Assembly (NCBI GenBank): GCA_022648325.1
Contig: JALCMG010000003.1
Span: 1-64,000 of the forward strand
Source: Olsenella sp.
GTDB taxonomy: Bacteria > Actinomycetota > Coriobacteriia > Coriobacteriales > Atopobiaceae
Reading direction: 5' to 3'
Length of the DNA stretch: 64,000 bases
Below are positions 1-64,000 of this stretch, in pieces. Position 1 is the stretch's first letter. Each line of letters begins with the position of its first letter. The notes beneath the pieces were generated by a model. That model searched no databases. It was given only the letters and a program-made list of their open reading frames with translations, and was not told where the DNA came from. A program made the position numbers and the translations under genes.

Positions 1-2
1 CG

Positions 3-437
3 CACGTTCCTCTGGGCGCGGTTGTGGGCGCGACGCCAGACGGCAGGCGTGCTGGCGAACAGCTTGCGGATGGCGGCCTTTCTCCCATGGTGGGCAGGGA
101 CCAGCATGGTCCAACCGCAAGCCTGCTTTCCGTCTCCAAGCTCGACAACTTCCTCAACTCCAACGGGTCTCTTCTCAACGTCAAGTTCTCCCCTTCGACG
201 CTTGCCGGGGAGGATGGCCTCCAGAAGCTCATGGCTTACCTCCGCAGCTTCTCGAGACTCAGGATCCAGCACATCCAGTTCAATGTGGTTGACAGGAAGA
301 CCCTGGTGGATGCGCAGGAGCATCCCGAGAAGCACAAGAACCTCGTAGTGCGCGTCACGGGGTACTCGGCGCTCTTCGTCGAGCTCTCGAAGGCAATCCA
401 GGACGACATCATCAACCGCACCGAGCACGTGTTGTAG
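3..437 (+). CDS. Glycyl radical enzyme (pyruvate formate-lyase-like), C-terminal part
   Basis: Only about 145 C-terminal residues lie in the window; the reading frame is open from base 3 and the gene enters from the left. The tail carries the glycyl radical loop RVTGYSALFVELS, whose glycine hosts the stable radical, followed by the usual short helix (QDDIINRTEH). Upstream the segment GATPDGRRAGEQLADG is typical of the PFL/diol-dehydratase-like superfamily. The activase begins 15 bases after the stop. The active-site Cys region is outside the window, so the substrate cannot be read directly. The neighbouring aldolase recalls the E. coli ybiW-ybiY-fsaA arrangement, suggesting a sugar-phosphate or polyol substrate rather than pyruvate. 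The family assignment is firm; the substrate is inference. Confidence 0.9.
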   Translation, partial: HVPLGAVVGATPDGRRAGEQLADGGLSPMVGRDQHGPTASLLSVSKLDNFLNSNGSLLNVKFSPSTLAGEDGLQKLMAYLRSFSRLRIQHIQFNVVDRKTLVDAQEHPEKHKNLVVRVTGYSALFVELSKAIQDDIINRTEHVL

Positions 438-452
438 GCAGGCGAGCAACGC

Positions 453-1307
453 GTGGCTACCGCGACCATCACCAACGTCCAGCGCTTCTCCCTTCATGAC
501 GGGGGCGGGATACGCACTGTTGCCTTCGTGAAGGGCTGCCCCTTCCGCTGTCCCTGGTGCTGCAACCCGGAGAACCTCTCTCCCAAGCCCCAGGAGGTCT
601 GGCGCAAGAGCCTCTGCATCAGGTGCTCCATGCGGCCGGGGGAGTTCGCTCCGGGGGCGTGCCCCAAGAGTGCCTCAGAGTGCCCTACGGGCGCCAAGGA
701 GCTTCTGGGAGCCGAGTGCAGTGCGGAGGAGCTGGCGGAGGAGTGTCTGCGTGACTCAATCTTTTATGAGGAGTCCGGCGGTGGGGTGACGCTCTCGGGC
801 GGGGAGTGCCTCTCGTGCCAGGGGTTTGCCGAGGAGTTTTTCCAGTGCTGTAAGGAGCGTGGCATGCGCACGGCAATCGAGACCACGCTTGCCGTTCCCC
901 TTGCGGATGCAGAGAAGCTTGTTGCTGGCTGCGATCTCTTCCTTGTCGACTTCAAGATTGCCGATAGGGAACGGAGCATGGAGGTCACGGGCATCAATCC
1001 CCAGGTGCGCGACAAAAACCTCCGCAGGATTATTGGCCTTGGTGCCAAGGTGGTCGGTCGCATGCCGATAATCCCCGGCTTCACCGACAGCCGCGACAAC
1101 GTCTCCCAGAACGTGGCATGCCTGGTTGAGCTTGGCATAACGCGCGTTGACGTACTTCCCTTCCACCAGCTGGGAAAGGGCAAGTACGACGCGGCAGGAA
1201 TGGATTACGCCCTCAGGGACATGCCGCAGCTGTCCGTAGATGATATCGAATGGGTTATCCGTCTCTGCGAGTCTGCAGGGCTTCATGCGATGGCAAACGG
1301 GGGGTGA
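453..1307 (+). CDS. Glycyl radical enzyme activase (radical SAM)
   Basis: This radical SAM protein of 284 residues would install the glycyl radical on the enzyme encoded just upstream. The 4Fe-4S cluster motif CPFRCPWC is at residues 29-36 (Cys29, Cys33, Cys36), and a glycine-rich SAM-binding segment, GGGVTLSGGE, lies near residue 110. An inserted ferredoxin-like region (about residues 55-81) has Cys55, Cys58, Cys70 and Cys77. This is fewer than the eight cysteines expected for two extra clusters, so at most one auxiliary cluster is likely intact. The start is GTG. The 15-base gap from the upstream gene indicates one transcript. The protein resembles the YbiY/PflC-type activases. Confidence 0.9.
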   Translation: MATATITNVQRFSLHDGGGIRTVAFVKGCPFRCPWCCNPENLSPKPQEVWRKSLCIRCSMRPGEFAPGACPKSASECPTGAKELLGAECSAEELAEECLRDSIFYEESGGGVTLSGGECLSCQGFAEEFFQCCKERGMRTAIETTLAVPLADAEKLVAGCDLFLVDFKIADRERSMEVTGINPQVRDKNLRRIIGLGAKVVGRMPIIPGFTDSRDNVSQNVACLVELGITRVDVLPFHQLGKGKYDAAGMDYALRDMPQLSVDDIEWVIRLCESAGLHAMANGG

Positions 1308-1381
1308 GGCTTTCCGCGCAGGCTTCTCGCATAACAAATACCAGGCACAGGATGGAATCGACAACAGAAAGATGATAAACA

Positions 1382-2050
1382 ATGGAACTTTTTCTCGACA
1401 CCGCTGACGCACAGGCCGTCAAGGAGCTGAGCGAGACGCTGACCATTGCCGGCGTCACGACCAACCCCACGATCATCACGCGCTCGGGCAAGACCCTCGA
1501 GCAGGTCATCGACGAGATGTGCAAGACCCTCGCCCCCAACCAGAAGAGCTTCTTCCAGGTTGTCGCAACGGACTTCGACGGCATCCTCGAAGAGGCCCGC
1601 AGGACCTGCGCGCTGCGCGAGAACGCCTATGCCAAGGTTCCCGTCACGCCGGTTGGCCTCAAGGCCATCAAGGCCGCGAAGGCCGAGGGCCTGAACGTTC
1701 TGGCAACCGCCATCTACACTGCCGATCAGGCGTTCCTTGCGGCGATGAACGGCGCGGACTACCTTGCGCCCTACGTCAACCGCATGTGCAACTACGGCGA
1801 CGGCGTGGGCCAGGTGGCCGACCTGGTGAACATGCTCTCCACCAACGACCTGCCGTCCAAGATCTGCGCCGCATCCTTCAAGAATACCGAGCAGGTGCAT
1901 GACGTGATTTGCGTGGGCGCACAGTCCGTGACGGTTGCTCCTTCCATCGTCTGGGCGATGGTCAAGCACCCCGGCACCGGAATTGCCGTGGATGAGTTCT
2001 CCGCTGCGTGGGAGAACTCCTTTGGCCGCAGGACCATGTTTGGGGAGTAG
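1382..2050 (+). CDS. fsa: Fructose-6-phosphate aldolase / transaldolase-like (TalC/FSA family)
   Basis: The protein has 222 residues, the usual length for the short FSA subgroup of the transaldolase family. The Schiff-base lysine falls at residue 85 in AYAKVPVT, the position it has in E. coli FsaA, and the N-terminal segment TNPTII is typical. FSA enzymes reversibly cleave fructose 6-phosphate or 1-deoxy analogues to glyceraldehyde 3-phosphate and a ketone such as dihydroxyacetone or hydroxyacetone. It lies 74 bases behind the activase, on the same strand, and is followed by a strong hairpin, so the three genes probably form one unit. The aldolase would act on the product of the glycyl radical enzyme. 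Confidence 0.88.
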   Translation: MELFLDTADAQAVKELSETLTIAGVTTNPTIITRSGKTLEQVIDEMCKTLAPNQKSFFQVVATDFDGILEEARRTCALRENAYAKVPVTPVGLKAIKAAKAEGLNVLATAIYTADQAFLAAMNGADYLAPYVNRMCNYGDGVGQVADLVNMLSTNDLPSKICAASFKNTEQVHDVICVGAQSVTVAPSIVWAMVKHPGTGIAVDEFSAAWENSFGRRTMFGE

Positions 2051-2091
2051 CTGGGTCGAGTTGGTAACGCTATAGGCTCGCTTCTACCTGA

Positions 2092-2139
2092 TTGGATTCC
2101 CCGCTCGTATCGTTGGTGATGAACGAGCGGGGAATCCAA
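2092..2139 (+). terminator. Hairpin terminator after the aldolase gene
   Basis: A perfect 17-bp stem (2092-2108 paired with 2123-2139) with a 14-base loop is followed by a short T-rich stretch (gtttctgt). It begins about 40 bases after the aldolase stop and ends about 23 bases before the next start codon. It should separate the fermentation cassette from the GNAT gene. Confidence 0.75.
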
Positions 2140-2162
2140 GTTTCTGTGAGTGAGGAGTAATC

Positions 2163-2669
2163 ATGCTTATACGTCCTGCGGCACTGACAGACCTCGACGG
2201 CGCCCTTGCGGTCTACAAGAGCGCACGCGCATTCATGCGAGAAGCCGGCAACCCCGACCAGTGGGGAGACGGCTTCCCGCCGCGCGAGCTGGTGGAGCAG
2301 GACATCGCTGCGGGCGTCCTGCGCGTTTGCATGGGCGAGAACGACGGCGTCCTTGGCTGCTTCGCGTTCCTCCCCGGGCCGGAGCCTGACTACGCGCGCA
2401 TCTACGAGGGCGCCTGGCCAAACGACGAGCCGTATGACGTGGTTCACCGCTTCGCGGTGCTGCGCCAGGGCCAGGGTGTTGGCGGCGCGATGCTCGACTG
2501 GGCGCTCGAGCATGGGCGCAACCTTCGCGTGGACACCTACCGCGACAACAGGCCCATACAGGGCCTTCTCGCCAGCAGGGGCTTCTCGTGTACTGCGGCG
2601 TCATCAAACTGGGCCGCAACGGCGACGAGCGCCTGGCCTACGCCCACGCGTGACCGCGATTGCCTGTAG
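2163..2669 (+). CDS. GNAT-family N-acetyltransferase, C-terminus probably frameshifted
   Basis: Residues 1 to about 142 read as a GNAT acetyltransferase: the acetyl-CoA binding region QGQGVGGAMLDWALEHG, then a late strand and helix with DTYRDNRPIQGLLASRGF. After GF the frame becomes low-complexity. A second frame from base 2588 reads VYCGVIKLGRNGDERLAYA and stops at 2651-2653, which is how these proteins normally end. The two frames join if a 'tc' dinucleotide near 2584-2587 is removed, so a 2-bp insertion is likely. The substrate is unknown. The start has the ribosome site gtgaggagtaatc. This is either a recent pseudogene or a sequencing error. Confidence 0.75.
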   Translation: MLIRPAALTDLDGALAVYKSARAFMREAGNPDQWGDGFPPRELVEQDIAAGVLRVCMGENDGVLGCFAFLPGPEPDYARIYEGAWPNDEPYDVVHRFAVLRQGQGVGGAMLDWALEHGRNLRVDTYRDNRPIQGLLASRGFSCTAASSNWAATATSAWPTPTRDRDCL

Positions 2670-2685
2670 GCCAACGCAGGCTCTG

Positions 2686-2838
2686 GCTGCTCGTTCTTTA
2701 GCGGTTTTTGAGAAGTTGGCCCGACGTTTCCGCAGGTCGCGAGAACTGCCATTCTCAAATTCCGATAAAGAACGAGAGGGGCTAGGACATCGATTGCAAG
2801 ATTTTTGTCTTGGTTGCTAATCGCCAACGTCCCTCTCG
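2686..2838. other. Structured intergenic region with two competing stems
   Basis: Between the GNAT gene and the insertion sequence no reading frame is convincing, but there are two good stems. Bases 2690-2700 (ctcgttcttta) pair perfectly with 2766-2776, and 2773-2780 (cgagaggg) pair perfectly with 2831-2838. The two pairings share 2773-2776, so they exclude each other. This may be an RNA switch, or repeat remnants beside the mobile element. Confidence 0.4.
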
Positions 2839-2883
2839 ACTATGGCGCGCTATTTTGGCGGTTAGGATCTTTCCGAACGGTTC

Positions 2884-2898
2884 ATATGTCCATCAGCC
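2884..2898 (+). repeat. IS inverted repeat, transposase 3' side
   Basis: The sequence atatgtccatcagcc is a perfect reverse complement of 4435-4449. True element ends in IS1111-type elements lie a few bases outside these repeats, so the exact boundary is uncertain. Confidence 0.85.
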
Positions 2899-3200
2899 TG
2901 TCAATCGGCAAAGTCCCCCCGGGTCCGGCTAGCTGGGCCGGACCCGGAGCTGACGGGCGCGCCTGGGCGGCGGGAAGGCCGTGCCGCCCCGCGGGGGGCG
3001 GCCCACGCCACCAGTCTCGCATCCGCGGATGCGGTCTCCCGCCCGCACCAAGACGCTTCGATCGGGAGGGTCGCCCTGGGCCAGCGCCCACTCTAGGGAC
3101 CGCGCATGCGCGGTCGCCCGCGCGCGCAAACCGTTCCCCCGGATCTCCTCCCCGCGCCGCCCCCGGGCCGCCCGGGGCGCGCCCGCCGTATGCCCGCGCC
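2899..3200 (-). ncRNA. Candidate guide RNA (seek/bridge RNA) region of the IS element
   Basis: About 300 GC-rich bases downstream of the transposase contain no plausible protein but several strong hairpins. These are a 9-bp stem at 2921-2929/2937-2945 (gggtccggc), a 16-bp palindrome at 3018-3033 and an 18-bp perfect palindrome at 3098-3115 (gaccgcgcatgcgcggtc). In IS1111-type elements this interval is known to encode a small RNA that directs target choice. The RNA is inferred from position and structure only; no guide loop matching the flanks was identified. Confidence 0.4.
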
Positions 3201-3202
3201 GC

Positions 3203-4353
3203 CTACCCGAGCGACGCCTGGACCGCGAGCCCCACCTGCCAGACCCAGCAGGCCTCCTCGGCGACGACCGCCACGCGCGCCTTGTCCGGCGCCTTGCCGG
3301 CCCCCGCCAGCGCCCCGTAGCGGGCGAGCAGGCGCCTGTGCCCCTCCTCGCGACCTCCCGGGCCTCCGGGACGGGCCCCTGCCCCCTCCTCAGCGGCTTC
3401 TCGGGCGTCCTGCGCAGCGCGATCGGCGCGGTCCCCTCGACGAGGGCCCTGAGCAGCGCCGCCGGGCCGGCCTCCGTGATCGGCCCGCGCGGGGACGGCT
3501 CGCCGCTGGAGCGCCCCGACGGCACCGCGCCGAGCCAGCCCCCCACCCTGCCGCCGCTCCGGAAGCGGGAGAAGTCGTCGAACTCGGCCGCGGCGAGCAG
3601 CGCGGTCTCGGGCCCGATCCCCAGCAGGCAGGATACGGAGTCGACGTAGGGCCTCCAGCGCGGCTCGGCCCCGAGCGCGAGCGCCCTGCCCCTGAGCCCG
3701 GCGGCGTACGCCGCGCGGGCGCCCACGCGCTCCCTGAGGCCGGCGGGGAGGGCGGCGTCCCCGGGGCACGGCGAGGCCGCGCACTCGGCGAGCCACCCCC
3801 CGTAGGCCCTCCCCCAGGTCGCCCGCAGGCTCCCGGACGGGGTCCTCTGGGACCAGGCCTCGCCCCTGCCGAGGGGGAACGACGCGACCGCCTGCCTGGC
3901 GGCCGCGGCGTCGGCGACCGACGCCCTCCAGAGCCTGCGGAGGTCGCGGGCGCGCTCGGCCTCCTCGCTCGGCACCCAGCTCCGGGAGACCCGCGCGAAG
4001 GGGCTGCAGATGTCGCCCGGCAGCGCCCTGGCGTCGCCCGCGTCGGTCTTCCCGAGCCTCTCGCCGCTAGAGCGGGCGAGGGAGGAGGCCGCGGCGACGC
4101 CGCAGTCGAGGCCCATCGCCCTGAGGTCCCGGCAGAGCCTGAACTTGGTGGGGCCGGACTCGCAGGCGCAGAGGGTTCTCCCGGAGGTGTGCCCCCGCGC
4201 CCACTCGGCGACGTCGGCCGCGCCCGGGCAGCCGGAGGGGCGGCCGAGGGCGTGCTCCCCGGTCGCGGAGTCGAGGGTGGCGATGGCGATCGGCCTGGCG
4301 TGCACGTCCATCGCGCAGAAGCTGTCGTAGTCGCGGGCGCTGAACTTGTCCAT
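3203..4353 (-). pseudogene. IS110/IS1111-family transposase, frameshifted
   Basis: The N-terminal RuvC-like DEDD domain is visible with Asp16 (CAMDVHAR), Glu65 (LCACESGPTK) and Asp104/Asp107 (KTDAGDAR). The C-terminal Tnp_20 domain follows (LLGIGPETALLAAAEFDDF) with the serine motif SGRSSGE. Up to about base 3350 one frame is coherent. The expected ending (HRRLLARYGALAGAGKAP, then KARVAVVAEEACWVWQ) is found in another frame, stopping at 3203. Left uncorrected, the first frame runs on as arginine-rich nonsense to 2929. Joined, the protein is about 383 residues, normal for the family. Programmed frameshifting is not usual in IS110, so decay or a sequencing error in this GC-rich DNA is more likely. 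Confidence 0.8.
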
Positions 4354-4434
4354 CAGGGCTCCTCTCGTCTCGGCCGTCGCCGGCCCGGCTGGTAACCCCA
4401 GCGTACCCCGGGGCGAGGGGGGCTCCGGGTCAGC

Positions 4435-4449
4435 GGCTGATGGACATAT
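4435..4449 (-). repeat. IS inverted repeat, transposase 5' side
   Basis: The sequence ggctgatggacatat matches the reverse complement of 2884-2898 over all 15 bases. It lies about 80 bases upstream of the transposase start. Confidence 0.85.
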
Positions 4450-4512
4450 CGTCTAGAACGGCTTAAACGGCAAAATCCCGCGCCATGTAGGAATGCCGCG
4501 AACCCTAAACGA

Positions 4513-4716
4513 CTAGCCTCGCCCAAAGCGCCTTTTCCGCTCCTCGCCGAGAAGCTCCCTATCCGAGATTGATGCATCCCAAGCGGGCTCGTCCGCTGTT
4601 GATTCAATGCTCTGCGTGAGCGCCTCGAGCGCTTTGACACGCTTTCTCTGCTCGTCGGCAGGCGCGCTAAGGTTCTCTTCTTCATGGACCCAAACGGGCG
4701 TCAGCGTTTTTGACAT
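4513..4716 (-). CDS. Small acidic/basic hypothetical protein, possibly an orphan antitoxin
   Basis: The protein has 67 residues and a good ribosome site (aaggagcagcc) seven bases before ATG. The N-terminus is acidic and the C-terminus (DRELLGEERKRRFGRG) is charged and helical, as in the toxin-binding tail of many small antitoxins. No family was recognised. Downstream on the same strand, where a toxin gene would be expected, the insertion sequence begins about 64 bases after the stop, so a partner could have been displaced or lost. The antitoxin reading is a guess; that the frame is translated is more likely. Confidence 0.5.
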   Translation of the reverse strand: MSKTLTPVWVHEEENLSAPADEQRKRVKALEALTQSIESTADEPAWDASISDRELLGEERKRRFGRG

Positions 4717-4869
4717 GGCTGCTCCTTAGGATGGGGCTACAGGATACAAGATTGTGGCCACTTCCAGAAGCGCACTCCCAAAGAGGCGGACTGGTCTACA
4801 CCGCGCCTCTCCCCAATCGTTTTCCATGTGATACTAGTGCCATGGCATTTGAGTTGGGAGGCTACCACC

Positions 4870-5457
4870 ATGAGCGTGATCGAGTACCTACCCCTTGAGA
4901 CAGAGCGGCTCTTGCTGCGCCGCTACACGCTTGCAGATGCGCCCGCCATCTACCGCATCAACTCCAGTGAGGAGGTCACGCGGTACCTGCCCTTTGGGCC
5001 AATGATGTCCGAGGAGGACGCAAAAGGCCAGCTGGAGCGCTTCTTCCTTCCCGCATACGAGCGGGCAGATTCGGGACAGAGAGGACCCGGCGGCCTGCCG
5101 CTTGACCTCAAGTTTGCCGCATGCCTCAAGGACACCGGAGAGCTTGTGGGAATGGTCTTCGTCGAGACGTCCGACGGCTCGTGCGAGCTGGGGTACACGG
5201 TTGACCCCCGCTGGTGGGGGAGGGGCATTGCAACCGAGATGTGCCAGGCCGTGGTCGACCTGGCACGCAGGCTGGGCCTTACTCGCCTTACCGCCACGGT
5301 CGATGTGCGCAACACGGCGAGCGAGCGCGTGCTTGCTCACATAGGAATGAAACCTCGCCGCCCTGCCGAAGGTATCTGGCAGGGCGGCGAGAAGAACGGA
5401 TGCCGCTTGTGGGAGCTTGAGCTTGCGCCTAGTGGTGGAACAGCCTCAGCCCCGTGA
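4870..5457 (+). CDS. GNAT acetyltransferase of the RimJ/RimL type
   Basis: The 195-residue protein begins with the typical ETERLLLRRYTLADAPAIY segment of GNAT enzymes related to ribosomal-protein N-acetyltransferases. The acetyl-CoA loop is WWGRGIATEMCQAVVDLA and the end strand follows TVDVRNTASERVLAHIGM. The substrate (protein N-terminus, antibiotic or small amine) cannot be told from sequence. The start at 4870 was chosen because gggagg lies nine bases upstream; an in-frame ATG at 4828 lacks such a site. The 3' end overlaps the convergently transcribed AICAR transformylase gene by 29 bases. Confidence 0.85.
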   Translation: MSVIEYLPLETERLLLRRYTLADAPAIYRINSSEEVTRYLPFGPMMSEEDAKGQLERFFLPAYERADSGQRGPGGLPLDLKFAACLKDTGELVGMVFVETSDGSCELGYTVDPRWWGRGIATEMCQAVVDLARRLGLTRLTATVDVRNTASERVLAHIGMKPRRPAEGIWQGGEKNGCRLWELELAPSGGTASAP

Positions 5458-6607
5458 AGCACATCGCCATGCCGTAGCGGTCGGCGACCTCGATCACATT
5501 GTCGTCACGGATGGAGCCGCCGGGCTCCGCCACATAGGTCACGCCGGAGCGATGGGCGCGCTCGATGTTGTCGCCAAAGGGGAAGAAGGCGTCGGAGCCC
5601 AGGGTGACGCCCGTCTGCTGGGCCAGCCACTCGCGCTTCTCGTCCGCGCCCAGTACCTCGGGCTTCTCGGCAAAGACGCGCTGCCAGGCGCCGTCGGCAA
5701 GGACGCCGTCGTGCTCGTTCGAGATGTAGAGGTCGATGGCGTTGTCGCGGTCCGGACGGTGGATACCGTCAACAAAGTGCAGGCCAAGCACCTTGGGATG
5801 GCGACGCAGCCACCAGGTGTCGGCCTTGCTGCCGGCAAGGCGCGTGCAGTGAATGCGGCTCTGCTGGCCGGCGCCCACGCCAATGGCCTGGCCGTTCTTC
5901 ACATAGCACACGGAGTTTGACTGCGTGTACTTAAGGGTAATGAGGCTCACGATCATGTCGATCTTGGCTGCCTCGGGGATGTCCTTGTTCTTGGTCACCA
6001 CGTTGCCGAGAAGGTCGCGGTCAATCTTCGAGAAGTTGTGCCCCTGCTCGAAGGTGATGCCAAAGACGTCCTTGTGCTCGACGGCGGGGCAGACGTAGTT
6101 GGGATCGATCTGGACCACGTTGTACTTGCCGTGCTTCTTGGAGCGCAGGATTTCGAGCGCCTCCGGAGTGTAGCTCGGCGCAATGATGCCGTCCGAGACC
6201 TCGTGCTTGAGGTAGAGGGCGGTATGCTCGTCGCAGGTATCCGAGAGGGCCGCCCAGTCGCCAAAGGAGCTCATGCGGTCTGCCCCGCGCGCGCGGATGT
6301 AGGCGCAGGCAATGGGAGTGAGCTCGCCCTCGTCATCAACGAAGAAGGCCTTCTTGTCCTCCTCGGAGAGGGGCGTCCCCACGGCGGCGCCTGCAGGCGA
6401 GACGTGCTTGAACGACGCGGCTGAGGGCATGCCGGTTGCCTCGCGCAGCTCGTGCACGAGCTGCCAGGAGTTGAGGGCGTCGAGAAAGTTGATGTAGCCC
6501 GGCGTGCCGGAAAGCACTGTCACGGGCAGCTCGGAGCCATCCGCCATGAAGATGCGTGCAGGCTTCTGGTTGGGATTGCAGCCGTACTTGAGTTCAAGCG
6601 AGTTCAT
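5429..6607 (-). CDS. purH: Stand-alone AICAR transformylase (phosphoribosylaminoimidazolecarboxamide formyltransferase)
   Basis: The protein has 392 residues and corresponds to the transformylase half of PurH; the N-terminal MGS-like IMP cyclohydrolase domain is absent. The catalytic KHVSPAGAAVG segment is near residues 67-77, and the family block GDWAALSD, the segment NGQAIGVGAGQQSR and the ending SIRDDNVIEVADRYGMAMCFTG are all present. It transfers a formyl group from 10-formyl-THF to AICAR, the ninth step of purine synthesis. The missing cyclohydrolase is supplied by the PurO-type gene 0.3 kb upstream on the same strand. The intervening DNA is full of hairpins. The 3' end overlaps the convergent GNAT gene. 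Confidence 0.92.
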   Translation of the reverse strand: MNSLELKYGCNPNQKPARIFMADGSELPVTVLSGTPGYINFLDALNSWQLVHELREATGMPSAASFKHVSPAGAAVGTPLSEEDKKAFFVDDEGELTPIACAYIRARGADRMSSFGDWAALSDTCDEHTALYLKHEVSDGIIAPSYTPEALEILRSKKHGKYNVVQIDPNYVCPAVEHKDVFGITFEQGHNFSKIDRDLLGNVVTKNKDIPEAAKIDMIVSLITLKYTQSNSVCYVKNGQAIGVGAGQQSRIHCTRLAGSKADTWWLRRHPKVLGLHFVDGIHRPDRDNAIDLYISNEHDGVLADGAWQRVFAEKPEVLGADEKREWLAQQTGVTLGSDAFFPFGDNIERAHRSGVTYVAEPGGSIRDDNVIEVADRYGMAMCFTGLRLFHH

Positions 6608-6628
6608 ACGTTTCCTTTCCTGTGCTGT

Positions 6629-6697
6629 GCCTTTGCCTCTTTGCCTGTGGACTCAAACAGCGCTTCGCGAACTCGCCGCAGGCAAAGAGGCAAAGGC
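6629..6697 (-). repeat. Conserved-loop hairpin element E3
   Basis: A perfect 19-bp inverted repeat (6629-6647 with 6679-6697, gcctttgcctctttgcctg) closes a 31-base loop. Read on the minus strand, the loop contains gagttcgcgaagcgctg then tttgag. This core is shared, with internal deletions, by elements E1 and E2. It lies 22 bases upstream of the purH start. Confidence 0.6.
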
Positions 6698-6807
6698 CAG
6701 CGGAGAAGAACGACAAGTCTTGACGTAGTACGGCTGCAAGACCATCAGCCGTGACACGCAAGCAAACCAAAAAAGAGCTGCAACTACGTCAGGGGGTGGA
6801 GGCGACA

Positions 6808-6919
6808 AGGGGTGCGGGAGCGAACGGCACCATGTGCAAGCCGAGTTCCGCAGCAACGCGAAGCGTGGCGAGGACTGTTTGAGGCGGGCACATGGTGCCG
6901 CCCGCTCCCACCCGCACCC
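6808..6919 (+). repeat. Conserved-loop hairpin element E2
   Basis: The inner stem is a perfect 13-bp repeat (6825-6837 with 6888-6900, cggcaccatgtgc). The outer stem pairs ggggtgcgggagcg with a near-perfect complement that ends at the purO stop, apart from a four-base insertion. The loop (6838-6887) contains gagttccgcagc, cgcgaagcg and ctgtttgag in order, the same series as in E1 and E3. Confidence 0.6.
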
Positions 6920-7555
6920 CTAGTCGCCGAGGTTCTTGTTGAAGATGCGCACCTCGCCCTTCACGTTGGTGTAGAGCGAGACCTTGTTCTGGGGGTTGAG
7001 CGCCTCCCAGACCTCTTCGGGGCTCCCCATGCCCACATGGATGGGCTCTCCCGCAAAGCTGGGAAGCGGGTTGCCGTCTCCCTGGTAGGTGCTTATGAAG
7101 TAGCCGCAGCCGCCGTCGGCACCCTCGTACGAGAAGAACTCGCGTGCGCAGCGCCCATCTCGTGTGCGCTTGAGGATGGAGAGCTCAAACGAGCCATCGG
7201 GGTGCAGCACCGAGCTGATGCGCGGCGTGTAGTTGGGCTCGTCCGACTCGTACTCGCGCGCCATGCAGCCTGCGATAAAGTCGCCCTTCTCGACGATGGT
7301 ATCGGTCTGATCGCCGTTGGTCACCACAAGGTCGTTGCCCATGGTGCGAACGGGGTGGTAAATGATGAGGCTGGGGTCCTCGAGAAGCGCAGGGTCGTGC
7401 GCCTCGGTGCGAATGCCGTCCTCGGTCTTCACAAACACGCGGTTTCGGCTGTTGGAGCTGCGTCCCATGATCCAGTAGTAGACGCAGTGGCTACCAACCA
7501 CAATGCCGCGTCCGGGATAGGGGTTGTCGCGCAGTAGCTCGAGCAGATCCACCAT
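6920..7555 (-). CDS. purO: IMP cyclohydrolase, PurO type
   Basis: The protein of 211 residues opens with LLRDNPYPGRGIVVG and has the blocks WIMGRSSNSRNRVF, HDPSLIIYHPV-like and NGDQTDT that characterise the PurO (archaeal-type) IMP cyclohydrolase family. The enzyme closes FAICAR to IMP, the last step of purine synthesis. ATG at 7555 was chosen because gagagg lies a few bases upstream; a longer frame upstream has no family similarity. It is on the same strand as and upstream of the stand-alone AICAR transformylase, and together they replace bifunctional PurH. The stop codon runs straight into a large hairpin. Confidence 0.85.
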   Translation of the reverse strand: MVDLLELLRDNPYPGRGIVVGSHCVYYWIMGRSSNSRNRVFVKTEDGIRTEAHDPALLEDPSLIIYHPVRTMGNDLVVTNGDQTDTIVEKGDFIAGCMAREYESDEPNYTPRISSVLHPDGSFELSILKRTRDGRCAREFFSYEGADGGCGYFISTYQGDGNPLPSFAGEPIHVGMGSPEEVWEALNPQNKVSLYTNVKGEVRIFNKNLGD

Positions 7556-7829
7556 GGGTCCTCTCTTCTCTCGTGCGCACGCGAGCAGGCCCGGCCCAAA
7601 AGACAGCAGCGGGCAAGCACCCACTCAGGTGCGCTTGCCCAGACGGTCGGCGGGTTGCGTTCACGCTGCTTCCCCGTGGTGTCCCACGATTATCCGTCAG
7701 TAACAGCGCGTATCCTGTGGCTTCACTGTATCACGCCGAGAGGGACGCAGGGCGTTGACATCAAGAATGCGCTTGGTTGCCATGACGCTGGCGTGTGGCG
7801 ATTGCCGATTTTCTCATCTCGTAGTGGGG
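7556..7829. other. Divergent promoter region between purO and mazE
   Basis: These bases separate the minus-strand purO gene from the plus-strand MazEF pair. Nothing resembling a gene or RNA was seen. Promoters for both directions must lie here, but no pair of -35/-10 boxes is clear enough to name. The MazEF operator follows at 7830. Confidence 0.45.
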
Positions 7830-7853
7830 TAAGATATCTCAAAAGATATCTTA
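7830..7853. promoter_or_regulatory. Palindromic operator of the MazEF module
   Basis: A perfect 10-bp inverted repeat, taagatatct then caaa then agatatctta, sits 18 bases before the mazE start. AbrB-type antitoxins commonly bind such palindromes over their own promoter, so autorepression is the likely role. Confidence 0.7.
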
Positions 7854-7871
7854 TAGATTGGAGATTGCGCT

Positions 7872-8171
7872 ATGCCAGCTGTTGAGGAGCGTGAGGCCAA
7901 GCTCTGCTCGTGGGGCACATCAAAGGCGGTGCGCATTCCTAAGGCGGTCTGTGACTCGCTGCGACTTGCCGCAGGGTCCAATCTCAGCATCAGTTGCGGA
8001 ACGGACGAGAAAGGCCCGTTCATCATGCTGCGTCCTGTCGAGGAGAGCCACAGGTGCTATTGCGATGCCCCGTATGTGTCGATTGACTCCCTCTTTAGGG
8101 GGCACGAGGATGCTCCCCAGCCCAGCGAGGTGGATTGGGGCGAGGATGTTGGCGGGGAGGTCGTGGAGTGA
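7872..8171 (+). CDS. mazE: MazE-like antitoxin (AbrB/SpoVT fold)
   Basis: The protein has 99 residues. Its N-terminal half carries the AbrB swapped-hairpin signature WGTSKAVRIPKAVCDSLRL at about residues 14-32, used for DNA binding. The acidic C-terminal half (SEVDWGEDVGGEVVE) would wrap around the toxin. It is followed by mazF with a GTGA start/stop overlap, the usual coupling of type II modules. A perfect palindrome directly upstream is the probable autoregulatory site. Family recognition is good; activity is inferred. Confidence 0.85.
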   Translation: MPAVEEREAKLCSWGTSKAVRIPKAVCDSLRLAAGSNLSISCGTDEKGPFIMLRPVEESHRCYCDAPYVSIDSLFRGHEDAPQPSEVDWGEDVGGEVVE

Positions 8172-8500
8172 CCAATCTCGAACAGGGCGACATCGTCGAG
8201 GTGGACTTTAACCCGGCCTATGGACACGAGCCTGCCAAGCGCCGGCTGGCTGTTGTCGTGAGTGGATACGGCTCCAACAGCCACTCCAGTATGACGGCAG
8301 TGGTGCCTGTGACCACGACGAACAACGGCTATCCCCTTCACATCGCAATGGGAAAGAGCCCGGTGAGGGGCTATGCCTGCGTAGAACAGCTGCGCTGCCT
8401 CGACCTCTCGGCTCGTGGGTACCGGCTCGTTGGGGTAACCAGCCGTGACGCAATGCTCAACATCATGTCTGCCATCAGGGGGATGTTCGAGCTGAGATAG
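8168..8500 (+). CDS. mazF: MazF-family endoribonuclease toxin
   Basis: The 110-residue protein shows the MazF/PemK fold signature: QGDIVEVDFNPAYGHEPAKRRLAVVVS at the start, the central VVPVTTTNN strand, YACVEQLRCLDLSARGY, and a short C-terminal helix. MazF toxins cut single-stranded mRNA at short specific sequences and are neutralised by MazE. GTG at 8168 is preferred because it overlaps the mazE stop (GTGA) and matches the family N-terminus; a longer frame from 8135 adds unrelated residues. The key Arg/Thr residues of the active site appear conserved (RR near the P-A-K loop, and the TTT segment). Confidence 0.87.
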   Translation: MTNLEQGDIVEVDFNPAYGHEPAKRRLAVVVSGYGSNSHSSMTAVVPVTTTNNGYPLHIAMGKSPVRGYACVEQLRCLDLSARGYRLVGVTSRDAMLNIMSAIRGMFELR

Positions 8501-8541
8501 CCTGGGCTCATCTCACTTGATCCGGTTGTGAATTAGTCGCG

Positions 8542-10437
8542 ATGATAAGTGCGCGGCGCATCGTTTGGCTTGCTTGGGGCAAGCTACATCAGTTACACCC
8601 ACGCCACTTGTGGCGAAGGAACCTGAGGGGGATTGTTTTGGCTGTTCGACCAACCGACAAGAACGACCGCGCGACTATCCGTCGCACGCTGCACTACTTC
8701 TGGGGAGTCACGCGCCAGAAGATGGGTGCCTTCGTGCTCTCCATCGTGAGCTCGGTGGGCTACATCGCGCTTCTCACCTTTGCGAACACCTACGTGATGG
8801 GCCTCATTGTGGACCGCGTGCAGGCCTCGCCCGTCTCGGCAGACCAGGTGCTTCCTGTGTTTGGACCCTATGTGCTGGCGCTTCTCGTGGTGAACGCTGT
8901 TGGTCAGACGCTCTCGAAGCTCCAGGACTACTCGGTCTACAAGCTGGAGATCAACGGCGACTACCAGCTCTCGCGTCTGTGCTTTGACACGCTCTCCAAT
9001 CAGTCGATGACGTTCCACAACAGCCGCTTTGGCGGCAGCCTGGTGAGTCAGACCTCGCGGTTTGTCTCGGGCTATTCCGGCCTGGTTGACGTTGTGACGT
9101 ATTCGCTATGGCCAACGCTTGCCTCCATCGTGCTCACGGTGGGCATCCTCGCGCCTATAGCGCCGCTCTTTGTTGCCATACTCGTGGTGATGCTCGTGCT
9201 CTACGTGGTCATCGCCTACGGCATCTACCGGCGCATCCTTCCCCTCTCGGCGGAGGCTTCGCGTGCGCAGAACAAGCTCTCCGGCGTGCTTTCCGACGCC
9301 GTGACCAACATCCTTGCCGTCAAGACCTACGGCCGTGAGGACTACGAGCGCGGGCTCTTTACCACGGCGGACCGCGAGGCAATGGCGGCCGAGAACGTCA
9401 ACATGCGCGCCACCATGCGACGCGGCTTCACCACGTCGGCACTCATCACCGCCATCATGTTCGTGGTCTCGATCTTTGTGGTGGGCGGCAACGCCTGGTT
9501 TGGGATAAGCGCCGGCACGCTGGTCATGATGTTCACCTACACCTACAACCTCACGATGCGCTTCAACTACTTCAGCTCCATGATGCAGCGCATCAACCGT
9601 GCCCTTGGCGACGCCGCCGAGATGACGCGCGTGCTGGACGAGCCCACGCTCGTGGCAGACGACGCGGACGCAAAGCCGCTCGAGGTGACCGAGGGACGCA
9701 TCGACTTCGAGAACCTGCGCTTCCGCTATCCGGACGCGCCCAAGGACGACTACGTCTTCGAGGACCTCAACCTCCACATTCCCGCAGGCCAGCGCGTTGG
9801 CCTGGTGGGGCGCTCCGGCTCTGGCAAGACAACGCTCACCAAGCTTCTGCTGCGCCTGGATGACGTGCAGGAGGGGCGCGTGCTGGTGGACGGGCAGGAC
9901 GTGAGTCACTGCACCCAGCAGAGCCTGCGCCGCCAGGTGGCCTACGTCCCGCAGGAGGCGCTGCTCTTCCACCGCTCTATCCGCGAGAACATCGCCTATG
10001 GCAAACCTGACGCCACGGAGGAGGAGATCCGCCGCGCTGCGGAGGAGGCAAACGCACTCGAGTTCATCGAGCGGCTGCCGGACGGCTTCGACACCATGGT
10101 GGGCGAGAGGGGCGTCAAGCTCTCGGGAGGTCAGCGCCAGCGTGTGGCAATTGCCCGCGCCATCCTGGTCGACGCTCCTATCCTGGTGCTGGACGAGGCG
10201 ACCTCCGCGCTCGACTCTGAGTCCGAGGCGCTCGTGCAGGGTGCGCTCGAGAACCTCATGCGCGGTCGCACCTCCATCGTGGTTGCGCACCGCCTCTCAA
10301 CGGTGGCGTCGCTCGACCGCATCGTTGTGCTGGCCAATGGCGAGGTCGTGGAGGACGGCACCCATCACGAACTCGTCGAGCGTGGTGGGGAGTACGCGAG
10401 CCTGTGGAATCGGCAGACCGGCGGGTTCTTGGAGTAG
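8542..10437 (+). CDS. ABC exporter, fused membrane and ATPase domains
   Basis: This 631-residue half-transporter of the MsbA/MDR type has an N-terminal membrane domain (about residues 55-360) with six likely helices, followed by an ATPase domain. The Walker A motif GRSGSGKTT is near residue 424, LSGGQRQR near 527, Walker B ILVLDEATSALD near 546-557, and the H-loop VVAHRLSTV follows. Such proteins act as dimers and export lipids, drugs or peptides; the substrate is unknown. The first about 50 residues are poorly hydrophobic and the true start may lie downstream. It stands alone, 41 bases behind mazF, and ends at a clear terminator. Confidence 0.88.
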   Translation: MISARRIVWLAWGKLHQLHPRHLWRRNLRGIVLAVRPTDKNDRATIRRTLHYFWGVTRQKMGAFVLSIVSSVGYIALLTFANTYVMGLIVDRVQASPVSADQVLPVFGPYVLALLVVNAVGQTLSKLQDYSVYKLEINGDYQLSRLCFDTLSNQSMTFHNSRFGGSLVSQTSRFVSGYSGLVDVVTYSLWPTLASIVLTVGILAPIAPLFVAILVVMLVLYVVIAYGIYRRILPLSAEASRAQNKLSGVLSDAVTNILAVKTYGREDYERGLFTTADREAMAAENVNMRATMRRGFTTSALITAIMFVVSIFVVGGNAWFGISAGTLVMMFTYTYNLTMRFNYFSSMMQRINRALGDAAEMTRVLDEPTLVADDADAKPLEVTEGRIDFENLRFRYPDAPKDDYVFEDLNLHIPAGQRVGLVGRSGSGKTTLTKLLLRLDDVQEGRVLVDGQDVSHCTQQSLRRQVAYVPQEALLFHRSIRENIAYGKPDATEEEIRRAAEEANALEFIERLPDGFDTMVGERGVKLSGGQRQRVAIARAILVDAPILVLDEATSALDSESEALVQGALENLMRGRTSIVVAHRLSTVASLDRIVVLANGEVVEDGTHHELVERGGEYASLWNRQTGGFLE

Positions 10438-10461
10438 AGAAGACCTTCTCTGCAACGTACC

Positions 10462-10501
10462 CCCCGGCTTCGCAATCCGTTCTGCGAAGCCGGGGCGTTT
10501 T
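10462..10501 (+). terminator. Rho-independent terminator of the ABC exporter
   Basis: A perfect 13-bp stem (10462-10474, ccccggcttcgca, with 10483-10495) and an 8-base loop are followed by cgtttt. It begins about 25 bases after the stop codon. Confidence 0.85.
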
Positions 10502-10533
10502 GCTCCGTCCATGCTCTGCGTGCGATAACTGAT

Positions 10534-10590
10534 GAAAAATGTAGTAAGTCACACTTTTATCTGTAGAAAAATGTAATTAGTTACACTTTT
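10534..10590. promoter_or_regulatory. Two tandem 25-base repeats before the AAA ATPase gene
   Basis: Bases 10534-10558 and 10566-10590 are 22/25 identical and repeat with a 32-base period. Each contains an internal dyad of the form tgta...taca (tgtaattagttaca in the second copy). A spacing of three helical turns suits two regulator dimers on one face of the DNA. They lie about 50 bases upstream of the start codon in otherwise AT-rich DNA. Confidence 0.6.
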
Positions 10591-10640
10591 CTCAACTTAA
10601 ATGCTAATCTTCTATCTAGAAACTAAGATGGGAGGTCGAT

Positions 10641-11951
10641 ATGAAGCGCAATGCGATGGCCACTCTTATGGAATGGGAGTCCCGCAGTTCCCGTAAGCCC
10701 CTGCTTGTTTATGGTGCGCGCCAGGTTGGCAAGAGCTACCTCATCAAAGAATTTGCCGAGACAGTGTTTGATGACTACGTTTTTCTCGACCTTGAACGGC
10801 AAGCTGCTGCGCGCGCGGCTTTTGATGGGGACTTGGATCCCAATCAAGTGATTTCCAATATCGAGCAGATCGCCAACCATCGCATCGACCCGCATCGTAC
10901 CCTCATCTTTCTCGATGAGATTCAGGCGGCGCCACGCGCTCTTGCCTCGCTTAAGTATTTCTGCGAGGAACTGCCGGACTCCTATGTGGTTGCTGCTGGG
11001 AGTCTCTTGGGCGTTGCTGTGAACCGCAGTGGGTTTTCAGCGCCTGTGGGTAAGGTGGAGACGCTCACGCTTCTGCCCATGACCTTTGATGAGTGGCTAG
11101 AGGCCACAGGGCACGGGCAGATGATTCCGGACATTTCGGAGGCGTATGCGCAGAAGACCGCATATCCACTTCATGAGCAGGCGCTCGATCTCTATAGGGC
11201 ATACGTGTTGACCGGCGGGATGCCTGAGGCAGTTGCCTCATATGCTGAGCACGGGGACTTCGCAGATGTGTCACGCATCCAGCGCGACATTCTCGATCTC
11301 TATGTTGCGGATATGGCAAAGTATGCCGAACCAGTTGAGACTGCCCGCATCCGTGAGGTGTGGCTGAGTGTTCCTGCGCAGCTTGCAAAGGAGAATCACA
11401 AGTTCCAATACAAAGTTGTGCGGTCTGGCGGGAGGGCGAGCCAGTATTCCGTGGCACTAGATTGGCTCGAGACTGCCGGGCTTGTGAACCGTTGTGTTCG
11501 CATCTCGTCAGGCCAGGTTCCCCTGAAGATGCAGGAAGATCGGCCATCGTTCAGAATTTATCTTGCTGATACGGGGCTTCTCTCGGCCATGATGGAGGTC
11601 CCGCCAGCAGCGATGTTCGACGAATCGGCGCGCAGGCTTCTCGATGCTGGTGCGCTTACCGAGAACTATGTCGCTCAGAATCTCGTTGCTGGTGGATTTG
11701 TGCCCCGCTACTGGACAAGCGGGAGAACTGCTGAGGTCGATTTTGTTATCAAGGATGGTGGAGCACGAGCCGTGCCCGTTGAGGTTAAGTCATCCGGTAA
11801 CGTTCGCTCGCGCAGCCTCTCGGTCTATCGCGAGAAATACGAGCCGGCCCGCTCGCTGCGCTTGTCGACTCGAAATTTCGGGACGAGCGACGGTGTGGAG
11901 AGCATCCCGCTCTATGCAGCGTTTTGCCTTAAGAGGGGCACTATCAGCTAA
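10641..11951 (+). CDS. AAA ATPase with DUF4143 domain
   Basis: The 436-residue protein has the layout of the AAA_14/DUF4143 family. Walker A GARQVGKS is at residues 25-32, Walker B TLIFLDEIQ near 88, the AGSLLGVAV block follows, and the C-terminal DUF4143 nuclease-like region contains FRIYLADTGLLSAMM, ALTENYVAQNLV, AEVDFVIKD and VPVEVKSS. The last two segments resemble a PD-(D/E)XK core (D, then E-V-K). These proteins are widespread in gut bacteria; their role is unknown, with mobile-element defence or DNA transactions proposed. Start ATG has the site gggaggtcgat. Two tandem repeats upstream suggest specific control. Confidence 0.88.
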   Translation: MKRNAMATLMEWESRSSRKPLLVYGARQVGKSYLIKEFAETVFDDYVFLDLERQAAARAAFDGDLDPNQVISNIEQIANHRIDPHRTLIFLDEIQAAPRALASLKYFCEELPDSYVVAAGSLLGVAVNRSGFSAPVGKVETLTLLPMTFDEWLEATGHGQMIPDISEAYAQKTAYPLHEQALDLYRAYVLTGGMPEAVASYAEHGDFADVSRIQRDILDLYVADMAKYAEPVETARIREVWLSVPAQLAKENHKFQYKVVRSGGRASQYSVALDWLETAGLVNRCVRISSGQVPLKMQEDRPSFRIYLADTGLLSAMMEVPPAAMFDESARRLLDAGALTENYVAQNLVAGGFVPRYWTSGRTAEVDFVIKDGGARAVPVEVKSSGNVRSRSLSVYREKYEPARSLRLSTRNFGTSDGVESIPLYAAFCLKRGTIS

Positions 11952-12047
11952 GCACCTGGTTTCCAGGCGTGCTCGCGCTTGCCGCGAGGCACCTGGGATG
12001 GAGCGGCTTGAGGAACGGCGTCCTGGTTTTGGCTGAGGCGTCGTTTT

Positions 12048-12596
12048 CTACGCCCACGCGTGCTGGGCAAACTGGGGGTCGTCCTCCCAGATGGTGATTG
12101 CGCCCGTGGAGAGCGTTGCGGGAACGTCGATGAGCCGCTGGTTCGACGAGCCGCGGAAGCGCAGCGTGATGTCGTGCAGCTCCTGCACGAATGGGCCGTC
12201 TACCAGTACGTTAAGGCAGGCCAGAATGCGGTCCATGTCAGGCGAGGCGTGATCGCCGTCACCAGTGAGCTGCTCCCACGTGCGTCCGGAGTACATCCAG
12301 ATGTTCTTCTCGGGGTAGGCTGCACGCACGCGCTCGAGGAAGGATGCCAAGGCTGCGGCGTTCTCCGGCTCCGTGGGTTCGCCGCCTAGGACGGAGAGCC
12401 CGTCGACGTAGGGCGCGGCAAGCGACGAGAGAATCTCTTCCTCGGTCTGCTGCGTGAACGGCTTGCCTGCCGAGAAGCTCCAGGCCTCCTCGTTGAAGCA
12501 GTTCTTGCAGTGCAGACGGCACCCGGAGACAAAGAGAGAGGTCCTCACTCCGGTTCCGTTGGCGATGTCGCAGTACTTGATGGTTGCGTACTTCAT
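12048..12596 (-). CDS. nrdG: Anaerobic ribonucleotide reductase activase NrdG
   Basis: This radical SAM protein of 182 residues generates the glycyl radical on NrdD. The cluster motif CRLHCKNC gives Cys26, Cys30 and Cys33, preceded by the family N-terminus YCDIANGTGVRTSLFVSG, with LSVLGGEPTEPEN as the SAM-binding glycine segment. nrdD lies upstream on the same strand, but about 1.1 kb away. A toxin-antitoxin pair and palindromic DNA occupy the gap that is usually a few bases long in related genomes. The ribosome site aaggggtctccca precedes ATG. nrdG may be read from the TA promoter or from nrdD read-through. Confidence 0.93.
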   Translation of the reverse strand: MKYATIKYCDIANGTGVRTSLFVSGCRLHCKNCFNEEAWSFSAGKPFTQQTEEEILSSLAAPYVDGLSVLGGEPTEPENAAALASFLERVRAAYPEKNIWMYSGRTWEQLTGDGDHASPDMDRILACLNVLVDGPFVQELHDITLRFRGSSNQRLIDVPATLSTGAITIWEDDPQFAQHAWA

Positions 12597-12623
12597 TGGG
12601 AGACCCCTTTTAAGAAAGACGTA

Positions 12624-12893
12624 CTAGTGAGTGGAGCGCTGCGGGACGAGGCCGCGTACGCGCACTGTGCCGGTTTCGCGCTCATAGGTGTAAACCAAGT
12701 AGAACGGCGCGATGCTGCATCGGCGGACCTCTCCTCCATACCTGCTCTTCAGGAATTCCGAGGTGATAAGTGCTCCGCTTTCTGGAAAGGCCTCAATCAT
12801 CGAGAGAACCGATTCCAGATGCCTGCGAACGCGAGGGGAGTAGATGGTTTCGGCGTCATCGAGAAACGTGAGGGCGAAAAGCATCTTAGCCAT
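12624..12893 (-). CDS. RelE/ParE-superfamily toxin
   Basis: The 89-residue protein begins AKMLFALTFLDDAETIY and ends in the compact strand pair FYLVYTYERETGTVRVRGLVP, the usual RelE/ParE layout (two helices, then a four-stranded sheet). RelE-type toxins cleave mRNA on the ribosome; ParE types act on gyrase, and the subtype cannot be decided here. The start at 12893 overlaps the antitoxin stop by eight bases (ATGGCTAA), typical of co-translated pairs. It is followed 27 bases later by nrdG on the same strand. Confidence 0.75.
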   Translation of the reverse strand: MAKMLFALTFLDDAETIYSPRVRRHLESVLSMIEAFPESGALITSEFLKSRYGGEVRRCSIAPFYLVYTYERETGTVRVRGLVPQRSTH

Positions 12894-13176
12894 TGGCTGC
12901 CAGCCTCTCGTCGAGCGTGCTGAAGAATGCATCGGTTCCCTCGATGTACTCTCCCTGCTCAAAGCTATCGTCTGAGGCTTTGATGCACGCGCGCATGCGC
13001 TCCGTGAGCGCCGCCTCCCCGGCAGCCTTGTTGAGTTGCTCTTCGAAGAGGTCTTCGCTCATGAAGACAAAAGCTGCGTTGCCGTTCTCCGTGATGTGGA
13101 CCACATCCTTGCGGGCGATATCCTTGATCTCGCGCTGACGCGTCTTGAGTGCTGCAGACGAGAAGATGGCGGTCAT
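12886..13176 (-). CDS. Phd/YefM-type antitoxin
   Basis: The 96-residue protein starts with a Phd/YefM-like DNA-binding half (KTRQREIKDIARKDVVHITENGN, then AAFVFMSEDLFEEQL). It ends in an acidic helical tail (DDSFEQGEYIEGTDAFFS) suited to neutralise the downstream toxin. The gene order antitoxin-toxin and the eight-base overlap support a type II module. Upstream repeats of cgatac/gtatcg (13190-13220) are candidate autoregulatory sites. The ribosome site is aaggagctccc. Confidence 0.75.
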   Translation of the reverse strand: MTAIFSSAALKTRQREIKDIARKDVVHITENGNAAFVFMSEDLFEEQLNKAAGEAALTERMRACIKASDDSFEQGEYIEGTDAFFSTLDERLAANG

Positions 13177-13325
13177 GGGAGCTCCTTTGTCGATACAATT
13201 CGATACCTAATATCGTACCAAATTGAGTATCTGATTAATACCGCAGCGTGACCTGACGGATTGCTGCGACCCAAATTCCTGCACAGAAGCTCACTGTGGC
13301 TGGTCTCTCGCAGGAAGTTGCCCAA

Positions 13326-13430
13326 GACCGCCGCAATTATTGCGCGAAATTCCTGACGAGAATGACATTTGACCAGATGAGCTTAGTAACACCGTGGAAT
13401 ATCGCGCAATAATTCAGTGTCAGCGCGGTC
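13326..13430. repeat. Imperfect 105-base palindrome
   Basis: The outer ends gaccgc/gcggtc (13326-13331 and 13425-13430) enclose a perfect 13-bp inverted repeat (13335-13347 with 13402-13414, aattattgcgcga) around a 54-base centre. The size and structure resemble a miniature inverted-repeat element or a large RNA hairpin. No coding potential is seen, and no second copy was found in the window. Confidence 0.5.
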
Positions 13431-13508
13431 AAGCCAAGACGCGCGGGCAAGACGCGCGGGCGAGACACACAGACCTTATCGTCCCCCGGCGATCGCGCGC
13501 CAAGAAGA

Positions 13509-13531
13509 ACCGCAGGTAGAACACCTGCGGT
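13509..13531. terminator. Short hairpin in the nrdD-antitoxin spacer
   Basis: A perfect 9-bp stem (accgcaggt with acctgcggt) has a 5-base loop. It may end transcripts from either side, but no T-run follows on either strand, so termination is uncertain. Confidence 0.4.
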
Positions 13532-13623
13532 TGACAGGAGAGCTGCAGTTCAGTCGTAGTTTTCGAGCGGAGGAGCCTTTTCTGGTACACCAGCCGACAA
13601 GCGTGCGCTGCCCGTAAGGAGAC

Positions 13624-13704
13624 GCCTCGCCCCTTTGTCCCGGCGCAGTTCCGCAGCGCGCGTAGCGCGCGAGGATGTTTGAGCACGGGGCAAAGGAGCG
13701 AGGC
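13624..13704 (+). repeat. Conserved-loop hairpin element E1
   Basis: A 19-bp stem with 17 matches (13624-13642 with 13686-13704) encloses a 43-base loop. The loop contains agttccgcagc, an inner cgcgcgtagcgcgc hairpin, gcgagga and tgtttgag. The loop core is shared with E2 and E3. It starts about 10 bases after the nrdD stop on the minus strand, so it could serve as the nrdD terminator. Confidence 0.6.
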
Positions 13705-13713
13705 TTTCAGACC

Positions 13714-15936
13714 TTACAGGTGCAGCACGCGATCCTTGATCTCTTCCGTACGCCCCTGGTTCCAGAACTGCGTGCCAATGTAGCCGCAGGTGCGACGAGC
13801 AACGTTGAGCTTGGACTGGTTGCGGTTGCCGCAGTGCGGGCACTCCCAGACCAGCTTGCCGTCGTCCTCTACGATCTTGATCTCGCCGTCGTAGCCGCAC
13901 ACCTGGCAGTAGTCGGACTTGGTATTGAGCTCGGCGTACATGATGTTGTCGTAGATGAACTGCATGACGCGGATGACGGCCTCGAGGTTGTCCTGCATGT
14001 TGGGGACCTCGACGTAGGAGATGGCACCACCAGGGGAGAGACGCTGGAACTCGCTCTCGAACTCGAGCTTGGTGAAGGCGTCAATCTTCTCGCGCACGTT
14101 CACGTGGTAGGAGTTCGTGATGTAGCCATGGTCGGTGATGCCCTTGACCACGCCGAAGCGCTTCTGCAGGCACTTGGCGAACTTGTACGTGGTGGACTCG
14201 AGCGGCGTGCCGTAGAGCGAGTAGTCGATGTTCTCGGCGGCCTTCCACTCGGCGCACTTGTCATTCATGTGCTGCATGACAGAGAGCGCGAAGGGCTTGG
14301 CCTTCTCGTCGGTGTGGCTCTTGCCGGTCATGTACTTCACGCACTCGTAGAGGCCGGCATAGCCCAGCGAGATGGTGGAGTAGCCGCCATAGAGGAGCTT
14401 GTCGATCTTCTCACCCTTGTCGAGACGGGCGAGCGCGCCGTACTGCCAGAGGATGGGTGCCGCATCGGAGAGGGTGCCGCAGAGGCGGTCGTGGCGGCAG
14501 CGCAGAGCGCGGTGGCAAAGCTCAAGGCGCTCGTCGAAGACCTGCCAGAACTTGTCCATGTCGCCATCGGAGGAGAGGGCAACGTCGGGCAGGTTGATGG
14601 TCACGACGCCCTGGTTGAAGCGACCGTAGTACTTGGGCTTGCCCGGCTCGTAGTTCTTGGCCTTGGCGACGTTGTCGTAGCCGTTGCCCGAGCGGTCCGG
14701 CGTGAGGAAGGAGCGGCAGCCCATGCAGGTATACACGTCGCCGTGACCCACAGTCTCACCCTTGGAGAGCTTGTACTCGCGCATCTTCTTCTCGGAGATG
14801 TAGTCGGGCACCATGCGCTTGGCGGTGCACTTGGCAGCCATCTTGGTGAGGTAGAAGTACGGGTCGCCCTCGTGGATGTTGTCCTCCTCGAGCACGTAGA
14901 TGAGCTTGGGGAAGGCCGGGGTGATCCAGACGCCCTTCTCGTTCTTGACGCCCTGGTAGCGCTGCCTGAGCATCTCCTCGATGATGAGGGCGAGGTCATG
15001 CTTCTCCTGCTGGTTGCGGGCCTCGTTGAGGTACATGAAGACGGTGATGAACGGCGCCTGGCCATTGGTGGTCATGAGGGTGACGACCTGGTACTGGATG
15101 GTCTGGACGCCACGTGCGACCTCCTCACGCAGGCGCTTCTCGACCATTGCGTCGATCTGCTCGGGAGAGGCCTTGTAGCCGATGGTCTCCATCTCGGCGT
15201 AGACCGAGCGGCGAATCTTCTTGCGGGAGACGTCGACAAAGGGCGCGAGGTGCGTGAGCGAGATGGACTGGCCGCCGTACTGGCAGGAGGCTACCTGGGC
15301 GATGATCTGCGTGGCGATGTTGCAGGCGGTGGAGAAGCTGTGCGGACGCTCGATGAGCGTGCCGGAGATGACGGTGCCGTTCTGCAGCATGTCGTCGAGG
15401 TTGATAAGGTCGCAGTTGTGCATGTGCTGCGCGTAGTAGTCGGCATCGTGGAAGTGGATGATGCCCTCCTCGTGCGCCTTGACGATATCGGCGGGGAGAA
15501 GGTCGCGCATGGTGAGGTCCTTGGAGACCTCGCCGGCCATGTAGTCACGCTGGACAGAGACAACGGTGGGGTTCTTGTTGGAGTTCTCCTGCTTGACCTC
15601 CTCGTTGTTGCACTCGATGAGGGCGAGGATCTTGTCGTCAGTCGTGTTCTTCTGGCGCTTCTGGTTCTGGACGTAGCGATAGATGATGTACTTACGTGCC
15701 ACAGAGAAGTGGTCGAGGGCCATGAGCTGATCCTCGACGAGGTCCTGGACCTCCTCGACGGTGACCGTGTGGCCGGCCTCCATGCACTCGTCGGTCACGT
15801 TGAGAGAAGCGAAGCGAATCTCACGCTCGGTGAGGCGCTCGTCCTCAGGCACCTCCATGTTGGCCTTGCGGATGGCGTTCTCAATCTTGGCGACGTCGAA
15901 GGTGACCTCCGAGCCGTTGCGCTTAATGATCTTCAT
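13714..15936 (-). CDS. nrdD: Anaerobic ribonucleoside-triphosphate reductase NrdD
   Basis: The protein has 740 residues. The N-terminal ATP-cone (KIIKRNGSEVTFDVAKIE) is the allosteric site. The long catalytic barrel follows, then a zinc site CQVCGYDG...CPHCG, and the glycyl radical motif RRTCGYIGTQFWNQGR with radical Gly718. It reduces ribonucleotides to deoxyribonucleotides without oxygen and needs NrdG for activation. The start at 15936 was chosen because gggagagtgagcac precedes it; an upstream in-frame codon has no such site. The 5' region carries a candidate NrdR box. nrdG is separated by an inserted toxin-antitoxin module. Confidence 0.95.
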   Translation of the reverse strand: MKIIKRNGSEVTFDVAKIENAIRKANMEVPEDERLTEREIRFASLNVTDECMEAGHTVTVEEVQDLVEDQLMALDHFSVARKYIIYRYVQNQKRQKNTTDDKILALIECNNEEVKQENSNKNPTVVSVQRDYMAGEVSKDLTMRDLLPADIVKAHEEGIIHFHDADYYAQHMHNCDLINLDDMLQNGTVISGTLIERPHSFSTACNIATQIIAQVASCQYGGQSISLTHLAPFVDVSRKKIRRSVYAEMETIGYKASPEQIDAMVEKRLREEVARGVQTIQYQVVTLMTTNGQAPFITVFMYLNEARNQQEKHDLALIIEEMLRQRYQGVKNEKGVWITPAFPKLIYVLEEDNIHEGDPYFYLTKMAAKCTAKRMVPDYISEKKMREYKLSKGETVGHGDVYTCMGCRSFLTPDRSGNGYDNVAKAKNYEPGKPKYYGRFNQGVVTINLPDVALSSDGDMDKFWQVFDERLELCHRALRCRHDRLCGTLSDAAPILWQYGALARLDKGEKIDKLLYGGYSTISLGYAGLYECVKYMTGKSHTDEKAKPFALSVMQHMNDKCAEWKAAENIDYSLYGTPLESTTYKFAKCLQKRFGVVKGITDHGYITNSYHVNVREKIDAFTKLEFESEFQRLSPGGAISYVEVPNMQDNLEAVIRVMQFIYDNIMYAELNTKSDYCQVCGYDGEIKIVEDDGKLVWECPHCGNRNQSKLNVARRTCGYIGTQFWNQGRTEEIKDRVLHL

Positions 15937-16445
15937 GTGCTCACTCTCCCTTTGCACAGTGCCTGGCGAAAGAATAAATGTGCAGGTGCCGGCAATGCGT
16001 TTGGTGTGCTCTAGTCAGCGTCGCGGCGCTGCTGTACCGCGCCGCTGACTACTATGACACAACATCTTGTGCCCATACAGTGAGATAAATACCCGATATT
16101 GCATTTCGATATTTCACGCTGCGTCGGAATATCGCAAGGTCATCGCAGGTGAGAAAAGAGCAGAAGTTCAAACATTTAAGATAACGCTGCCACTTGTCGA
16201 CTTGATTTTCGGTGAACGGTGAAGGGACCCCTGTGTGTCTCGAACCAATCTGTGCCCAGTGCCCAACAACGCGGTCTCAAGGGGTTCGCACGCGCATCGA
16301 CGGTACCGTTATCCCGCCGACGCACGACCGCCTGCCCCGCCCAATGTAACAATCGAGCGCGTCATTGCCTCCGGATGTCTATTGCGACCGGCCGGTGGGC
16401 TACAGTCCTTGCGTACATAACTTCAGCATCCGGAAAGAGGTGCGT
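15937..16445. other. Divergent intergenic region between nrdD and the aminotransferase
   Basis: About 510 bases without a convincing gene. They hold a 14-bp hairpin with one mismatch (16013-16026 with 16037-16050, agtcagcgtcgcgg), a candidate NrdR box, and three copies of cgatatt (16094-16100, 16107-16113, inverted 16128-16134). The remainder, 16140-16430, shows nothing recognisable except the ribosome site of the aminotransferase. Confidence 0.5.
16058..16071. promoter_or_regulatory. Candidate NrdR box upstream of nrdD
   Basis: The sequence cacaacatcttgtg is a perfect dyad and fits 12 of 14 positions of the NrdR consensus as I recall it (CACwATATATwGTG). NrdR represses ribonucleotide reductase operons. 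A second box is normally found three helical turns away; only a poor match lies there (about 16092-16105). Confidence 0.5.
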
Positions 16446-17606
16446 ATGCAGTTCTCCAGGAGGCTCGACCTCTTTGGCGACGAGGTCTTTGCCGCACTCA
16501 ACGCCAAGAGGCGCGAGCTCGAGGCTCAGGGTCGGGAGGTGTTTGACCTTTCGGTTGGCACGCCGGACTTCGAGCCGCCGCGTCACGTCATAGAAGCGCT
16601 GAGGAAGAGCGCCGAAGATCCCGCCAACTGGAAGTACGCCCTGCACGATAAGGACGAGCTACTTCGAGCGGTCTGTGACTACTACCGCTCGCGCTTTGGC
16701 GTCGAGGGCATCACGCCCTCGATGGTCATGAGCTGCCGCGGGACGCAGGAGGGCATGGGGCACGTGTGCGCTGCGCTCGCAGACCCAGGCGACGTTGCCC
16801 TCATTCCCGACCCGTGCTATCCGGTGTTTGCCACGGGAACGCTTCTTGCAGGAGCAAAGCCCTGGTACTATCCGCTCACGGCAGAGCACAACTTCCTCCC
16901 GTGGGTGGAGGGCATTCCTGACGACGTGGCGGACGCAGCCCGGTATATGGTCGTCTCGCTTCCCGCGAACCCCGTTGGCTCCGTTGGCACGCCCGAGGTC
17001 TACGAGCAGATCATCGCCTTTGCCAAGGCGCATGACATCGTGATCATCCATGACAACGCCTACTCCGACATCATCTTCGATGGCCCTGCCGGTGGCAGCT
17101 TCCTCGACTATCCCGGTGCCCTCGACGTGGGCGTGGAGTTCCTCTCGCTCTCCAAGTCCTTCAATGTGACCGGCGCGCGTTTGTCGTTCCTGGTTGGTCG
17201 CGAGGACATCGTGGCCGCCACGCGCAAGCTTCGCAGCCAGGTTGACTTTGGCATGTTCCTGCCCGAGCAGGACGCGGCCATCGCCGCCCTCACCGGCCCC
17301 CGTGACTCCGTGGAGCGCCAGCGCCTTCTCTACCAGGAGCGCCGGGATGCTCTCTGCGATGGTCTCGAGACGGTTGGCTGGGGGCGCCCCAACGCTCACG
17401 GTTCCATGTTTGTGTGGGCATGCATCCCGCACGGTCGCATGGACTCGAAGGAATTTGCACTCGAGCTTATGGAGAAGGCCGGCGTCATTGTGACACCAGG
17501 CGCAAGCTTTGGTCCCTCGGGAGAGGGGTACGTGCGCTTTGCTCTGGTCATGCCTCCGGAGCGGCTGCGCGAAGCGTGCAGGGGGATTGGCGAGGCTGAG
17601 GTCTAG
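16446..17606 (+). CDS. PLP-dependent class I/II aminotransferase
   Basis: The 386-residue fold-type I aminotransferase has the N-terminal segment EVFDLSVGTPDFEPP, the PLP-ring region FAKAHDIVIIHDNAYSD, and the Schiff-base lysine near residue 237 in SLSKSFNVTGARLSFLVG. The closest recognisable relatives are LL-diaminopimelate aminotransferase/alanine-glyoxylate-type enzymes such as DapL- or AlaT-like proteins, so amino-acid transamination is sure but the substrate is not. The start at 16446 is preceded by gaaagaggtgcgt; an upstream in-frame ATG lacks a site. It is followed 100 bases later by a nitroreductase on the same strand. Confidence 0.88.
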   Translation: MQFSRRLDLFGDEVFAALNAKRRELEAQGREVFDLSVGTPDFEPPRHVIEALRKSAEDPANWKYALHDKDELLRAVCDYYRSRFGVEGITPSMVMSCRGTQEGMGHVCAALADPGDVALIPDPCYPVFATGTLLAGAKPWYYPLTAEHNFLPWVEGIPDDVADAARYMVVSLPANPVGSVGTPEVYEQIIAFAKAHDIVIIHDNAYSDIIFDGPAGGSFLDYPGALDVGVEFLSLSKSFNVTGARLSFLVGREDIVAATRKLRSQVDFGMFLPEQDAAIAALTGPRDSVERQRLLYQERRDALCDGLETVGWGRPNAHGSMFVWACIPHGRMDSKEFALELMEKAGVIVTPGASFGPSGEGYVRFALVMPPERLREACRGIGEAEV

Positions 17607-17706
17607 CGTCGTTGCGAGCGCTTGGCCGAGCCTCGTCTGCGTTTGCGCCGTCGGGGATCGGCCCCAACGGCAGTCTGTCGGGCATGCCCGGCAAGGGGGT
17701 GGGGAC

Positions 17707-18291
17707 ATGAACTCGAAGAACTTTCAGGACCTGGTGAAATCCTCGCGTACGTACCGTCGCTTCGCCGAGGAGGAGCCATTGTGCTACGGTGACCTCGCCG
17801 CGTTGGTGAACGCAGCGCGCTTTGCTCCCTCGGCAAACAACATGCAGGCCCTGCGCTTCCACATCGTCGTAGACCCCGCGGAGCGCTCGGTGGTCTTCCC
17901 ACGCCTGCGCTGGGCCGCGCTCTATCGCGACTGGGACGGCCCGGAGGTGGGCGAGAGGCCAACGGGCTACATTGCGGTGTGCGCCCCAAAGGCGCTTGCC
18001 ACAAACGCCATGCGCCTCATCGACACTGGCATTGCAGCGCAGACCATCGCGCTGGCGGCGGCCTCCAGAGGGCTTGGGTGCTGCATGATGAGGAGCTTTG
18101 ACCCCGACGTCAACGACGTTATGGGGGTCTCGGCCGAGGATTACACGGCCGAGCTCATCCTGGCGGTGGGCGTGCGCGGCGAGCGCGTGGTTCTCGAAGC
18201 GAGCGAAACCGAGCACGGTCTTGCCTACTGGCGTGATGCCGAGGGTACCCATCACGTGCCTAAGCTTGCGCTGGAAGACCTTCTCATCTAG
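17707..18291 (+). CDS. Nitroreductase-family protein
   Basis: The 194-residue flavoprotein of the nitroreductase superfamily has RTYRRFAEE with the FMN-phosphate-binding arginines at the start, AARFAPSANNMQALRF for the flavin edge, and the central helix DTGIAAQTIALAAASRGLGCCMM. These enzymes reduce nitro groups, quinones or enones with NAD(P)H; the natural substrate is unknown. ATG at 17707 follows gggggtgggga. The upstream in-frame extension overlaps the end of the aminotransferase in another frame and is rejected. It converges on the HgdC-type gene 35 bases away. Confidence 0.85.
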   Translation: MNSKNFQDLVKSSRTYRRFAEEEPLCYGDLAALVNAARFAPSANNMQALRFHIVVDPAERSVVFPRLRWAALYRDWDGPEVGERPTGYIAVCAPKALATNAMRLIDTGIAAQTIALAAASRGLGCCMMRSFDPDVNDVMGVSAEDYTAELILAVGVRGERVVLEASETEHGLAYWRDAEGTHHVPKLALEDLLI

Positions 18292-18325
18292 GCTCGTCCC
18301 GTGACGCCGGCGAGGGGGCCTTGCC

Positions 18326-20131
18326 TTACTCCCGCTTCCCCAGCGACTCGAGGCCGATGAGGGCCGCGCCGATGGCGCCGCAGAGCTGCGAGTCCTCGTG
18401 CGTGGCCACCGGAGCCTTGAGCACCTCGGAGAGCGCGCGCACGACGCCCTCGTTCTGGGCGACGCCGCCGGTCATGAGGTAGGGTGGCTCCGCGCCAACG
18501 CGGCTTGCGAGCGTGGCGGTCTTTCTCGCCACCGAGACGTCGAGCCCATGGATGACGTCGGGCGTGGGCGTGTTTGCGGCCACGAGCGAGACGACCTCGC
18601 TCTCGGCGAACACGGTGCACATGCTCGTGATGCGCACCTCGTGGCGCCACTCGAGCCCCCGGCGGCAGAACTCGTCGAGGTCCATCTCGAGCACGCGCGC
18701 CATGGCCTCCATGAAGCGGCCGGTACCTGCGGCGCACTTGTCGTTCATCACGAAGCCCGCCACGCTTCCGTTGGCGTTCAGGTGGATGACCTTGGAGTCC
18801 TGACCGCCGATGTCGATGACCGAGCGCGCGTCGGGGGCGAGGTAGTGGGCTCCGCGTGCGTGGCAGGTGATCTCGGTGACCGAGGAGTCCATCCCCTCGA
18901 TGTTGTCGCGGCCGTAGCCGGTCGAGACGCGCAGGGCCACGTCGCTTGGGGCGATTCCCGCCTGGGCGAGCGCCTCGTCCATCGCGCGTACGGCGGCGTC
19001 GGCGGCACGGGCGCCGGTGGGGACGATGGCCGTGGCCACAATCTGGCGATCGGCATCCATGATCACGACGTCGGTCGACGTGGAACCGGAGTCAACGCCC
19101 ATGACGTAGGTCGTTCCAGCTGGCGCGTCTGGTGCGGTAGCCGTAGTGCGCGTCGCCTCGTCCTGGTGCGCCGCCCCACCGCGTGCGCGTAGCGTCTCTC
19201 CAAACGCCTCGAGCCTCGTGCGCAGCTGACCCTCGCTCTGCGACGTGCCGTCCGTCTCGATTTTTACCATGGGGACCTCGTCCTTCTCAGCAAGTGCTCC
19301 GTATTCGAAGCCGTAGTAGTCGCAGAACTTCATGGTGTGGTAGACGATGCCCCTTTGCCCGCGTTCTCCCACAAGCTCGTCTCGCTCGGCGATGTCATCC
19401 ATGCGCATGCAGGGAATCTGGCCGAGAAGGGCTGGGGCGTACCAGTCGAGGAACGCGTCAAGGGGATCCTGTGCGGGCGTTGCGCCAGAGGTGCCTCCCT
19501 CGCAGCCCGCCTTGCATGCGGGGTCTGAGGACGCCCGCGCAAGCTGCGGTGGAGGAGAGACGCGAAGGCGCCTGCTCGTGCAGGTGGCATTCTCTACCGG
19601 CATGCCCACACCCCTCTCGACCTCCGCGACGAGAGAGGCCGAGGCGTGCGCGCCGAGGAGCGTCACGCGGTCGTCCGCGCGTCCGACACCCGTCCCGCAT
19701 GCGGCGCACGCGGCACCCACATCGAACTGCGCATCGGTATGCGCGGCGTAGGCATCCGCGAGCGCCCGCAGCCGGCGACGGAAGAGCGCGACCTCGGCCG
19801 GCCCACGCCGATGAGGCAGGTCGAGCAGGTACACAAAGTCCATGCAGCCGGATGCCTTGAGCACGTCGTAGACGCGGCGGACGACGTCACAGCAGGTCAC
19901 AAGCACCGCCTCGTGGACGTCGGACGCCATCATGCGCTCGATGAGGCCCTTGCCGTAGCCGCACAGGTTGGGGTGGGCCAGCGCATCGGCATACGCAAAG
20001 GAGGCGACGTCCGCCTCGGCGATGCGGGGCGTGGCACCAAAGCCCGCGAGGAGCTCTATGGGCGTGTATTTGCAGGCATAGAAGACTTCCCGACGTTCGC
20101 GCTGTTCAGATGGCATGGTTCCCATTCCCAA
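18326..20131 (-). CDS. Fused 2-hydroxyacyl-CoA dehydratase-like and BadF/BadG/HgdC activase protein
   Basis: The 601 residues contain two parts. Residues 1 to about 320 resemble an HgdB-type (YjiM-like) reductase or dehydratase component with conserved CKYTPIELLAGFG, HPNLCGYGKGLIE, TCCDVVRRVYD and LLDLPHRRG. Residues about 345-601 are an ASKHA-fold activator ATPase: GVDSGSTSTDVVIMD, SVIDIGGQDSKVIHL, DKCAAGTGRFMEAMA with the cluster cysteine, TSMCTVFAESEV with the second, and MTGGVAQNEGVV. Activators deliver low-potential electrons from a 4Fe-4S cluster using ATP. Fusion of activator and partner in one chain is unusual. It follows the HgdB gene by 49 bases. Confidence 0.85.
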   Translation of the reverse strand: MGMGTMPSEQRERREVFYACKYTPIELLAGFGATPRIAEADVASFAYADALAHPNLCGYGKGLIERMMASDVHEAVLVTCCDVVRRVYDVLKASGCMDFVYLLDLPHRRGPAEVALFRRRLRALADAYAAHTDAQFDVGAACAACGTGVGRADDRVTLLGAHASASLVAEVERGVGMPVENATCTSRRLRVSPPPQLARASSDPACKAGCEGGTSGATPAQDPLDAFLDWYAPALLGQIPCMRMDDIAERDELVGERGQRGIVYHTMKFCDYYGFEYGALAEKDEVPMVKIETDGTSQSEGQLRTRLEAFGETLRARGGAAHQDEATRTTATAPDAPAGTTYVMGVDSGSTSTDVVIMDADRQIVATAIVPTGARAADAAVRAMDEALAQAGIAPSDVALRVSTGYGRDNIEGMDSSVTEITCHARGAHYLAPDARSVIDIGGQDSKVIHLNANGSVAGFVMNDKCAAGTGRFMEAMARVLEMDLDEFCRRGLEWRHEVRITSMCTVFAESEVVSLVAANTPTPDVIHGLDVSVARKTATLASRVGAEPPYLMTGGVAQNEGVVRALSEVLKAPVATHEDSQLCGAIGAALIGLESLGKRE

Positions 20132-20180
20132 TACGTTTCCTGTTTACGAGGTGCGGTCCAGGCCGCAGCTGGCTTCCAGG

Positions 20181-21497
20181 CTACCTGCGTTTCTCGTCCT
20201 GCTTGCGCTTCTCGACCATCTCGAGGAAGGCCGAGAACCTCGTTGACATCTGGCCCTCCATGCAGTTGGCGCGGTCGCAGGCATCCCCGTCGAGCACCAG
20301 AACTGGCCAGCCCGCCCCCTCGAGCTGCCGGCGTACGAGCTGCGCGGCACCCGCAGTCTGCTTGCAGCCCCAGTGGCAGAAGAGCACCACGGCGTCTGCG
20401 TTGGTCTCGCGGGCGAGATGCTCGATGCAATCTGCCCGACGCGTAGCCGGCCCATTGAAGCAGCTGCGCACCAGCCGCTCCGCCATGAACTCGTAGGGGC
20501 TCGTCGCATCAAACCACGCATCGCCGACGGTGACGTGCTCGAACATCATGTCGGACGCCATGATCTGGGCAGTCTGGCTGGTGTTCACGAGCTCGCCCAG
20601 AGACTCCAGGAAGTATGGCGAGACATGCGCCCATACCAGGTTCACGCCCTCGTAGGGCGCGGCGGCGAGGAAGTCACGCCGCATCTCCTCCGCAAGTCTT
20701 TCGCACTCGGGGAGGCCGAGCGACAGGTGAAGGTCGAGCATCTCCATCATGTCGATGGTCATGGTGTTGGCGAGGTAGCGTCCGCGGCGCGTGGGGAGCG
20801 TTGCCGCAAGCGCGTTCATGGTGCGCTCGGAGCACGCGCAGGCCTCTCGCAGGCGCTCCTCGTCGAGCGTGTGCGAGAACGCCGCCTCGGCGACCCTGCC
20901 CATCTCTCGCAGCTCGTCGGCGACGTAGAGGACGGAGTCGCGCGAGACGTCATAGGGGACATCCACATAGACGTGGGGGATGTCCCAGTGGCGGGCCAGG
21001 GTCTTGAAGGTGAGGTTGTTGGCATCGCAGGCTACCGAGCAGCTTGCGAGCATGCGGGGCTTGCCCAGCACGCCCGAGGTTGCCATGCCCATGAGGATGC
21101 GGTGGTAGGAGCAATAGGTCTCGGGGATGCCCCGCCCCTCTGCCGCGGCGATGAAGCCTCCCTCTGCCTGCGCGCCGCTCGCGAAGGAGGCAACGGCCTC
21201 AGCCGTCACGGGACGCGCGCCCAGCGCGTGGAATATCTCGTTGGGAGTGAAGATGCTCGTGACCACGGCGTTGTCGAAGTCCGCGAGCGCCCCCACGACC
21301 GAATCCATGAACAGCTGGTAGCCGTGGTTGCCCGAGGGCAGGAGGTCGCCGTAGGGGGCAACGTGGACCTTTCCGCGCATGGCCTGGAAGCCCAGCATGA
21401 GCCAGTTGCGCACAAAGCCGGGGCGGGTCGAGAGGTTCTTCTCGGCCACGCCACCGTACCAGCCTATGAGGCGCTCGCCTGCGGACGCGCCGGCCAC
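20181..21497 (-). CDS. 2-hydroxyacyl-CoA dehydratase-family protein (HgdB/double-cubane-type candidate)
   Basis: The 438-residue protein of the HgdB/BcrC superfamily has the typical late motifs LFCHWGCKQT and DGDACDRANCMEGQMSTR, with a conserved mid-region CSYHRILMGMA and CSVACDANN. Such proteins bind 4Fe-4S or double-cubane clusters reduced by an HgdC-type ATPase, here encoded next in the operon. No acyl-CoA ligase, transferase or second dehydratase subunit lies nearby, so this may be an E. coli YjiM/double-cubane-type reductase rather than a fermentation enzyme. GTG at 21497 is preferred because gaggagg precedes it by seven bases; an ATG at 21527 is possible. It starts one base after the peptidase stop. 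Confidence 0.8.
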   Translation of the reverse strand: MAGASAGERLIGWYGGVAEKNLSTRPGFVRNWLMLGFQAMRGKVHVAPYGDLLPSGNHGYQLFMDSVVGALADFDNAVVTSIFTPNEIFHALGARPVTAEAVASFASGAQAEGGFIAAAEGRGIPETYCSYHRILMGMATSGVLGKPRMLASCSVACDANNLTFKTLARHWDIPHVYVDVPYDVSRDSVLYVADELREMGRVAEAAFSHTLDEERLREACACSERTMNALAATLPTRRGRYLANTMTIDMMEMLDLHLSLGLPECERLAEEMRRDFLAAAPYEGVNLVWAHVSPYFLESLGELVNTSQTAQIMASDMMFEHVTVGDAWFDATSPYEFMAERLVRSCFNGPATRRADCIEHLARETNADAVVLFCHWGCKQTAGAAQLVRRQLEGAGWPVLVLDGDACDRANCMEGQMSTRFSAFLEMVEKRKQDEKRR

Positions 21498-21498
21498 G

Positions 21499-24468
21499 CT
21501 ATGCCTCCTCGCTGCCGACGAGCTCATGCACGTCGAGGTCGAGTCCCGATGCCTCGATGGCCTCGCGGGGCCCAAAGACGCAAATGCCTGCGGGCGACGC
21601 GCTGGGCTCGAGCGACGGGGCGAGGGTGCGCACCTTCTCGGCGGTGGTGTCAAGCTCCTGCTGGCGGATGAGGTTTCTCCAGTTGGCCGGCCTGCCATTG
21701 AAGCGCTGCATGTCCTGCCTGCGGGCGAGCGTGCGGGGCTTCTCGGGCGCGTCCTGCGCGGCAACGGACGAGACGATGTAGCCGGAGAGCTCGTCGTCTG
21801 TGGGCGTCCAGTTGGCTAGCCACACGGCGGCGCCATCGTAGCGATCGAGGGTGTCTGCCACGTTGGGGTCGCGGAACGACCAGAACTGGCGGATCCCCTC
21901 GGTGGTGTGCTTGAAGCCCACGCCGTAGGCGCCTCCCTTCACGCGGACCTCGTTCCAGAGGTAGCCGAAGGAGAGGGCGCGGGTTGCAACCTGCCAGGTG
22001 CCAAGGGTTCCGTTGTCCGCAGGGGTTGGGGCGGCGCCACGGGCGACGAAGGAGACGTTGGAGGGGATCACGAAGCCCTCGCGCGCCGTCTTTGGTGCGG
22101 GAACCTGAAGCCTGTGCTCGCAGACGTTCTCGCCCTGCTCCTCGAGGCCAAGCGTGCCGCCAAGCTCCCAGAAGCGCTCGCGGTCCTCGGCGGGGCCGGT
22201 GAAGCTCGCCGTGACCTCGTCGGCGGTAAAGATGCGGTCGGCGAGGTTGGGGAGGATCTCCTGAAGTGCGGGGAGCCTGCGGTCCCAGTTGGCGAGCAGC
22301 TTCTTGAGGAAGAGGTAGTACTCGATGCCGCCCATCTGGCTCGAAGCAACAGCCGCGGACGAGAAGTAGCTCGACGTCCTGGCAGAGGAGGCCGCGTGGC
22401 CGGAGTTCACGAAGTACTGCTCCATGGCAATCTTGCGCTGCGTGAGGATGTCGCGCATGCGGCTGCCATCGAGGTAGAGGGTCTTGCCCCAGACCTCCTG
22501 CGGGACGCTCGCCAGGGCATCGACCTTCTCGGAGAGTGCGCTTGCGCTCACCACGAGCATGGGACGGGCGTACGAGAGGTCATCGTCGCGCCCGTAGGTC
22601 TCGTAGCCAAAGCCGAGGTTGCCGAGGTTGGCCTCGACCATCGTGTCGAGGTCGGAGGCCGTGTGGAGCTTGGTGTCGAGCTTGCCGAGGAGGTCTGTGA
22701 GCACGCCAACGTAAGGCAGCTCCGCAAAGCCAACGCGACGCAGGCCAAAGTAGTAGTAGACGTAGTCGATGCGGCGGGTGTCAAGCTCGTGCGCAATGCA
22801 GGGGAGCGGCGCCTCGACGTCCTTTGCCTCTGGCTCGGGGCGCGCGGGCTCGATGTCTGCCACGGTGAGCGTGGGCAGCGTTGCCAGTGCCTCCGGGGAG
22901 TCCGGTGCCTCCTGCTCGGCACGAAGCGCCTGAACCTCGTTGCGAACCGCCTCGACGTCCTCGTCGCTCATCTTTGAACGCAGCTGGGCAAGCTCCTCTG
23001 CCTCCTCGGCCGCATCTCCACTCTCGGTGGGAACGAGCTCGGCCACTGCGGAGTGGGGGTTCTCGCACACGATTTCTTCGAGGAGGCGCTCGAAGAGGTC
23101 GTTATCAAGGCCCCTCTTGAGGTCGGCAAGGGCGTCCTCGTACTGCAGATAGTCAAAGGGATGGCTGTCATCGTAGAGCCAGCTCGAGAGCGCCTGCATG
23201 GAGAGGGCCACGCCGTCGGTTGCCCAGGAGCCAAAGTCGCGCTCCCGCAGGTTGAACTCCGCCTGGGCGAGGGATGCCTCGAGCTTGTCGCGCGGGATGC
23301 CGCTCTCGGCGAACTCGCGGCAGGAGTCCTCGATGAGCTTGCGGAAACGTGCCGCAACGCCCTCGTGGGCGCCCTTGAGCTGGAAGACGATCTCGGGCTG
23401 GGCAACACCATCGATGAGCAGCGCCTGGAAGTCATCTGCGAGGCCTGCGTCGAGCACACGGCGCTTGAGAGGAGCCTCATTGGAGCCGCAGAGCGCGTCG
23501 AGAAGCACGTCAACGGCAAGCACGCGCTCGCGCTGGTTGGACGTGGCCACCACGTAGGCAAGGCCTACCGAGGCGTTGTCGGGCGTGGTTGCCATCTCGA
23601 CCTTCACGGGAGCGGCGGTGACTGCCGCTTGGAGTGGCAGGAGATTGGGCGCGCCGGCGTGTCGATCCTCGGCATTACGGAAGCGCTCGTCAATAAAGGC
23701 CAGCTCGCGGTCGATGTCCATGTCTCCGTAGAGGATGGTGTAGCTGTTGGGGAGCGCATAGTGGCGCGCGTGGGCATCGAGGAAGCCCTCGTAGGTGAGG
23801 GTGGGGATGGAGCGTGGTGCGCCGCCGGATTCAAAGCGGTAGGGACTCTCGGGGAAGAGCGCGCGAGAGAGGGCCAGGCTCAAAATCTCGTCCGGATTGG
23901 AGAGGGCGCCCTTCATCTCGTTGAAGACCACGCCGTTGTACGAGAGCGAGCCGTCGTCTGCCGCCTCGAGGTGCCAGCCCTCCTGCTCGAAGATGCGACG
24001 GCGGTAGTAGATCGCGGGATGGAGAACCGCGTCCAGGTAGACGCCCATGAGGTTCTCGAGGTCGGCGGTGTTGGTGGAGGCGACCGGGTACATGGTCTTG
24101 TCCGGGAAGGTGAGGGCGTTGAGGAAGGTCTGCATGGATGTCTTGAGCAGATTGACGAAGGGCTCCTTCACGGGATAGGCGTCCGAGCCGCAGAGCACGG
24201 AGTGCTCGATGATATGGAAAACTCCGGTGTCGTCTGCCGGAGGCGTCTTGAAGGCAATCGAGAAGGACTTGTTGGTGTCGGCGCACGCAATCCACATGGC
24301 GCGGGCGCCCGACGCCTGGTGGCGCATCACGTAGATGGTGCCGGAGACCTCCGGGACAGGCGTCGCGGAAACCACCTCGAAGCCGGCATGCACGCTGCCG
24401 GGGGCAAGTGACGGGTCGGGCGTGAGGAAGTCGCGCTCAGATGGTGCGATGGTGTCTTCAGATGCCAT
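21499..24468 (-). CDS. M16-family zinc metallopeptidase (presequence-protease-like, M16C)
   Basis: This large single-chain M16C peptidase (989 residues) has the inverted zinc motif HIIEH at residues 85-89 and the third zinc ligand region NEMKGALSN about 80 residues on. The family forms a clam shell of two halves and degrades short peptides to amino acids. ATG at 24468 was chosen because aaggaggaacc precedes it. It is the first gene of a minus-strand set with the HgdB-like and HgdC-fusion genes, whose starts are coupled or close; the functional link is unclear. It could supply amino acids for fermentation. Confidence 0.9.
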   Translation of the reverse strand: MASEDTIAPSERDFLTPDPSLAPGSVHAGFEVVSATPVPEVSGTIYVMRHQASGARAMWIACADTNKSFSIAFKTPPADDTGVFHIIEHSVLCGSDAYPVKEPFVNLLKTSMQTFLNALTFPDKTMYPVASTNTADLENLMGVYLDAVLHPAIYYRRRIFEQEGWHLEAADDGSLSYNGVVFNEMKGALSNPDEILSLALSRALFPESPYRFESGGAPRSIPTLTYEGFLDAHARHYALPNSYTILYGDMDIDRELAFIDERFRNAEDRHAGAPNLLPLQAAVTAAPVKVEMATTPDNASVGLAYVVATSNQRERVLAVDVLLDALCGSNEAPLKRRVLDAGLADDFQALLIDGVAQPEIVFQLKGAHEGVAARFRKLIEDSCREFAESGIPRDKLEASLAQAEFNLRERDFGSWATDGVALSMQALSSWLYDDSHPFDYLQYEDALADLKRGLDNDLFERLLEEIVCENPHSAVAELVPTESGDAAEEAEELAQLRSKMSDEDVEAVRNEVQALRAEQEAPDSPEALATLPTLTVADIEPARPEPEAKDVEAPLPCIAHELDTRRIDYVYYYFGLRRVGFAELPYVGVLTDLLGKLDTKLHTASDLDTMVEANLGNLGFGYETYGRDDDLSYARPMLVVSASALSEKVDALASVPQEVWGKTLYLDGSRMRDILTQRKIAMEQYFVNSGHAASSARTSSYFSSAAVASSQMGGIEYYLFLKKLLANWDRRLPALQEILPNLADRIFTADEVTASFTGPAEDRERFWELGGTLGLEEQGENVCEHRLQVPAPKTAREGFVIPSNVSFVARGAAPTPADNGTLGTWQVATRALSFGYLWNEVRVKGGAYGVGFKHTTEGIRQFWSFRDPNVADTLDRYDGAAVWLANWTPTDDELSGYIVSSVAAQDAPEKPRTLARRQDMQRFNGRPANWRNLIRQQELDTTAEKVRTLAPSLEPSASPAGICVFGPREAIEASGLDLDVHELVGSEEA

Positions 24469-24655
24469 GGTTCCTCCTTGTGGCGCAGGGGTGGTAGGGG
24501 CTGTAGACAACCCTGTGGCCAATGCGGTCTGGGCCGCTTACCGTTTTCCGAGAAGAAGCTTAGCACGCAAGGTATGGTGCCCGTTTTCTCGTGCATGCAG
24601 ACTGGCGCGCCGACGCGGCAGCGTTCCGCTGTAGAATCACATGTCGCTGCGAACA

Positions 24656-24688
24656 AATGAGACAGAGGGACAGTCCCTCTGTCTCATT
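24656..24688. promoter_or_regulatory. 33-base perfect palindrome before the DMT transporter
   Basis: The 15-base arms aatgagacagaggga (24656-24670) and its complement (24674-24688) flank only three bases. It lies 22 bases upstream of the transporter start and could be an operator, an attenuator hairpin covering the leader, or a dispersed palindromic repeat. No T-run follows. Confidence 0.5.
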
Positions 24689-24710
24689 CGAGAAGGGCGA
24701 GGACTGTTCG

Positions 24711-25622
24711 ATGACAGGGGAAATGCCGCTCAGTGACGAGCAACGCCGCAAGCAAATCCTTCGCGGCGTGGCGTGCACGCTCGTGGGCGGCACCTTCTGG
24801 GGCATCAACGGCACGGTCTCCAAGCTGCTGATGGACTCGTATGCCGTCGACCCGCTCTGGCTTGCCTGCTTGCGCGAGCTCACTGCATGCTGGCTCTTCC
24901 TCGCTGCGGCGAGGGTCACCAGCAAGGGGCAGGTTACATGTGCGCTGCGCGACCCGCATTCGCTTCTGGGGATCTTTGGCGTGAGCCTTGGTGCCATTCT
25001 CTTCTCCCAGGTGGCGTACCTCGAGGCCATCAACTGGACCAACTCAGCCACGGCTACGGTCATGCAGAGCTTGGGAATGCTCGCCGTTCTCGCCTATGTA
25101 TGCATAAAGATGCGTCGCGGGCCAAAGAGGCGAGAGGTGCTGGGCGTGGTATTTGCGCTTGTTGGCACATATCTTTTGGCAACGGGAGGCAATCCCAGGC
25201 AGCTCAGCCTGCCATTGGGTGGTCTTGTGTGGGGGCTTCTCTGCGCGGCTGCCTCGGCGTGCCTCTCGATTCTGCCGGCTCGCCAGCTTGCCAAGTGGGG
25301 CAACTTCGTGGTGAACGGTCTGGCGTTTCTCTTCTCGGGAGTCATTCTGTTTGTGATTTACCGTCCATGGGAGCATATGCCACAGCTTGATGCGATTGCC
25401 GTGGCGCTCCTCGCCTTCATGGTCGTTGTGGGGACCTTTGGAGCGTACGCGCTGTATCTGCAAGGCGTGAAGGACGCGGGCTCGATGCGCGCGAGTCTTT
25501 TGGGAACCATCGAGCCACTTACTGCGACAGTGACCTCGATTCTGTGGCTTGGCACGAGCTTTTCGCCGGCGGACCTTGCTGGCTTCGCGCTGGTGCTTGC
25601 GATGGTGTATCTCACGGCGTAG
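24711..25622 (+). CDS. EamA/DMT-family transporter
   Basis: The 303-residue membrane protein of the drug/metabolite transporter superfamily has ten likely helices in two EamA repeats. The first begins CTLVGGTFWGINGTVSKLL and the second ends at LTATVTSILWLGTSFSPADLAG. Members export amino acids, metabolites or drugs; the substrate cannot be read. ATG at 24711 is preferred to an earlier in-frame codon because gaagggcgagg precedes it and the first helix then starts near residue 20. The palindrome at 24656-24688 lies in the leader. Confidence 0.83.
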   Translation: MTGEMPLSDEQRRKQILRGVACTLVGGTFWGINGTVSKLLMDSYAVDPLWLACLRELTACWLFLAAARVTSKGQVTCALRDPHSLLGIFGVSLGAILFSQVAYLEAINWTNSATATVMQSLGMLAVLAYVCIKMRRGPKRREVLGVVFALVGTYLLATGGNPRQLSLPLGGLVWGLLCAAASACLSILPARQLAKWGNFVVNGLAFLFSGVILFVIYRPWEHMPQLDAIAVALLAFMVVVGTFGAYALYLQGVKDAGSMRASLLGTIEPLTATVTSILWLGTSFSPADLAGFALVLAMVYLTA

Positions 25623-26135
25623 AGATGTGTGAGTGTGCATTCATCTCGGCAACTTGCATTTTCCAATCGTTTGGCGGTCGCTAACCAATCGATAATTGCA
25701 GCCAAGCACCGAGCTTGCAGATTCCGATCGTTTAGCCACCTTTAACCAATCGAAATCTGCAAGTCTGGCGAGAAGGCCGCGCCCGGAGTGGGCAACGCGG
25801 CGTTCCACCCAGCCGGCCCGGTCTTCGACCCACGTCCGCGCAAGGAGGAGTGCCAGAATTACGTGCAGAGGCCGAGATATGTGGGTTATTTTCTTGCCGC
25901 AGGGGGAGGTTCGCGCCCCGTGAGGCGCGGACGGGTGGCGCCAGGCTACATATCGCCTGTTGACGCTCCGCCGTTGGCTCCCTAGACACCCCACCGCGCC
26001 CCGCGCCGACCCCAAAGGCAGGGATGCGCTTACACAGAAGTCCGATTTAGGACGTAAATCGGGGCATGCAAGAAGCGCAGACGCCCAGCGGACTCTTCGC
26101 CTCGCCAAATTGCGGGCTTCTTTTAGAAGCTCCTT
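25623..26135. other. Gene-free region between two convergent genes
   Basis: About 510 bases lie between the DMT transporter and the cell-wall hydrolase, whose 3' ends face each other. They contain a tandem pair of palindromic repeats (25653-25763), an 8-bp hairpin (26042-26049 with 26055-26062, ccgattta), and a short hairpin (gcttctaaaagaagc) close to the hydrolase stop. Frames between 25770 and 26040 have no family resemblance and could be decayed sequence. Confidence 0.5.
25653..25763. repeat. Tandem pair of about 50-base palindromic repeats
   Basis: Copy 1 (25653-25701) and copy 2 (25714-25763) repeat with a 61-base period. Both begin cttgca, share ccnatcgttt and aaccaatcga, and end near ttgcag or tgcaag. 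Copy 2 is itself a palindrome: cttgcagatt pairs with aatctgcaag, with gatcgtt pairing imperfectly with aaccaatc inside. They are REP-like in form. Confidence 0.55.
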
Positions 26136-27245
26136 CTAGATCATGGCCATGTTGGCCGCCACGGAGGAGTACCAGGCCGACGCATTGGGTGGACAGTACT
26201 TCTGTGCCATGGAGTAGGTGAGGTAGCCGCCGTAGCCGGAAGCCAGACCGGCAGTGTGCGCATAAATGGCCGTCTCCCAGCTGCCCCAGCTTACGCTGCC
26301 CCAGCCCCAGGCGTTGTGGGAGTACGCGCAATAGAGTCCCTTGCTGCTCTCGACGGCAGAGATTGCGGGCGAGAGGCGCGGGTCGACGCCGTAGTCCCAA
26401 GCTGCAGCGGCGAAGGCGCTGCCGTAGCCCGCGAGCGGCGAGCCAGCAAGGTAGGCATCAATGCGCGTGCTCCACTTCGCCACAAAGCCGTCCTTATCGC
26501 TCTGCCAGTTGACGTTTTCGCTAGAGCTGTTGGAGTTGCTGGAATTTCCGGAATCGCTTGAGGAGCTGTTTGAGGATTCGGGCACCTGGACTGTTGCCGT
26601 GTTGCCCGACTCGGTCTGGAAGGTCTGGCCCTCGTTCTGCTCTGCTTCCTGAAGTGCCGCCTCGGCTTCGGCCTCCTGCCTGGCCTGCTCGGCAGCCATC
26701 TCCTGCTGAAGTGCCGTGCGCGCCGCTACCGCCGAGTCAAGGGCGTCCTGGGCATTCTGGCGCTCGGTCTCGGCCTGCGAGAGCTGCGAGTTGAGATCTG
26801 TCCGTGTGTTGGTGAGCTCGGTCGTTAGGTCGACAAGCGATTGAATCTGGTCGGTGTTATACGAGGTCACCGAATCCAGGAACTGGATGGTGGACAGGAA
26901 GTCGAAGAAGTTCTCAGACGAGAGAACCAGTTCGACGAGGCCCTGAGAGCCTTGCTGCATCTTGTACTGGGCACGGATGCTCTGCGCGGCAGCAGCGCGA
27001 GCGTCCGGTAGCTGCGCCTCGATCTCGGCGATGCGCTGCTGGTTGTCATCGACTTGCTGCTGAATCTGGGTCACTTTGTCGTTGGCTGCGGTGAGCTCGT
27101 CGTTTGTCTGCTCGACTTTTGCCTCGAGGTCATCAAGCGTTTCGCCCAAGGCGACGGCGGGCCTTGCCGCGCCCATGCCAACCGCCAGAGTGCAGGCGAG
27201 AGCAAGCGCGATGGCTCCGTTTCTGGTTGAAGACGAGAACGACAA
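26136..27245 (-). CDS. Secreted coiled-coil cell-wall hydrolase
   Basis: The 369-residue protein has a signal peptide (hydrophobic GAIALALACTLAVGMGA, likely cleavage near AVA-LG at about 32). A long coiled coil (about 35-215, rich in Q/E/A) similar to the CwlO/PcsB N-terminal region follows, then a Ser/Asn-rich linker (about 222-250). The C-terminal domain (about 255-369) has DPRLSPAISAVESSKG and AWGWGSVSWGSWETAI, as in glucosaminidase or lysozyme-like enzymes. The role would be peptidoglycan turnover in growth or division. The start is TTG, supported by the strong site ggaggtaacct. No c-di-AMP riboswitch was recognised in the leader. Confidence 0.82.
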   Translation of the reverse strand: MSFSSSTRNGAIALALACTLAVGMGAARPAVALGETLDDLEAKVEQTNDELTAANDKVTQIQQQVDDNQQRIAEIEAQLPDARAAAAQSIRAQYKMQQGSQGLVELVLSSENFFDFLSTIQFLDSVTSYNTDQIQSLVDLTTELTNTRTDLNSQLSQAETERQNAQDALDSAVAARTALQQEMAAEQARQEAEAEAALQEAEQNEGQTFQTESGNTATVQVPESSNSSSSDSGNSSNSNSSSENVNWQSDKDGFVAKWSTRIDAYLAGSPLAGYGSAFAAAAWDYGVDPRLSPAISAVESSKGLYCAYSHNAWGWGSVSWGSWETAIYAHTAGLASGYGGYLTYSMAQKYCPPNASAWYSSVAANMAMI

Positions 27246-27546
27246 AGGTTACCTCCGTGGCCGACGTTTACGGTGTGCCCTGGCAAGAACATGCCAAGAG
27301 TGCAGTTAGATAACCTTAGCGTGAAAAGTGAGGTATCACGTTTCCTGCAAAAGTCTCAAGTCGTTGTATAGGGTTGCGGCCCCTCTCGTCGAGAGGGGCC
27401 GCAGGAAAAAACACGACTGTTACCAGCTACTTTGTTGAAAACCAAGCCATATTGTCTTAGGAAAAGAACAAGCTATGGGATTTCTGTGGGATGCCGCGAA
27501 GGTACCAAAGAAATCCGTGAGCGGCAAGAGGCCAGCCGCGCGCAAA
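27246..27546. other. Leader region of the cell-wall hydrolase with a strong hairpin
   Basis: About 300 bases between UspA (upstream on the minus strand) and the hydrolase. A near-perfect palindrome at 27375-27403 (tgcggcccctctcg and its complement) could end UspA transcripts, though its T-run lies on the 5' side on this strand. The remaining 130 bases before the start codon are probably an untranslated leader. Nothing else is recognisable. Confidence 0.45.
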
Positions 27547-28008
27547 TTACTTCACCACGAGCACGTCACAGGTCGTGGAACGCGTGAGGAAGGTGGAGAT
27601 GGAGCCGAGAATTGCGTACTTGATGGACGAGAGCCCTCGCGCGCCGCAAATGACGAGGTCGGGCTTGATGACGTCGAGCATGTCGTCCTTCAGGGCCTCG
27701 CGAATGCGCCCCGCCTTAACGATGACCTTGACGCTCTTGATCTGCGGCTCCGCCTCCGCCTCGGCGACCTGCTCCGCTATGGAGTCGCGGAAGTCCTTCT
27801 CCAGCGAGGGGATGAGGTCGACTGGATAGGTGCCTGCGGTCTCGAGTGCGGTCGAGTCGATGACGTGACCGATGTAGAGTTCCGCGTTGTCATTTGCCGC
27901 CATCACGATTGCGCGATGGAGCACCTTGGACTGACGCTCCGTCCCGTCGAGCGACACAAAGATCTTGTCGTATCCGAGGTCCTGGTAGGTCTGGGTTGTC
28001 TCTGCCAT
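27547..28008 (-). CDS. uspA: Universal stress protein (UspA family)
   Basis: The 153-residue single-domain Usp shows the N-terminal KIFVSLDGTERQSKVLHRA and the ATP-binding glycine motif GARGLSSIKYAILGSIS near residues 122-138 (G-x2-G-x9-G-S/T). The end CDVLVVK is typical. Usp proteins help survival under starvation and stress; ATP-binding members are thought to act as switches. ATG at 28008 follows agggaggacgtc. It is a separate unit downstream of the helicase, 134 bases away. Confidence 0.9.
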   Translation of the reverse strand: MAETTQTYQDLGYDKIFVSLDGTERQSKVLHRAIVMAANDNAELYIGHVIDSTALETAGTYPVDLIPSLEKDFRDSIAEQVAEAEAEPQIKSVKVIVKAGRIREALKDDMLDVIKPDLVICGARGLSSIKYAILGSISTFLTRSTTCDVLVVK

Positions 28009-28142
28009 GACGTCCTCCCTTGTGAGCGTGCCAGCGGGCAACGAGCGGACGCTGCCCTACGGGATGGTTCTACCCGCCCCGACGTCGTTGTGGACGAGAA
28101 AGGCGCGAGATGTGCGTCCCGCGCCCCCGAACGGCAGATTGC

Positions 28143-30743
28143 CTAGGCGAGTGTGTCCACAAAGCCCACCCGATAGGTCTTAAAGACAACGGCCCCCTCG
28201 TCCTGCGTGGCGTCGAGGTCGACGTCGCCCCAGATGCCAAAGTCGTGGTCGTCATCGGAGTCGCGGAACACCTGGTGCACGTGCCAGACGTGGTCGGTTT
28301 TCTCGTCCTTCTCGTCGATGTCGAGGTAGGCGGAGGAGCGCGCGTCGGCGTCAAGCAGTATCTGCTCATGCACGGCGTGGAAAGCGTCGAGGGCCTGCTG
28401 CCACACGACTGAGCGGTAGCCCCAGTCTGCGTCGAGGTCGCCGAGCTCCTCGACCTTCCCCAGCACTGCCAGTCGAACACGGGCGAAGAGCGCGTTTCGC
28501 ACGAGGAGGGTGAGCCCGCGCCTGTCGTGGACGACTTCGTCCGCCGTGGGTGCCGCAATCGCGGCGCCGTCCTCGACGCCTGCGCCCTCCCACTCGTCCA
28601 CGAGCGAGGAGTCCGTGGTGCGCACGACCAGCCTGAGCCAGGTCACGATGTCGTCCAGGCGCTCGTCACGCTTCTCGGCGGGAATCGTGCGGTCTAGCAC
28701 GCGGTAGGCGTCGGAGAGGTAGCGCAGGAGCGTGCCCTCCGAGCGGGCTATCTTGTAGCGCCCGATGTAGGTCTTGAAGTCGCTTGCCGTCTCGACCATG
28801 TCGCGCAGGACGCTCTTTGGGCGCAGACAATAGTCACTTGCCCACGGGACCTTCTCGCAGTACTCCGCAAAGGCCGCGTCGAGAAGATCCTCGAGCGGCT
28901 TGGGGTAGGTGACCTCCTGCGCGCGCTCCATGCGCTCCTCGTACTCGATGCCCTCTGCCTTCATGGCGGCTATCGCCGCGCCACGCGCCTCCCGCTCCTG
29001 CGCGCGCAGGATCTGTGGCGGGTCCTCGAGCGTGGCCTCGACCATCGAGATGAGGTCCAACGCGTAGGCCTCGCTCTCGGGGTCCAGAAGCTCGATGGCG
29101 GCGAGAAGGAACGGCGAGAGGGGCTGGTCGAGGGCAAAGTCCTCGGGGAGGTCAACGGTGAGCAGGTAGGAGGTGGTGCCGTCCTCCTCCTCGTGGCACT
29201 CCACCACACCGGCGTCGATGAGGGTCGCAAAGACCTCGTCGGTGCGTTGTGAGAGGGCGGCCTTCTCCTCGGGGGTCTGTGCCGAGTCCTCGATGAGCTT
29301 GTGGGTTCGCGCCCAGGCGTCCCCGCCCTGCTCGATCTCGGCGAGGACCATGGAGTGCGTGATGCGCAGGCGTGGGCGGAGCTTCTCGGGCTCCGCCGCG
29401 ATGAGCCACTCGAAGGTCTGCTTGTTCCAGCCAACGAAGTCCGATGGCGGGGTCTTCACCTTGATCTTCCTGGCGCGCTTGGGGTCGCCGCCGGCCTTGG
29501 CGAGGGCCTTGGCGCGCTCGATGTCGTACTCGGTGGCCTCGGCGATGACGCGCCCCTCCGTGTCGAAGCCCGCACGTCCGGCGCGGCCTGCAATCTGGTG
29601 GAACTCGCGCGCGTTGAGACGGCGCATATGCCGCCCGTCGTACTTGGTGAGCTGGGTGAGAAGCACGGTGTGGATGGGGACGTTGATGCCCACGCCAAGC
29701 GTGTCGGTGCCGCAGATCACGGGAAGGAGTCCCTGCTGGGCGAGCTTCTCCACCAGGAGACGGTAGCGCGGCAGCATGCCGGCGTGGTGCACACCCACGC
29801 CCGTGAGGATGAGGCGCTTCAGGGTCTTGCCAAAGGTGGTGGTGAAGCGCACCCCCTTGACGGCGTCCTTCAAGGCCTCGCGCTGCTCCTTGGAGGAGAC
29901 GCCATAGCTCGAAAGCGCCTGGGCGCTCTTGAGGGCGGCCTCCTGCGAGAAGTGCACGATGTAGAGAGGTGCGTCGCCGTCGCGCAGCGCCAGCTCCACG
30001 GTGCCCTCGAGCGGCGTCTCGACAAACTCATATGAGAGGGGCACCGGCCTTGGCGCGTCGAGCACCCGGTCGACAGCCCGGCCGGTGTGCTCCTCCAGCG
30101 CGTTGGCGATGTCCGTTACGTCACCCAGGGTGGCTGACATGAGAAGGAACTGCGTGTGGGGAAGCGCAAGGAGCGGCACCTGCCACGCCCAGCCGCGGTC
30201 GCGGTCGCTGTAGAAGTGGAACTCGTCCATGGCCACGCAACCGATGTCGGCGTGCTCGCCAAAGCGCAGCGCGTCCTGGGCAAGGATCTCGGCGGTGCAG
30301 CAAATCACGGGCGCCTCGCTGTTGATCACAACGTCACCCGTGATCATACCCACGTTGTCCTTGCCAAGGAGGTCAACCAGGTTGAAGAACTTCTCGCTGA
30401 CCAGCGCTTTTATGGGCGCAGTGTAATAGGCTCGGCGATTCGTGCAGTTGGCTATGAAGAGCATCCCCACGGCCACCATGCTCTTGCCCGAGCCGGTTGG
30501 GGTTCCCAGAATAACGTGGTCGCCGGCTGCTATGTCGAGAAGTGCCTCCTCCTGGTGATCCCAGAGCTGCATGCCGCGCGACTCGACCCATCCAAGGAAG
30601 AGTTCGAGTGCGTCCTCGGCGGGAATGTTGGGGTAGGTCTCGTCGTCTGGCCAGGGGATGAGGCATCCCAGCGAGCCCGGTCCGTTGGGGCCGAGGTCGA
30701 CGGGGATGGGCTCGGAAGCGCCTCCGGCAGCAGCGCCGCTCAT
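28143..30743 (-). CDS. SKI2-like DEAD/DEAH-box RNA helicase
   Basis: This 866-residue superfamily 2 helicase has Walker A GTPTGSGKS at 80-88, the DEFH box at 173-176, SAT at 203-205 and motif VI QIAGRAGRAG near 383-392. A long C-terminal region (about 450-866) corresponds to the actinobacterial DUF3516 domain and has no catalytic motif I recognise. Relatives are implicated in RNA turnover or ribosome-associated processing. It overlaps the preceding small gene by four bases (ATGA), so the two are co-translated. The gene belongs to a minus-strand run extending up to AcpS. Confidence 0.88.
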   Translation of the reverse strand: MSGAAAGGASEPIPVDLGPNGPGSLGCLIPWPDDETYPNIPAEDALELFLGWVESRGMQLWDHQEEALLDIAAGDHVILGTPTGSGKSMVAVGMLFIANCTNRRAYYTAPIKALVSEKFFNLVDLLGKDNVGMITGDVVINSEAPVICCTAEILAQDALRFGEHADIGCVAMDEFHFYSDRDRGWAWQVPLLALPHTQFLLMSATLGDVTDIANALEEHTGRAVDRVLDAPRPVPLSYEFVETPLEGTVELALRDGDAPLYIVHFSQEAALKSAQALSSYGVSSKEQREALKDAVKGVRFTTTFGKTLKRLILTGVGVHHAGMLPRYRLLVEKLAQQGLLPVICGTDTLGVGINVPIHTVLLTQLTKYDGRHMRRLNAREFHQIAGRAGRAGFDTEGRVIAEATEYDIERAKALAKAGGDPKRARKIKVKTPPSDFVGWNKQTFEWLIAAEPEKLRPRLRITHSMVLAEIEQGGDAWARTHKLIEDSAQTPEEKAALSQRTDEVFATLIDAGVVECHEEEDGTTSYLLTVDLPEDFALDQPLSPFLLAAIELLDPESEAYALDLISMVEATLEDPPQILRAQEREARGAAIAAMKAEGIEYEERMERAQEVTYPKPLEDLLDAAFAEYCEKVPWASDYCLRPKSVLRDMVETASDFKTYIGRYKIARSEGTLLRYLSDAYRVLDRTIPAEKRDERLDDIVTWLRLVVRTTDSSLVDEWEGAGVEDGAAIAAPTADEVVHDRRGLTLLVRNALFARVRLAVLGKVEELGDLDADWGYRSVVWQQALDAFHAVHEQILLDADARSSAYLDIDEKDEKTDHVWHVHQVFRDSDDDHDFGIWGDVDLDATQDEGAVVFKTYRVGFVDTLA

Positions 30744-31021
30744 CGCTCGTCTCCCGAGCAGGGCTCGGCCCCACCGGCGAGCTCGGCGCGCACGACGTCC
30801 TGGAGGTGGCGCTCTGCCGCCGCCGTGGCCTCGGTGTCACCCGAGCGCTTGGCCTGGCGGTATGCTGCCATCGCCTGGGCAAACGGCCCCTCCACGAGAC
30901 TGCCGGCATCGTCCTGCTCACCCTGCCCCGTGTCCTGGGGTCTATCGAATGCGGTTCTCGCCCCGTTTGCCTCGAGCTGCTCACGCAACTGCTCTGCGAG
31001 CTTCCTGTCGCTCTCGTCCAT
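30740..31021 (-). CDS. Small hypothetical protein coupled to the helicase
   Basis: The 93-residue hydrophilic protein is rich in Gln, Glu and Ala, with two probable helices (SDRKLAEQLREQLEANG and FAQAMAAYRQAKRSG). No family is recognised. Its stop overlaps the helicase start (ATGA) and its own start has the strong ribosome site aaggaggaatgc. Close coupling suggests a partner or regulator of the helicase, but this is context only. Confidence 0.65.
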   Translation of the reverse strand: MDESDRKLAEQLREQLEANGARTAFDRPQDTGQGEQDDAGSLVEGPFAQAMAAYRQAKRSGDTEATAAAERHLQDVVRAELAGGAEPCSGDER

Positions 31022-31049
31022 GCATTCCTCCTTGGCCAAAGGCTGGTTG

Positions 31050-32084
31050 CTATTTTGTAGATGTGGCCCCGTGATTGCGCGCGGCGCCGAGCTTTGTTGT
31101 CTCGCGCTTGCCCCACGCCGGCCTGTTCAGTATCGCGCGTCCAATGCCCGCGAGGTCACACGCGCCGCGCTCGAGGAGTTCCTCTGCTGCGGCGCCCGTC
31201 TTGATTCCTCCCGCCAGCAGCACGGGCACGTCCACGGCGCTGCGGATGGGGGTCGAGGAGTCCGCGAACCAGCCGGGCGTGTCCTCGAGGCCGGGCCTCC
31301 CGTAGTAGCACATGCCCCCCGAGACGGAGATGAGGCCTGCGCCGGCGGCCTCGACCAGGCGCGCGAGAGCCACGGCGTCTGCGATGGTGTTGCCTCCGGA
31401 CAGGTAGTCGCAGCCGCCCAAGCGCACCGAGACCGGGTAGCCTGACGGCAGCTCGGCCCGGACCGCGGATACGACCTCCACGAGGAGACGGGCCCTGTTC
31501 TCAAGCGGACCGCCGTAGGAATCGCGCCGATGGTTCGTGAGGGGCGAGAGGAACTGGTCCAAGAGGTACCCGTGGGCGGCATGGATCTCGACGCCGTCAA
31601 AGCCAGCCATGCGAGCCCGTCGCGCCGCGGCCGAGAAGAGGCTGGGCACGCGAGCGATGTCCTCTGCATCCATGGGGCGGGGAAGCGGGTGCCCAACCTT
31701 GGCGCCAGGGCAGGTGACGGCAGAGGGGGCCAGGGGGAGGGTGCCCGTGAGGGCCTTGGTGGTGGCCGACCCTGCGTGCGAGAGCTGCACAAAGACGGGG
31801 GTGCCCTCGGCGTGCACAGCGGCAGCCTCCAACTTGAGACTCTCGATGTCATCGTCGTGTGCGATAGAGGCTTGGCGTGAGGTTGCGCGTCCCTCGTCGC
31901 ACACAAAGTGGTGGCCGCACTCGACAAGACCCAGATAGCCCCTGCGTGCACGAGCGGCGTAGTGCTCGCAGAGCCTCTGTGTGACATGGCCCCGCTCGTC
32001 CGCCCTCCCCGTGGCGATGGGCACCATGACAAGGCGATTCTTCAGCACGAGGTCTCCAACCGCTAGTGGCTGGCCAAAGATCAC
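31050..32084 (-). CDS. NADH:flavin oxidoreductase (old yellow enzyme family)
   Basis: The 344-residue TIM-barrel FMN protein shows the segments LKNRLVMVPIATG, TPVFVQLSHAG and HAAHGYLLDQFLSPLTN then RRDSYGG, and the phosphate-binding loop GGIKTGAAAEELLERGACDLAGIGRAIL. The last part is less canonical than in typical enoate reductases. It lacks the iron-sulfur and second domains of 2,4-dienoyl-CoA reductase. Substrates of such enzymes include enones and nitro compounds. GTG at 32084 overlaps the AcpS-like stop (GTGA), which favours this start over longer forms. Confidence 0.88.
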   Translation of the reverse strand: MIFGQPLAVGDLVLKNRLVMVPIATGRADERGHVTQRLCEHYAARARRGYLGLVECGHHFVCDEGRATSRQASIAHDDDIESLKLEAAAVHAEGTPVFVQLSHAGSATTKALTGTLPLAPSAVTCPGAKVGHPLPRPMDAEDIARVPSLFSAAARRARMAGFDGVEIHAAHGYLLDQFLSPLTNHRRDSYGGPLENRARLLVEVVSAVRAELPSGYPVSVRLGGCDYLSGGNTIADAVALARLVEAAGAGLISVSGGMCYYGRPGLEDTPGWFADSSTPIRSAVDVPVLLAGGIKTGAAAEELLERGACDLAGIGRAILNRPAWGKRETTKLGAARNHGATSTK

Positions 32085-32494
32085 GCTCCCTCGCCCCCTG
32101 CCGCAGGGGCCACGATGACGGCAATTGCCAGCGCTGCCCCCGCTTCGTTTGTGATCGAGACCCGCGGGGCGCTCATTCCGCGTGCGGCCATGGCGGCACT
32201 CAGGCTCCCGTGTACCGTGCACACAGGCGCCCCCGAGGGGGCATCGAGCGTCTCGAGCTCCAGAGGATCTACGGCCAAGCCCTCTGGGAGGAGTCTGGCG
32301 AGCGCATCTGCTGCCGCGGCCTTTGCGGCGAGGTGGCCGGCAAGGTACTCGGCGGGGTTTTCGCGTGCGGAAGCTTGCGCGAGCTCAGCGGGAGTGAGCA
32401 GGCGGGAGAGCGTATAGCTGTCATTGGCGAGAAGGTCTTGTGCCTTGGATATGAGAACGAGGCGCGAATCCGTAGCGTGGGTCTTCTCGTCCAC
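32081..32494 (-). CDS. acpS: Holo-ACP synthase-like protein (4'-phosphopantetheinyl transferase superfamily)
   Basis: The 137-residue protein is divergent. The AcpS helix with AEYLAGHLAAKAAAADALARLL stands in for the usual F-x-x-KEA-x-x-KA pattern, and the C-terminal half (SLSAAMAARG, RVSITNEAGAALAIAVIV) matches the second half of AcpS, where the H/S-I-S-H strand leads to A-x-A-V-V. The N-terminal metal-binding aspartate of GxDxxxI is not evident. If active it transfers phosphopantetheine from CoA to acyl carrier protein. It is the head of a minus-strand group coupled to the old yellow enzyme by GTGA. Confidence 0.6.
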   Translation of the reverse strand: MDEKTHATDSRLVLISKAQDLLANDSYTLSRLLTPAELAQASARENPAEYLAGHLAAKAAAADALARLLPEGLAVDPLELETLDAPSGAPVCTVHGSLSAAMAARGMSAPRVSITNEAGAALAIAVIVAPAAGGEGA

Positions 32495-32593
32495 TTTGCC
32501 CTCCCGTACCTAGACCTGTGGTATGACGGATACCAGCATAGGGCAGTGGGGGCGGGCTTCACACATGGCGGAGCGGATCTTAGGGAGAGGGCG

Positions 32594-32839
32594 TCACTTG
32601 GCGTGGGGTGGGTGCCGGCTGTCCCAGACCTCCTGCAGGATTCGCTGTGGAGAGGTGCCCAGAGCCTCGGCGTATGCGTAGACCTCGCCCAGATGGAGCG
32701 AGCGCTCGCCGGACTCAAACTTGGAGATCATCGACTGGTTGACGCCGAGCCTGTCCGCGACCTGATCCTGCTTCAGGCCGGACTCGATCCTCAGCTTTCG
32801 GAGGACCTTCCCAATGAGTCTGTCGGCAATCTCATACAT
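32594..32839 (-). CDS. XRE-family HTH transcriptional regulator
   Basis: The 81-residue protein is essentially a single Cro/C1 helix-turn-helix: RKLRIESGLKQDQVADRLGVNQSMISKFESGERSLHLGEVYAYAEALG. The recognition helix is NQSMISKFE. No extra sensor domain is present. It is divergent from a small plus-strand frame, and an exact palindrome (agaatattct, 32879-32888) lies 40 bases upstream as a candidate operator. The regulated gene may be itself or the small divergent gene. Confidence 0.85.
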   Translation of the reverse strand: MYEIADRLIGKVLRKLRIESGLKQDQVADRLGVNQSMISKFESGERSLHLGEVYAYAEALGTSPQRILQEVWDSRHPPHAK

Positions 32840-32878
32840 GGGCCGGAATTTAGACCTCGGCCCAATACATTCAAAAAT

Positions 32879-32888
32879 AGAATATTCT
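32879..32888. promoter_or_regulatory. Short palindrome upstream of the XRE gene
   Basis: The sequence agaatattct is a perfect 10-bp palindrome in AT-rich DNA between the divergent XRE gene and the small hypothetical gene. It fits the operator size of single-domain Cro/C1 proteins, but no second copy was found. Confidence 0.35.
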
Positions 32889-32929
32889 GATGTCTATCAG
32901 GAAAACGATGATATCTGGCAGGTGAGCTC

Positions 32930-33151
32930 TTGGAAAACCCACAGGACACGCTCCGTGGCTGCGCAGACATAGCGCGAGCAATTGCCCAGCAGGCGGCCAA
33001 CGGTTCCGTATCGCCGGATGCGCTCGAACTTCTCGCCGACAAGATCGAGGAGACTGCCAGACTGCTTGACGGGGATCGCATCGAGCGCTGGGCCGAGGTC
33101 ATCCGCGATGCCGATGGCACCGAGCGAGAGGTACATGAGGCCAAGGCATAG
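32930..33151 (+). CDS. Small hypothetical protein divergent from the XRE regulator
   Basis: The 73-residue frame begins with TTG: NPQDTLRGCADIARAIAQQ, then ALELLADKIEETARLL and an acidic end. It looks helical, with regular spacing of Leu and Ala. No family was recognised. The ribosome site (ggcaggtgagctc) is moderate. Position opposite the XRE gene, with a shared control region, supports its being real. It could be a small partner of the regulator. Confidence 0.5.
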   Translation: MENPQDTLRGCADIARAIAQQAANGSVSPDALELLADKIEETARLLDGDRIERWAEVIRDADGTEREVHEAKA

Positions 33152-33179
33152 CGTCGTACGGCGAGCCTTCCTGCTTGCC

Positions 33180-33662
33180 CTACATCCCGTAGTCGAAGAA
33201 GGACGACACGTGAACCGTGACGCAGTCGGTCTCACGATTGATGAGGTCGAGCGTCTTCACGGTGTCCTCGACGATGGCGACGCGCTTCTCGGGAAGCCTC
33301 AGCTCTTGCGCAAGCCGGCGCAGGAACTCCACCTTCTCGGCCTTCTGGGCAACAGTCACGACGTGACTGGGGGCAAGCCCGTAGCAGCGCGTGACGAAGG
33401 CTCGCTTTCCAGGTGCCTCGACGTCGCTTGCCTGCGAGCAAGCCCACACGCCGTTCCCGCCTTTGTCCCTCACGAAGCGCTGAATCTGGGGAATGGGGCG
33501 CGAGCTGGCATAGGGGTCGTGTGTGCGGACGTAGTCCTCCCACTCCTCGTCGGGGCAGGCGCTGTGGCAGAGGTCGCCAAACTCGTAGACCGCAAGTACG
33601 CCATCTATGTCAAAGACTACGGCAGTCTGTGGTTCTAACAGGTATTCCATGAGCCTGGTCAC
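33180..33662 (-). CDS. HAD-like phosphatase, hypothetical
   Basis: The 160-residue protein has a HAD-type nucleophile motif AVVFDIDGVLAVYE near residue 15 and the acidic motif RVAIVEDTVKTLDLI near residue 130, with THVVTV-like and QKAEKVEFLRRL segments between. The cap is minimal. A phosphatase or nucleotidase role is likely; the substrate is unknown. GTG at 33662 is chosen because ggaaggga lies six to seven bases upstream; an ATG at 33650 is an alternative. It is divergent from the phosphate-uptake genes. Confidence 0.65.
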   Translation of the reverse strand: MTRLMEYLLEPQTAVVFDIDGVLAVYEFGDLCHSACPDEEWEDYVRTHDPYASSRPIPQIQRFVRDKGGNGVWACSQASDVEAPGKRAFVTRCYGLAPSHVVTVAQKAEKVEFLRRLAQELRLPEKRVAIVEDTVKTLDLINRETDCVTVHVSSFFDYGM

Positions 33663-33914
33663 GTGGCATCCCTTCCATGTGGTGTGGTTGGACGGTACCG
33701 GTGCCGCCCGTAAGACCGAGCATACCCAAGGCCTAAACCCGCGCAAGGCACCGCGTTTATTTCGTTTGTATTGCGTCAATCGGCAGATGGTACCAGTCGT
33801 TTCGCTTTCAGCGGCTTACAAACTGCTAACATTTCCCGGCAGCCGTGGAACGAACAACTGTGCAAGTACGGGCAGTGCCGTTTGTTCTCAGGGCGGTACC
33901 TCGCATGAAGGGAC

Positions 33915-34541
33915 ATGCCTTTGAGTCGCGTGAAGCACAAGGAGGACGTCTTCTACGGACTCCTCGCAGATTTTGGACACAAGATTGCCGAGGTCGGCCA
34001 GGACTACGCAACGCTCGTGCGCAACTACCCCCAGTCTCGCGACCTCATCGCCAAGATGAAGGAGTACGAGGTCGACTGCGACCATCACGTCGCCGAGATT
34101 CTGACCGAGCTCTACGGGTCTTTCGTGACCCCCTTCGACCGCGAGGACATCGCGATGCTCGCGCGCACGATGGACGGCGTGGTCGACCAGATCGAGGGCG
34201 CCGCGCGCCGCTTCGAGCTCTTCCGCGTTGAGGAGATGCACCCCGAGGCCGTCCGCATGGCAGACCTCACCGCGAGTGCCTGCATGCAGCTTGGCGAGCT
34301 CTTCGACCACCTGCCCAACTTTCACAAGGACCCAGTGGTCATGGAGCGCGTGAGGTCGGTTGGGATGCTCGAGGACGAGGGGGACGTGGTCTACCGTGGT
34401 GCCCTCGGAGACCTCTTTGTGGGGACGGACCCCATGGAGACGCTGAAGTGGGTCATGCTCCTCGAGAGGATGGAGGCCGCGCTCGACTGCTGCAAGTCCG
34501 TGGGCAACATCGTACAGGGCGTGGTAGTGAAGAATGCCTAG
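33915..34541 (+). CDS. PhoU-like DUF47 protein, Pit accessory protein
   Basis: The 208-residue all-helical protein has the family landmarks EDVFYGLLADFG, KMKEYEVDCDHHVAEIL, FVTPFDREDIAMLARTMDGVVDQIE, and ERMEAALDCCKSVGNIVQGVVVKNA. These PhoU-like proteins almost always accompany PiT transporters and are thought to regulate them. Here the transporter start lies inside the end of this gene (eight-base overlap ATGCCTAG). The ribosome site gaaggga precedes ATG. Confidence 0.9.
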   Translation: MPLSRVKHKEDVFYGLLADFGHKIAEVGQDYATLVRNYPQSRDLIAKMKEYEVDCDHHVAEILTELYGSFVTPFDREDIAMLARTMDGVVDQIEGAARRFELFRVEEMHPEAVRMADLTASACMQLGELFDHLPNFHKDPVVMERVRSVGMLEDEGDVVYRGALGDLFVGTDPMETLKWVMLLERMEAALDCCKSVGNIVQGVVVKNA

Positions 34542-35526
34542 CGCCCTTCTCGTCACGCTGCTCGTTACCGCATTTGCGTTCGAGCTCATCAATGGCTTCC
34601 ACGACACGGCAAACTCCATTGCCACCACGGTCTACACGCGCGCCCTCTCGCCCGGGGTCGCAATCGCGATGTCCGCTGTCATGAACTTTATTGGCGCGCT
34701 CACCAACGAGAGCGTTGCGCGCACCATCTCGAGCGGACTCGTCGACGTCCAGCTAGAGCTCTACGTCATTCTTGCTGCGCTGCTCGGCGCCATCTTCTGG
34801 AACCTCCTCACCTGGTGGCTCACGGTTCCAAGCTCCTCCTCGCATGCGCTTATCGGCAGCCTCATTGGGGCAACCATCGCCTACACCCACGGGTTTTCGG
34901 ACGTGAGGTGGGAGGGCGTGGTCGAGAAGGTCGTCATTCCCCTGTTCACCTCGCCGCTCATAGGGTTTGCCCTGGGCTTTGCCTTCATGAGGCTTGTCTT
35001 CGAGCTCTTTGCAAACTGGACTCCCGCCAACGCGAACGGCCTCTTCCACCGGCTGCAGATTGTCTCTTCTGCCTTCATGGCATACAGCCATGGCTCCAAC
35101 GACGCCCAGAAGACGATGGGCATCATCACGCTGGCACTCACCACCGAGGGACTGCTCTCCCAGGACGCAGGAGTGCCGCTGTGGGTCAAGCTCTTCTGCG
35201 CCGCCACCATGGCGCTTGGCACGGCGATTGGTGGACAGCGCATCATGAAGACGCTGGGGCGGGGGGTCTTTCGCCTGGAGCCCTCCATCGGCTTCGTGGC
35301 GAACATGGCTACGGCGATAGCAATCGAGACCATGACCGCCTTGGGTGCCCCCGTCTCCACGACGCAGGTGGTCACTACCTCCATTATGGGTGCCGGCAGC
35401 GCCAAGCGTCGCGCCGGCGTTCGGTGGGTTACGGCGCGCAAGATTGTGACCTCGTGGTTTGTCACCTTGCCGGTTACCATGTGCCTTGGTGCGGCGTCCT
35501 GCGCGTTTATCGGTCTGTTCGTGTGA
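34534..35526 (+). CDS. pit: PiT-family inorganic phosphate transporter
   Basis: The 330-residue membrane protein contains both PiT repeats: FELINGFHDTANSIATTVYT near the N-terminus, and the second signature AYSHGSNDAQKTMGIITLAL in the middle, plus ALGAPVSTTQVVTTSIMGAG. About ten transmembrane helices are evident. It takes up phosphate (often as metal-phosphate) driven by the proton gradient. It overlaps the DUF47 gene, so the two are co-expressed. No Pho box was recognised upstream. Confidence 0.93.
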   Translation: MPSALLVTLLVTAFAFELINGFHDTANSIATTVYTRALSPGVAIAMSAVMNFIGALTNESVARTISSGLVDVQLELYVILAALLGAIFWNLLTWWLTVPSSSSHALIGSLIGATIAYTHGFSDVRWEGVVEKVVIPLFTSPLIGFALGFAFMRLVFELFANWTPANANGLFHRLQIVSSAFMAYSHGSNDAQKTMGIITLALTTEGLLSQDAGVPLWVKLFCAATMALGTAIGGQRIMKTLGRGVFRLEPSIGFVANMATAIAIETMTALGAPVSTTQVVTTSIMGAGSAKRRAGVRWVTARKIVTSWFVTLPVTMCLGAASCAFIGLFV

Positions 35527-35623
35527 CGGTGGCGTGTCGCGGGACTGTCTTTTGACGCACTGGGTAAACTCATCTCTGGCACAGATGCTTACATGCCCAC
35601 CGGGCAGGAAGGAAGGGTTTGCC

Positions 35624-36139
35624 ATGGCACTCGACCAGAAGGTCGGCGACGCCCTTAACGCGCAGATCAACAAGGAGTTCTACTCCGCCTATCTCTATCT
35701 CACGTTTGCAGACTACTACGAGGAGCGCGGCCTCAAGGGCTTCGCTAACTGGTACATGATCCAGGTGCAGGAGGAGGTCGCGCACGCCAAGATTCTCCGC
35801 CGTTACCTTCTGGACAACGACTACCAGGTCAAGATGGCAGCCATCGCCGAGCCCGATAAGACCTTCAAGAACGACCTCGAGCCGCTCCAGGCAGGCCTCG
35901 AGCACGAGCGCTACATCACGGCCTCGATCAACGAGTGCTACCAGGTCGCCTACAACGTGCATGACTTCCGCACTATGCAGCTGCTCGACTGGTTCGTGAA
36001 GGAGCAGGGCGAGGAGGAGACCAACGCCTCCGATATGGTCAAGAACATGGAGCTCTTTGGTGCAGACCCCAAGGGTCTCTATGACCTCGACCGCGAGTAC
36101 CAGGCTCGCACCTTCATTGCGCCTACGATGCCCATGTAG
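35624..36139 (+). CDS. ftnA: Ferritin (bacterial non-haem, FtnA-like)
   Basis: The 171-residue four-helix ferritin has ferroxidase-centre ligands in INKEFYSAYLYL, QEEVAHAKIL (Glu, His) and FVKEQGEEETNAS. The length matches FtnA; no haem-binding methionine of bacterioferritin is seen. It stores iron and protects against peroxide. ATG at 35624 follows ggaagggtttgcc; longer frames upstream overlap unlikely sequence. It is a single gene ending at a hairpin terminator. Confidence 0.94.
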   Translation: MALDQKVGDALNAQINKEFYSAYLYLTFADYYEERGLKGFANWYMIQVQEEVAHAKILRRYLLDNDYQVKMAAIAEPDKTFKNDLEPLQAGLEHERYITASINECYQVAYNVHDFRTMQLLDWFVKEQGEEETNASDMVKNMELFGADPKGLYDLDREYQARTFIAPTMPM

Positions 36140-36164
36140 GTCACCGCAAACCAGGCACTGCCGA

Positions 36165-36200
36165 GAAGCGCGGGGGCGATTGGCCTCCGCGCTTCATTTA
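36165..36200 (+). terminator. Terminator after the ferritin gene
   Basis: The stem gaagcgcgg (36165-36173) pairs perfectly with 36187-36195 and is followed by atttat. It lies about 26 bases downstream of the ferritin stop. Confidence 0.65.
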
Positions 36201-36293
36201 TGCGTCGAGGTCGTATGGCTGCGGCGCGTTGACGTTTCACGGGAACTGTTCGTTGCCACACATTCTCTTCACACTCTATGATGGGTCCATGTT

Positions 36294-36310
36294 GTTGACA
36301 TGGTGTCAAC
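36294..36310. promoter_or_regulatory. Dyad operator at the TetR gene
   Basis: The sequence gttgaca-tgg-tgtcaac is a perfect 7-bp inverted repeat lying directly before the ribosome site of the TetR gene. A bound dimer would block initiation, so autorepression is likely. Confidence 0.65.
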
Positions 36311-36326
36311 TATGGAGGTACAGTCC

Positions 36327-36911
36327 ATGCGAGGCGAGATTGCAGAGACGCGCCGCGAGCAGATCCTTGCCGCTGCCCGTTTTCTCTACGAGGAGCGGGG
36401 GATTGACCGCACCTCCGTGAAGGACATCGCCGACAGGGCTGGTATCACGCGGAGCCTCTTCTACCATTACTTCTCGAGTCGAGATGAGGTCACCGACGCC
36501 ATTCTCGACGCATATGTCGAGCGTTTTGTGGCAGCGGTGCGCGAGTGGAACGCACAACGGGTGCGCGGGGACGTGTCTGGTGCGCTGGAGGCCTGCGTCG
36601 CCATGCTACGCCGTCACCTCTTTGATGCGGACAGCTTTAGGACAGACCTCCTCAAGAGCCAGAATGCCCTTCTCTACCAGCGCTTTAGCCAGCAGGTGGC
36701 ACGTACCCTCGCTGAGTACCTCACCAGGACCACGGTTGCCGAGTACGCGAGGTACCACCGCGTCGAGATTCGCCATCCCTACGAGGAGTTCTACCTCCTC
36801 ATCATTGGACTCATGAGTTACATGAGGACCCATCCAGACGCCTCGGACGAGCTTGTCGCCGACCTCATCGCCGATACCCTCCATCTCGACCTTGGCCCCC
36901 AACAGGACTAG
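36327..36911 (+). CDS. TetR-family transcriptional regulator
   Basis: The 194-residue protein has an N-terminal TetR HTH: RREQILAAARFLYEERGIDRTSVKDIADRAGITRSLFYHYFSSRDEV, the recognition helix being TRSLFYHYF. The C-terminal ligand domain is not of a recognised subtype. ATG at 36327 is supported by ggagg nine bases upstream; in-frame ATGs at 36300 and 36312 would lie inside the operator palindrome. It is followed 55 bases later by the DUF5692-like membrane protein, a plausible target. Confidence 0.88.
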   Translation: MRGEIAETRREQILAAARFLYEERGIDRTSVKDIADRAGITRSLFYHYFSSRDEVTDAILDAYVERFVAAVREWNAQRVRGDVSGALEACVAMLRRHLFDADSFRTDLLKSQNALLYQRFSQQVARTLAEYLTRTTVAEYARYHRVEIRHPYEEFYLLIIGLMSYMRTHPDASDELVADLIADTLHLDLGPQQD

Positions 36912-36966
36912 CCGCGCCACGGCGCGACGGTAGCGTTTCCCAAGACCACTCGAGAGAGGAAGTGCC

Positions 36967-37959
36967 ATGTTGTTCGACCACAGCGTCAACCTGCCGTTCC
37001 AGCTCCTGGGATGGGTGATGGTCTTTGTTGGGCTCATCGTGCTCAACGAGTTCGCCCGCAGATCCAAGGTCGGGGGCATCATCATGTTCGGCGCGCTGCC
37101 CGTGGCCATGACCGTATACTGCATTGCCATCGCCGTGGGCGTGGCACAGGGCCAGGAGTGGGCGCTCACCAACCCAACCCACGTCTACCAGAACAGCTGG
37201 TTCCACTATGCAAAGGTGTACGCCGCACTTGCCGGCTGCATTGGCTTTATGGTCATCAAGTACTAGTGGGGCAACCTGGGGCGTGCGCATTGGTTCCGCG
37301 CCTTCCCGTTTGCCATCGTGGCCATCAACATCCTCATTGCCGTGTGCTCCGACTTCGAGAGCGCCTATCACTTCTTTGCCCTTGGCGAGGGCACGTGGGT
37401 GACCTCTGAGGGCGCAACCCAGCTTGCGGGCTGGAACAACGTCTTCAACGGCATCGCCGGCATCATCAACATCTTCTGCATGACAGCCTGGTGGAACGTC
37501 TACTCCTCCAAGGACGGGCGAGACATGCTCTGGCCCGACATGACCTGGGTGTTCATCGTTGCCTACGACATTTGGAACTTCTGCTACACCTACAACTGCC
37601 TGCCGCACCACGCCTGGTACTGCGGCCTTGCGCTGCTCCTTGCGCCCACGGTTGCAAACGCCCTCTGGAACAAGGGCGCCTGGATTCAGAACCGCGCAAA
37701 CACGCTGGCCATCTGGTGCATGTTCGCGCAGGTATTCCCCGCGTTCCAGGAGGAGTCGGTCTTTGTGACGCACTCCACGCTCAACCCCGCCGTGGCAACC
37801 GCGGTCTCCGTCATTGCGCTCGTGGCTAACGTCGCTGCCATCTGCCACATTGCGTATCGCGCCAGGAAGTTGGGCGTCAACCCCTACAAGCAGGACGTAT
37901 TTGTGGGTACCCGCGACTTCGAGCAGGCAACCGCCCGCCGCGTCGACCTGGCTGCATAG
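36967..37959 (+). pseudogene. DUF5692-like multi-pass membrane protein interrupted by an amber codon
   Basis: A single frame of 330 codons is open from ATG at 36967 to 37959 except for TAG at 37264-37266 (codon 100), giving ...GFMVIKY-stop-WGNLGRAHW. Both sides are clearly one protein with about eight hydrophobic helices (for example FQLLGWVMVFVGLIVL, then NVFNGIAGIINIFCMTAWW). I associate it with the coriobacterial DUF5692 family, of unknown function. A nonsense mutation from Tyr, Gln or Trp is simplest. Suppression of TAG cannot be excluded, since the downstream half is undamaged. TetR lies just upstream. Confidence 0.8.
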
Positions 37960-37992
37960 GCGGGGCAAGCAGGACATTGCCGTACAACGCAT

Positions 37993-38022
37993 GCGGGGCG
38001 CCAGCTTGTGCTGACGCCCCGC
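37993..38022. terminator. Bidirectional terminator between DUF5692-like gene and pyrE
   Basis: The stem gcggggcgccagc (37993-38005) pairs with gctgacgccccgc (38010-38022) with one mismatch and a 4-base loop. It sits between two convergent genes and is followed by attctcgt on the plus strand. Confidence 0.7.
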
Positions 38023-38046
38023 ATTCTCGTGCCGGTTGCCTTCGTG

Positions 38047-38709
38047 CTACTTCACGCCGTACTTCTCGTAGTACTCGTCGATGGCTGCCTTGAGCTGCGG
38101 CGCAATCACGGTGCCGTCGAGTGCCTCCACGACCTCGGCCATGGTCACGATGCTTGCGACGGGGAAGCCGTAGCGCTCCTGGATCTCCTCCTGGGCGCTC
38201 ACCTTGCCGCCCTTGCCCACCTCCATGCGGTTGAGCGAGACGATGAGGCCCTTGACCTCGACCTTTGCCGCGCCAGTCACGATGGGGTAGGTCTCGTCGA
38301 TGGACTTGCCAGAGGTGGTAACGTCCTCGATCATCACCACGCGGTCGCCGTCTCTAAGCTCGCTTCCCAGAAGGTTGCCCTTGTCGGCGCCATGGTCCTT
38401 GACCTCCTTGCGGTTGGAGCAGTAGCGCACCTCCTTGCCGTAGAGGTCGTGGAAGGCGATGGCGCAGGAGACCGCCAGGGGGATGCCCTTGTATGCCGGC
38501 CCAAAGAGGACGTCGAAGTCCAGGCCAAAGTTGTCGTGGATGGCGCGGGCATAGAACTCCCCAAGGCGCTTGAGCTGCGAGCCCGTCACATAAGCCCCCG
38601 CGTTCATGAAGAACGGCGACTTCCTGCCGCTCTTGAGGGTGAACTCGCCAAACTTAAGGACCTTGCTCTCGACCATGAAGTCGATGAACCGGCGCTTGTA
38701 CTCCTCCAT
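38047..38709 (-). CDS. pyrE: Orotate phosphoribosyltransferase
   Basis: The 220-residue type I PRTase has the PRPP-binding motif VVMIEDVTTSGKS near residue 125, the family block FTLKSGRKSPFFMNAG near the N-terminus and LFGPAYKGIPLAV. It converts orotate and PRPP to OMP in pyrimidine synthesis. It is a lone pyrimidine gene here. The next gene on the strand (msrC) starts 0.6 kb upstream and ends 52 bases away, so co-transcription is possible. It is convergent with the DUF5692-like gene, with a terminator between. Confidence 0.95.
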   Translation of the reverse strand: MEEYKRRFIDFMVESKVLKFGEFTLKSGRKSPFFMNAGAYVTGSQLKRLGEFYARAIHDNFGLDFDVLFGPAYKGIPLAVSCAIAFHDLYGKEVRYCSNRKEVKDHGADKGNLLGSELRDGDRVVMIEDVTTSGKSIDETYPIVTGAAKVEVKGLIVSLNRMEVGKGGKVSAQEEIQERYGFPVASIVTMAEVVEALDGTVIAPQLKAAIDEYYEKYGVK

Positions 38710-38760
38710 TGACGTCTCCTCTCGGTGGTGACGATCCTCTCGCCAGACGATTCTACGCGA

Positions 38761-39288
38761 CTACCGGCATGGGGGAACCACGGCAGGACCAAGAAGGCTC
38801 GCTGAACTCTCCAGGGCACGCACGATGAGCGAGAAGCCCTCGAGGTCCGCCTCCGAGAATCGCGCGGGGATGGGGCTGTCGCAGTCGAGGGCTCCCCATA
38901 CCTTCGCGGTGCCACCTGGGCCGGTGGCATGGATGGGCACCACAAGCTCCGAGCGCGACGCGGCGTCGCAGGCAATGTGGCCGGGAAACGCATGGACGTC
39001 GGGTACAAGCTGGGGCTTGTCTGTCTTAGCGGCCGTTCCGCAAACGCCTGCGCCCCAGGGAATGCTCACGCAGGCGGGGCGTCCCCAGAAGGGTCCAAGG
39101 ACGAGGTCCCTCTCGCCGCCTTGCCCTTGCGTGGCAACGTAGAAGCCCATCCAGTTAATGTTTGGCAGGCTTTCTCCCAGGAGGGCGGCGACGTTTGCGA
39201 GCGCGGGCAGCCATCCGGGCGTTCCCTCAGCAAGCGCAGCTGCCTGTTGGGCGAGAAGCCCATAGTCCGTGACGTGTGCGTCATCCAT
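38761..39288 (-). CDS. msrC: Free methionine-(R)-sulfoxide reductase (GAF domain)
   Basis: The 175-residue single GAF domain has all signature segments of fRMsr: [36 protein letters not shown] with two cysteines, [25 protein letters not shown] with the catalytic-region cysteine, and [13 protein letters not shown]. It reduces free methionine-R-sulfoxide and defends against oxidants. ATG at 39288 follows aaggagtcgcaatc; a longer frame upstream runs into the asnS control region. It is divergent from asnS. Confidence 0.9.
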
Positions 39289-39394
39289 GATTGCGACTCC
39301 TTCCATGGGGAGAATGAGGGGCTTCGCGTATACGCGTCGCGATAAGATAGGGCGGTTAATGAGCATGACACAATTCCTAGAGGAAGGATGTCCC

Positions 39395-40804
<1,410 letters not shown>

Positions 40805-40865
40805 GGACGCCAGGAGGGCTGCGGCGCGCGTCTGGCGGCGCGTACCCGGCGGCGCGCATCTTACC

Positions 40866-40980
40866 GTCGCCGGAAGGCCCCAAATGATGCAAATTGCAAC
40901 AAAGAGGCCCCTCCGGCTACGTTTTGTCTCCAGAGGGGGCCTCTTTGTCGTATCTTCCGCCCAAACGCGCTTCCGGCGAC
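40866..40980. terminator. Conserved-block terminator, copy A (asnS/scrB)
   Basis: The stem at 40900-40913/40933-40947 (caaagaggcccc against ggggcctctttg, one bulge) sits between the convergent asnS and scrB genes. It is preceded by gtcgccggaa (40866-40875) and attgcaacaa (about 40893-40902), both present in copy B at 49109. The 10-mer gtcgccggaa also recurs inverted at 40971-40980, framing the whole unit. Confidence 0.7.
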
Positions 40981-41015
40981 GGTGCCGTTCCGGCGACGCC
41001 GTCGCCCGAAAAACG

Positions 41016-42413
41016 CTACGCGTGTGGGGGCTCGCCGCCCATCTCCCAGGAGCATGTGCTCTCGCAGTTGGCGTGCAGGGTCACCAGCAGCGTGTCGGCC
41101 GTGGGGAACCACCTGGTGGAGAGAACCGCCTCGCCGTGGTTCACGTAGACCTCCACGGTAGAGCCGTCCACCAGTACACGGAGCTCGCGGAGGCTCTCAA
41201 GCGGCATCACGCGCTCGGTACGACCAGAGGCCGACTTCTCGTCGGTGAACGTCATTCTCAGGAGGCTGTCATCTGGCGAGAAAGTGAGCTCGAGCATGCC
41301 GTCGAGACCCATCTCGAGGCTGCCCTCGATGCCGGTGAGCTCGATGTCGGCGTGGTGGTGGGGGAGAATCGCGCCCGCAGTGGGGCTCACGGGCTGGGCA
41401 AAGCCGCGAAGGCCGTCTATCTCGGCAACAGGCCACTGGCGGAGAAGGCCGTTCTCTCCCACCGTGACCTCACGTGGGACGGTGAGGCAATGGCACCAGG
41501 AAAGCCCATCCGGTGCCGAGGTGTAGTCTGCATCCGGCATGCCCATCCAGCCTATGAGGATGCAGCGGTCCTTCTCGTCGTCAAAGACCTGTGGCGCGTA
41601 GAAGTCGAAGCCCCAGTCAAGCTCGACGAAGCTTGTCTCGTCTACCTGCTCGGTCTTGAGTACGCTCTGGGGCAGCGGGAAGTACCCCGTCTGATAGAGG
41701 TTCTGCCAGCGCGTTGGCTCGCTGGGGAGGCCCTGCGGGCATACCACGAGGTAGTCGCGGCCTTCCAGCTGGATGACGTTGGGGCACTCCCACATGTAGC
41801 CAAAGGGGCGTGCAGACTCAATACGCCCGAGGTAGCTCCACGCCACGGCGTCCGTGGACTCGTAGAGAATCACGTCGCCCACGTCGTCCGAGCGACGTGC
41901 GCCGAGCACCATGTAGTAACTCCCGCCCTGCTCCCAGACCTTGGGGTCGCGCACATGGCGCGTGAGGTCGGAGGGGTAGTCCTCGGGGCGAAGCAGGACC
42001 TCCTTCTCCGAGAGCGAGATGCCGTCCTCGCTTGTGACCATGATCTCGTTGGCGTCACGGCCCGTGTGGATGTGGTCGCCCTCGTACTTCACGTTGCCGG
42101 TGTAGTAGAGACGCAGGAGGTCGCCGCCGTCTGGGGCACCGCTCGGCACCACGAGCGCCGACCCGGAGTAGACGCCGTCGGCATCCTCCGGGATGGAGGG
42201 AACCAGAGGCTCGCCAAGGTCTTCCCAGCTCACAAGGTCACGGCTTGCAAAGTGCCCCCAACCCTTCTTCCCCGGTGCCGGCCAAGTGGGGTCTGCTTGG
42301 TAGAAGACATGGTAGGTGTCATGGAACTGGCAGAGGCCGTTTGGATCGTTGAGCCATCCTTGGCGTGGTGCCAGGTGGAAGTGAGGCGTCCAGCGCTCGT
42401 GCGTGGGGGACAT
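41016..42413 (-). CDS. scrB: Sucrose-6-phosphate hydrolase / beta-fructosidase (GH32)
   Basis: The 465-residue GH32 enzyme has the nucleophile in GWLNDPNG near residue 24, the transition-state aspartate in HVRDPKVWEQ and the acid/base glutamate in MWECPNVIQL. A C-terminal beta-sandwich (about 330-465) follows. It cleaves PTS-imported sucrose 6-phosphate into glucose 6-phosphate and fructose. ATG at 42413 follows gagaggagccac. It lies 86 bases downstream of the PTS gene on the same strand, and the LacI-type regulator is on the other side, forming a sucrose regulon. Confidence 0.92.
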   Translation of the reverse strand: MSPTHERWTPHFHLAPRQGWLNDPNGLCQFHDTYHVFYQADPTWPAPGKKGWGHFASRDLVSWEDLGEPLVPSIPEDADGVYSGSALVVPSGAPDGGDLLRLYYTGNVKYEGDHIHTGRDANEIMVTSEDGISLSEKEVLLRPEDYPSDLTRHVRDPKVWEQGGSYYMVLGARRSDDVGDVILYESTDAVAWSYLGRIESARPFGYMWECPNVIQLEGRDYLVVCPQGLPSEPTRWQNLYQTGYFPLPQSVLKTEQVDETSFVELDWGFDFYAPQVFDDEKDRCILIGWMGMPDADYTSAPDGLSWCHCLTVPREVTVGENGLLRQWPVAEIDGLRGFAQPVSPTAGAILPHHHADIELTGIEGSLEMGLDGMLELTFSPDDSLLRMTFTDEKSASGRTERVMPLESLRELRVLVDGSTVEVYVNHGEAVLSTRWFPTADTLLVTLHANCESTCSWEMGGEPPHA

Positions 42414-42498
42414 GTGGCTCCTCTCAACAGAGCATGGGTTGATAGCGAGACGGGCGGTCACCAGAGGCGACCGCCCGTGTGGAGTGTGGGGACTAGGC

Positions 42499-44451
42499 CT
42501 AGCGCGTTGCTACGGCTGCGTCTCCGGCCTTGATCTCGCCGGAAGCGAGCTGGTCGACCGAGGTGTACGCGTCGGTGTTAGTGATGACGAGCATCGTGGT
42601 TGCCGCCTTGCCGGCTGCCTTGATGGCGTCGAGGTCGGCCTCCATGAGGACGTCGCCGCGCTTCACGTGGTCGCCCACCTTGGCGAAGGGCGTGAACGGC
42701 TCGCCCTTGAGCTCAACGGTGTCGATGCCAATGTGAATGAGGATCTCGGCACCGGAATCGGAGAGCAGGCCAAGGGCATGTCCGGTCTCGGCGACCACGG
42801 TTACCGTGCCATCGACGGGCGAGACGATCTTGCCGTCTGTGGGCTCGACGGCGATGCCCCTGCCCATGGCAAGTGAGGCGAAGACGGGGTCGGAGACGTC
42901 GGTGAGTGCGATAGCGGTGCCGGTTGCGGGCGCGCCGATCGTCTCGGCCTTGGGGGCGGCAGCGGGTGCCTCGGCCTTCTCCTCGGCCTCGAGGGCGCGG
43001 ACCTCATCGGCTGCGGCTGCAGTCTCGGCAGCGACCTTCTCGGGTGCCGCTGCAGCGTCCTTGTCGCGGTACACCGCCGAAGAGATTCCGAACGCGACGC
43101 CGAAGGCGACGGCGAACATGATGATGTACTGGAGCGGCTGGGCGATGCAGAGCAGGACGCCAAAGATGCCGGTGACGCCGGTGCCGGACGCAGCGAGGTT
43201 GAAGATGAAGCAGCAGAGGGCGCCGCAGGCGGAGCCGATCATGCCTGCCACGAAGGGCTTCATGTTGGGCAGGTTCACACCAAAGATTGCGGGCTCGGTG
43301 ATGCCGAGCAGGCAGGAGATGCCAGCGGGCACGGCGAGGGACTTGGCCTTCTCGGAGTGGGTCTTGAGAGCGACAGCAAGGCAGGCACCGCCCTGAGCGA
43401 TGTTGGCAGCGCTGGCGATGGGCAGCCAGTAGGTGACGCCGTACTGCGCGAGCATCGAGACGTCGATGGCGGTGTACATCTGGTGCAGTCCGGTGACGAC
43501 GGAGGGCGAGTAGATGAGGCCGATGATGATGTAGCCAATGCCGAAGGGCACCTGGAGCAGCCACATGAGCAGGCCGAGGATGTTGTTCTCAAGCCAGACG
43601 AAGACAGGGCCAACAAAGAGAATCGTGATGTAGGCCGCAAGCGAGACCGAGAGCAGCGGGGTGAGGAAGAGGTCGAACATCTCGGGGACTACCTTGTGGA
43701 GACGCTTTTCGAAGAAGCAGAGGATCCACACGCCCACCAGGATGGGGATGACGTGGCCCTGGTAGCCTACCCAGTCGATGCTGTAGACGCCGGGAATTAC
43801 GTCGAGGGTAATCATGGTGCCTTCGGCGATGGCGGTGCTGGCGCTGTAGGCGTTGATGAAGTCGGAGCTAATGAGCAGTGCGCCGAGCGAGGCACCGAGG
43901 TAGGGGTTGCCACCAAAGACCGTTGCTGCGGAGAAGCCCAGGAGAATCTGGAGGTTGCCGAGGGCGCAGGCGTTGATCAGCGATGCGATGCGCCACCAGA
44001 CACTCGTGGTGTCGAGCGCGATGATGTCCTGGGAGCCCATGTAAGAGAGTGCGCCCATGATGCCCATGAGCATACCGGAAGCCACGATGGCGGGGATGAT
44101 GGGTACGAAGACATCCGAGAGGACCTTGATGGCACGCTGGAACGCGTTGCCCTGGTTGGCGGCGGCCTCCTTTGCCTCTGCCTTGGACGCAGCAGTGATG
44201 CCGGCCTGCTTGATGAACTCGTCGAAGACCTTGTCGACGGTGCCGGTACCAAAGATCACCTGGAGCTGGCCTGCGGCCTGGAAGTTGCCCTTTGCCCCAA
44301 CCACGTCATCGAGCTTTGCCTTGTCGATCTTGCTGTCGTCTGCAATGACCAAGCGCAGGCGCGTGGCGCAGTGTGCAGCCGAGACGATGTTGCTCGATCC
44401 GCCAATCGCCTCCAGAACCTCGCGTGCCGCCTCTGCGTAGTCCAGAGCCAT
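42499..44451 (-). CDS. scrA: Sucrose/beta-glucoside-type PTS enzyme IIBCA
   Basis: The 650-residue fused PTS permease has the EIIB phosphocysteine in AAHCATRLRL (Cys28), a ten-helix EIIC domain (about 105-450) with GITEPAIFGVNLPNMKPF, an Ala/Glu-rich linker (about 460-510), and EIIA at the C-terminus with the phosphohistidine in EILIHIGIDTVELKG. The neighbouring hydrolase indicates sucrose as substrate; trehalose or beta-glucosides are possible in this family. Two LacI-type operators lie 35-110 bases upstream of the start. The ribosome site is ggaagggagaccac. Confidence 0.92.
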   Translation of the reverse strand: MALDYAEAAREVLEAIGGSSNIVSAAHCATRLRLVIADDSKIDKAKLDDVVGAKGNFQAAGQLQVIFGTGTVDKVFDEFIKQAGITAASKAEAKEAAANQGNAFQRAIKVLSDVFVPIIPAIVASGMLMGIMGALSYMGSQDIIALDTTSVWWRIASLINACALGNLQILLGFSAATVFGGNPYLGASLGALLISSDFINAYSASTAIAEGTMITLDVIPGVYSIDWVGYQGHVIPILVGVWILCFFEKRLHKVVPEMFDLFLTPLLSVSLAAYITILFVGPVFVWLENNILGLLMWLLQVPFGIGYIIIGLIYSPSVVTGLHQMYTAIDVSMLAQYGVTYWLPIASAANIAQGGACLAVALKTHSEKAKSLAVPAGISCLLGITEPAIFGVNLPNMKPFVAGMIGSACGALCCFIFNLAASGTGVTGIFGVLLCIAQPLQYIIMFAVAFGVAFGISSAVYRDKDAAAAPEKVAAETAAAADEVRALEAEEKAEAPAAAPKAETIGAPATGTAIALTDVSDPVFASLAMGRGIAVEPTDGKIVSPVDGTVTVVAETGHALGLLSDSGAEILIHIGIDTVELKGEPFTPFAKVGDHVKRGDVLMEADLDAIKAAGKAATTMLVITNTDAYTSVDQLASGEIKAGDAAVATR

Positions 44452-44485
44452 GTGGTCTCCCTTCCCCAGCCAGTGACCTTAAATA

Positions 44486-44499
44486 TGGAACCGTTCTCA
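44486..44499 (-). promoter_or_regulatory. LacI-type operator O1 upstream of the PTS gene
   Basis: Read on the minus strand: tgagaacggttcca. It matches O2 and O3 in the core tgagaacgnt and lies 35 bases before the PTS start, where a repressor would block transcription. Confidence 0.7.
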
Positions 44500-44543
44500 T
44501 AGCAGATTTCATCGATAAAAAAGTCGTTTAAACTAGTTATCTA

Positions 44544-44557
44544 TGAAATCGTTCTCA
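44544..44557 (-). promoter_or_regulatory. LacI-type operator O2 upstream of the PTS gene
   Basis: Read on the minus strand: tgagaacgatttca. It lies 58 bases from O1, a spacing that would allow two repressor dimers to flank the promoter or form a small loop. Confidence 0.7.
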
Positions 44558-44674
44558 CAGGCTCAATAGTAGCCAAAGGAAGGCCGTGCAAATGTGGATT
44601 GCGGGAATAACGGTGAGTGGTATGAAAGCTGGTGTGAACGGTATGATGGCGTGCGGGTAACAGCCGACCAGTAA

Positions 44675-45658
44675 TTAGCGGGAGCTTGTGCGTGTGTAAA
44701 TCTCGTAACCCATGCGGAGTTCTCGAGGGATGCCGTCCCCGTCGGTCATGGCGTCTACCAGCATCTTTGCCGCCTCGACTCCGCTCGTGAGGTAGTAGAA
44801 GTGTACTGTCGTGAGGCTGGGGGTCACGATCTTTGAGAGCTTCGAGTCCCCAACGCCGGTAACCTGGACGTCCTCGGGGATTCGCTTGCCATACTCCCTT
44901 AGGCAGGTCATGGCGCCAAAGGCAATGTCGTCGGTAGCGCAGACAAGTGCGTCGACTTCCGGCACGGCATCGAGAATCTTCTCGGTGCAGAGGTATCCGG
45001 AATCCACGGAGAAGGTAGCGCTCTGCTGCGCTTGGGACTCTACGGAAGCGCCCATGCTGGTGCAGGCATCGAGGAAGGCACGGTGACGTTCCTGACCAGC
45101 CGCCACGTCCTTCTCGTACACACCAACGTAGCCAGGTGTGTGCGAGGTCTTGAGGATGGAGCGCGTGAGGTCATAGACGGCGTTGTAGTCATCTTGGTAG
45201 ACGCAGGAATAGCCGTCTAGGCGTTGCCCAAGTATGACCACGGGGATGTTAAGCGATCCGAGCGCCTTGTGGTGGGCATGCGTGAACACCGTGGCGATAA
45301 GTATGATGCCGTCGACCTTGTTGCGCTCGGCAAAGAGGTTGAGGTAGTCGACTTCGACTTTCTCGTCGTTGTCCGTGTTGGCGAGAAGAACCTGGTAGCC
45401 GTTCTGGCCGAGCACCTTGGTAATCCCAGCTACCATGCGGCTCACCGAGTGAGAGTTGATTTTGGGGATGATGACACCCACAAGCTTGGTCTTTCCGGTG
45501 CGCAGCGTGCGGGCCTGCTGGGAGGGCACATAGCCCGTCTCGTTGATGACGCGTGAGATGAGCTCGCGCTTCTCCTTCGAGACGTAGCCGTCGTTGAGGT
45601 AGCGCGAGACAGTTGCACGCGAGACTCCCGCGAGCTTTGCAATCTCGTTTATGTCCAC
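44675..45658 (-). CDS. scrR: LacI-family repressor of the sucrose locus
   Basis: The 327-residue regulator has the N-terminal LacI HTH DINEIAKLAGVSRATVSRYLN followed by the hinge helix (PSQQARTLRTGKT) and a periplasmic-binding-protein-like sugar domain (LVGVIIPKINSHSVSRMVAG...). GTG at 45658 is chosen: ggag lies five bases upstream and the HTH then begins at residue 2 as usual; a longer ATG start is possible. It lies just upstream of the PTS gene. Matching operators before the PTS gene (two) and before its own start (one) indicate it controls both. Confidence 0.88.
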   Translation of the reverse strand: MDINEIAKLAGVSRATVSRYLNDGYVSKEKRELISRVINETGYVPSQQARTLRTGKTKLVGVIIPKINSHSVSRMVAGITKVLGQNGYQVLLANTDNDEKVEVDYLNLFAERNKVDGIILIATVFTHAHHKALGSLNIPVVILGQRLDGYSCVYQDDYNAVYDLTRSILKTSHTPGYVGVYEKDVAAGQERHRAFLDACTSMGASVESQAQQSATFSVDSGYLCTEKILDAVPEVDALVCATDDIAFGAMTCLREYGKRIPEDVQVTGVGDSKLSKIVTPSLTTVHFYYLTSGVEAAKMLVDAMTDGDGIPRELRMGYEIYTRTSSR

Positions 45659-45704
45659 GCCTTCTCCGCCTTCCCTCGTGCGCATGCGTTCCCCTCACGC
45701 ACTA

Positions 45705-45718
45705 TGAGAACGATACCA
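45705..45718 (+). promoter_or_regulatory. LacI-type operator O3 between scrR and the aldolase operon
   Basis: The sequence tgagaacgatacca shares tgagaacga with O1/O2. It sits in the region between scrR (minus strand) and the aldolase-phosphoesterase-MFS operon (plus strand), so it may autoregulate scrR and also touch the divergent operon. Confidence 0.65.
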
Positions 45719-45818
45719 GAGGAATAGTGTTATTGCCTTACAAAATGTGGCGAGGGACATGGGGTAGGCTCTTGGACGGAGTGTCGCGCCACGCGACCGG
45801 TATGAAAGGGAGTGCGCC

Positions 45819-46487
45819 ATGCTAATGGGGGACGCGCGCGAGCGCATCGTCGCGTTTGGGAAGAGGATTGCCGCCGAGGGACTTGCCGTTGGGACGAGCG
45901 GAAACCTCTCTGAATATGACCCCACGACTGGCCTTATGGCCATCAGCCCATCGGGGTTTGGATACTTCGAGACAACCCCAGAGGATGTCGTAATACTTCG
46001 CCTTGATGGCAGCGTCGTCGAGGGCAGCTGCCGTCCGTCCTCCGAGGCACCGCTTCATGCTGAAGTCTACCGCCGACGCCCCGCAGCTCGCGCTGTGGTG
46101 CATACGCACTCGCCCTATGCGACCACACTGGCAGCGCTGGGACAGCCCATTCGTGCGGTGCACTTCACGATTGCGGACTCTGGAGCCGAGGAGGTGCCCC
46201 TCTCGCCCTACGTTACCTTTGGCACCCCCGAGCTTGCTGCCTCGGTTGGCAAGACCTTCGGTGAGTATCCGACGACAAACGCAGCCCTCATGGAGAACCA
46301 CGGGCTTGTCGCCTGCGGGACAAGCATGGCGACGGCGTTTGCGTTGGCCGTCAACCTCGAGTTTGTCTCTCGCATCCAATGGCAGGCGGAGTGCGTTGGA
46401 GCGCCGCGAGTCCTTACGGGCGAGGAGGTCATGGGCGTCTCGAGGCGTTTCGAGACCTATGGACAGCCGGCTGGCAACGAGGCCTAG
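45819..46487 (+). CDS. Class II aldolase/adducin-family protein (FucA-like)
   Basis: The 222-residue zinc aldolase resembles L-fuculose-phosphate/L-ribulose-phosphate enzymes: GTSGNLSEYDP, ISPSGFGYF, SSEAPLHAEVYRRRP, metal ligands in VVHTHSPYA, and ALMENHGLVACG. The usual reaction is retro-aldol cleavage of a sugar phosphate to dihydroxyacetone phosphate and an aldehyde. No kinase or isomerase accompanies it; instead a phosphoesterase and a sugar-type permease follow on the same strand. This makes the sugar hard to guess. The ribosome site is aaagggagtgcgcc. Confidence 0.87.
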   Translation: MLMGDARERIVAFGKRIAAEGLAVGTSGNLSEYDPTTGLMAISPSGFGYFETTPEDVVILRLDGSVVEGSCRPSSEAPLHAEVYRRRPAARAVVHTHSPYATTLAALGQPIRAVHFTIADSGAEEVPLSPYVTFGTPELAASVGKTFGEYPTTNAALMENHGLVACGTSMATAFALAVNLEFVSRIQWQAECVGAPRVLTGEEVMGVSRRFETYGQPAGNEA

Positions 46488-46567
46488 GGCACAGCTCGAT
46501 ATGTGGCCGGGCCAGCCATTTCGGCGAGCGGGCAATACTTCCCGCACCTTTGAAGGAGGAGCGTGTG

Positions 46568-47746
46568 ATGGACGACGAGAACCACGAGAGCGGCTGGCCG
46601 TTGCGCTTTGACTCGGAGGGATGCTTCCGCGTGTTGCAGCTTTCCGACATCCAGGAAACCTCGCACGTGCGCGATGACACCATTGCCCTTCTCCGCGCTG
46701 CCTTGGACGAGGCGAGGCCAGACCTCGTGGTACTGACTGGTGACCAGATCAGGGGCTATGCAATGGAGTTCTCGCTCGGGGAGAGCGAGGAGCGTGCCCG
46801 GACGGTCGTGAGGAAGATTTGCTCTCCCATGGTCGAGAGAAACATCCCCTTTGTGGTCACCTATGGCAACCATGACCGCCAGTGCGGCGTGGGGAACGAG
46901 GTACAGGAGGGCTGGTACAAGGTCATCCCAGGCTGCGTGAACGGTCTTGTCGCTTCTCACGAGCCTCAGCTCTACTACGATGCTGGGACGCTCGCCGTGC
47001 CCGTGCTCTCGCATGACGGCAAGGACATTCGTCTTGCGGTGATTGTTGCCGACTCTGGTGCGGGTTCGGGAAGCGCTGGGTACGAGCCCTTTGACCCCAA
47101 GATTACCTCGTGGATTACCGAGAGCGAGAAGGAGCTCGCAGAGCGTGCCGGCCACCGGGTCCCTTGCATTCTCTATCAGCACATTCCCCCGGTCCAGGTC
47201 TACGACTGTCTGCGCGATGCCTGCGAGGGCGAGCATGGAGTCCCTGGGTTTCGTCTCCACTATCGCCCCGGTCGCACACTTGTCCCCATCGATGACCTTA
47301 GGGTGTCGGGCGGCCTGAAGGAACCCGTATGCAGCCCGGACTCCGATACCGGAGAGGTTGCAGCGCTTACGCGCGAGGGGAGCACCTTTGCCGTCTACTT
47401 TGGGCATGACCACAAGAACACGCTCGTCTGCCACTACGGGGACATGGACCTTGGCTATGCCCCCTCTGCCGGCTTTGGTTCCTACGGGCCTGGCACCGCA
47501 CGCGCGGCGCGACTCTTTGTCTTTGACGAGAAGAACCCTGCACTCTACACGACGAGCTTGCTCACCTACGCAGAGCTCGTGGGGTCAAAGACGGGCCGGC
47601 CGCTTACAGACTGGGCCTCAGAGCGTGTGCCCGTCTCGATTGAGGAGGCGCGCGAGCTTGCGCGTCCGGCGATTCCCGTGCTCGGGGCCGCGGCGATAGC
47701 GGCGTTTGCTCTTGGGGCGGCAAAGCGACAGAGAAAGGGCAAGTGA
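46568..47746 (+). CDS. Calcineurin-like metallophosphoesterase with C-terminal membrane anchor
   Basis: The 392-residue protein carries the metallophosphoesterase motifs in order: LQLSDIQ near residue 23, VVLTGDQIRG near 52, VVTYGNHDR near 92, ILYQHIPPV, and YFGHDHKN near 283. A hydrophobic segment (AIPVLGAAAIAAFALGAA) precedes the basic tail KRQRKGK, suggesting a C-terminal membrane anchor. It resembles bacterial purple-phosphatase-like enzymes acting on phosphomono- or diesters. ATG at 46568 follows aaggaggagcgtgtg. The permease start follows its stop with no gap, so the two are co-translated. Confidence 0.85.
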   Translation: MDDENHESGWPLRFDSEGCFRVLQLSDIQETSHVRDDTIALLRAALDEARPDLVVLTGDQIRGYAMEFSLGESEERARTVVRKICSPMVERNIPFVVTYGNHDRQCGVGNEVQEGWYKVIPGCVNGLVASHEPQLYYDAGTLAVPVLSHDGKDIRLAVIVADSGAGSGSAGYEPFDPKITSWITESEKELAERAGHRVPCILYQHIPPVQVYDCLRDACEGEHGVPGFRLHYRPGRTLVPIDDLRVSGGLKEPVCSPDSDTGEVAALTREGSTFAVYFGHDHKNTLVCHYGDMDLGYAPSAGFGSYGPGTARAARLFVFDEKNPALYTTSLLTYAELVGSKTGRPLTDWASERVPVSIEEARELARPAIPVLGAAAIAAFALGAAKRQRKGK

Positions 47747-49090
47747 ATGGCAGAAAAGAACGAGGAGCAGCCTTCGGGCCGCAGCCTCACCAAGCTCAAC
47801 ATGAGGCGCACCATCCTGGTGACGCTGCCGTTCATGGGGGCACTCACATTCTGGCAGGCTTACGACGGCCTGGTGCCGCTCATGTTCAAGAACACCTTTG
47901 GCATGGGCGATACGTTGATTGGCTTCTTCATGTCGCTCGACAACGTGCTCGCGCTCTTCATGCTCCCGCTCATGGGTGCCCTTTCCGACCGTACTAACAC
48001 GCGCTGGGGTCGCCGCACGCCGTTCATCGTGGTAGGTGCGCTCCTTGCGGCAGCGCTCACGCCGCTCATCGCCGTGGCAAATGCGATGCACAACCTGCCG
48101 TTCTTTGTGACGGTGCTTGTGGCGACGCTCGTGGTGCTCTCGATCTATCGCTCTCCTTCCGTGGCGCTCATGCCCGACGTCACGCCGCGTCCGGTTCGAA
48201 GCAAGGCCGATGCCTTCAACTCGCTCATGGCAGCGGTGGGTGGCGTGATCGTGCTTGTTGCTATCTCGCTTCTCGTCCCTGCGGTGGAGAACCCCGACTA
48301 CATTCCCGTCTACCTGGTCATCTCCTTCATGCTCTTGGTGACGACCATCATCTTCATGACCTTCTTCCGAGAGCCCAAGGAAGTCGAGGCCATGCACCGC
48401 GAGAGTGCCGAGCTTGGCATTCCCGAGGACAAGATCGAGGCCTCTGACGAGGGCGGCAAGGAGCGGGAGAAGGATCCGGTCAAGCGGCGCTCGCTTGTCT
48501 GCGTACTTATCTGCGTCTTCTTCTACTTCATGTCGAACAATGCCGTGACCAGCGGCATCTCGCGTTACGCCGACGTGGTGTGGGGAATGGCCGGAGGCTC
48601 CTATGCGCAGGTGCAGACCGTGGCCACCCTCGCGGCGATTGTTGCCTACATGCCCATGGCCGAGCTCTCCTGCAGGATCGGACGAAAGGTTACGACCTAT
48701 ATTGGCATTGCCCTCATGGTGGTGTCCCCGCTGCTCATCTCGGGTGCCTCGGGCTTCTCGCCAATCATTTACGTGTGGGTTGCCATCTTTGGCATTGGCA
48801 TGGCGACGGTCTCGCTCACCGTATACCCGATGATCATGGAGCTGGCGAGCGCCAACTCCACGGGTCGCTACACGGGGTTCTACTACACGGCGAGCATGTC
48901 TGCCCAGGTTGTTACGCCCATCCTCTCCGGCGCCGTCATGCAGTTTGTGGGGTATCAGTACCTTTACATCTACGTGGCCATTTGCGCTGCAATCTCGGCA
49001 ACCCCACTACTCTTCGTGCAGAACGCCGACTCCCTCACCATGGACGAGGTTCGCGAGCGTCAAGCGGCCGCAGAGAAGGGCGAGCGTTAG
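47747..49090 (+). CDS. Major facilitator permease, sugar:cation symporter-like (GPH/SLC45-like)
   Basis: The 447-residue protein has about 12 helices. The loop MGALSDRTNTRWGRRTPFIVVG and the pattern MSNNAVTSGISRYADVVWG are typical of the glycoside-pentoside-hexuronide/sucrose-transporter branch of the MFS. It starts right after the phosphoesterase stop (TGA then ATG). Together with the aldolase and phosphoesterase it forms one plus-strand operon beside the sucrose locus. A disaccharide or sugar-phosphate-derived substrate is plausible but not shown. A conserved-block terminator follows. Confidence 0.88.
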   Translation: MAEKNEEQPSGRSLTKLNMRRTILVTLPFMGALTFWQAYDGLVPLMFKNTFGMGDTLIGFFMSLDNVLALFMLPLMGALSDRTNTRWGRRTPFIVVGALLAAALTPLIAVANAMHNLPFFVTVLVATLVVLSIYRSPSVALMPDVTPRPVRSKADAFNSLMAAVGGVIVLVAISLLVPAVENPDYIPVYLVISFMLLVTTIIFMTFFREPKEVEAMHRESAELGIPEDKIEASDEGGKEREKDPVKRRSLVCVLICVFFYFMSNNAVTSGISRYADVVWGMAGGSYAQVQTVATLAAIVAYMPMAELSCRIGRKVTTYIGIALMVVSPLLISGASGFSPIIYVWVAIFGIGMATVSLTVYPMIMELASANSTGRYTGFYYTASMSAQVVTPILSGAVMQFVGYQYLYIYVAICAAISATPLLFVQNADSLTMDEVRERQAAAEKGER

Positions 49091-49108
49091 GCGCACTGCG
49101 GGTTCCTT

Positions 49109-49191
49109 GTCGCCGGAACGCCCCTTTTGGCGACGATTGCAACAAGACAGGCGCTCCGGCGACAGAACGACGCCGGGGCGCCTGTCTTTAT
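49109..49191. terminator. Conserved-block terminator, copy B (MFS/cysE)
   Basis: A 17-bp stem with one wobble (49145-49161, agacaggcgctccggcg, with 49171-49187) is followed by ttatc. It is preceded by gtcgccggaa (49109) and attgcaacaa (about 49136), as in copy A. Its stem sequence differs from copy A, yet both stay paired. It lies between the convergent permease and cysE genes. Confidence 0.75.
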
Positions 49192-49214
49192 CCCGTGAAC
49201 CGTGCGCAGAGAAG

Positions 49215-49892
49215 TTACAGCGCGCAGGACCAGCGGACGTTTTCGTCGTCCAGCTTGCTGGGGTCAAAGTCGTCCTCCACGAGGCGCGGCCCGTTGAAGC
49301 GGCGGTCGCGTACGACCTTTGCCGGAACTCCGGCAACCGTTACGTCGTGCGGCACGTCGTGGACAACAACGGAACCGGCGGCGACCTTGGCGTTATCGCC
49401 TATCGTGATGTCGCCGAGAACGATTGCTCCAGCGCCAACCATGACGTTGCTGCCCAGCGTGGGGTGACGCTTGCCACCGTGCTTGCCGGTCATCCCCAGG
49501 GTCACGCCCTGGTAGATGAGACAATCGTCACCGATGATCGATGTGGCGCCAATGACCACCCCAATGCCGTGGTCGATGGAGAAACGCCGGCCAATCTGCA
49601 CTGAGGGGAAGATGTCTGCCCCCAGCTTGCGACGCGTGCGCTTGGCGAGGAGCAGGGCAAGCCCCTTCATGCCATGGGTGTAGAGCCAGTGGTGGCGCCG
49701 ATACGCCCAGACGATGTGGGTTCCCGTTGAGTAGAGCACGATGTCCCAGATGGAGTTGGCCGAGGGGTCGCGCTCGAGCGCCGCGCGCGCATCCTCCCGC
49801 ATGACCTCGTGGAGGGGCATCTCGTCAACGGTCCTCGTGTCCCGACCGATGCCTGTGACGCCGGGAACGTGGGTCGAAACCTGGGCGCTCAT
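49215..49892 (-). CDS. cysE: Serine O-acetyltransferase
   Basis: The 225-residue hexapeptide-repeat acetyltransferase has the N-terminal helical part (EVMREDARAALERDPSANS) and the left-handed beta-helix with FSIDHGIGVVIGATSIIGDD, GVTLGMTGKHGGKRHPTLG and VMVGAGAIVLGDITIGDN. It makes O-acetylserine for cysteine synthesis. Its ATG overlaps the cysK stop (TAATG), so the pair is translationally coupled. The C-terminal tail is long and ends in CAL rather than the Ile of the E. coli protein that docks in CysK. Confidence 0.94.
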   Translation of the reverse strand: MSAQVSTHVPGVTGIGRDTRTVDEMPLHEVMREDARAALERDPSANSIWDIVLYSTGTHIVWAYRRHHWLYTHGMKGLALLLAKRTRRKLGADIFPSVQIGRRFSIDHGIGVVIGATSIIGDDCLIYQGVTLGMTGKHGGKRHPTLGSNVMVGAGAIVLGDITIGDNAKVAAGSVVVHDVPHDVTVAGVPAKVVRDRRFNGPRLVEDDFDPSKLDDENVRWSCAL

Positions 49893-50803
49893 TAGAGGTC
49901 CATCGAGAGGTAGCGCTCGCCGGTGTCGGGGAGAATTGCAACGATGGCCTTGCCGGCGTTCTCGGGGCGCTTAGCAAGCTCGACGGCGGCAGCGACGGCT
50001 GCGCCAGAGGAGATGCCAACGAGAAGGCCGTAGTTTGCCGCAAGCGCCTTTTTGGTGTCGATGGCGTCTTGGGAGGCGATTGCTACGACCTCGTCGACAA
50101 CGGAAGCGTCATAGGTCTTGGGGACAAAGCCGGCGCCGATGCCCTGAATCTTGTGGGGGCCAGCAGGCTTGCCCTCGAGAACCGCGGACTCTGCGGGCTC
50201 GACGGCGATGCCCTTGACGGAGGGCTTCTTCTCCTTGAGGAAGCGTGCGGTGCCAGAGATGGTGCCGCCGGTGCCAACGCCGGCAACGATGAAGTCGACG
50301 GTCCCCTCGGTATCTGCCCAGACCTCGGGACCGGTGGTCTCGTAGTGGGCCTGCGGGTTTGCAGGGTTCACGAACTGGCCGGCGACGATGGCGCCCGGGG
50401 TCTCCTGGCGAAGCTCCTCGGCCTTGGCGACGGCGCCTTTCATGCCGTCCTTGCCAGGCGTGAGAACGATCTGTGCGCCGTAGGACGCTGCAAGCTTACG
50501 GCGCTCGATGGACATGGTCTCGGGCATGACGAGAATCATCTTGTAGTCACGTGCCGCAGCGAGCATTGCCAGGCCAACGCCGGTGTTGCCCGACGTGGGC
50601 TCGATCACGGTGCCGCCAGGCTTGAGGCTGCCGTCCTTCTCGGCTGCGTCAAGCATCGCGCGCGCGATGCGGTCCTTGACGGAGCCGCCGGGGTTGGTGG
50701 CCTCGTACTTGCCGTAGATGGTCGCTGCGCCATCTGCGAGCCCTGAAAGGTCTACCAGGGGGGTTGAGCCGATAAGGGCCTCGATCTTCCTTGCTGCCTT
50801 CAT
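49892..50803 (-). CDS. cysK: Cysteine synthase (O-acetylserine sulfhydrylase)
   Basis: The 303-residue fold-type II PLP enzyme has the Schiff-base lysine in NPGGSVKDRIARAML near residue 42, the substrate loop PTSGNTGVGLAM, and GVGTGGTISGTARFL for the PLP phosphate. It makes cysteine from O-acetylserine and sulfide. ATG at 50803 is preceded by aaggagtagaaag. It is the first gene of the cysK-cysE operon. The leader of about 200 bases has short dyads but no recognised T-box or SAM riboswitch. Confidence 0.95.
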   Translation of the reverse strand: MKAARKIEALIGSTPLVDLSGLADGAATIYGKYEATNPGGSVKDRIARAMLDAAEKDGSLKPGGTVIEPTSGNTGVGLAMLAAARDYKMILVMPETMSIERRKLAASYGAQIVLTPGKDGMKGAVAKAEELRQETPGAIVAGQFVNPANPQAHYETTGPEVWADTEGTVDFIVAGVGTGGTISGTARFLKEKKPSVKGIAVEPAESAVLEGKPAGPHKIQGIGAGFVPKTYDASVVDEVVAIASQDAIDTKKALAANYGLLVGISSGAAVAAAVELAKRPENAGKAIVAILPDTGERYLSMDL

Positions 50804-51179
50804 CTTTCTACTCCTTGTGCGTCTGGTGACGAGGCAAGTCGGCTGCCCCCACTGGGGCTCCTCCGCCGGACAACTCGTCAGGAACAAGGGTGACACTTAT
50901 AAACCCACTGTACAAGTAGGAATTAATGAACGGAAACAAAATCCCATTCTGTTGGTGGGATATTCTCAGCGGACTACCACTGGTTGGTATCCGGCATGCG
51001 ATACCCACAACATCTCGTTATGTGGCGCTGATAAGGGCCGCATGCGGAGAAAACCATGCCGTCCACGTGAGGTATGACGAATTCGTTACGCGGAGAGGGG
51101 TAGGGGATGAGTAATTTGGAACTATAGGCACAGGGCCATGGGTTCTCGGCCGGGAGTGGCAATCTTTGTGAGGGATGCC
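50804..51179. other. Upstream region of cysKE
   Basis: These 376 bases hold the cysKE promoter on the minus strand and little else. Two small dyads are visible: atccca/tgggat (50941-50946 with 50956-50961) and ggtatc/gatacc (50986-50991 with 51000-51005). AT-rich sequence with several TATA-like words near 50895-50930 is the likely promoter. No regulator site could be assigned. Confidence 0.4.
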
Positions 51180-51521
51180 ATGAACTCGGGGTACCCCATT
51201 AGAACGGGGGAGTGCCAGAGGCGAGGAAGCGCTGGTGCGTCGCGTGGACGCTCCAACGACCGTGCGAGCGCTCGCGCAACTGCCGCGCGACGCCGTCGAG
51301 TCCGTGCAAGCACGCAGACACGGCCTCACCCTCGTGAGGACACGTCCGCATTTGCAGTTCAGCATGCTGCTGCGGCGAGAAACGCGCATGTACACGAGAC
51401 GCCCATTCCACAACTTTCGTCGTACACGGCACGTCGCTCGCGTGGGAGGTCGCTGGCTGCGCTTCCCGTTGTGGCTGCGGTGCTCCTCATTGTTGCGATT
51501 GTGCTCGCGGTGGTCGCATAG
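51180..51521 (+). CDS. Small Arg-rich protein with C-terminal membrane helix, hypothetical
   Basis: The 113-residue frame has an Arg/Ala-rich, low-complexity body and a single hydrophobic segment at its end (SLAALPVVAAVLLIVAIVLA), the layout of a tail-anchored protein. ATG at 51180 is preceded by gagggatgcc. No family was recognised. The clean hydrophobic helix running to the stop argues for a real gene; the basic body might bind DNA, RNA or the cell wall. It is convergent with the Pth2 gene, 13 bases away. Confidence 0.5.
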   Translation: MNSGYPIRTGECQRRGSAGASRGRSNDRASARATAARRRRVRASTQTRPHPREDTSAFAVQHAAAARNAHVHETPIPQLSSYTARRSRGRSLAALPVVAAVLLIVAIVLAVVA

Positions 51522-51534
51522 CGAGGGGGCAGTG

Positions 51535-51981
51535 TTAGTAGAGCGGCAGGCCCCCAGTGATGGGGTCGATTTTCTCGGCCGGAAGCGGCTCGAAGGCCAG
51601 GCAGGTGAGCGTTGCCTCTCCGTGGAACTCGGTGAGTCCGGCGTCGCGCACGAGCGCCACGGCAAAGCCCTGCTCTCGGCCCTTCTCAGCAATATCTAGC
51701 AGCTCTTCCTCCGAGTCCACGTACACGCAGACCTTGGCAACCCCCGAGTCGAACCAGTCCGAGAGCGCTGTTGAGTCTGCCTCGGGGTGGTCGAGATAGA
51801 CCCAGACTGGCGTGCCATCGGAAGCGTTCCGAACGCGCACCTGCTCGAGTCGTCCCTCGCGGGCGAGCGCCATGAGCGTTGCCCCCATACAGGCATGCCC
51901 CGCCTGCGCCGCGATCTTGCCCTTGCGCATCTTGAGGTCGCGCCTCATGACAATCATCTGCTTGGACTTGTAGCCTGCCAT
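51535..51981 (-). CDS. pth2: Peptidyl-tRNA hydrolase, Pth2 type
   Basis: The 148-residue protein matches the archaeal/eukaryotic-type Pth2: KQMIVMRRDLKMRKGKIAAQAGHACMGA at the start, KVCVYVDSEEELLDIAEK in the middle and ALVRDAGLTEF...LTCLAFEPLPAEKIDPITGGLPLY at the end. Pth2 releases peptides from prematurely dropped peptidyl-tRNA. Bacteria normally use the unrelated Pth1, so a Pth2 is unusual, though known in some actinobacteria and anaerobes. It follows the CDF transporter gene by eight bases on the same strand. Confidence 0.88.
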   Translation of the reverse strand: MAGYKSKQMIVMRRDLKMRKGKIAAQAGHACMGATLMALAREGRLEQVRVRNASDGTPVWVYLDHPEADSTALSDWFDSGVAKVCVYVDSEEELLDIAEKGREQGFAVALVRDAGLTEFHGEATLTCLAFEPLPAEKIDPITGGLPLY

Positions 51982-51989
51982 GTCATTCC

Positions 51990-53162
51990 TTACTGCTGCG
52001 ACGATACGTAGCTATTGTCGATGGTGATCTTGCAGATTGCCTGTGGGTACTTGGACGTGACAATCTTCGATATCGCGGCGCGAAGCTCGTCGTTGGTCAT
52101 TGCCAGGTCGTGCGGGCGCACGCAGTCAAATATCACGTTGGTATGGGTTGGGCCGGGCACTGTGCGCAGGTCGTGGATCGTGAGGCGCGGGTCTATCTCC
52201 TTGATGTGAATCGATATCCAGTGCCTCATGTCCGCCACGCGCGGGTCATTCGTCACGATGGGGTCGTAGTGAAGGGTCATTACCAGGCCTTCCTTGAGGA
52301 AGTCCTGCTCGATGTTGTCAAGGAGGTCATGGGAGGCAAAGACGTCACCCTCGCCGGCCATCTCCACGTGGGCGCTCGCAAACTGCCGGCCCGGGCCGTA
52401 GTCATGCACCATGAGGTCATGGGTTCCCAGGACGCCGGGGTAGCTCATGATCTTGTCGTGGATGTGCTCGATGAGCGCGGGGTCCGGCGTGCGGCCAAGG
52501 AGCGGGTCGATGGCGTCACGCACAAGGGAGAAGCCGCTCCAGCAGATGAAGGCGCCTACCACGGTGCCCGCAATGCCATCGAGGTCAAAGCCCGTGAAGT
52601 ACGAGATCACGGCGGCGGCGAGGACGGCGCCCGAGGTAATGACGTCGTTTCTCGAGTCAACGGCCGTGGCTTCGAGCGTCTCGGACGAGATGCGCTTGCC
52701 CATCGAGCCGTTGAAGAACGCCATCCATGACTTGACGGCCATCGAGAGCACGAGAACGGCAATAACTGCGGGCCCAAACTCTGTTGGCTCCGGGGAGATG
52801 ATCTTCTGGACCGACGTGATGACCAGGTTGATGCCAACGGCAAGCACAAGCGCGGCAACGGTGAGCGAGGCCAGGTACTCAAAGCGCCCGTGCCCATAGG
52901 GGTGCTCGTCGTCTGCTGGCTTGCTTGCCAGTTTGAAGCCGAGAAGCGCGACTATGTTGCTGGAGGCATCGGACAGGTTGTTCACGGCATCTGCAATGAT
53001 TGAGACGGAGCCCGCAATAAAGCCCACGATTCCCTTTGCTATGCAGAGAACCACATTGCATATGATGCAGACGATGCCGGCAAACTGCCCATAACGCGTC
53101 CTGCCTGCTGGTTCTGTCGTGCTCACGCCAGATAGGAACTTACGTACAAGCCAATCGGTCAT
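51990..53162 (-). CDS. Cation diffusion facilitator transporter
   Basis: The 390-residue CDF protein has six membrane helices, metal-site aspartates in SVSIIADAVNNLSDASSN and EATAVDSRNDVITS, the family loop DDEHPYGHGRFEYLASL, and a C-terminal cytoplasmic domain (about 240-390) that is longer than usual. It exports divalent metals such as Zn, Mn or Fe in exchange for protons. ATG at 53162 follows aggggagatggcacg. Pth2 follows on the same strand with an eight-base gap. Confidence 0.9.
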   Translation of the reverse strand: MTDWLVRKFLSGVSTTEPAGRTRYGQFAGIVCIICNVVLCIAKGIVGFIAGSVSIIADAVNNLSDASSNIVALLGFKLASKPADDEHPYGHGRFEYLASLTVAALVLAVGINLVITSVQKIISPEPTEFGPAVIAVLVLSMAVKSWMAFFNGSMGKRISSETLEATAVDSRNDVITSGAVLAAAVISYFTGFDLDGIAGTVVGAFICWSGFSLVRDAIDPLLGRTPDPALIEHIHDKIMSYPGVLGTHDLMVHDYGPGRQFASAHVEMAGEGDVFASHDLLDNIEQDFLKEGLVMTLHYDPIVTNDPRVADMRHWISIHIKEIDPRLTIHDLRTVPGPTHTNVIFDCVRPHDLAMTNDELRAAISKIVTSKYPQAICKITIDNSYVSSQQ

Positions 53163-53470
53163 CGTGCCATCTCCCCTCATTGAGCAATACCCAAGCACTG
53201 CCACCCGTTGCTGTGATTTGGGCAATTGGGCATGAGTCTAGCCCTTTTCCGTGAGCGGGGCGAAGAACCCCCCAAGCGTCACGATTCGACCGTATGCGAA
53301 TCTGTCACATATCTGACGGCCAATGGCCTAACACGTTCTTTCTGCAGGTTGGGGACGTTGTGTAGGGAACCATTGCTTGCGGAAGGGTCTCCTGGGCACC
53401 GATGTGAATCTACAACACGTACACGTGTTCGCATATCATCGGGCCACGGCTGACGTTGGAGGAGGTCAAT
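53163..53470. other. Divergent region between the CDF and prepilin peptidase genes
   Basis: About 310 bases with no gene. The only clear structure is a perfect dyad aacacgt-ac-acgtgtt at 53414-53429, about 40 bases before the prepilin peptidase start. Nothing else was recognised. Confidence 0.4.
53414..53429. promoter_or_regulatory. Dyad upstream of the prepilin peptidase gene
   Basis: A perfect 7-bp inverted repeat (aacacgt/acgtgtt) has a 2-base spacer. It is a candidate operator for an unknown regulator; no second copy was seen. Confidence 0.4.
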
Positions 53471-54169
53471 ATGGGTGCTGGGCGTTCGGCGGCTGTTCGT
53501 CTGCTTGTGACGTGTGTGTTGGGTGCATGCTTTGTGGGCGGGGCAGGGCGTGTCGCAGCCTGGCGCGAGCTTGTGCGGTGGCCAAGATGGACGCGCGACC
53601 TCACGTGCCTTTGGGGCGTATTTGCTGGCGCATGTATGTCTGTGGTTGCCACGAGTTGGCTAGAGGCGGCAGAGCTTATCGCATGTGCTGCGGTGCTTCT
53701 CGCCTGCAGCGTAACCGATCTTGCCCGACGCATCATACCCAACAGCTTGGTGGCTGTTGCCATTGCGATACGTGGCGCATATCTCTGCCTAGAGGCAGCT
53801 TGGCCAGGCGACGGCATCATGGGGAGTAGATGTGCGCTGGAGGAGACGGGAGAATCTCTTCTGGGTGGGGCAGTGGTGCTGCTTGTCCTTATCGCTGCTG
53901 GTCTGTTTTGGGCGCGGACAAGGGGCGGCCCACAATGGGGCATCGGTGGAGGGGATGCCAAGCTTCTCTCAGCATGCGGTGCATATCTTGGGCCAATAGG
54001 AGGCATGACCTGCGTTGCCCTCTCGTGTTTGCTCGCCATTGCGTGCTGTGCGGGCGCTTGGGCGGTAAGCCGCGGACGTGGTGAGAAAGAGCGGTTTCCA
54101 CGGGAGTTTCCGCTTGCTCCACAGGCGCTTGCGTCAATGGTCATTCTGACCGCCTACCGAGCATTTTGA
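53471..54169 (+). CDS. Prepilin peptidase (A24 family)
   Basis: The 232-residue membrane protease has the two catalytic aspartates of the A24 family in TDLARRIIPNSLV and GIGGGDAKLLSACGAY. The N-terminal methylase-like domain with zinc cysteines of PilD is missing; only a short hydrophobic stretch precedes. It would process type IV pilin-like or Flp/Tad leader peptides, yet no pilus genes lie in the window, so its clients are elsewhere. ATG at 53471 follows ggaggaggtcaat. Confidence 0.83.
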   Translation: MGAGRSAAVRLLVTCVLGACFVGGAGRVAAWRELVRWPRWTRDLTCLWGVFAGACMSVVATSWLEAAELIACAAVLLACSVTDLARRIIPNSLVAVAIAIRGAYLCLEAAWPGDGIMGSRCALEETGESLLGGAVVLLVLIAAGLFWARTRGGPQWGIGGGDAKLLSACGAYLGPIGGMTCVALSCLLAIACCAGAWAVSRGRGEKERFPREFPLAPQALASMVILTAYRAF

Positions 54170-54478
54170 CCATTCGCACCTTGTACTCATTCTAATTTGT
54201 TTCATAAAAAGTTTTTGGTGTTTGGAGAGCTGCGGTAGTCGTACCATAGGTGAGCCACTGGCGGTCCCCCAACACCCGCCGGCGGTTCGACTGGGACCTG
54301 CGGCCCCGTGTCGCTCCCCTGTCGGATGGTCTTGCCCTTCGAGTGCGCGGCCTCGCGCCCCGGTCGTCTCCCCCTACGTCGGGGTGCTTGACGGTCGCAA
54401 TGTCGGTGCGCTTGCATCGCGTTACACTCGTGGGGCAAGGCCTGTATGTAGTTCGGCACGTGCCGATTGGGGGACCGT
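54170..54478. other. Gene-free region before the HAD phosphatase
   Basis: About 310 bases, AT-rich at first (to 54215) and then very GC-rich. A ggttcgac word at 54286-54293 suggested a tRNA T-loop, but no cloverleaf can be drawn. A ggtgttt...aacacc pair (54219 and 54269) gives a weak long-range stem. The promoter of the downstream gene is presumably here. Confidence 0.35.
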
Positions 54479-55324
54479 GTGATAAAACTCATCCTTTCTG
54501 ACCTTGATAACACCCTTGCATGGGCCGGTGAGCACATCGTCACGCCGCATGCTCGCGCTGCCATCCACGCCGCTCAGGCTGCAGGAGTGCACTTTGCCCC
54601 CGCCACGGGAAGGGCCCCCTCGGCGCTCGGTTGGATGTTCGACAACGATGAGGCCTGCCTTGCAACCGTGTTGGCTGACAACGGCCAGCTCATCTACGTT
54701 GATGGCAAACTCGTTCGCGAGGTTCCACTCGATCTTGAGGTGCTTCGTCGTTGTGCGAGAACGCTTGACGGAATGGATGACGCATGGCTTGTTGTTGACT
54801 ACGTCGATACGGGTGAACAGTACGCGGTTGGGGCTCCCCCCGACTATCTCAAGAAGCATAGGGTGCCGTACTTCTTTGCGGTGACGGGCAGCGTCGATGA
54901 GGTGCCCGACCGTCCAACCGTCAAGGCGAACGTGCGCGTTGTGGGCGACTTTGAGCGTGGGCATGAGGTGCGTGCTGCCCTTAAGGGTGCCTGTCCCGAG
55001 TTCGACTTCGTCTTTCCCATGCAAGAGCGTCCGCACATTGACATCTTGCCCGCCGGTTGGGACAAGGGGGTGGCAGGGGAGTGGCTGGCGCGCAACCTTG
55101 GCATCACGAATGACGAGGTCTGCTGCTTTGGCGATGCCGAGAACGACCTTCCCCTTCTCACGCGCTTCAAGAATTCTGTAGCGGTTGCAAATGCCACACC
55201 AGTCGCCGCCAAAGCGGCGCGCTGGCACATTGGCCGGGCGGACGAAGACGCCGTGGCAGATGCCATTTTGGATATCGCGCGTTCGACTGCGGCGGGTGAG
55301 ATGCCTGCATTCATGCGCGACTAG
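54479..55324 (+). CDS. HAD-superfamily phosphatase (Cof type)
   Basis: The 281-residue Cof-like HAD hydrolase begins IKLILSDLDNTLAWAG with the nucleophile aspartate and ends its core with CCFGDAENDLPLLTRF. Between lies a C2-type cap (about 85-195). The end motif and length match the Cof/YbiV group, which dephosphorylates sugar phosphates or cofactors. GTG at 54479 was chosen because gggggacc precedes it; TTG at 54467 is in frame but unsupported. The stop is directly followed by the structured metF leader. Confidence 0.88.
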   Translation: MIKLILSDLDNTLAWAGEHIVTPHARAAIHAAQAAGVHFAPATGRAPSALGWMFDNDEACLATVLADNGQLIYVDGKLVREVPLDLEVLRRCARTLDGMDDAWLVVDYVDTGEQYAVGAPPDYLKKHRVPYFFAVTGSVDEVPDRPTVKANVRVVGDFERGHEVRAALKGACPEFDFVFPMQERPHIDILPAGWDKGVAGEWLARNLGITNDEVCCFGDAENDLPLLTRFKNSVAVANATPVAAKAARWHIGRADEDAVADAILDIARSTAAGEMPAFMRD

Positions 55325-55416
55325 CACATGACAAGCTGGCAATGGAGGGGCGCACCTTTCTCGGTAGCCATCTCGTAAACCTGCCGCAGCTCTTTGCCAG
55401 CCAAGGCTACCATGTG
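55325..55416 (+). promoter_or_regulatory. Candidate pseudoknotted leader of metF
   Basis: Three pairings can be drawn between the HAD stop and metF: cacatg/catgtg (55325-55330 with 55411-55416), gctggcaa/ttgccagc (55335-55342 with 55394-55401, perfect 8 bp), and ggtagcc/ggctacc (55363-55369 with 55405-55411). The last crosses the second, making a pseudoknot. Position before metF-metH suggests a methionine-pathway RNA sensor, but it matches no riboswitch I can name. Confidence 0.4.
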
Positions 55417-55457
55417 TTGTTACAAGTTCGGGGTCATTTCTGTGCGATTGGGGAGCC

Positions 55458-56324
55458 ATGAAGATTACCGACAAGCTTGCGGCTGGGCAGACGCTCTCGT
55501 TTGAGATATTTCCGCCCAAGGGAGAAATGCCGCTCGAAGAGGCGTATCGAGTAGCTTCCCAGATCGCAGAAAACAAGCCAGACTGGATTTCGGTTACGTA
55601 TTCTGCGGGAGGTTCGGGAAACTCCGCCAATACCGTACCCATTGCCGCCAGGATTGAGGGCGACCTTGGGGTCACCGCGTTGGCTCACCTCACCTGCATG
55701 GGGGCAACTACTGCCGATGTCGACTCCTACGTGGACAGCCTTAGCGCGGCGGGAATCCAGAACGTGCTCGCGCTTCGAGGTGACCGTAGGCCTGGCGTAG
55801 ATGTAGTCGACTTCGCCCATGCCTCCGACCTGATAGCACACCTCCACAAGGCGGCCCCCTCGCTGTGCATCGGTGCCGCTTGCTATCCCGAGGGCCACGT
55901 GGAGTCTGCCTCGCTTGACGAGTCCATGCGCGCTCTGCGTATAAAGCAGGAGGCGGGAGCGGACTTCCTGGTATCCCAGCTTTTCTTCGACAACGACGAC
56001 TTCTACCGCTTCCGCGAGCAGTGCCTGCGCTATCGGATCAAGCTTCCCGTTGTTGCCGGGATCATGCCCTTCACGAGTGTCAAACAGATTCAGCGCATGG
56101 CGTTTAACTGCGGCGCGTCCATCCCAGCCAAGGTGGTGAAGCGCCTTGTCCGTGCGGCTGATGACCCCGCCGCCCAGGCCCGTGCGGGTGTCGAGTACGC
56201 GTGCGAGCAGATCTGCGACCTTGCGGAGAACGGCGTCGACGGTATTCACATCTACAGCATGAACCACCCAGAGATTGCCCGCGCTACCCATGACGCCCTT
56301 GTCGGCATGGGTTACTTGGGGTAG
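55458..56324 (+). CDS. metF: Methylenetetrahydrofolate reductase
   Basis: The 288-residue FAD-dependent TIM barrel shows LSFEIFPPKGEMPLEEA with the catalytic glutamate, DWISVTYSAGGSG, HLTCMGATTADV, NVLALRGDRRPG, and FLVSQLFFDNDDFYRF. It makes 5-methyl-THF, the methyl donor for methionine synthase. The two genes behind it, an activation domain and MetH, are on the same strand with gaps of 4 and 18 bases, forming a methionine operon. Start ATG is preceded by ggggagcc. Confidence 0.95.
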   Translation: MKITDKLAAGQTLSFEIFPPKGEMPLEEAYRVASQIAENKPDWISVTYSAGGSGNSANTVPIAARIEGDLGVTALAHLTCMGATTADVDSYVDSLSAAGIQNVLALRGDRRPGVDVVDFAHASDLIAHLHKAAPSLCIGAACYPEGHVESASLDESMRALRIKQEAGADFLVSQLFFDNDDFYRFREQCLRYRIKLPVVAGIMPFTSVKQIQRMAFNCGASIPAKVVKRLVRAADDPAAQARAGVEYACEQICDLAENGVDGIHIYSMNHPEIARATHDALVGMGYLG

Positions 56325-56328
56325 TCCT

Positions 56329-57036
56329 ATGGTCGAGTCGTATGTCATAGACTCCATTGACCGCTCCGAGGTCCTGCGCTACATGGGCTATGCGGGGCAG
56401 AGCATGTCGCCTGAGCTAGAGAGGCGCATCGACATCGGCATGGAGCGTTGCCTTTCCATCGGTGTGCCGCGTGGTGTCTGGCGCATCTTTGATGTGGATG
56501 GGGACGGTACGAAGGAGAACGGCATGCCGTTCGTGCGGCTTGCCGGCACGTCACTAGAGCTTCTCGGCACATCTATGCAAAAGCACATGGACGGTGCCGT
56601 TGCGGTTGGCGTTATGGCCGTGACCGTTGGCATGGGTGTCGAACGCGAGCTTCGTCGTCTCTCGCTTATCGACCGCGTGGGGCAGATTGTCTTTGACGCT
56701 GCGGCTACAACGCTTGTCGAACGTACTGCCGATGCCTGCGAGGCGTCCATCGTTGCGGCGGGCCACGAGCGCGACCTCTTTGCCAACTTTCGCTTTAGCC
56801 CCGGCTACGGCGACATGCCCATGACAACCCAGCCTGTGCTCCTGCAGGCGCTTGGCGCCCAGCGCCAGCTTGGTATCACCCTCACGGATACCATGCTCAT
56901 GGTGCCAACCAAGAGCGTGACCGCCGTGGTAGGCCTCTTCGAGACCATCCAGCCCTCAACGCACGCAACCTGTGCGGGCTGTCCCTGCTTTGACTTCTGC
57001 ATTATTCGGCCAACAGGCCACACCTGCCGCGGATAG
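56329..57036 (+). CDS. Free-standing methionine synthase activation-domain-like protein
   Basis: The 235-residue protein resembles the C-terminal reactivation domain of MetH: RFSPGYGDMPMTTQPVLLQ and GITLTDTMLMVPTKSVTAVVG are the SAM-binding signature segments. It ends with a cysteine cluster, CAGCPCFDFC, not found in E. coli MetH, which might bind a metal or cluster involved in electron delivery. It should help re-methylate cob(II)alamin in the downstream MetH, which lacks this domain. The start is four bases after the metF stop. Confidence 0.85.
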   Translation: MVESYVIDSIDRSEVLRYMGYAGQSMSPELERRIDIGMERCLSIGVPRGVWRIFDVDGDGTKENGMPFVRLAGTSLELLGTSMQKHMDGAVAVGVMAVTVGMGVERELRRLSLIDRVGQIVFDAAATTLVERTADACEASIVAAGHERDLFANFRFSPGYGDMPMTTQPVLLQALGAQRQLGITLTDTMLMVPTKSVTAVVGLFETIQPSTHATCAGCPCFDFCIIRPTGHTCRG

Positions 57037-57054
57037 CGGCGAGAGGAGCTGCTC

Positions 57055-59571
57055 ATGAGCGCCCAAAGTCTCGCACAGGGAGATTCGCGCTGGCCAAAGG
57101 ACCGCCTTGTTCCCCGCTCGCGTCACGTGCGCGACGAGCACCTCGCGGCCGTGCTGCGTGGCGAGGAGTTCCTGCTCTTTGACGGTGCCATGGGCACGCA
57201 GCTCCAGGCGCGCGGCCTTGCCGCGGGTGAGTTGCCAGAGCTTCTCTGCCTCACCAACCCTACCGAGATTCGCGAGGTGCATGCCGCCTATGTTGCCGCC
57301 GGTGCCGAGGTCGTGACCACCAATACCTTTGGCGCAAACTCCGCCAAGCTGGGTGGGACAGCGAGCGTCGACGAGGTCTTCTCGGCTGCTGTCTCGTGCG
57401 CGCGTGAATCCGGTGCTCGCTATGTGGCGGCAGACCTTGGCCCCACAGGGCAGCTCCTCGAGCCCATGGGACCCCTGCCCTTTGATGACGCATACGACCT
57501 CTTTGCCGAGCAGGTTAGGGCGGCAGATGAAGCAGGCGCGGACCTCTTCGTAATCGAGACGATGGCCGACCTCGCTGAGGCCAAGGCCGCCCTTCTCGCC
57601 GTGCGCGAGAACTCGGACCTTCCCGCGTTTGTGACCATGACCTTTGGGGAGGATGGGCGCACCTTCTTGGGAACCACGCCGGAGGCAGCGGCCGTCACGC
57701 TTTACTCCCTGGGGGCAGACGCTGTGGGCATCAACTGCGGGCTTGGCCCCGCCGCGGTGGCGCCTCTGGTTGAGCGGATGCTACCGTGGGCGTCCTGCCC
57801 CGTTATGGCGCAGGCCAATGCCGGGTTGCCGCACGTCGTTGATGGCGTGACCACCTACGACGTGGGTCCCGAGGAGTACGCTGCGGCAGTCGAGCGCATG
57901 CTGGACGCGGGCGTCACCGTGATCGGTGGCTGCTGTGGGACTACACCCGCACACATTGCCCGCGAGCGCGAGCTTCTCTCCGGCCGCATCCCTGCTGAGC
58001 ATAGCGTGCATGATAGCTTTGCCGTGTCGAGCGCCCAGGAGATCTGCTCGCTTGACTACGGGCAGGTGGGCGTCATTGGCGAGCGCATCAACCCTACGGG
58101 CAAGCGCCTGATGAAGGAGGCTCTGCGCACGGGCGATTACGACTACGTGATGAACATGGCCATAGAGCAGGGTCGCGCAGGAGCGCAGATCCTCGACGTG
58201 AACGCAGGCCTGCCCGAGATAGACGAGCGCGCCGTGATGTGCCAGCTCGTCTCGGAGCTCCAGGGCGTGAGCACGCTTCCCCTGCAGATCGACGCTGCCG
58301 ACCCGGCTGTGATTGAGGCGGCAGTGCGCAGCTACCCCGGCAAGGCGCTCATCAACTCCACCAACGGCAAGGCGCAGACCATGGCTGAGGTGCTTCCCAT
58401 CGTGAAGCACTATGGCTGCGCGGTGGTTGGCCTTACCCTCGACGAGGACGGCATTCCTGCAACGGCAGAGGGTCGTCTCGACATCGCAAAGAAGATCGTG
58501 CGCGAATGCGAGCGGCTCGGCATCCCGCGCCACGACGTGGTCATCGACTGCCTTACCATGGCGGCCTCGACCGACCAGACCCAGCCCAGGGCGATTCTCG
58601 ATGCAATACGCCTGGTCAAGCAGGAGCTGCCTGGCGTGCGTACCGTGCTGGGCGTGAGCAACATAAGCTTTGGGCTGCCCTTCAGGCCGCTCGTGAACGG
58701 CACCTTCCTGGCGGCCGCCTTCTCTGCCGGCCTTGACCTAGCCATCATCAATCCCTGCCTCACCCGGATGATGGACGTGGTCGACTCCTGGCGCGTGCTC
58801 TCGGGCGAGGACGAAAGCGCCCAGTACTTTGTAGCCAACTATGCCGGGAGGAGCGACCGCACCCCTGCGCCGGCGACCCCTGCCGAGAAGACCGTAGCGC
58901 CCTCTTCCGGTGTCCCGGCGGAGCCCACCGAGCCTGCAGATCCCGCTGCCCGCGCCCGCGAGCTTGTGCTTGCTGGCCGCAAGGGCCCCATGCCCGAGGT
59001 GGTGGCCCAGGTCATCGAAGAGCACGGCCTCATGTTCGCCATCAACGAGGTCCTCATCCCCGCGCTCGACGTGGTGGGGGAGCGCTTCGAGAAGGGGGTA
59101 TTCTTCCTTCCTCAGCTCATGGCATCTGCTGAGGCCGCCAAGGCAGGATTTGAGACCATCAAGAAGGCTGTGGATGCCAGCGGGCAGGACACAGACGTTC
59201 CCAAGAAGGGCTCCATCGTGGTGTGCACCGTCTATGGTGACATCCATGACATTGGCAAGAACATTGTGCGCATGCTGCTCGAGAACTACGGCTACAACGT
59301 GATTGACCTCGGTCGAGACGTGCCGCCCCAGGTGGTCGCCGACGCCGTGGTCAAAGACCACGTTCTGCTCTGCGGGCTCTCCGCCCTCATGACCGCAACG
59401 GTGCCTGCCATGGCCGAGACCATCGAACTTCTCCGCAAAGAAGCCCCCTGGTGCAAGGTCGTGGTGGGTGGCGCCGTACTCAATCCCGAGTACGCGAAGA
59501 TGGTAGGGGCCGACTACTACGCGAAGGACGCCACCGAGACCGCTCGCATTGCGGCGGCGGTGCTGGGATAG
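57055..59571 (+). CDS. metH: Cobalamin-dependent methionine synthase lacking the activation domain
   Basis: The 838 residues hold the homocysteine domain (about 30-315; zinc cysteines in GINCGLGP and GGCCGTTP), the pterin domain (about 335-600; VIGERINPTGKRLMKEAL), a Pro/Ala-rich linker (about 603-640), and the cobalamin cap and Rossmann domains (about 640-838) with the cobalt-ligand motif GDIHDIGKNIV. The fourth, SAM-binding reactivation domain is absent and is encoded separately upstream. It transfers methyl from methyl-THF to homocysteine. Such split MetH is known in anaerobes. The ribosome site is gagaggagctgctc. Confidence 0.95.
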   Translation: MSAQSLAQGDSRWPKDRLVPRSRHVRDEHLAAVLRGEEFLLFDGAMGTQLQARGLAAGELPELLCLTNPTEIREVHAAYVAAGAEVVTTNTFGANSAKLGGTASVDEVFSAAVSCARESGARYVAADLGPTGQLLEPMGPLPFDDAYDLFAEQVRAADEAGADLFVIETMADLAEAKAALLAVRENSDLPAFVTMTFGEDGRTFLGTTPEAAAVTLYSLGADAVGINCGLGPAAVAPLVERMLPWASCPVMAQANAGLPHVVDGVTTYDVGPEEYAAAVERMLDAGVTVIGGCCGTTPAHIARERELLSGRIPAEHSVHDSFAVSSAQEICSLDYGQVGVIGERINPTGKRLMKEALRTGDYDYVMNMAIEQGRAGAQILDVNAGLPEIDERAVMCQLVSELQGVSTLPLQIDAADPAVIEAAVRSYPGKALINSTNGKAQTMAEVLPIVKHYGCAVVGLTLDEDGIPATAEGRLDIAKKIVRECERLGIPRHDVVIDCLTMAASTDQTQPRAILDAIRLVKQELPGVRTVLGVSNISFGLPFRPLVNGTFLAAAFSAGLDLAIINPCLTRMMDVVDSWRVLSGEDESAQYFVANYAGRSDRTPAPATPAEKTVAPSSGVPAEPTEPADPAARARELVLAGRKGPMPEVVAQVIEEHGLMFAINEVLIPALDVVGERFEKGVFFLPQLMASAEAAKAGFETIKKAVDASGQDTDVPKKGSIVVCTVYGDIHDIGKNIVRMLLENYGYNVIDLGRDVPPQVVADAVVKDHVLLCGLSALMTATVPAMAETIELLRKEAPWCKVVVGGAVLNPEYAKMVGADYYAKDATETARIAAAVLG

Positions 59572-59614
59572 GGGTTTCGATCCTGGTCAACGGATGGCCG
59601 ATAAGGGCATGCCT

Positions 59615-59692
59615 TCGATACGCATTCGTTAGCCGAATGTGTATCGACCTGCGCGCGTCACACAATCGATAACGAATGCGTGACGCGCGCAG
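59615..59692. terminator. Twin hairpins between convergent metH and glpK
   Basis: Hairpin 1 (59615-59628 with 59634-59647, one wobble) and hairpin 2 (59649-59661 with 59680-59692, perfect 13 bp, ctgcgcgcgtcac) are adjacent. Eleven bases of hairpin 1 (59621-59631, cgcattcgtta) are also complementary to the loop region of hairpin 2 (59670-59680). They probably end both transcripts, although no T-run follows. Confidence 0.6.
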
Positions 59693-59759
59693 ACGTTTCG
59701 TGCTCGAGAGGAGGCACCGAGAAGGTCCCCTCGTTGGAGGCAGGCAACTGCCTCCCCTC

Positions 59760-61253
59760 TTACATCACGCGGTGCACGGCGTCATGCCAGCCGGCAACGA
59801 GCTTGCCTACGCGCTCGGGATCCATCTGGCACCGGAACACGTCATCGGTCTCGCGCAGGGCCTTGAGCTCGTCGGTCCCGCTCCAGTAGCCGGTTGCAAG
59901 TCCCGCGAGAAACGCCGCGCCAAGCGATGTGGTCTCGGTGTTCTGCGGCCTCCTCAGCTCGCAGCCGAGGAGGTCTGCCTGAAACTGCATGAGGAAGCTG
60001 TTCGCGCTCGCGCCGCCGTCCACGTTGAGCACGCCGAGAGGGTGCCCGGCGTCCTTTGCCATGGCGTCGGCGAGGTCGTAAATCTGGTAAGCAAGTGCCT
60101 CCAGCGCGGCACGGGCAATGTGGTTGCGGGTGGTTCCGCGCGTTATGCCGAGAATTGCTCCACGGGCATCTGGCTTCCACCAGGGAGCCCCTAGTCCCGT
60201 GAAGGCCGGAACGATGTACACGCCGCCCGTATCTTCGACGCTCTTGGCCATCCACTCGGTGTCGGCGGCATTCTGGACGATGCCGAGCTGGTCGCGAAGC
60301 CACTGGATAAGAGCCCCGGCGACAAAGACGGAACCTTCGAGTGCGTACTCGGTGCCTTCGACCTGAGGCGCCGATGCAGCGATGGTGGTGACTAGGTTGC
60401 TGTTACTCAGTCTTGCCTCATGCCCAGTGTGCATGAGCATGAAGCAGCCTGTTCCGTATGTGTTCTTGGCCTGCCCCGCCTCGAAGCAGCACTGTCCAAA
60501 GAGGGCTGCCTGTTGGTCGCCGGCCACACCGGTTATGGGGATGCCCGCAGGCACGCCCGGGTAGCTCGTCTCGCCAAATGGTCCGCTCGAGCGGCGTACC
60601 TCGGGCATCATGGATGCGGGAATCCCAAAGAGGTTGAGGAGCTCTTTGTCCCAGCAGTTCTCGTGGATGTTGTAGAGCATCGTGCGGCTGGCATTGGTGA
60701 CGTCGGTCGCGTGCACCAGGCCGCCAGTGAGCACCCATACGAGCCAGGTGTCCACGGTGCCAAAGAGAAGCTCGCCCGCCTCAGCGCGCTCTCGGGCGCT
60801 GGGCACATTGTCGAGAATCCAACGGATCTTGCTTGCGGAGAAATACGCATCGGGCAGAAGCCCGGTCTTCTCCTGAATCAGCTGGCGGGCCTCCGACGTT
60901 CCGCAGAGCTGCTCGACGAGGTCTGCCGTGCGACGACACTGCCAGACAATGGCGTTGTAGACGGGTTGCCCGGTGGTGGGGTCCCAGACGATAGTGGTTT
61001 CGCGCTGGTTGTCGATGCCGATGGAGTCTATGTCCTCGGCCGTGAGGCCGCGCTTTGCCAGGAGTTCCGTGAGCGATCCAAGCTGCGAGTAAAGGATGTC
61101 CTGCGGGTTGTGCTCGACCCAGCCGGACTTGGGGAAGATCTGCTGGAAGGGCCGCTGCACGCAGTCGACCATGCGGCCCGCGCGGTTTATGAGCACGGCC
61201 CGGCTGGAGGTTGTGCCCTGGTCGAGAGCGATGACGTATTTCTCACTTGCCAT
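59760..61253 (-). CDS. glpK: Glycerol kinase
   Basis: The 497-residue FGGY kinase begins [20 protein letters not shown] with the ATP-binding aspartate, has [32 protein letters not shown], and the C-terminal [20 protein letters not shown]. The product is glycerol 3-phosphate. ATG at 61253 follows aaaggaggtctagcc, where the ribosome site overlaps the stop of the lipase gene, so the two are coupled: lipase releases glycerol and GlpK traps it. Confidence 0.95.
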
Positions 61254-61255
61254 GG

Positions 61256-62266
61256 CTAGACCTCCTTTGTGGTGGAGGTGGCTGGCACAGCGGCTTGAGC
61301 AGCGCGCTTCTCGACCCACGCCAGAATGTCAGCAAAGACCTGCTCGTGGCCGGTTTCGTTCAAGACCTCATGCCGCATGTGCGGATAGATCTTCACGGTG
61401 ACATCTGTGGACCCGGCGCCGCGGGCAAGTGCTGCTGCCTTTTCGACTCCCTCGCCGTTGTCTCCCACTGGGTCTTCCGCGCCGCCAATGTAGAGTAGCG
61501 GCAGGTCGTGGGGGACGCTCGCGGCGCAGGCAGGGGAATTGACCTCGGAGGTGAGGACTGCGACTTCGTGGTATGCCCCCACAGAGAACATGAAGCCGCA
61601 GGAGGGGTCTGCAATGTAGTCGTCCACGTTCCTTCGGTTGTGCGAGAGCCAGTCGAGGTTTGTCCTTGCGTTGGGGATGGCCTTGCCATAGCCGCCTGCG
61701 CCCACGGAGTCGACGAAGGAGGAGCGGTAGTCCTCGCCCCTGAAGAATGACTCAAGCCACGTGATCTTAAGCGCAGCCTTCGATGCCGAGGCAGGAAGGA
61801 AGCCGGTTCCGCAGATGATTGCCCCTGCCAAGCCGTTGCCGTGGTGCGCAACGTAGGAACGCACCTCAAAGCTTCCCATGCTGTGGCCAAAGAGGACGTA
61901 AGGGGTCCCTTCGGCCACACGTGCCTGCACCATGCCGCGCAGGACATCGATGTCTTCCACCAGAACTTTGGCACCACTGCCAAGTGGCAGCTCTCCCCAG
62001 TGTTCGGGAGAGCAGGAGCGGCCGTGACCAATTTGGTCATGGCCAACTACGAGGAATCCGTGAGAAGCAAGGAACCGCGCAAAGGCGTCATAGCGGTCGA
62101 TATGCTCTGCCATGCCGTGCACGAGCTGGATTACGCCACGAGGAGCCGGTTTGATAGGAGCATCTGGCGATGACATGCCGGCGGGCCACCACGCGGATGC
62201 GCTGATGGTCGACGTGCCGTCCGTTGAGGGGAACGTGAAGCGCTCAAGGGTGACCTCTGTGGACAT
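61256..62266 (-). CDS. Monoacylglycerol lipase-like alpha/beta hydrolase
   Basis: The 336-residue protein has the oxyanion segment [16 protein letters not shown], the nucleophile elbow [15 protein letters not shown], the acid DPVGDNGEG region and the catalytic His in [10 protein letters not shown], as in the PldB/monoglyceride lipase family. There is no signal peptide, so it acts inside the cell on imported or membrane-derived lipids. ATG at 62266 follows aggaagggacagc. Coupling to glpK points to glycerol release. Confidence 0.88.
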
Positions 62267-62401
62267 GCTGTCCCTTCCTCTGTGGTGGCTGAGCAAATAT
62301 TATTGTTTGCCGCCACGAGGGGCGGACTCAGATGTCCGTGGCCGCACGGTATGGGGCTGTGTGTGGGTGGGCGTGGTCGGCGAGCGGCAGGTGCCAACGC
62401 T

Positions 62402-62428
62402 CTGCGGCTCGCCCTTCGCGTGCCGCAG
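62402..62428. terminator. Hairpin after eutH
   Basis: The stem ctgcggc/gccgcag (62402-62408 with 62422-62428) begins 12 bases after the eutH stop on the minus strand. No T-run follows, so termination strength is uncertain. Confidence 0.4.
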
Positions 62429-62439
62429 GGCCGCGTTTC

Positions 62440-63660
62440 CTAGGCCCGAGACTGCCTTTCGAGGGCAAGGTCCTGAGCCTCGAGTTCCTCCGCCTTGCGA
62501 ACGACCAGACGAGTTGCGAAGAAGATGGCGCAGACGCCTCCAGCAAGCTTGCCCAGAAGGACGGGCACGATGAGCGTGGGTTGGAAGTTGGCCGTGAACG
62601 AGAGGTGGTCACCAAAGAGGAAGGCACAGCAGACGCTGAAGGAAATCACGATGACCTTGTCCCTGGCTTTGAGGTCCTTGACCATGGCGAGGGCGGCCAG
62701 CACGTTTGCGGAGGCGGCGAGAAGTCCAGCCGTGGCATCGGGGCTCAGGCCAACCGCACGTCCAATCTTCGAGAGGGGCTTCGCGAGGTAGGTCTTGATG
62801 AGCCATACCATGGGGAAGGCACCACAGAGCATCATGCCGATGGCACCTGAGACCTCCAGTGCGCGAAATCGGTCCTGCTCATTCGCAATGATGGGGTCAA
62901 AGCCAAAGGCACCAAAGATGGTGGAGAAGAGCCCCGTGAAGTACTCGATGACCACCACAACAAAGACTACCTTGAGCACGCTGTCAAGCACGCGTCCAAA
63001 GACAATGAACCCGCGAATCATGGTGTCGGGCTTGGTGGCGAGGCCAACCGCCAACGCCACGCAGATAATGATGAGCGGCACAAGGTTGTGTGCAATCTGG
63101 GACCAGGTGAGGGCTAGCTGATACGTGGCTGCGGCATTTGTCGAGACCGCCTCGCGTATCACGGGATTTGCCAAGGCGATGATGGCACTGGCCACAAGGA
63201 CGCCAATGGGAATGGCGAGAAGTCCGCTCATGACACCCAGAGCAAGGTACTTCCGGTCCTTGACCTCGAGCATCTTGAGCGCCACGGGCACGGTGAAAAC
63301 AATGGTCGCACCAGCCATGTAGCCAGTCATCATTGCCATGATCCAGCTCTCTCGCGTCTGTGCGAGGGCGTCTGCCAGCTGATAGCCGCCCATGTCGACG
63401 GCGATGAAGGTTGTGGCCGCCATGGCCGGGTCGGCCCCTATGGCACCAAATAGGGGTCCAAATACCGTCGAGACAAAGGCAGTGAGGTAGGGCGCTGACG
63501 CCATGATGCCAGCAACCGGTAGGAAGATGGGTCCGATGGAGTCTATGCCTGCCACAAACTCCTTGCCCAGCTCACTCTCGGGGCGCGCGATTGATGCGAT
63601 GCATCCCGCAGCTGCGCAACCCATGATGATAAAGACGACGATTCTGCCAAATACTTCCAT
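62440..63660 (-). CDS. eutH: Ethanolamine permease EutH
   Basis: The 406-residue protein has ten or more membrane helices and reads throughout as EutH: IIMGCAAAGCIASIARPESELGKEF, IDSIGPIFLPVAGIMASAPYL, FIAVDMGGYQLA, and FGDHLSFTANFQP. EutH transports ethanolamine, mainly at low pH. No ethanolamine ammonia-lyase or microcompartment gene is visible, so here uptake probably feeds phosphorylation by the kinase-like gene upstream rather than catabolism. ATG at 63660 follows aaggggaagc. It is downstream of the partial kinase gene, 90 bases away. Confidence 0.92.
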   Translation of the reverse strand: MEVFGRIVVFIIMGCAAAGCIASIARPESELGKEFVAGIDSIGPIFLPVAGIMASAPYLTAFVSTVFGPLFGAIGADPAMAATTFIAVDMGGYQLADALAQTRESWIMAMMTGYMAGATIVFTVPVALKMLEVKDRKYLALGVMSGLLAIPIGVLVASAIIALANPVIREAVSTNAAATYQLALTWSQIAHNLVPLIIICVALAVGLATKPDTMIRGFIVFGRVLDSVLKVVFVVVVIEYFTGLFSTIFGAFGFDPIIANEQDRFRALEVSGAIGMMLCGAFPMVWLIKTYLAKPLSKIGRAVGLSPDATAGLLAASANVLAALAMVKDLKARDKVIVISFSVCCAFLFGDHLSFTANFQPTLIVPVLLGKLAGGVCAIFFATRLVVRKAEELEAQDLALERQSRA

Positions 63661-63698
63661 GCTTCCCCTTACGTCGTGAGAGTGCACGCTAGCCCCGC

Positions 63699-63713
63699 CG
63701 CCCCTTCGGGGCG
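63699..63713. terminator. Short GC hairpin between the kinase-like gene and eutH
   Basis: The stem cgcccc pairs with ggggcg around ttc, about 38 bases after the kinase-like stop on the minus strand. There is no T-run, so it may be a weak pause rather than a full terminator. Confidence 0.35.
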
Positions 63714-63750
63714 CTGAGCGGGCCGTCTGCAGTCCTGCTTCTGTTTTCTC

Positions 63751-64000
63751 CTAGATTTCGTGAACAAGCTGTGCCGCGCGTCTGCCGTATTCGGAGGCGC
63801 AGCGGTGCCAGAGGTCCTGCCAGTCTCCCACCGGGTCTCCGCACTGGTCTTTGTAAAGCGCCCAGACAAACCAGTACCACGCGGCAAACGCAACGTAGGA
63901 AATGCAGTGGAAGAGCTCCTCGCCAGTGGGCTCCCGCTGGAGGTACTGCCGGAGCACGCCGAGTGACCCCTCGTAGCTGTAGTCGCTGCAGCAGATGAAG
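63751..64000 (-). CDS. Choline/ethanolamine kinase-like phosphotransferase, C-terminal part
   Basis: The frame is open to the right edge of the window; 82 C-terminal residues are visible, starting FICCSDYSYEGSLGVLRQYL. The segment SYVAFAAWYWFVWALYKDQCGDPVGDW followed by EYGRRAAQLVHE resembles the end of LicA-type choline kinases, where an aromatic-rich helix pair and a tyrosine-containing helix close the aminoglycoside-phosphotransferase fold. The catalytic loop lies outside the window, so activity cannot be checked. Location before eutH supports ethanolamine or choline as substrate. Part of the match is impressionistic. Confidence 0.5.
   Translation of the reverse strand, partial: FICCSDYSYEGSLGVLRQYLQREPTGEELFHCISYVAFAAWYWFVWALYKDQCGDPVGDWQDLWHRCASEYGRRAAQLVHEI

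Follow-up and report, generated by a model that had tools for sequence, protein, structure and literature searches.

A conserved two-gene cassette from an Olsenella genome predicts an ATP-dependent iron-sulfur reductase with its activator fused to a double-cubane-type domain

What kind of enzyme is encoded where an activator ATPase is joined in one chain to a dehydratase-like domain and lies beside a separate dehydratase-like protein? We addressed this question for a gene pair in an Olsenella sp. contig (JALCMG010000003.1), the window being the whole analyzed stretch of 64,000 nucleotides. The sequence-only reading of this DNA had proposed a fused activator adjoining a separate HgdB-type protein, and we found that its coordinates and domain content were accurate: the open reading frame at 18326-20131 is a single chain that matches Pfam HGD-D (7.5e-30) and BcrAD_BadFG (1.2e-62), its activator part exceeds the curated CoA_E_activ cut-off, and it adjoins a separate HGD-D protein. 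The genes, domains and upstream neighbor are as follows.

20181..21497, minus strand: alpha, standalone HGD-D protein of 438 aa with a GTG start (Pfam HGD-D, 9.1e-60)
18326..20131, minus strand: beta-gamma fusion, HGD-D plus activator ATPase, at most 601 aa
19184..20116, minus strand: beta domain, predicted to be a reduced double-cubane domain that resembles BzdN/DCCP but has no middle helical domain
18329..19111, minus strand: gamma domain, activator ATPase ('archerase')
21499..24522, minus strand: M16C peptidase gene, separated from the start of alpha by 1 nt; a conserved neighbor in Atopobiaceae only

The two genes are on the same strand and are separated in the window by ~50-65 nt; the fusion may start at a TTG at 20131 or at in-frame ATGs at 20125 and 20116, and a flexible linker joins its beta and gamma domains. 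The ribosome-binding box of alpha (GAGGAGG) lies inside the 3' end of the upstream M16 gene. Residues of alpha are numbered from the GTG start; in the fusion, residue 1 is the F of FYACKY (window position 20083).

Relatives were collected by scanning genome contigs with patterns from beta alone, which yielded 140 relatives, 80 of which were kept, giving 81 loci with the window. The hosts were Atopobiaceae, Clostridia (Flavonifractor, Intestinimonas, Evtepia, Lachnospiraceae and others) and Spirochaetaceae. A strict motif test found alpha and beta paired in at least 78 of the 81 loci, and clustering revealed the pair in the remaining three. Gamma was in frame with beta in 77 of the 78 passing loci, the exception (L063) being a contig end. 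Because the scan patterns came from beta alone, the adjacency of alpha and the fusion of gamma are independent observations, and the recurrence of the two-gene layout in 78/81 loci indicates that the arrangement is not a product of chance or a frameshift artefact. The alpha and fusion genes overlapped by 4 nt in 40 of the 47 non-Atopobiaceae loci. We found no description of the fusion in the literature, although an earlier mention may exist.

The identities of the two HGD-D proteins were read from sequence and fold. An AlphaFold2 model of alpha (pLDDT 93.4) matched HadB (Z 36.3), BzdO (34.1), MbdO (31.4), HadC (30.7) and DCCP (28), and BzdO and HadB were also the best matches in a profile search. 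In the model of the fusion (pLDDT 87.4), the beta domain matched BzdN (Z 22.1), DCCP (21.5 and 21.1) and HadC (20.2). Since the fused HGD-D domain has a beta-type fold and the standalone protein an alpha-type fold, the two genes encode an alpha/beta heterodimer with the activator fused to beta. The earlier statement that no second dehydratase subunit is present was therefore mistaken, this subunit being the N-terminal domain of the fusion, with BzdN as its closest fold.

Because the Z-scores of beta to BzdN, DCCP and HadC lie within ~2 of one another, fold alone does not settle its subtype. The [8Fe-9S] cluster of BzdN is bound by Cys36/73/100/263/293/327 (PMC11971306), and three MAFFT modes placed these six positions on cysteines of beta, each of them invariant among 48 diverse sequences (48/48).

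20072..20074, minus strand: Cys4, predicted [8Fe-9S] ligand 1 (BzdN Cys36)
19961..19963, minus strand: Cys41, predicted [8Fe-9S] ligand 2 (BzdN Cys73)
19889..19891, minus strand: Cys65, predicted [8Fe-9S] ligand 3 (BzdN Cys100)
19580..19582, minus strand: Cys168, predicted [8Fe-9S] ligand 4 (BzdN Cys263)
19409..19411, minus strand: Cys225, predicted [8Fe-9S] ligand 5 (BzdN Cys293)
19322..19324, minus strand: Cys254, predicted [8Fe-9S] ligand 6 (BzdN Cys327)

In the same alignment, HadC lacked two of the six cysteines (Pro and Ala are found there) and MbdN lacked three. A beta subunit of the HadC type, with a [4Fe-5S] cluster, would have such a reduced set, whereas the present family retained Cys throughout (48/48). 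Single-template hhalign placed ligand 4 near Cys190 instead of Cys168; we rejected Cys190/193 as ligands, this stretch being confined to Atopobiaceae and modeled with low confidence. On the basis of these alignments, beta is predicted to carry an [8Fe-9S] double cubane. Beta lacks the middle helical domain, the alignment showing a gap of about 60-70 residues there. In BzdO, this domain helps to shape the CoA channel (PMC11971306), and its absence suggests that beta would merely store and pass on electrons.

Alpha is the predicted catalytic subunit, with a putative site-differentiated [4Fe-4S] cluster. Cys95/128/380 bind the [4Fe-4S] cluster of BzdO, near which lie Glu65 and His131, and Tyr97 touches the CoA thioester (PMC11971306). 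The aligned residues of alpha were each conserved in 48/48 sequences.

21198..21200, minus strand: Glu100, aligned to the catalytic HadB Glu55
21111..21113, minus strand: Cys129 (CSYH motif), aligned to BzdO Cys95 and HadB Cys84
21027..21029, minus strand: Cys157 (CDxN motif), aligned to BzdO Cys128 and HadB Cys117
20364..20366, minus strand: Cys378 (HWGC motif), aligned to BzdO Cys380

Three invariant motifs, C-S-[YF]-H, C-D-x-N and H-W-G-C, are the family's own. For Cys157, the match to HadB was direct, and that to BzdO was shifted by one residue and followed at once by a gap, so the gapless helix placement was chosen; on this placement, an invariant Asn160 occupies the position of BzdO His131. 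Glu100 is probably the counterpart of BzdO Glu65, a match by spacing only. Two residues past the first cysteine, alpha has Tyr or Phe (Tyr in 43/48), as in BzdO Tyr97. Thus, alpha contains the three cysteines and the catalytic Glu of a HadB-type subunit, and the combination expected of a Bzd-type benzoyl-CoA reductase (BCR), a six-Cys set in one subunit and a three-Cys set in the other, appears to be present at the level of sequence. With these two sets, the predicted cofactors match those of Bzd-type BCR rather than those of a 2-hydroxyacyl-CoA dehydratase or a homodimeric DCCP/YjiM protein.

The gamma domain scored 258.6 bits against CoA_E_activ/TIGR00241, for which the curated cut-off is 125.4, and its best fold matches were MbdQ (Z 36.6), HgdC (35.8), HadI (34.0) and DCCP-R (28.1). 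Two cysteines, conserved in 48/48 sequences and aligned with those of HgdC and HadI, are predicted to ligate the cluster that bridges the activator dimer.

18734..18736, minus strand: Cys450 (NDKCAAGTG), predicted ligand of the dimer-bridging [4Fe-4S]
18617..18619, minus strand: Cys489 (CTVFAESEV), predicted second ligand of this cluster

When 57 activators were placed in a tree, the 48 of the fused type formed a single group (support 95/90) that stood apart from HgdC/HadI, MbdQ and DCCP-R/YjiL, with long reference branches. Their position outside DCCP-R/YjiL speaks against the 'YjiM/YjiL-type' assignment of the sequence-only reading. In plasmid records of the E. coli type, a single tblastn match spanned yjiM into yjiL in the order of the fused domains, and a fusion origin from a DCCP-like gene and a downstream activator gene is therefore plausible.

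Altogether, we interpret the pair as a heteromeric, ATP-dependent, iron-sulfur low-potential reductase composed of alpha and the beta-gamma fusion, with a probability of roughly 0.6. The best reading is that ATP would be used stoichiometrically and that the enzyme is a new variant in the BCR-I/HAD superfamily. Sequence and fold establish the domains, the identities of alpha and beta, the two conserved Cys sets and the conserved fusion, whereas the clusters, the electron path, the ATP coupling and the reductase chemistry are extrapolated from characterized relatives. By this analogy, ferredoxin or flavodoxin would reduce the [4Fe-4S] cluster bridging two gamma domains, and ATP hydrolysis by gamma would push the electron onto the [8Fe-9S] cluster of beta, which would serve as a store. 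The open-site, three-Cys [4Fe-4S] cluster of alpha would then receive the electrons, and very low-potential reduction of the substrate would take place there, Glu100 being the likely proton relay. In dehydratases, a single activation serves thousands of turnovers (PMC11574389), and in class I BCR ATP hydrolysis is coupled to every electron (PMC11971306). Because beta is of the six-Cys reductase type and its activator is attached one to one, a continuously ATP-fed reductase appears likelier than a dehydratase.

The genome of the window (2.45 Mb, 99.4% complete) is nearest to Tractidigestivibacter/Olsenella records, at ~90% identity. It contained no type I or III CoA-transferase (PF01144, PF02515), extending to the whole genome the earlier remark that none is present beside the pair, and neither ETF nor enoyl-CoA hydratase was found in it. 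These absences, together with the six invariant cysteines and the attached activator, uphold the part of the sequence-only reading that preferred an ATP-driven low-potential reductase to 2-hydroxyacyl-CoA fermentation. Its YjiM/YjiL label was not supported: alpha has only three invariant cluster cysteines, the two proteins score 52.3 and 54.4 bits against the DCCP equivalog model NF040772 (cut-off 350), and a separate true DCCP with its own activator is encoded on contig C14 of the same genome (476.7 bits against the same cut-off).

Known 2-hydroxyacyl-CoA dehydratases operate with CoA-transferases, and a dehydratase of the Hgd/Had/Fld type with a fused activator, which would rely on another enzyme for CoA activation in fermentation, is unlikely. 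The cassette resembles Had/Hgd systems in the fold, three cysteines and Glu of alpha, which is as near to HadB as to BzdO, and in the activator fold (~40-43% identity to HadI/HgdC). Furthermore, type III CoA-transferase was commoner in Atopobiaceae with the cassette (11/32 genomes) than in those without it (1/29; n=61, Fisher p 0.003, kinship ignored). However, neither transferase type was found in 18 of the 32 cassette carriers, beta retains the two cysteines lost in HadC, the Had/Hgd activator is a separate protein, and no pathway genes recur beside the cassette. The HadB and HadC equivalog cut-offs were also missed widely (47.6/750 and 29.6/700 bits). The absence of CoA-transferases I/III, ETF and enoyl-CoA hydratase from the window genome weighs in the same direction. 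Similarly improbable, as a narrower form of our favored explanation, is a BCR-like enzyme whose substrate would be a CoA thioester, either aromatic or unsaturated. Such an enzyme would account for the predicted cofactor pair, the same as in BzdNO, and for the matching Glu and Tyr positions of BzdO (PMC11971306). As in BzdNOPQ, a predicted double-cubane six-Cys subunit is combined with a three-Cys [4Fe-4S] catalytic subunit, a conserved Glu and an ATP-driven activator. Nevertheless, the bzdN, bzdO and bzdQ equivalog cut-offs were not reached (11.7/453.8, 36.3/448.6 and 173.9/380.2 bits), and His131 of BzdO is replaced by the invariant Asn160 in the gapless placement. Unlike in BzdNOPQ, the middle helical domain is missing from beta, and one type of activator, fused to beta, takes the place of the two different subunits P and Q, no other activator being conserved beside the cassette. 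The window genome showed no downstream CoA pathway, for which enoyl-CoA hydratase would be expected, and the cassette hosts are gut fermenters, whereas class I BCR has been described from facultative anaerobes (PMC11971306).

We consider least probable, and indeed improbable, a small-molecule reductase of the DCCP/YjiM type or a sulfur/redox-housekeeping protein without a dedicated organic substrate. Beta and DCCP have the double-cubane Cys set in common, each system has an ATPase partner, and the yjiM-yjiL order, spanned by the single tblastn match, is that of the fused domains. DCCP and YjiM are homodimers with one double cubane, and thus six cysteines, per subunit. In contrast, the cassette subunits are unlike each other, with six invariant cysteines in beta and three of these six missing from alpha, and their activator is fused rather than separate. 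Both proteins also lie far below the DCCP cut-off, and a true DCCP, served by an activator of its own, is already encoded in the genome.

Within the preferred reading of an ATP-dependent reductase, a CoA substrate is conceivable, since the Tyr/Phe after the first cysteine of alpha resembles BzdO Tyr97; CoA activation is likewise conceivable, since the window genome encodes AMP-binding ligases. A more specific form, put forward tentatively and well short of even odds, is a compact, self-activating double-cubane reductase that would act independently of CoA on a free substrate other than a thioester, such as an unsaturated or aromatic compound from the diet or the host. Among double-cubane enzymes, Bzd-type BCR was described as the first to have a defined role in catabolism, and Birch-type reduction by enzymes as confined to CoA esters (PMC11971306). 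Here, gut and rumen bacteria encode a predicted BzdNO-like cofactor pair compactly in two genes, and at least one cassette host lacks an evident CoA-ester pathway. Common gut microbes may use the cassette for reductions at very low potential. If so, double-cubane chemistry could be studied in a small, tractable system, and unassigned gut reductions would gain a candidate enzyme.

Among the 81 loci, no third gene was found to be common across orders. We rejected neighboring genes as a substrate clue, the flanks varying by order (pectin acetylesterase-like, nuclease, DUF6320, Mbeg1-like and others), and the M16C peptidase is probably not part of the enzyme functionally. A nitroreductase and an aminotransferase gene (16.4-18.3 kb in the window) are convergent with the cassette and were rejected as operon members, and weak metallo-beta-lactamase matches (E 0.02-0.08) were treated as chance. 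Nitroreductase family genes were seen near the cassette in 10 of the 81 loci. Finally, three Olsenella-type loci contained two tandem alpha genes, ~52% identical, with the three ligand cysteines in both.

Our analysis of related loci showed that two genes for alpha, the standalone HGD-D protein predicted to be the catalytic subunit, lie in tandem upstream of a single beta-gamma fusion gene (HGD-D domain and activator ATPase in one chain) in three Olsenella-type loci:

L049, 5101-7951, tandem alpha genes and one fusion
L053, 5301-7933, the same arrangement
L054, 859-3490, the same arrangement

The tandem copies are ~52% identical to each other and both retain the ligand Cys, and they may represent two catalytic subunits served by one common electron module. 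Type III CoA-transferases were commoner in the Atopobiaceae genomes that carry the cassette (11/32) than in those without it (1/29; 61 genomes, uncorrected p 0.003), and in one genome, G026, such a gene was found ~10 kb away from the cassette.

The beta domain of the fusion contains an insert that is confined to Atopobiaceae:

about 19503-19516, Cys190/193 stretch

Within this family Cys190 is invariant and a second Cys, three to four residues past it, is mostly conserved; model confidence over the insert was low in the predicted structure of the fusion.

Elsewhere in the window, we observed a methionine synthase:

57055-59571, +, MetH-like protein of 838 aa; domains S-methyl_trans, Pterin_bind, B12-binding

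No reactivation domain was among its Pfam matches listed at E 1e-5, which raises the question of the route of cobalamin re-reduction.

Finally, the window's own genome (G000) encodes other proteins of these types:

contig C14:25181-26221 (L001; also L006), true double-cubane cluster protein (476.7 bits against NF040772), accompanied by an activator gene in divergent orientation
contig C1:29060-30769 (L007, L009), giant activator-like protein

The latter is an open frame of 1568 residues with two activator domains, and counterparts were found in most relatives searched.
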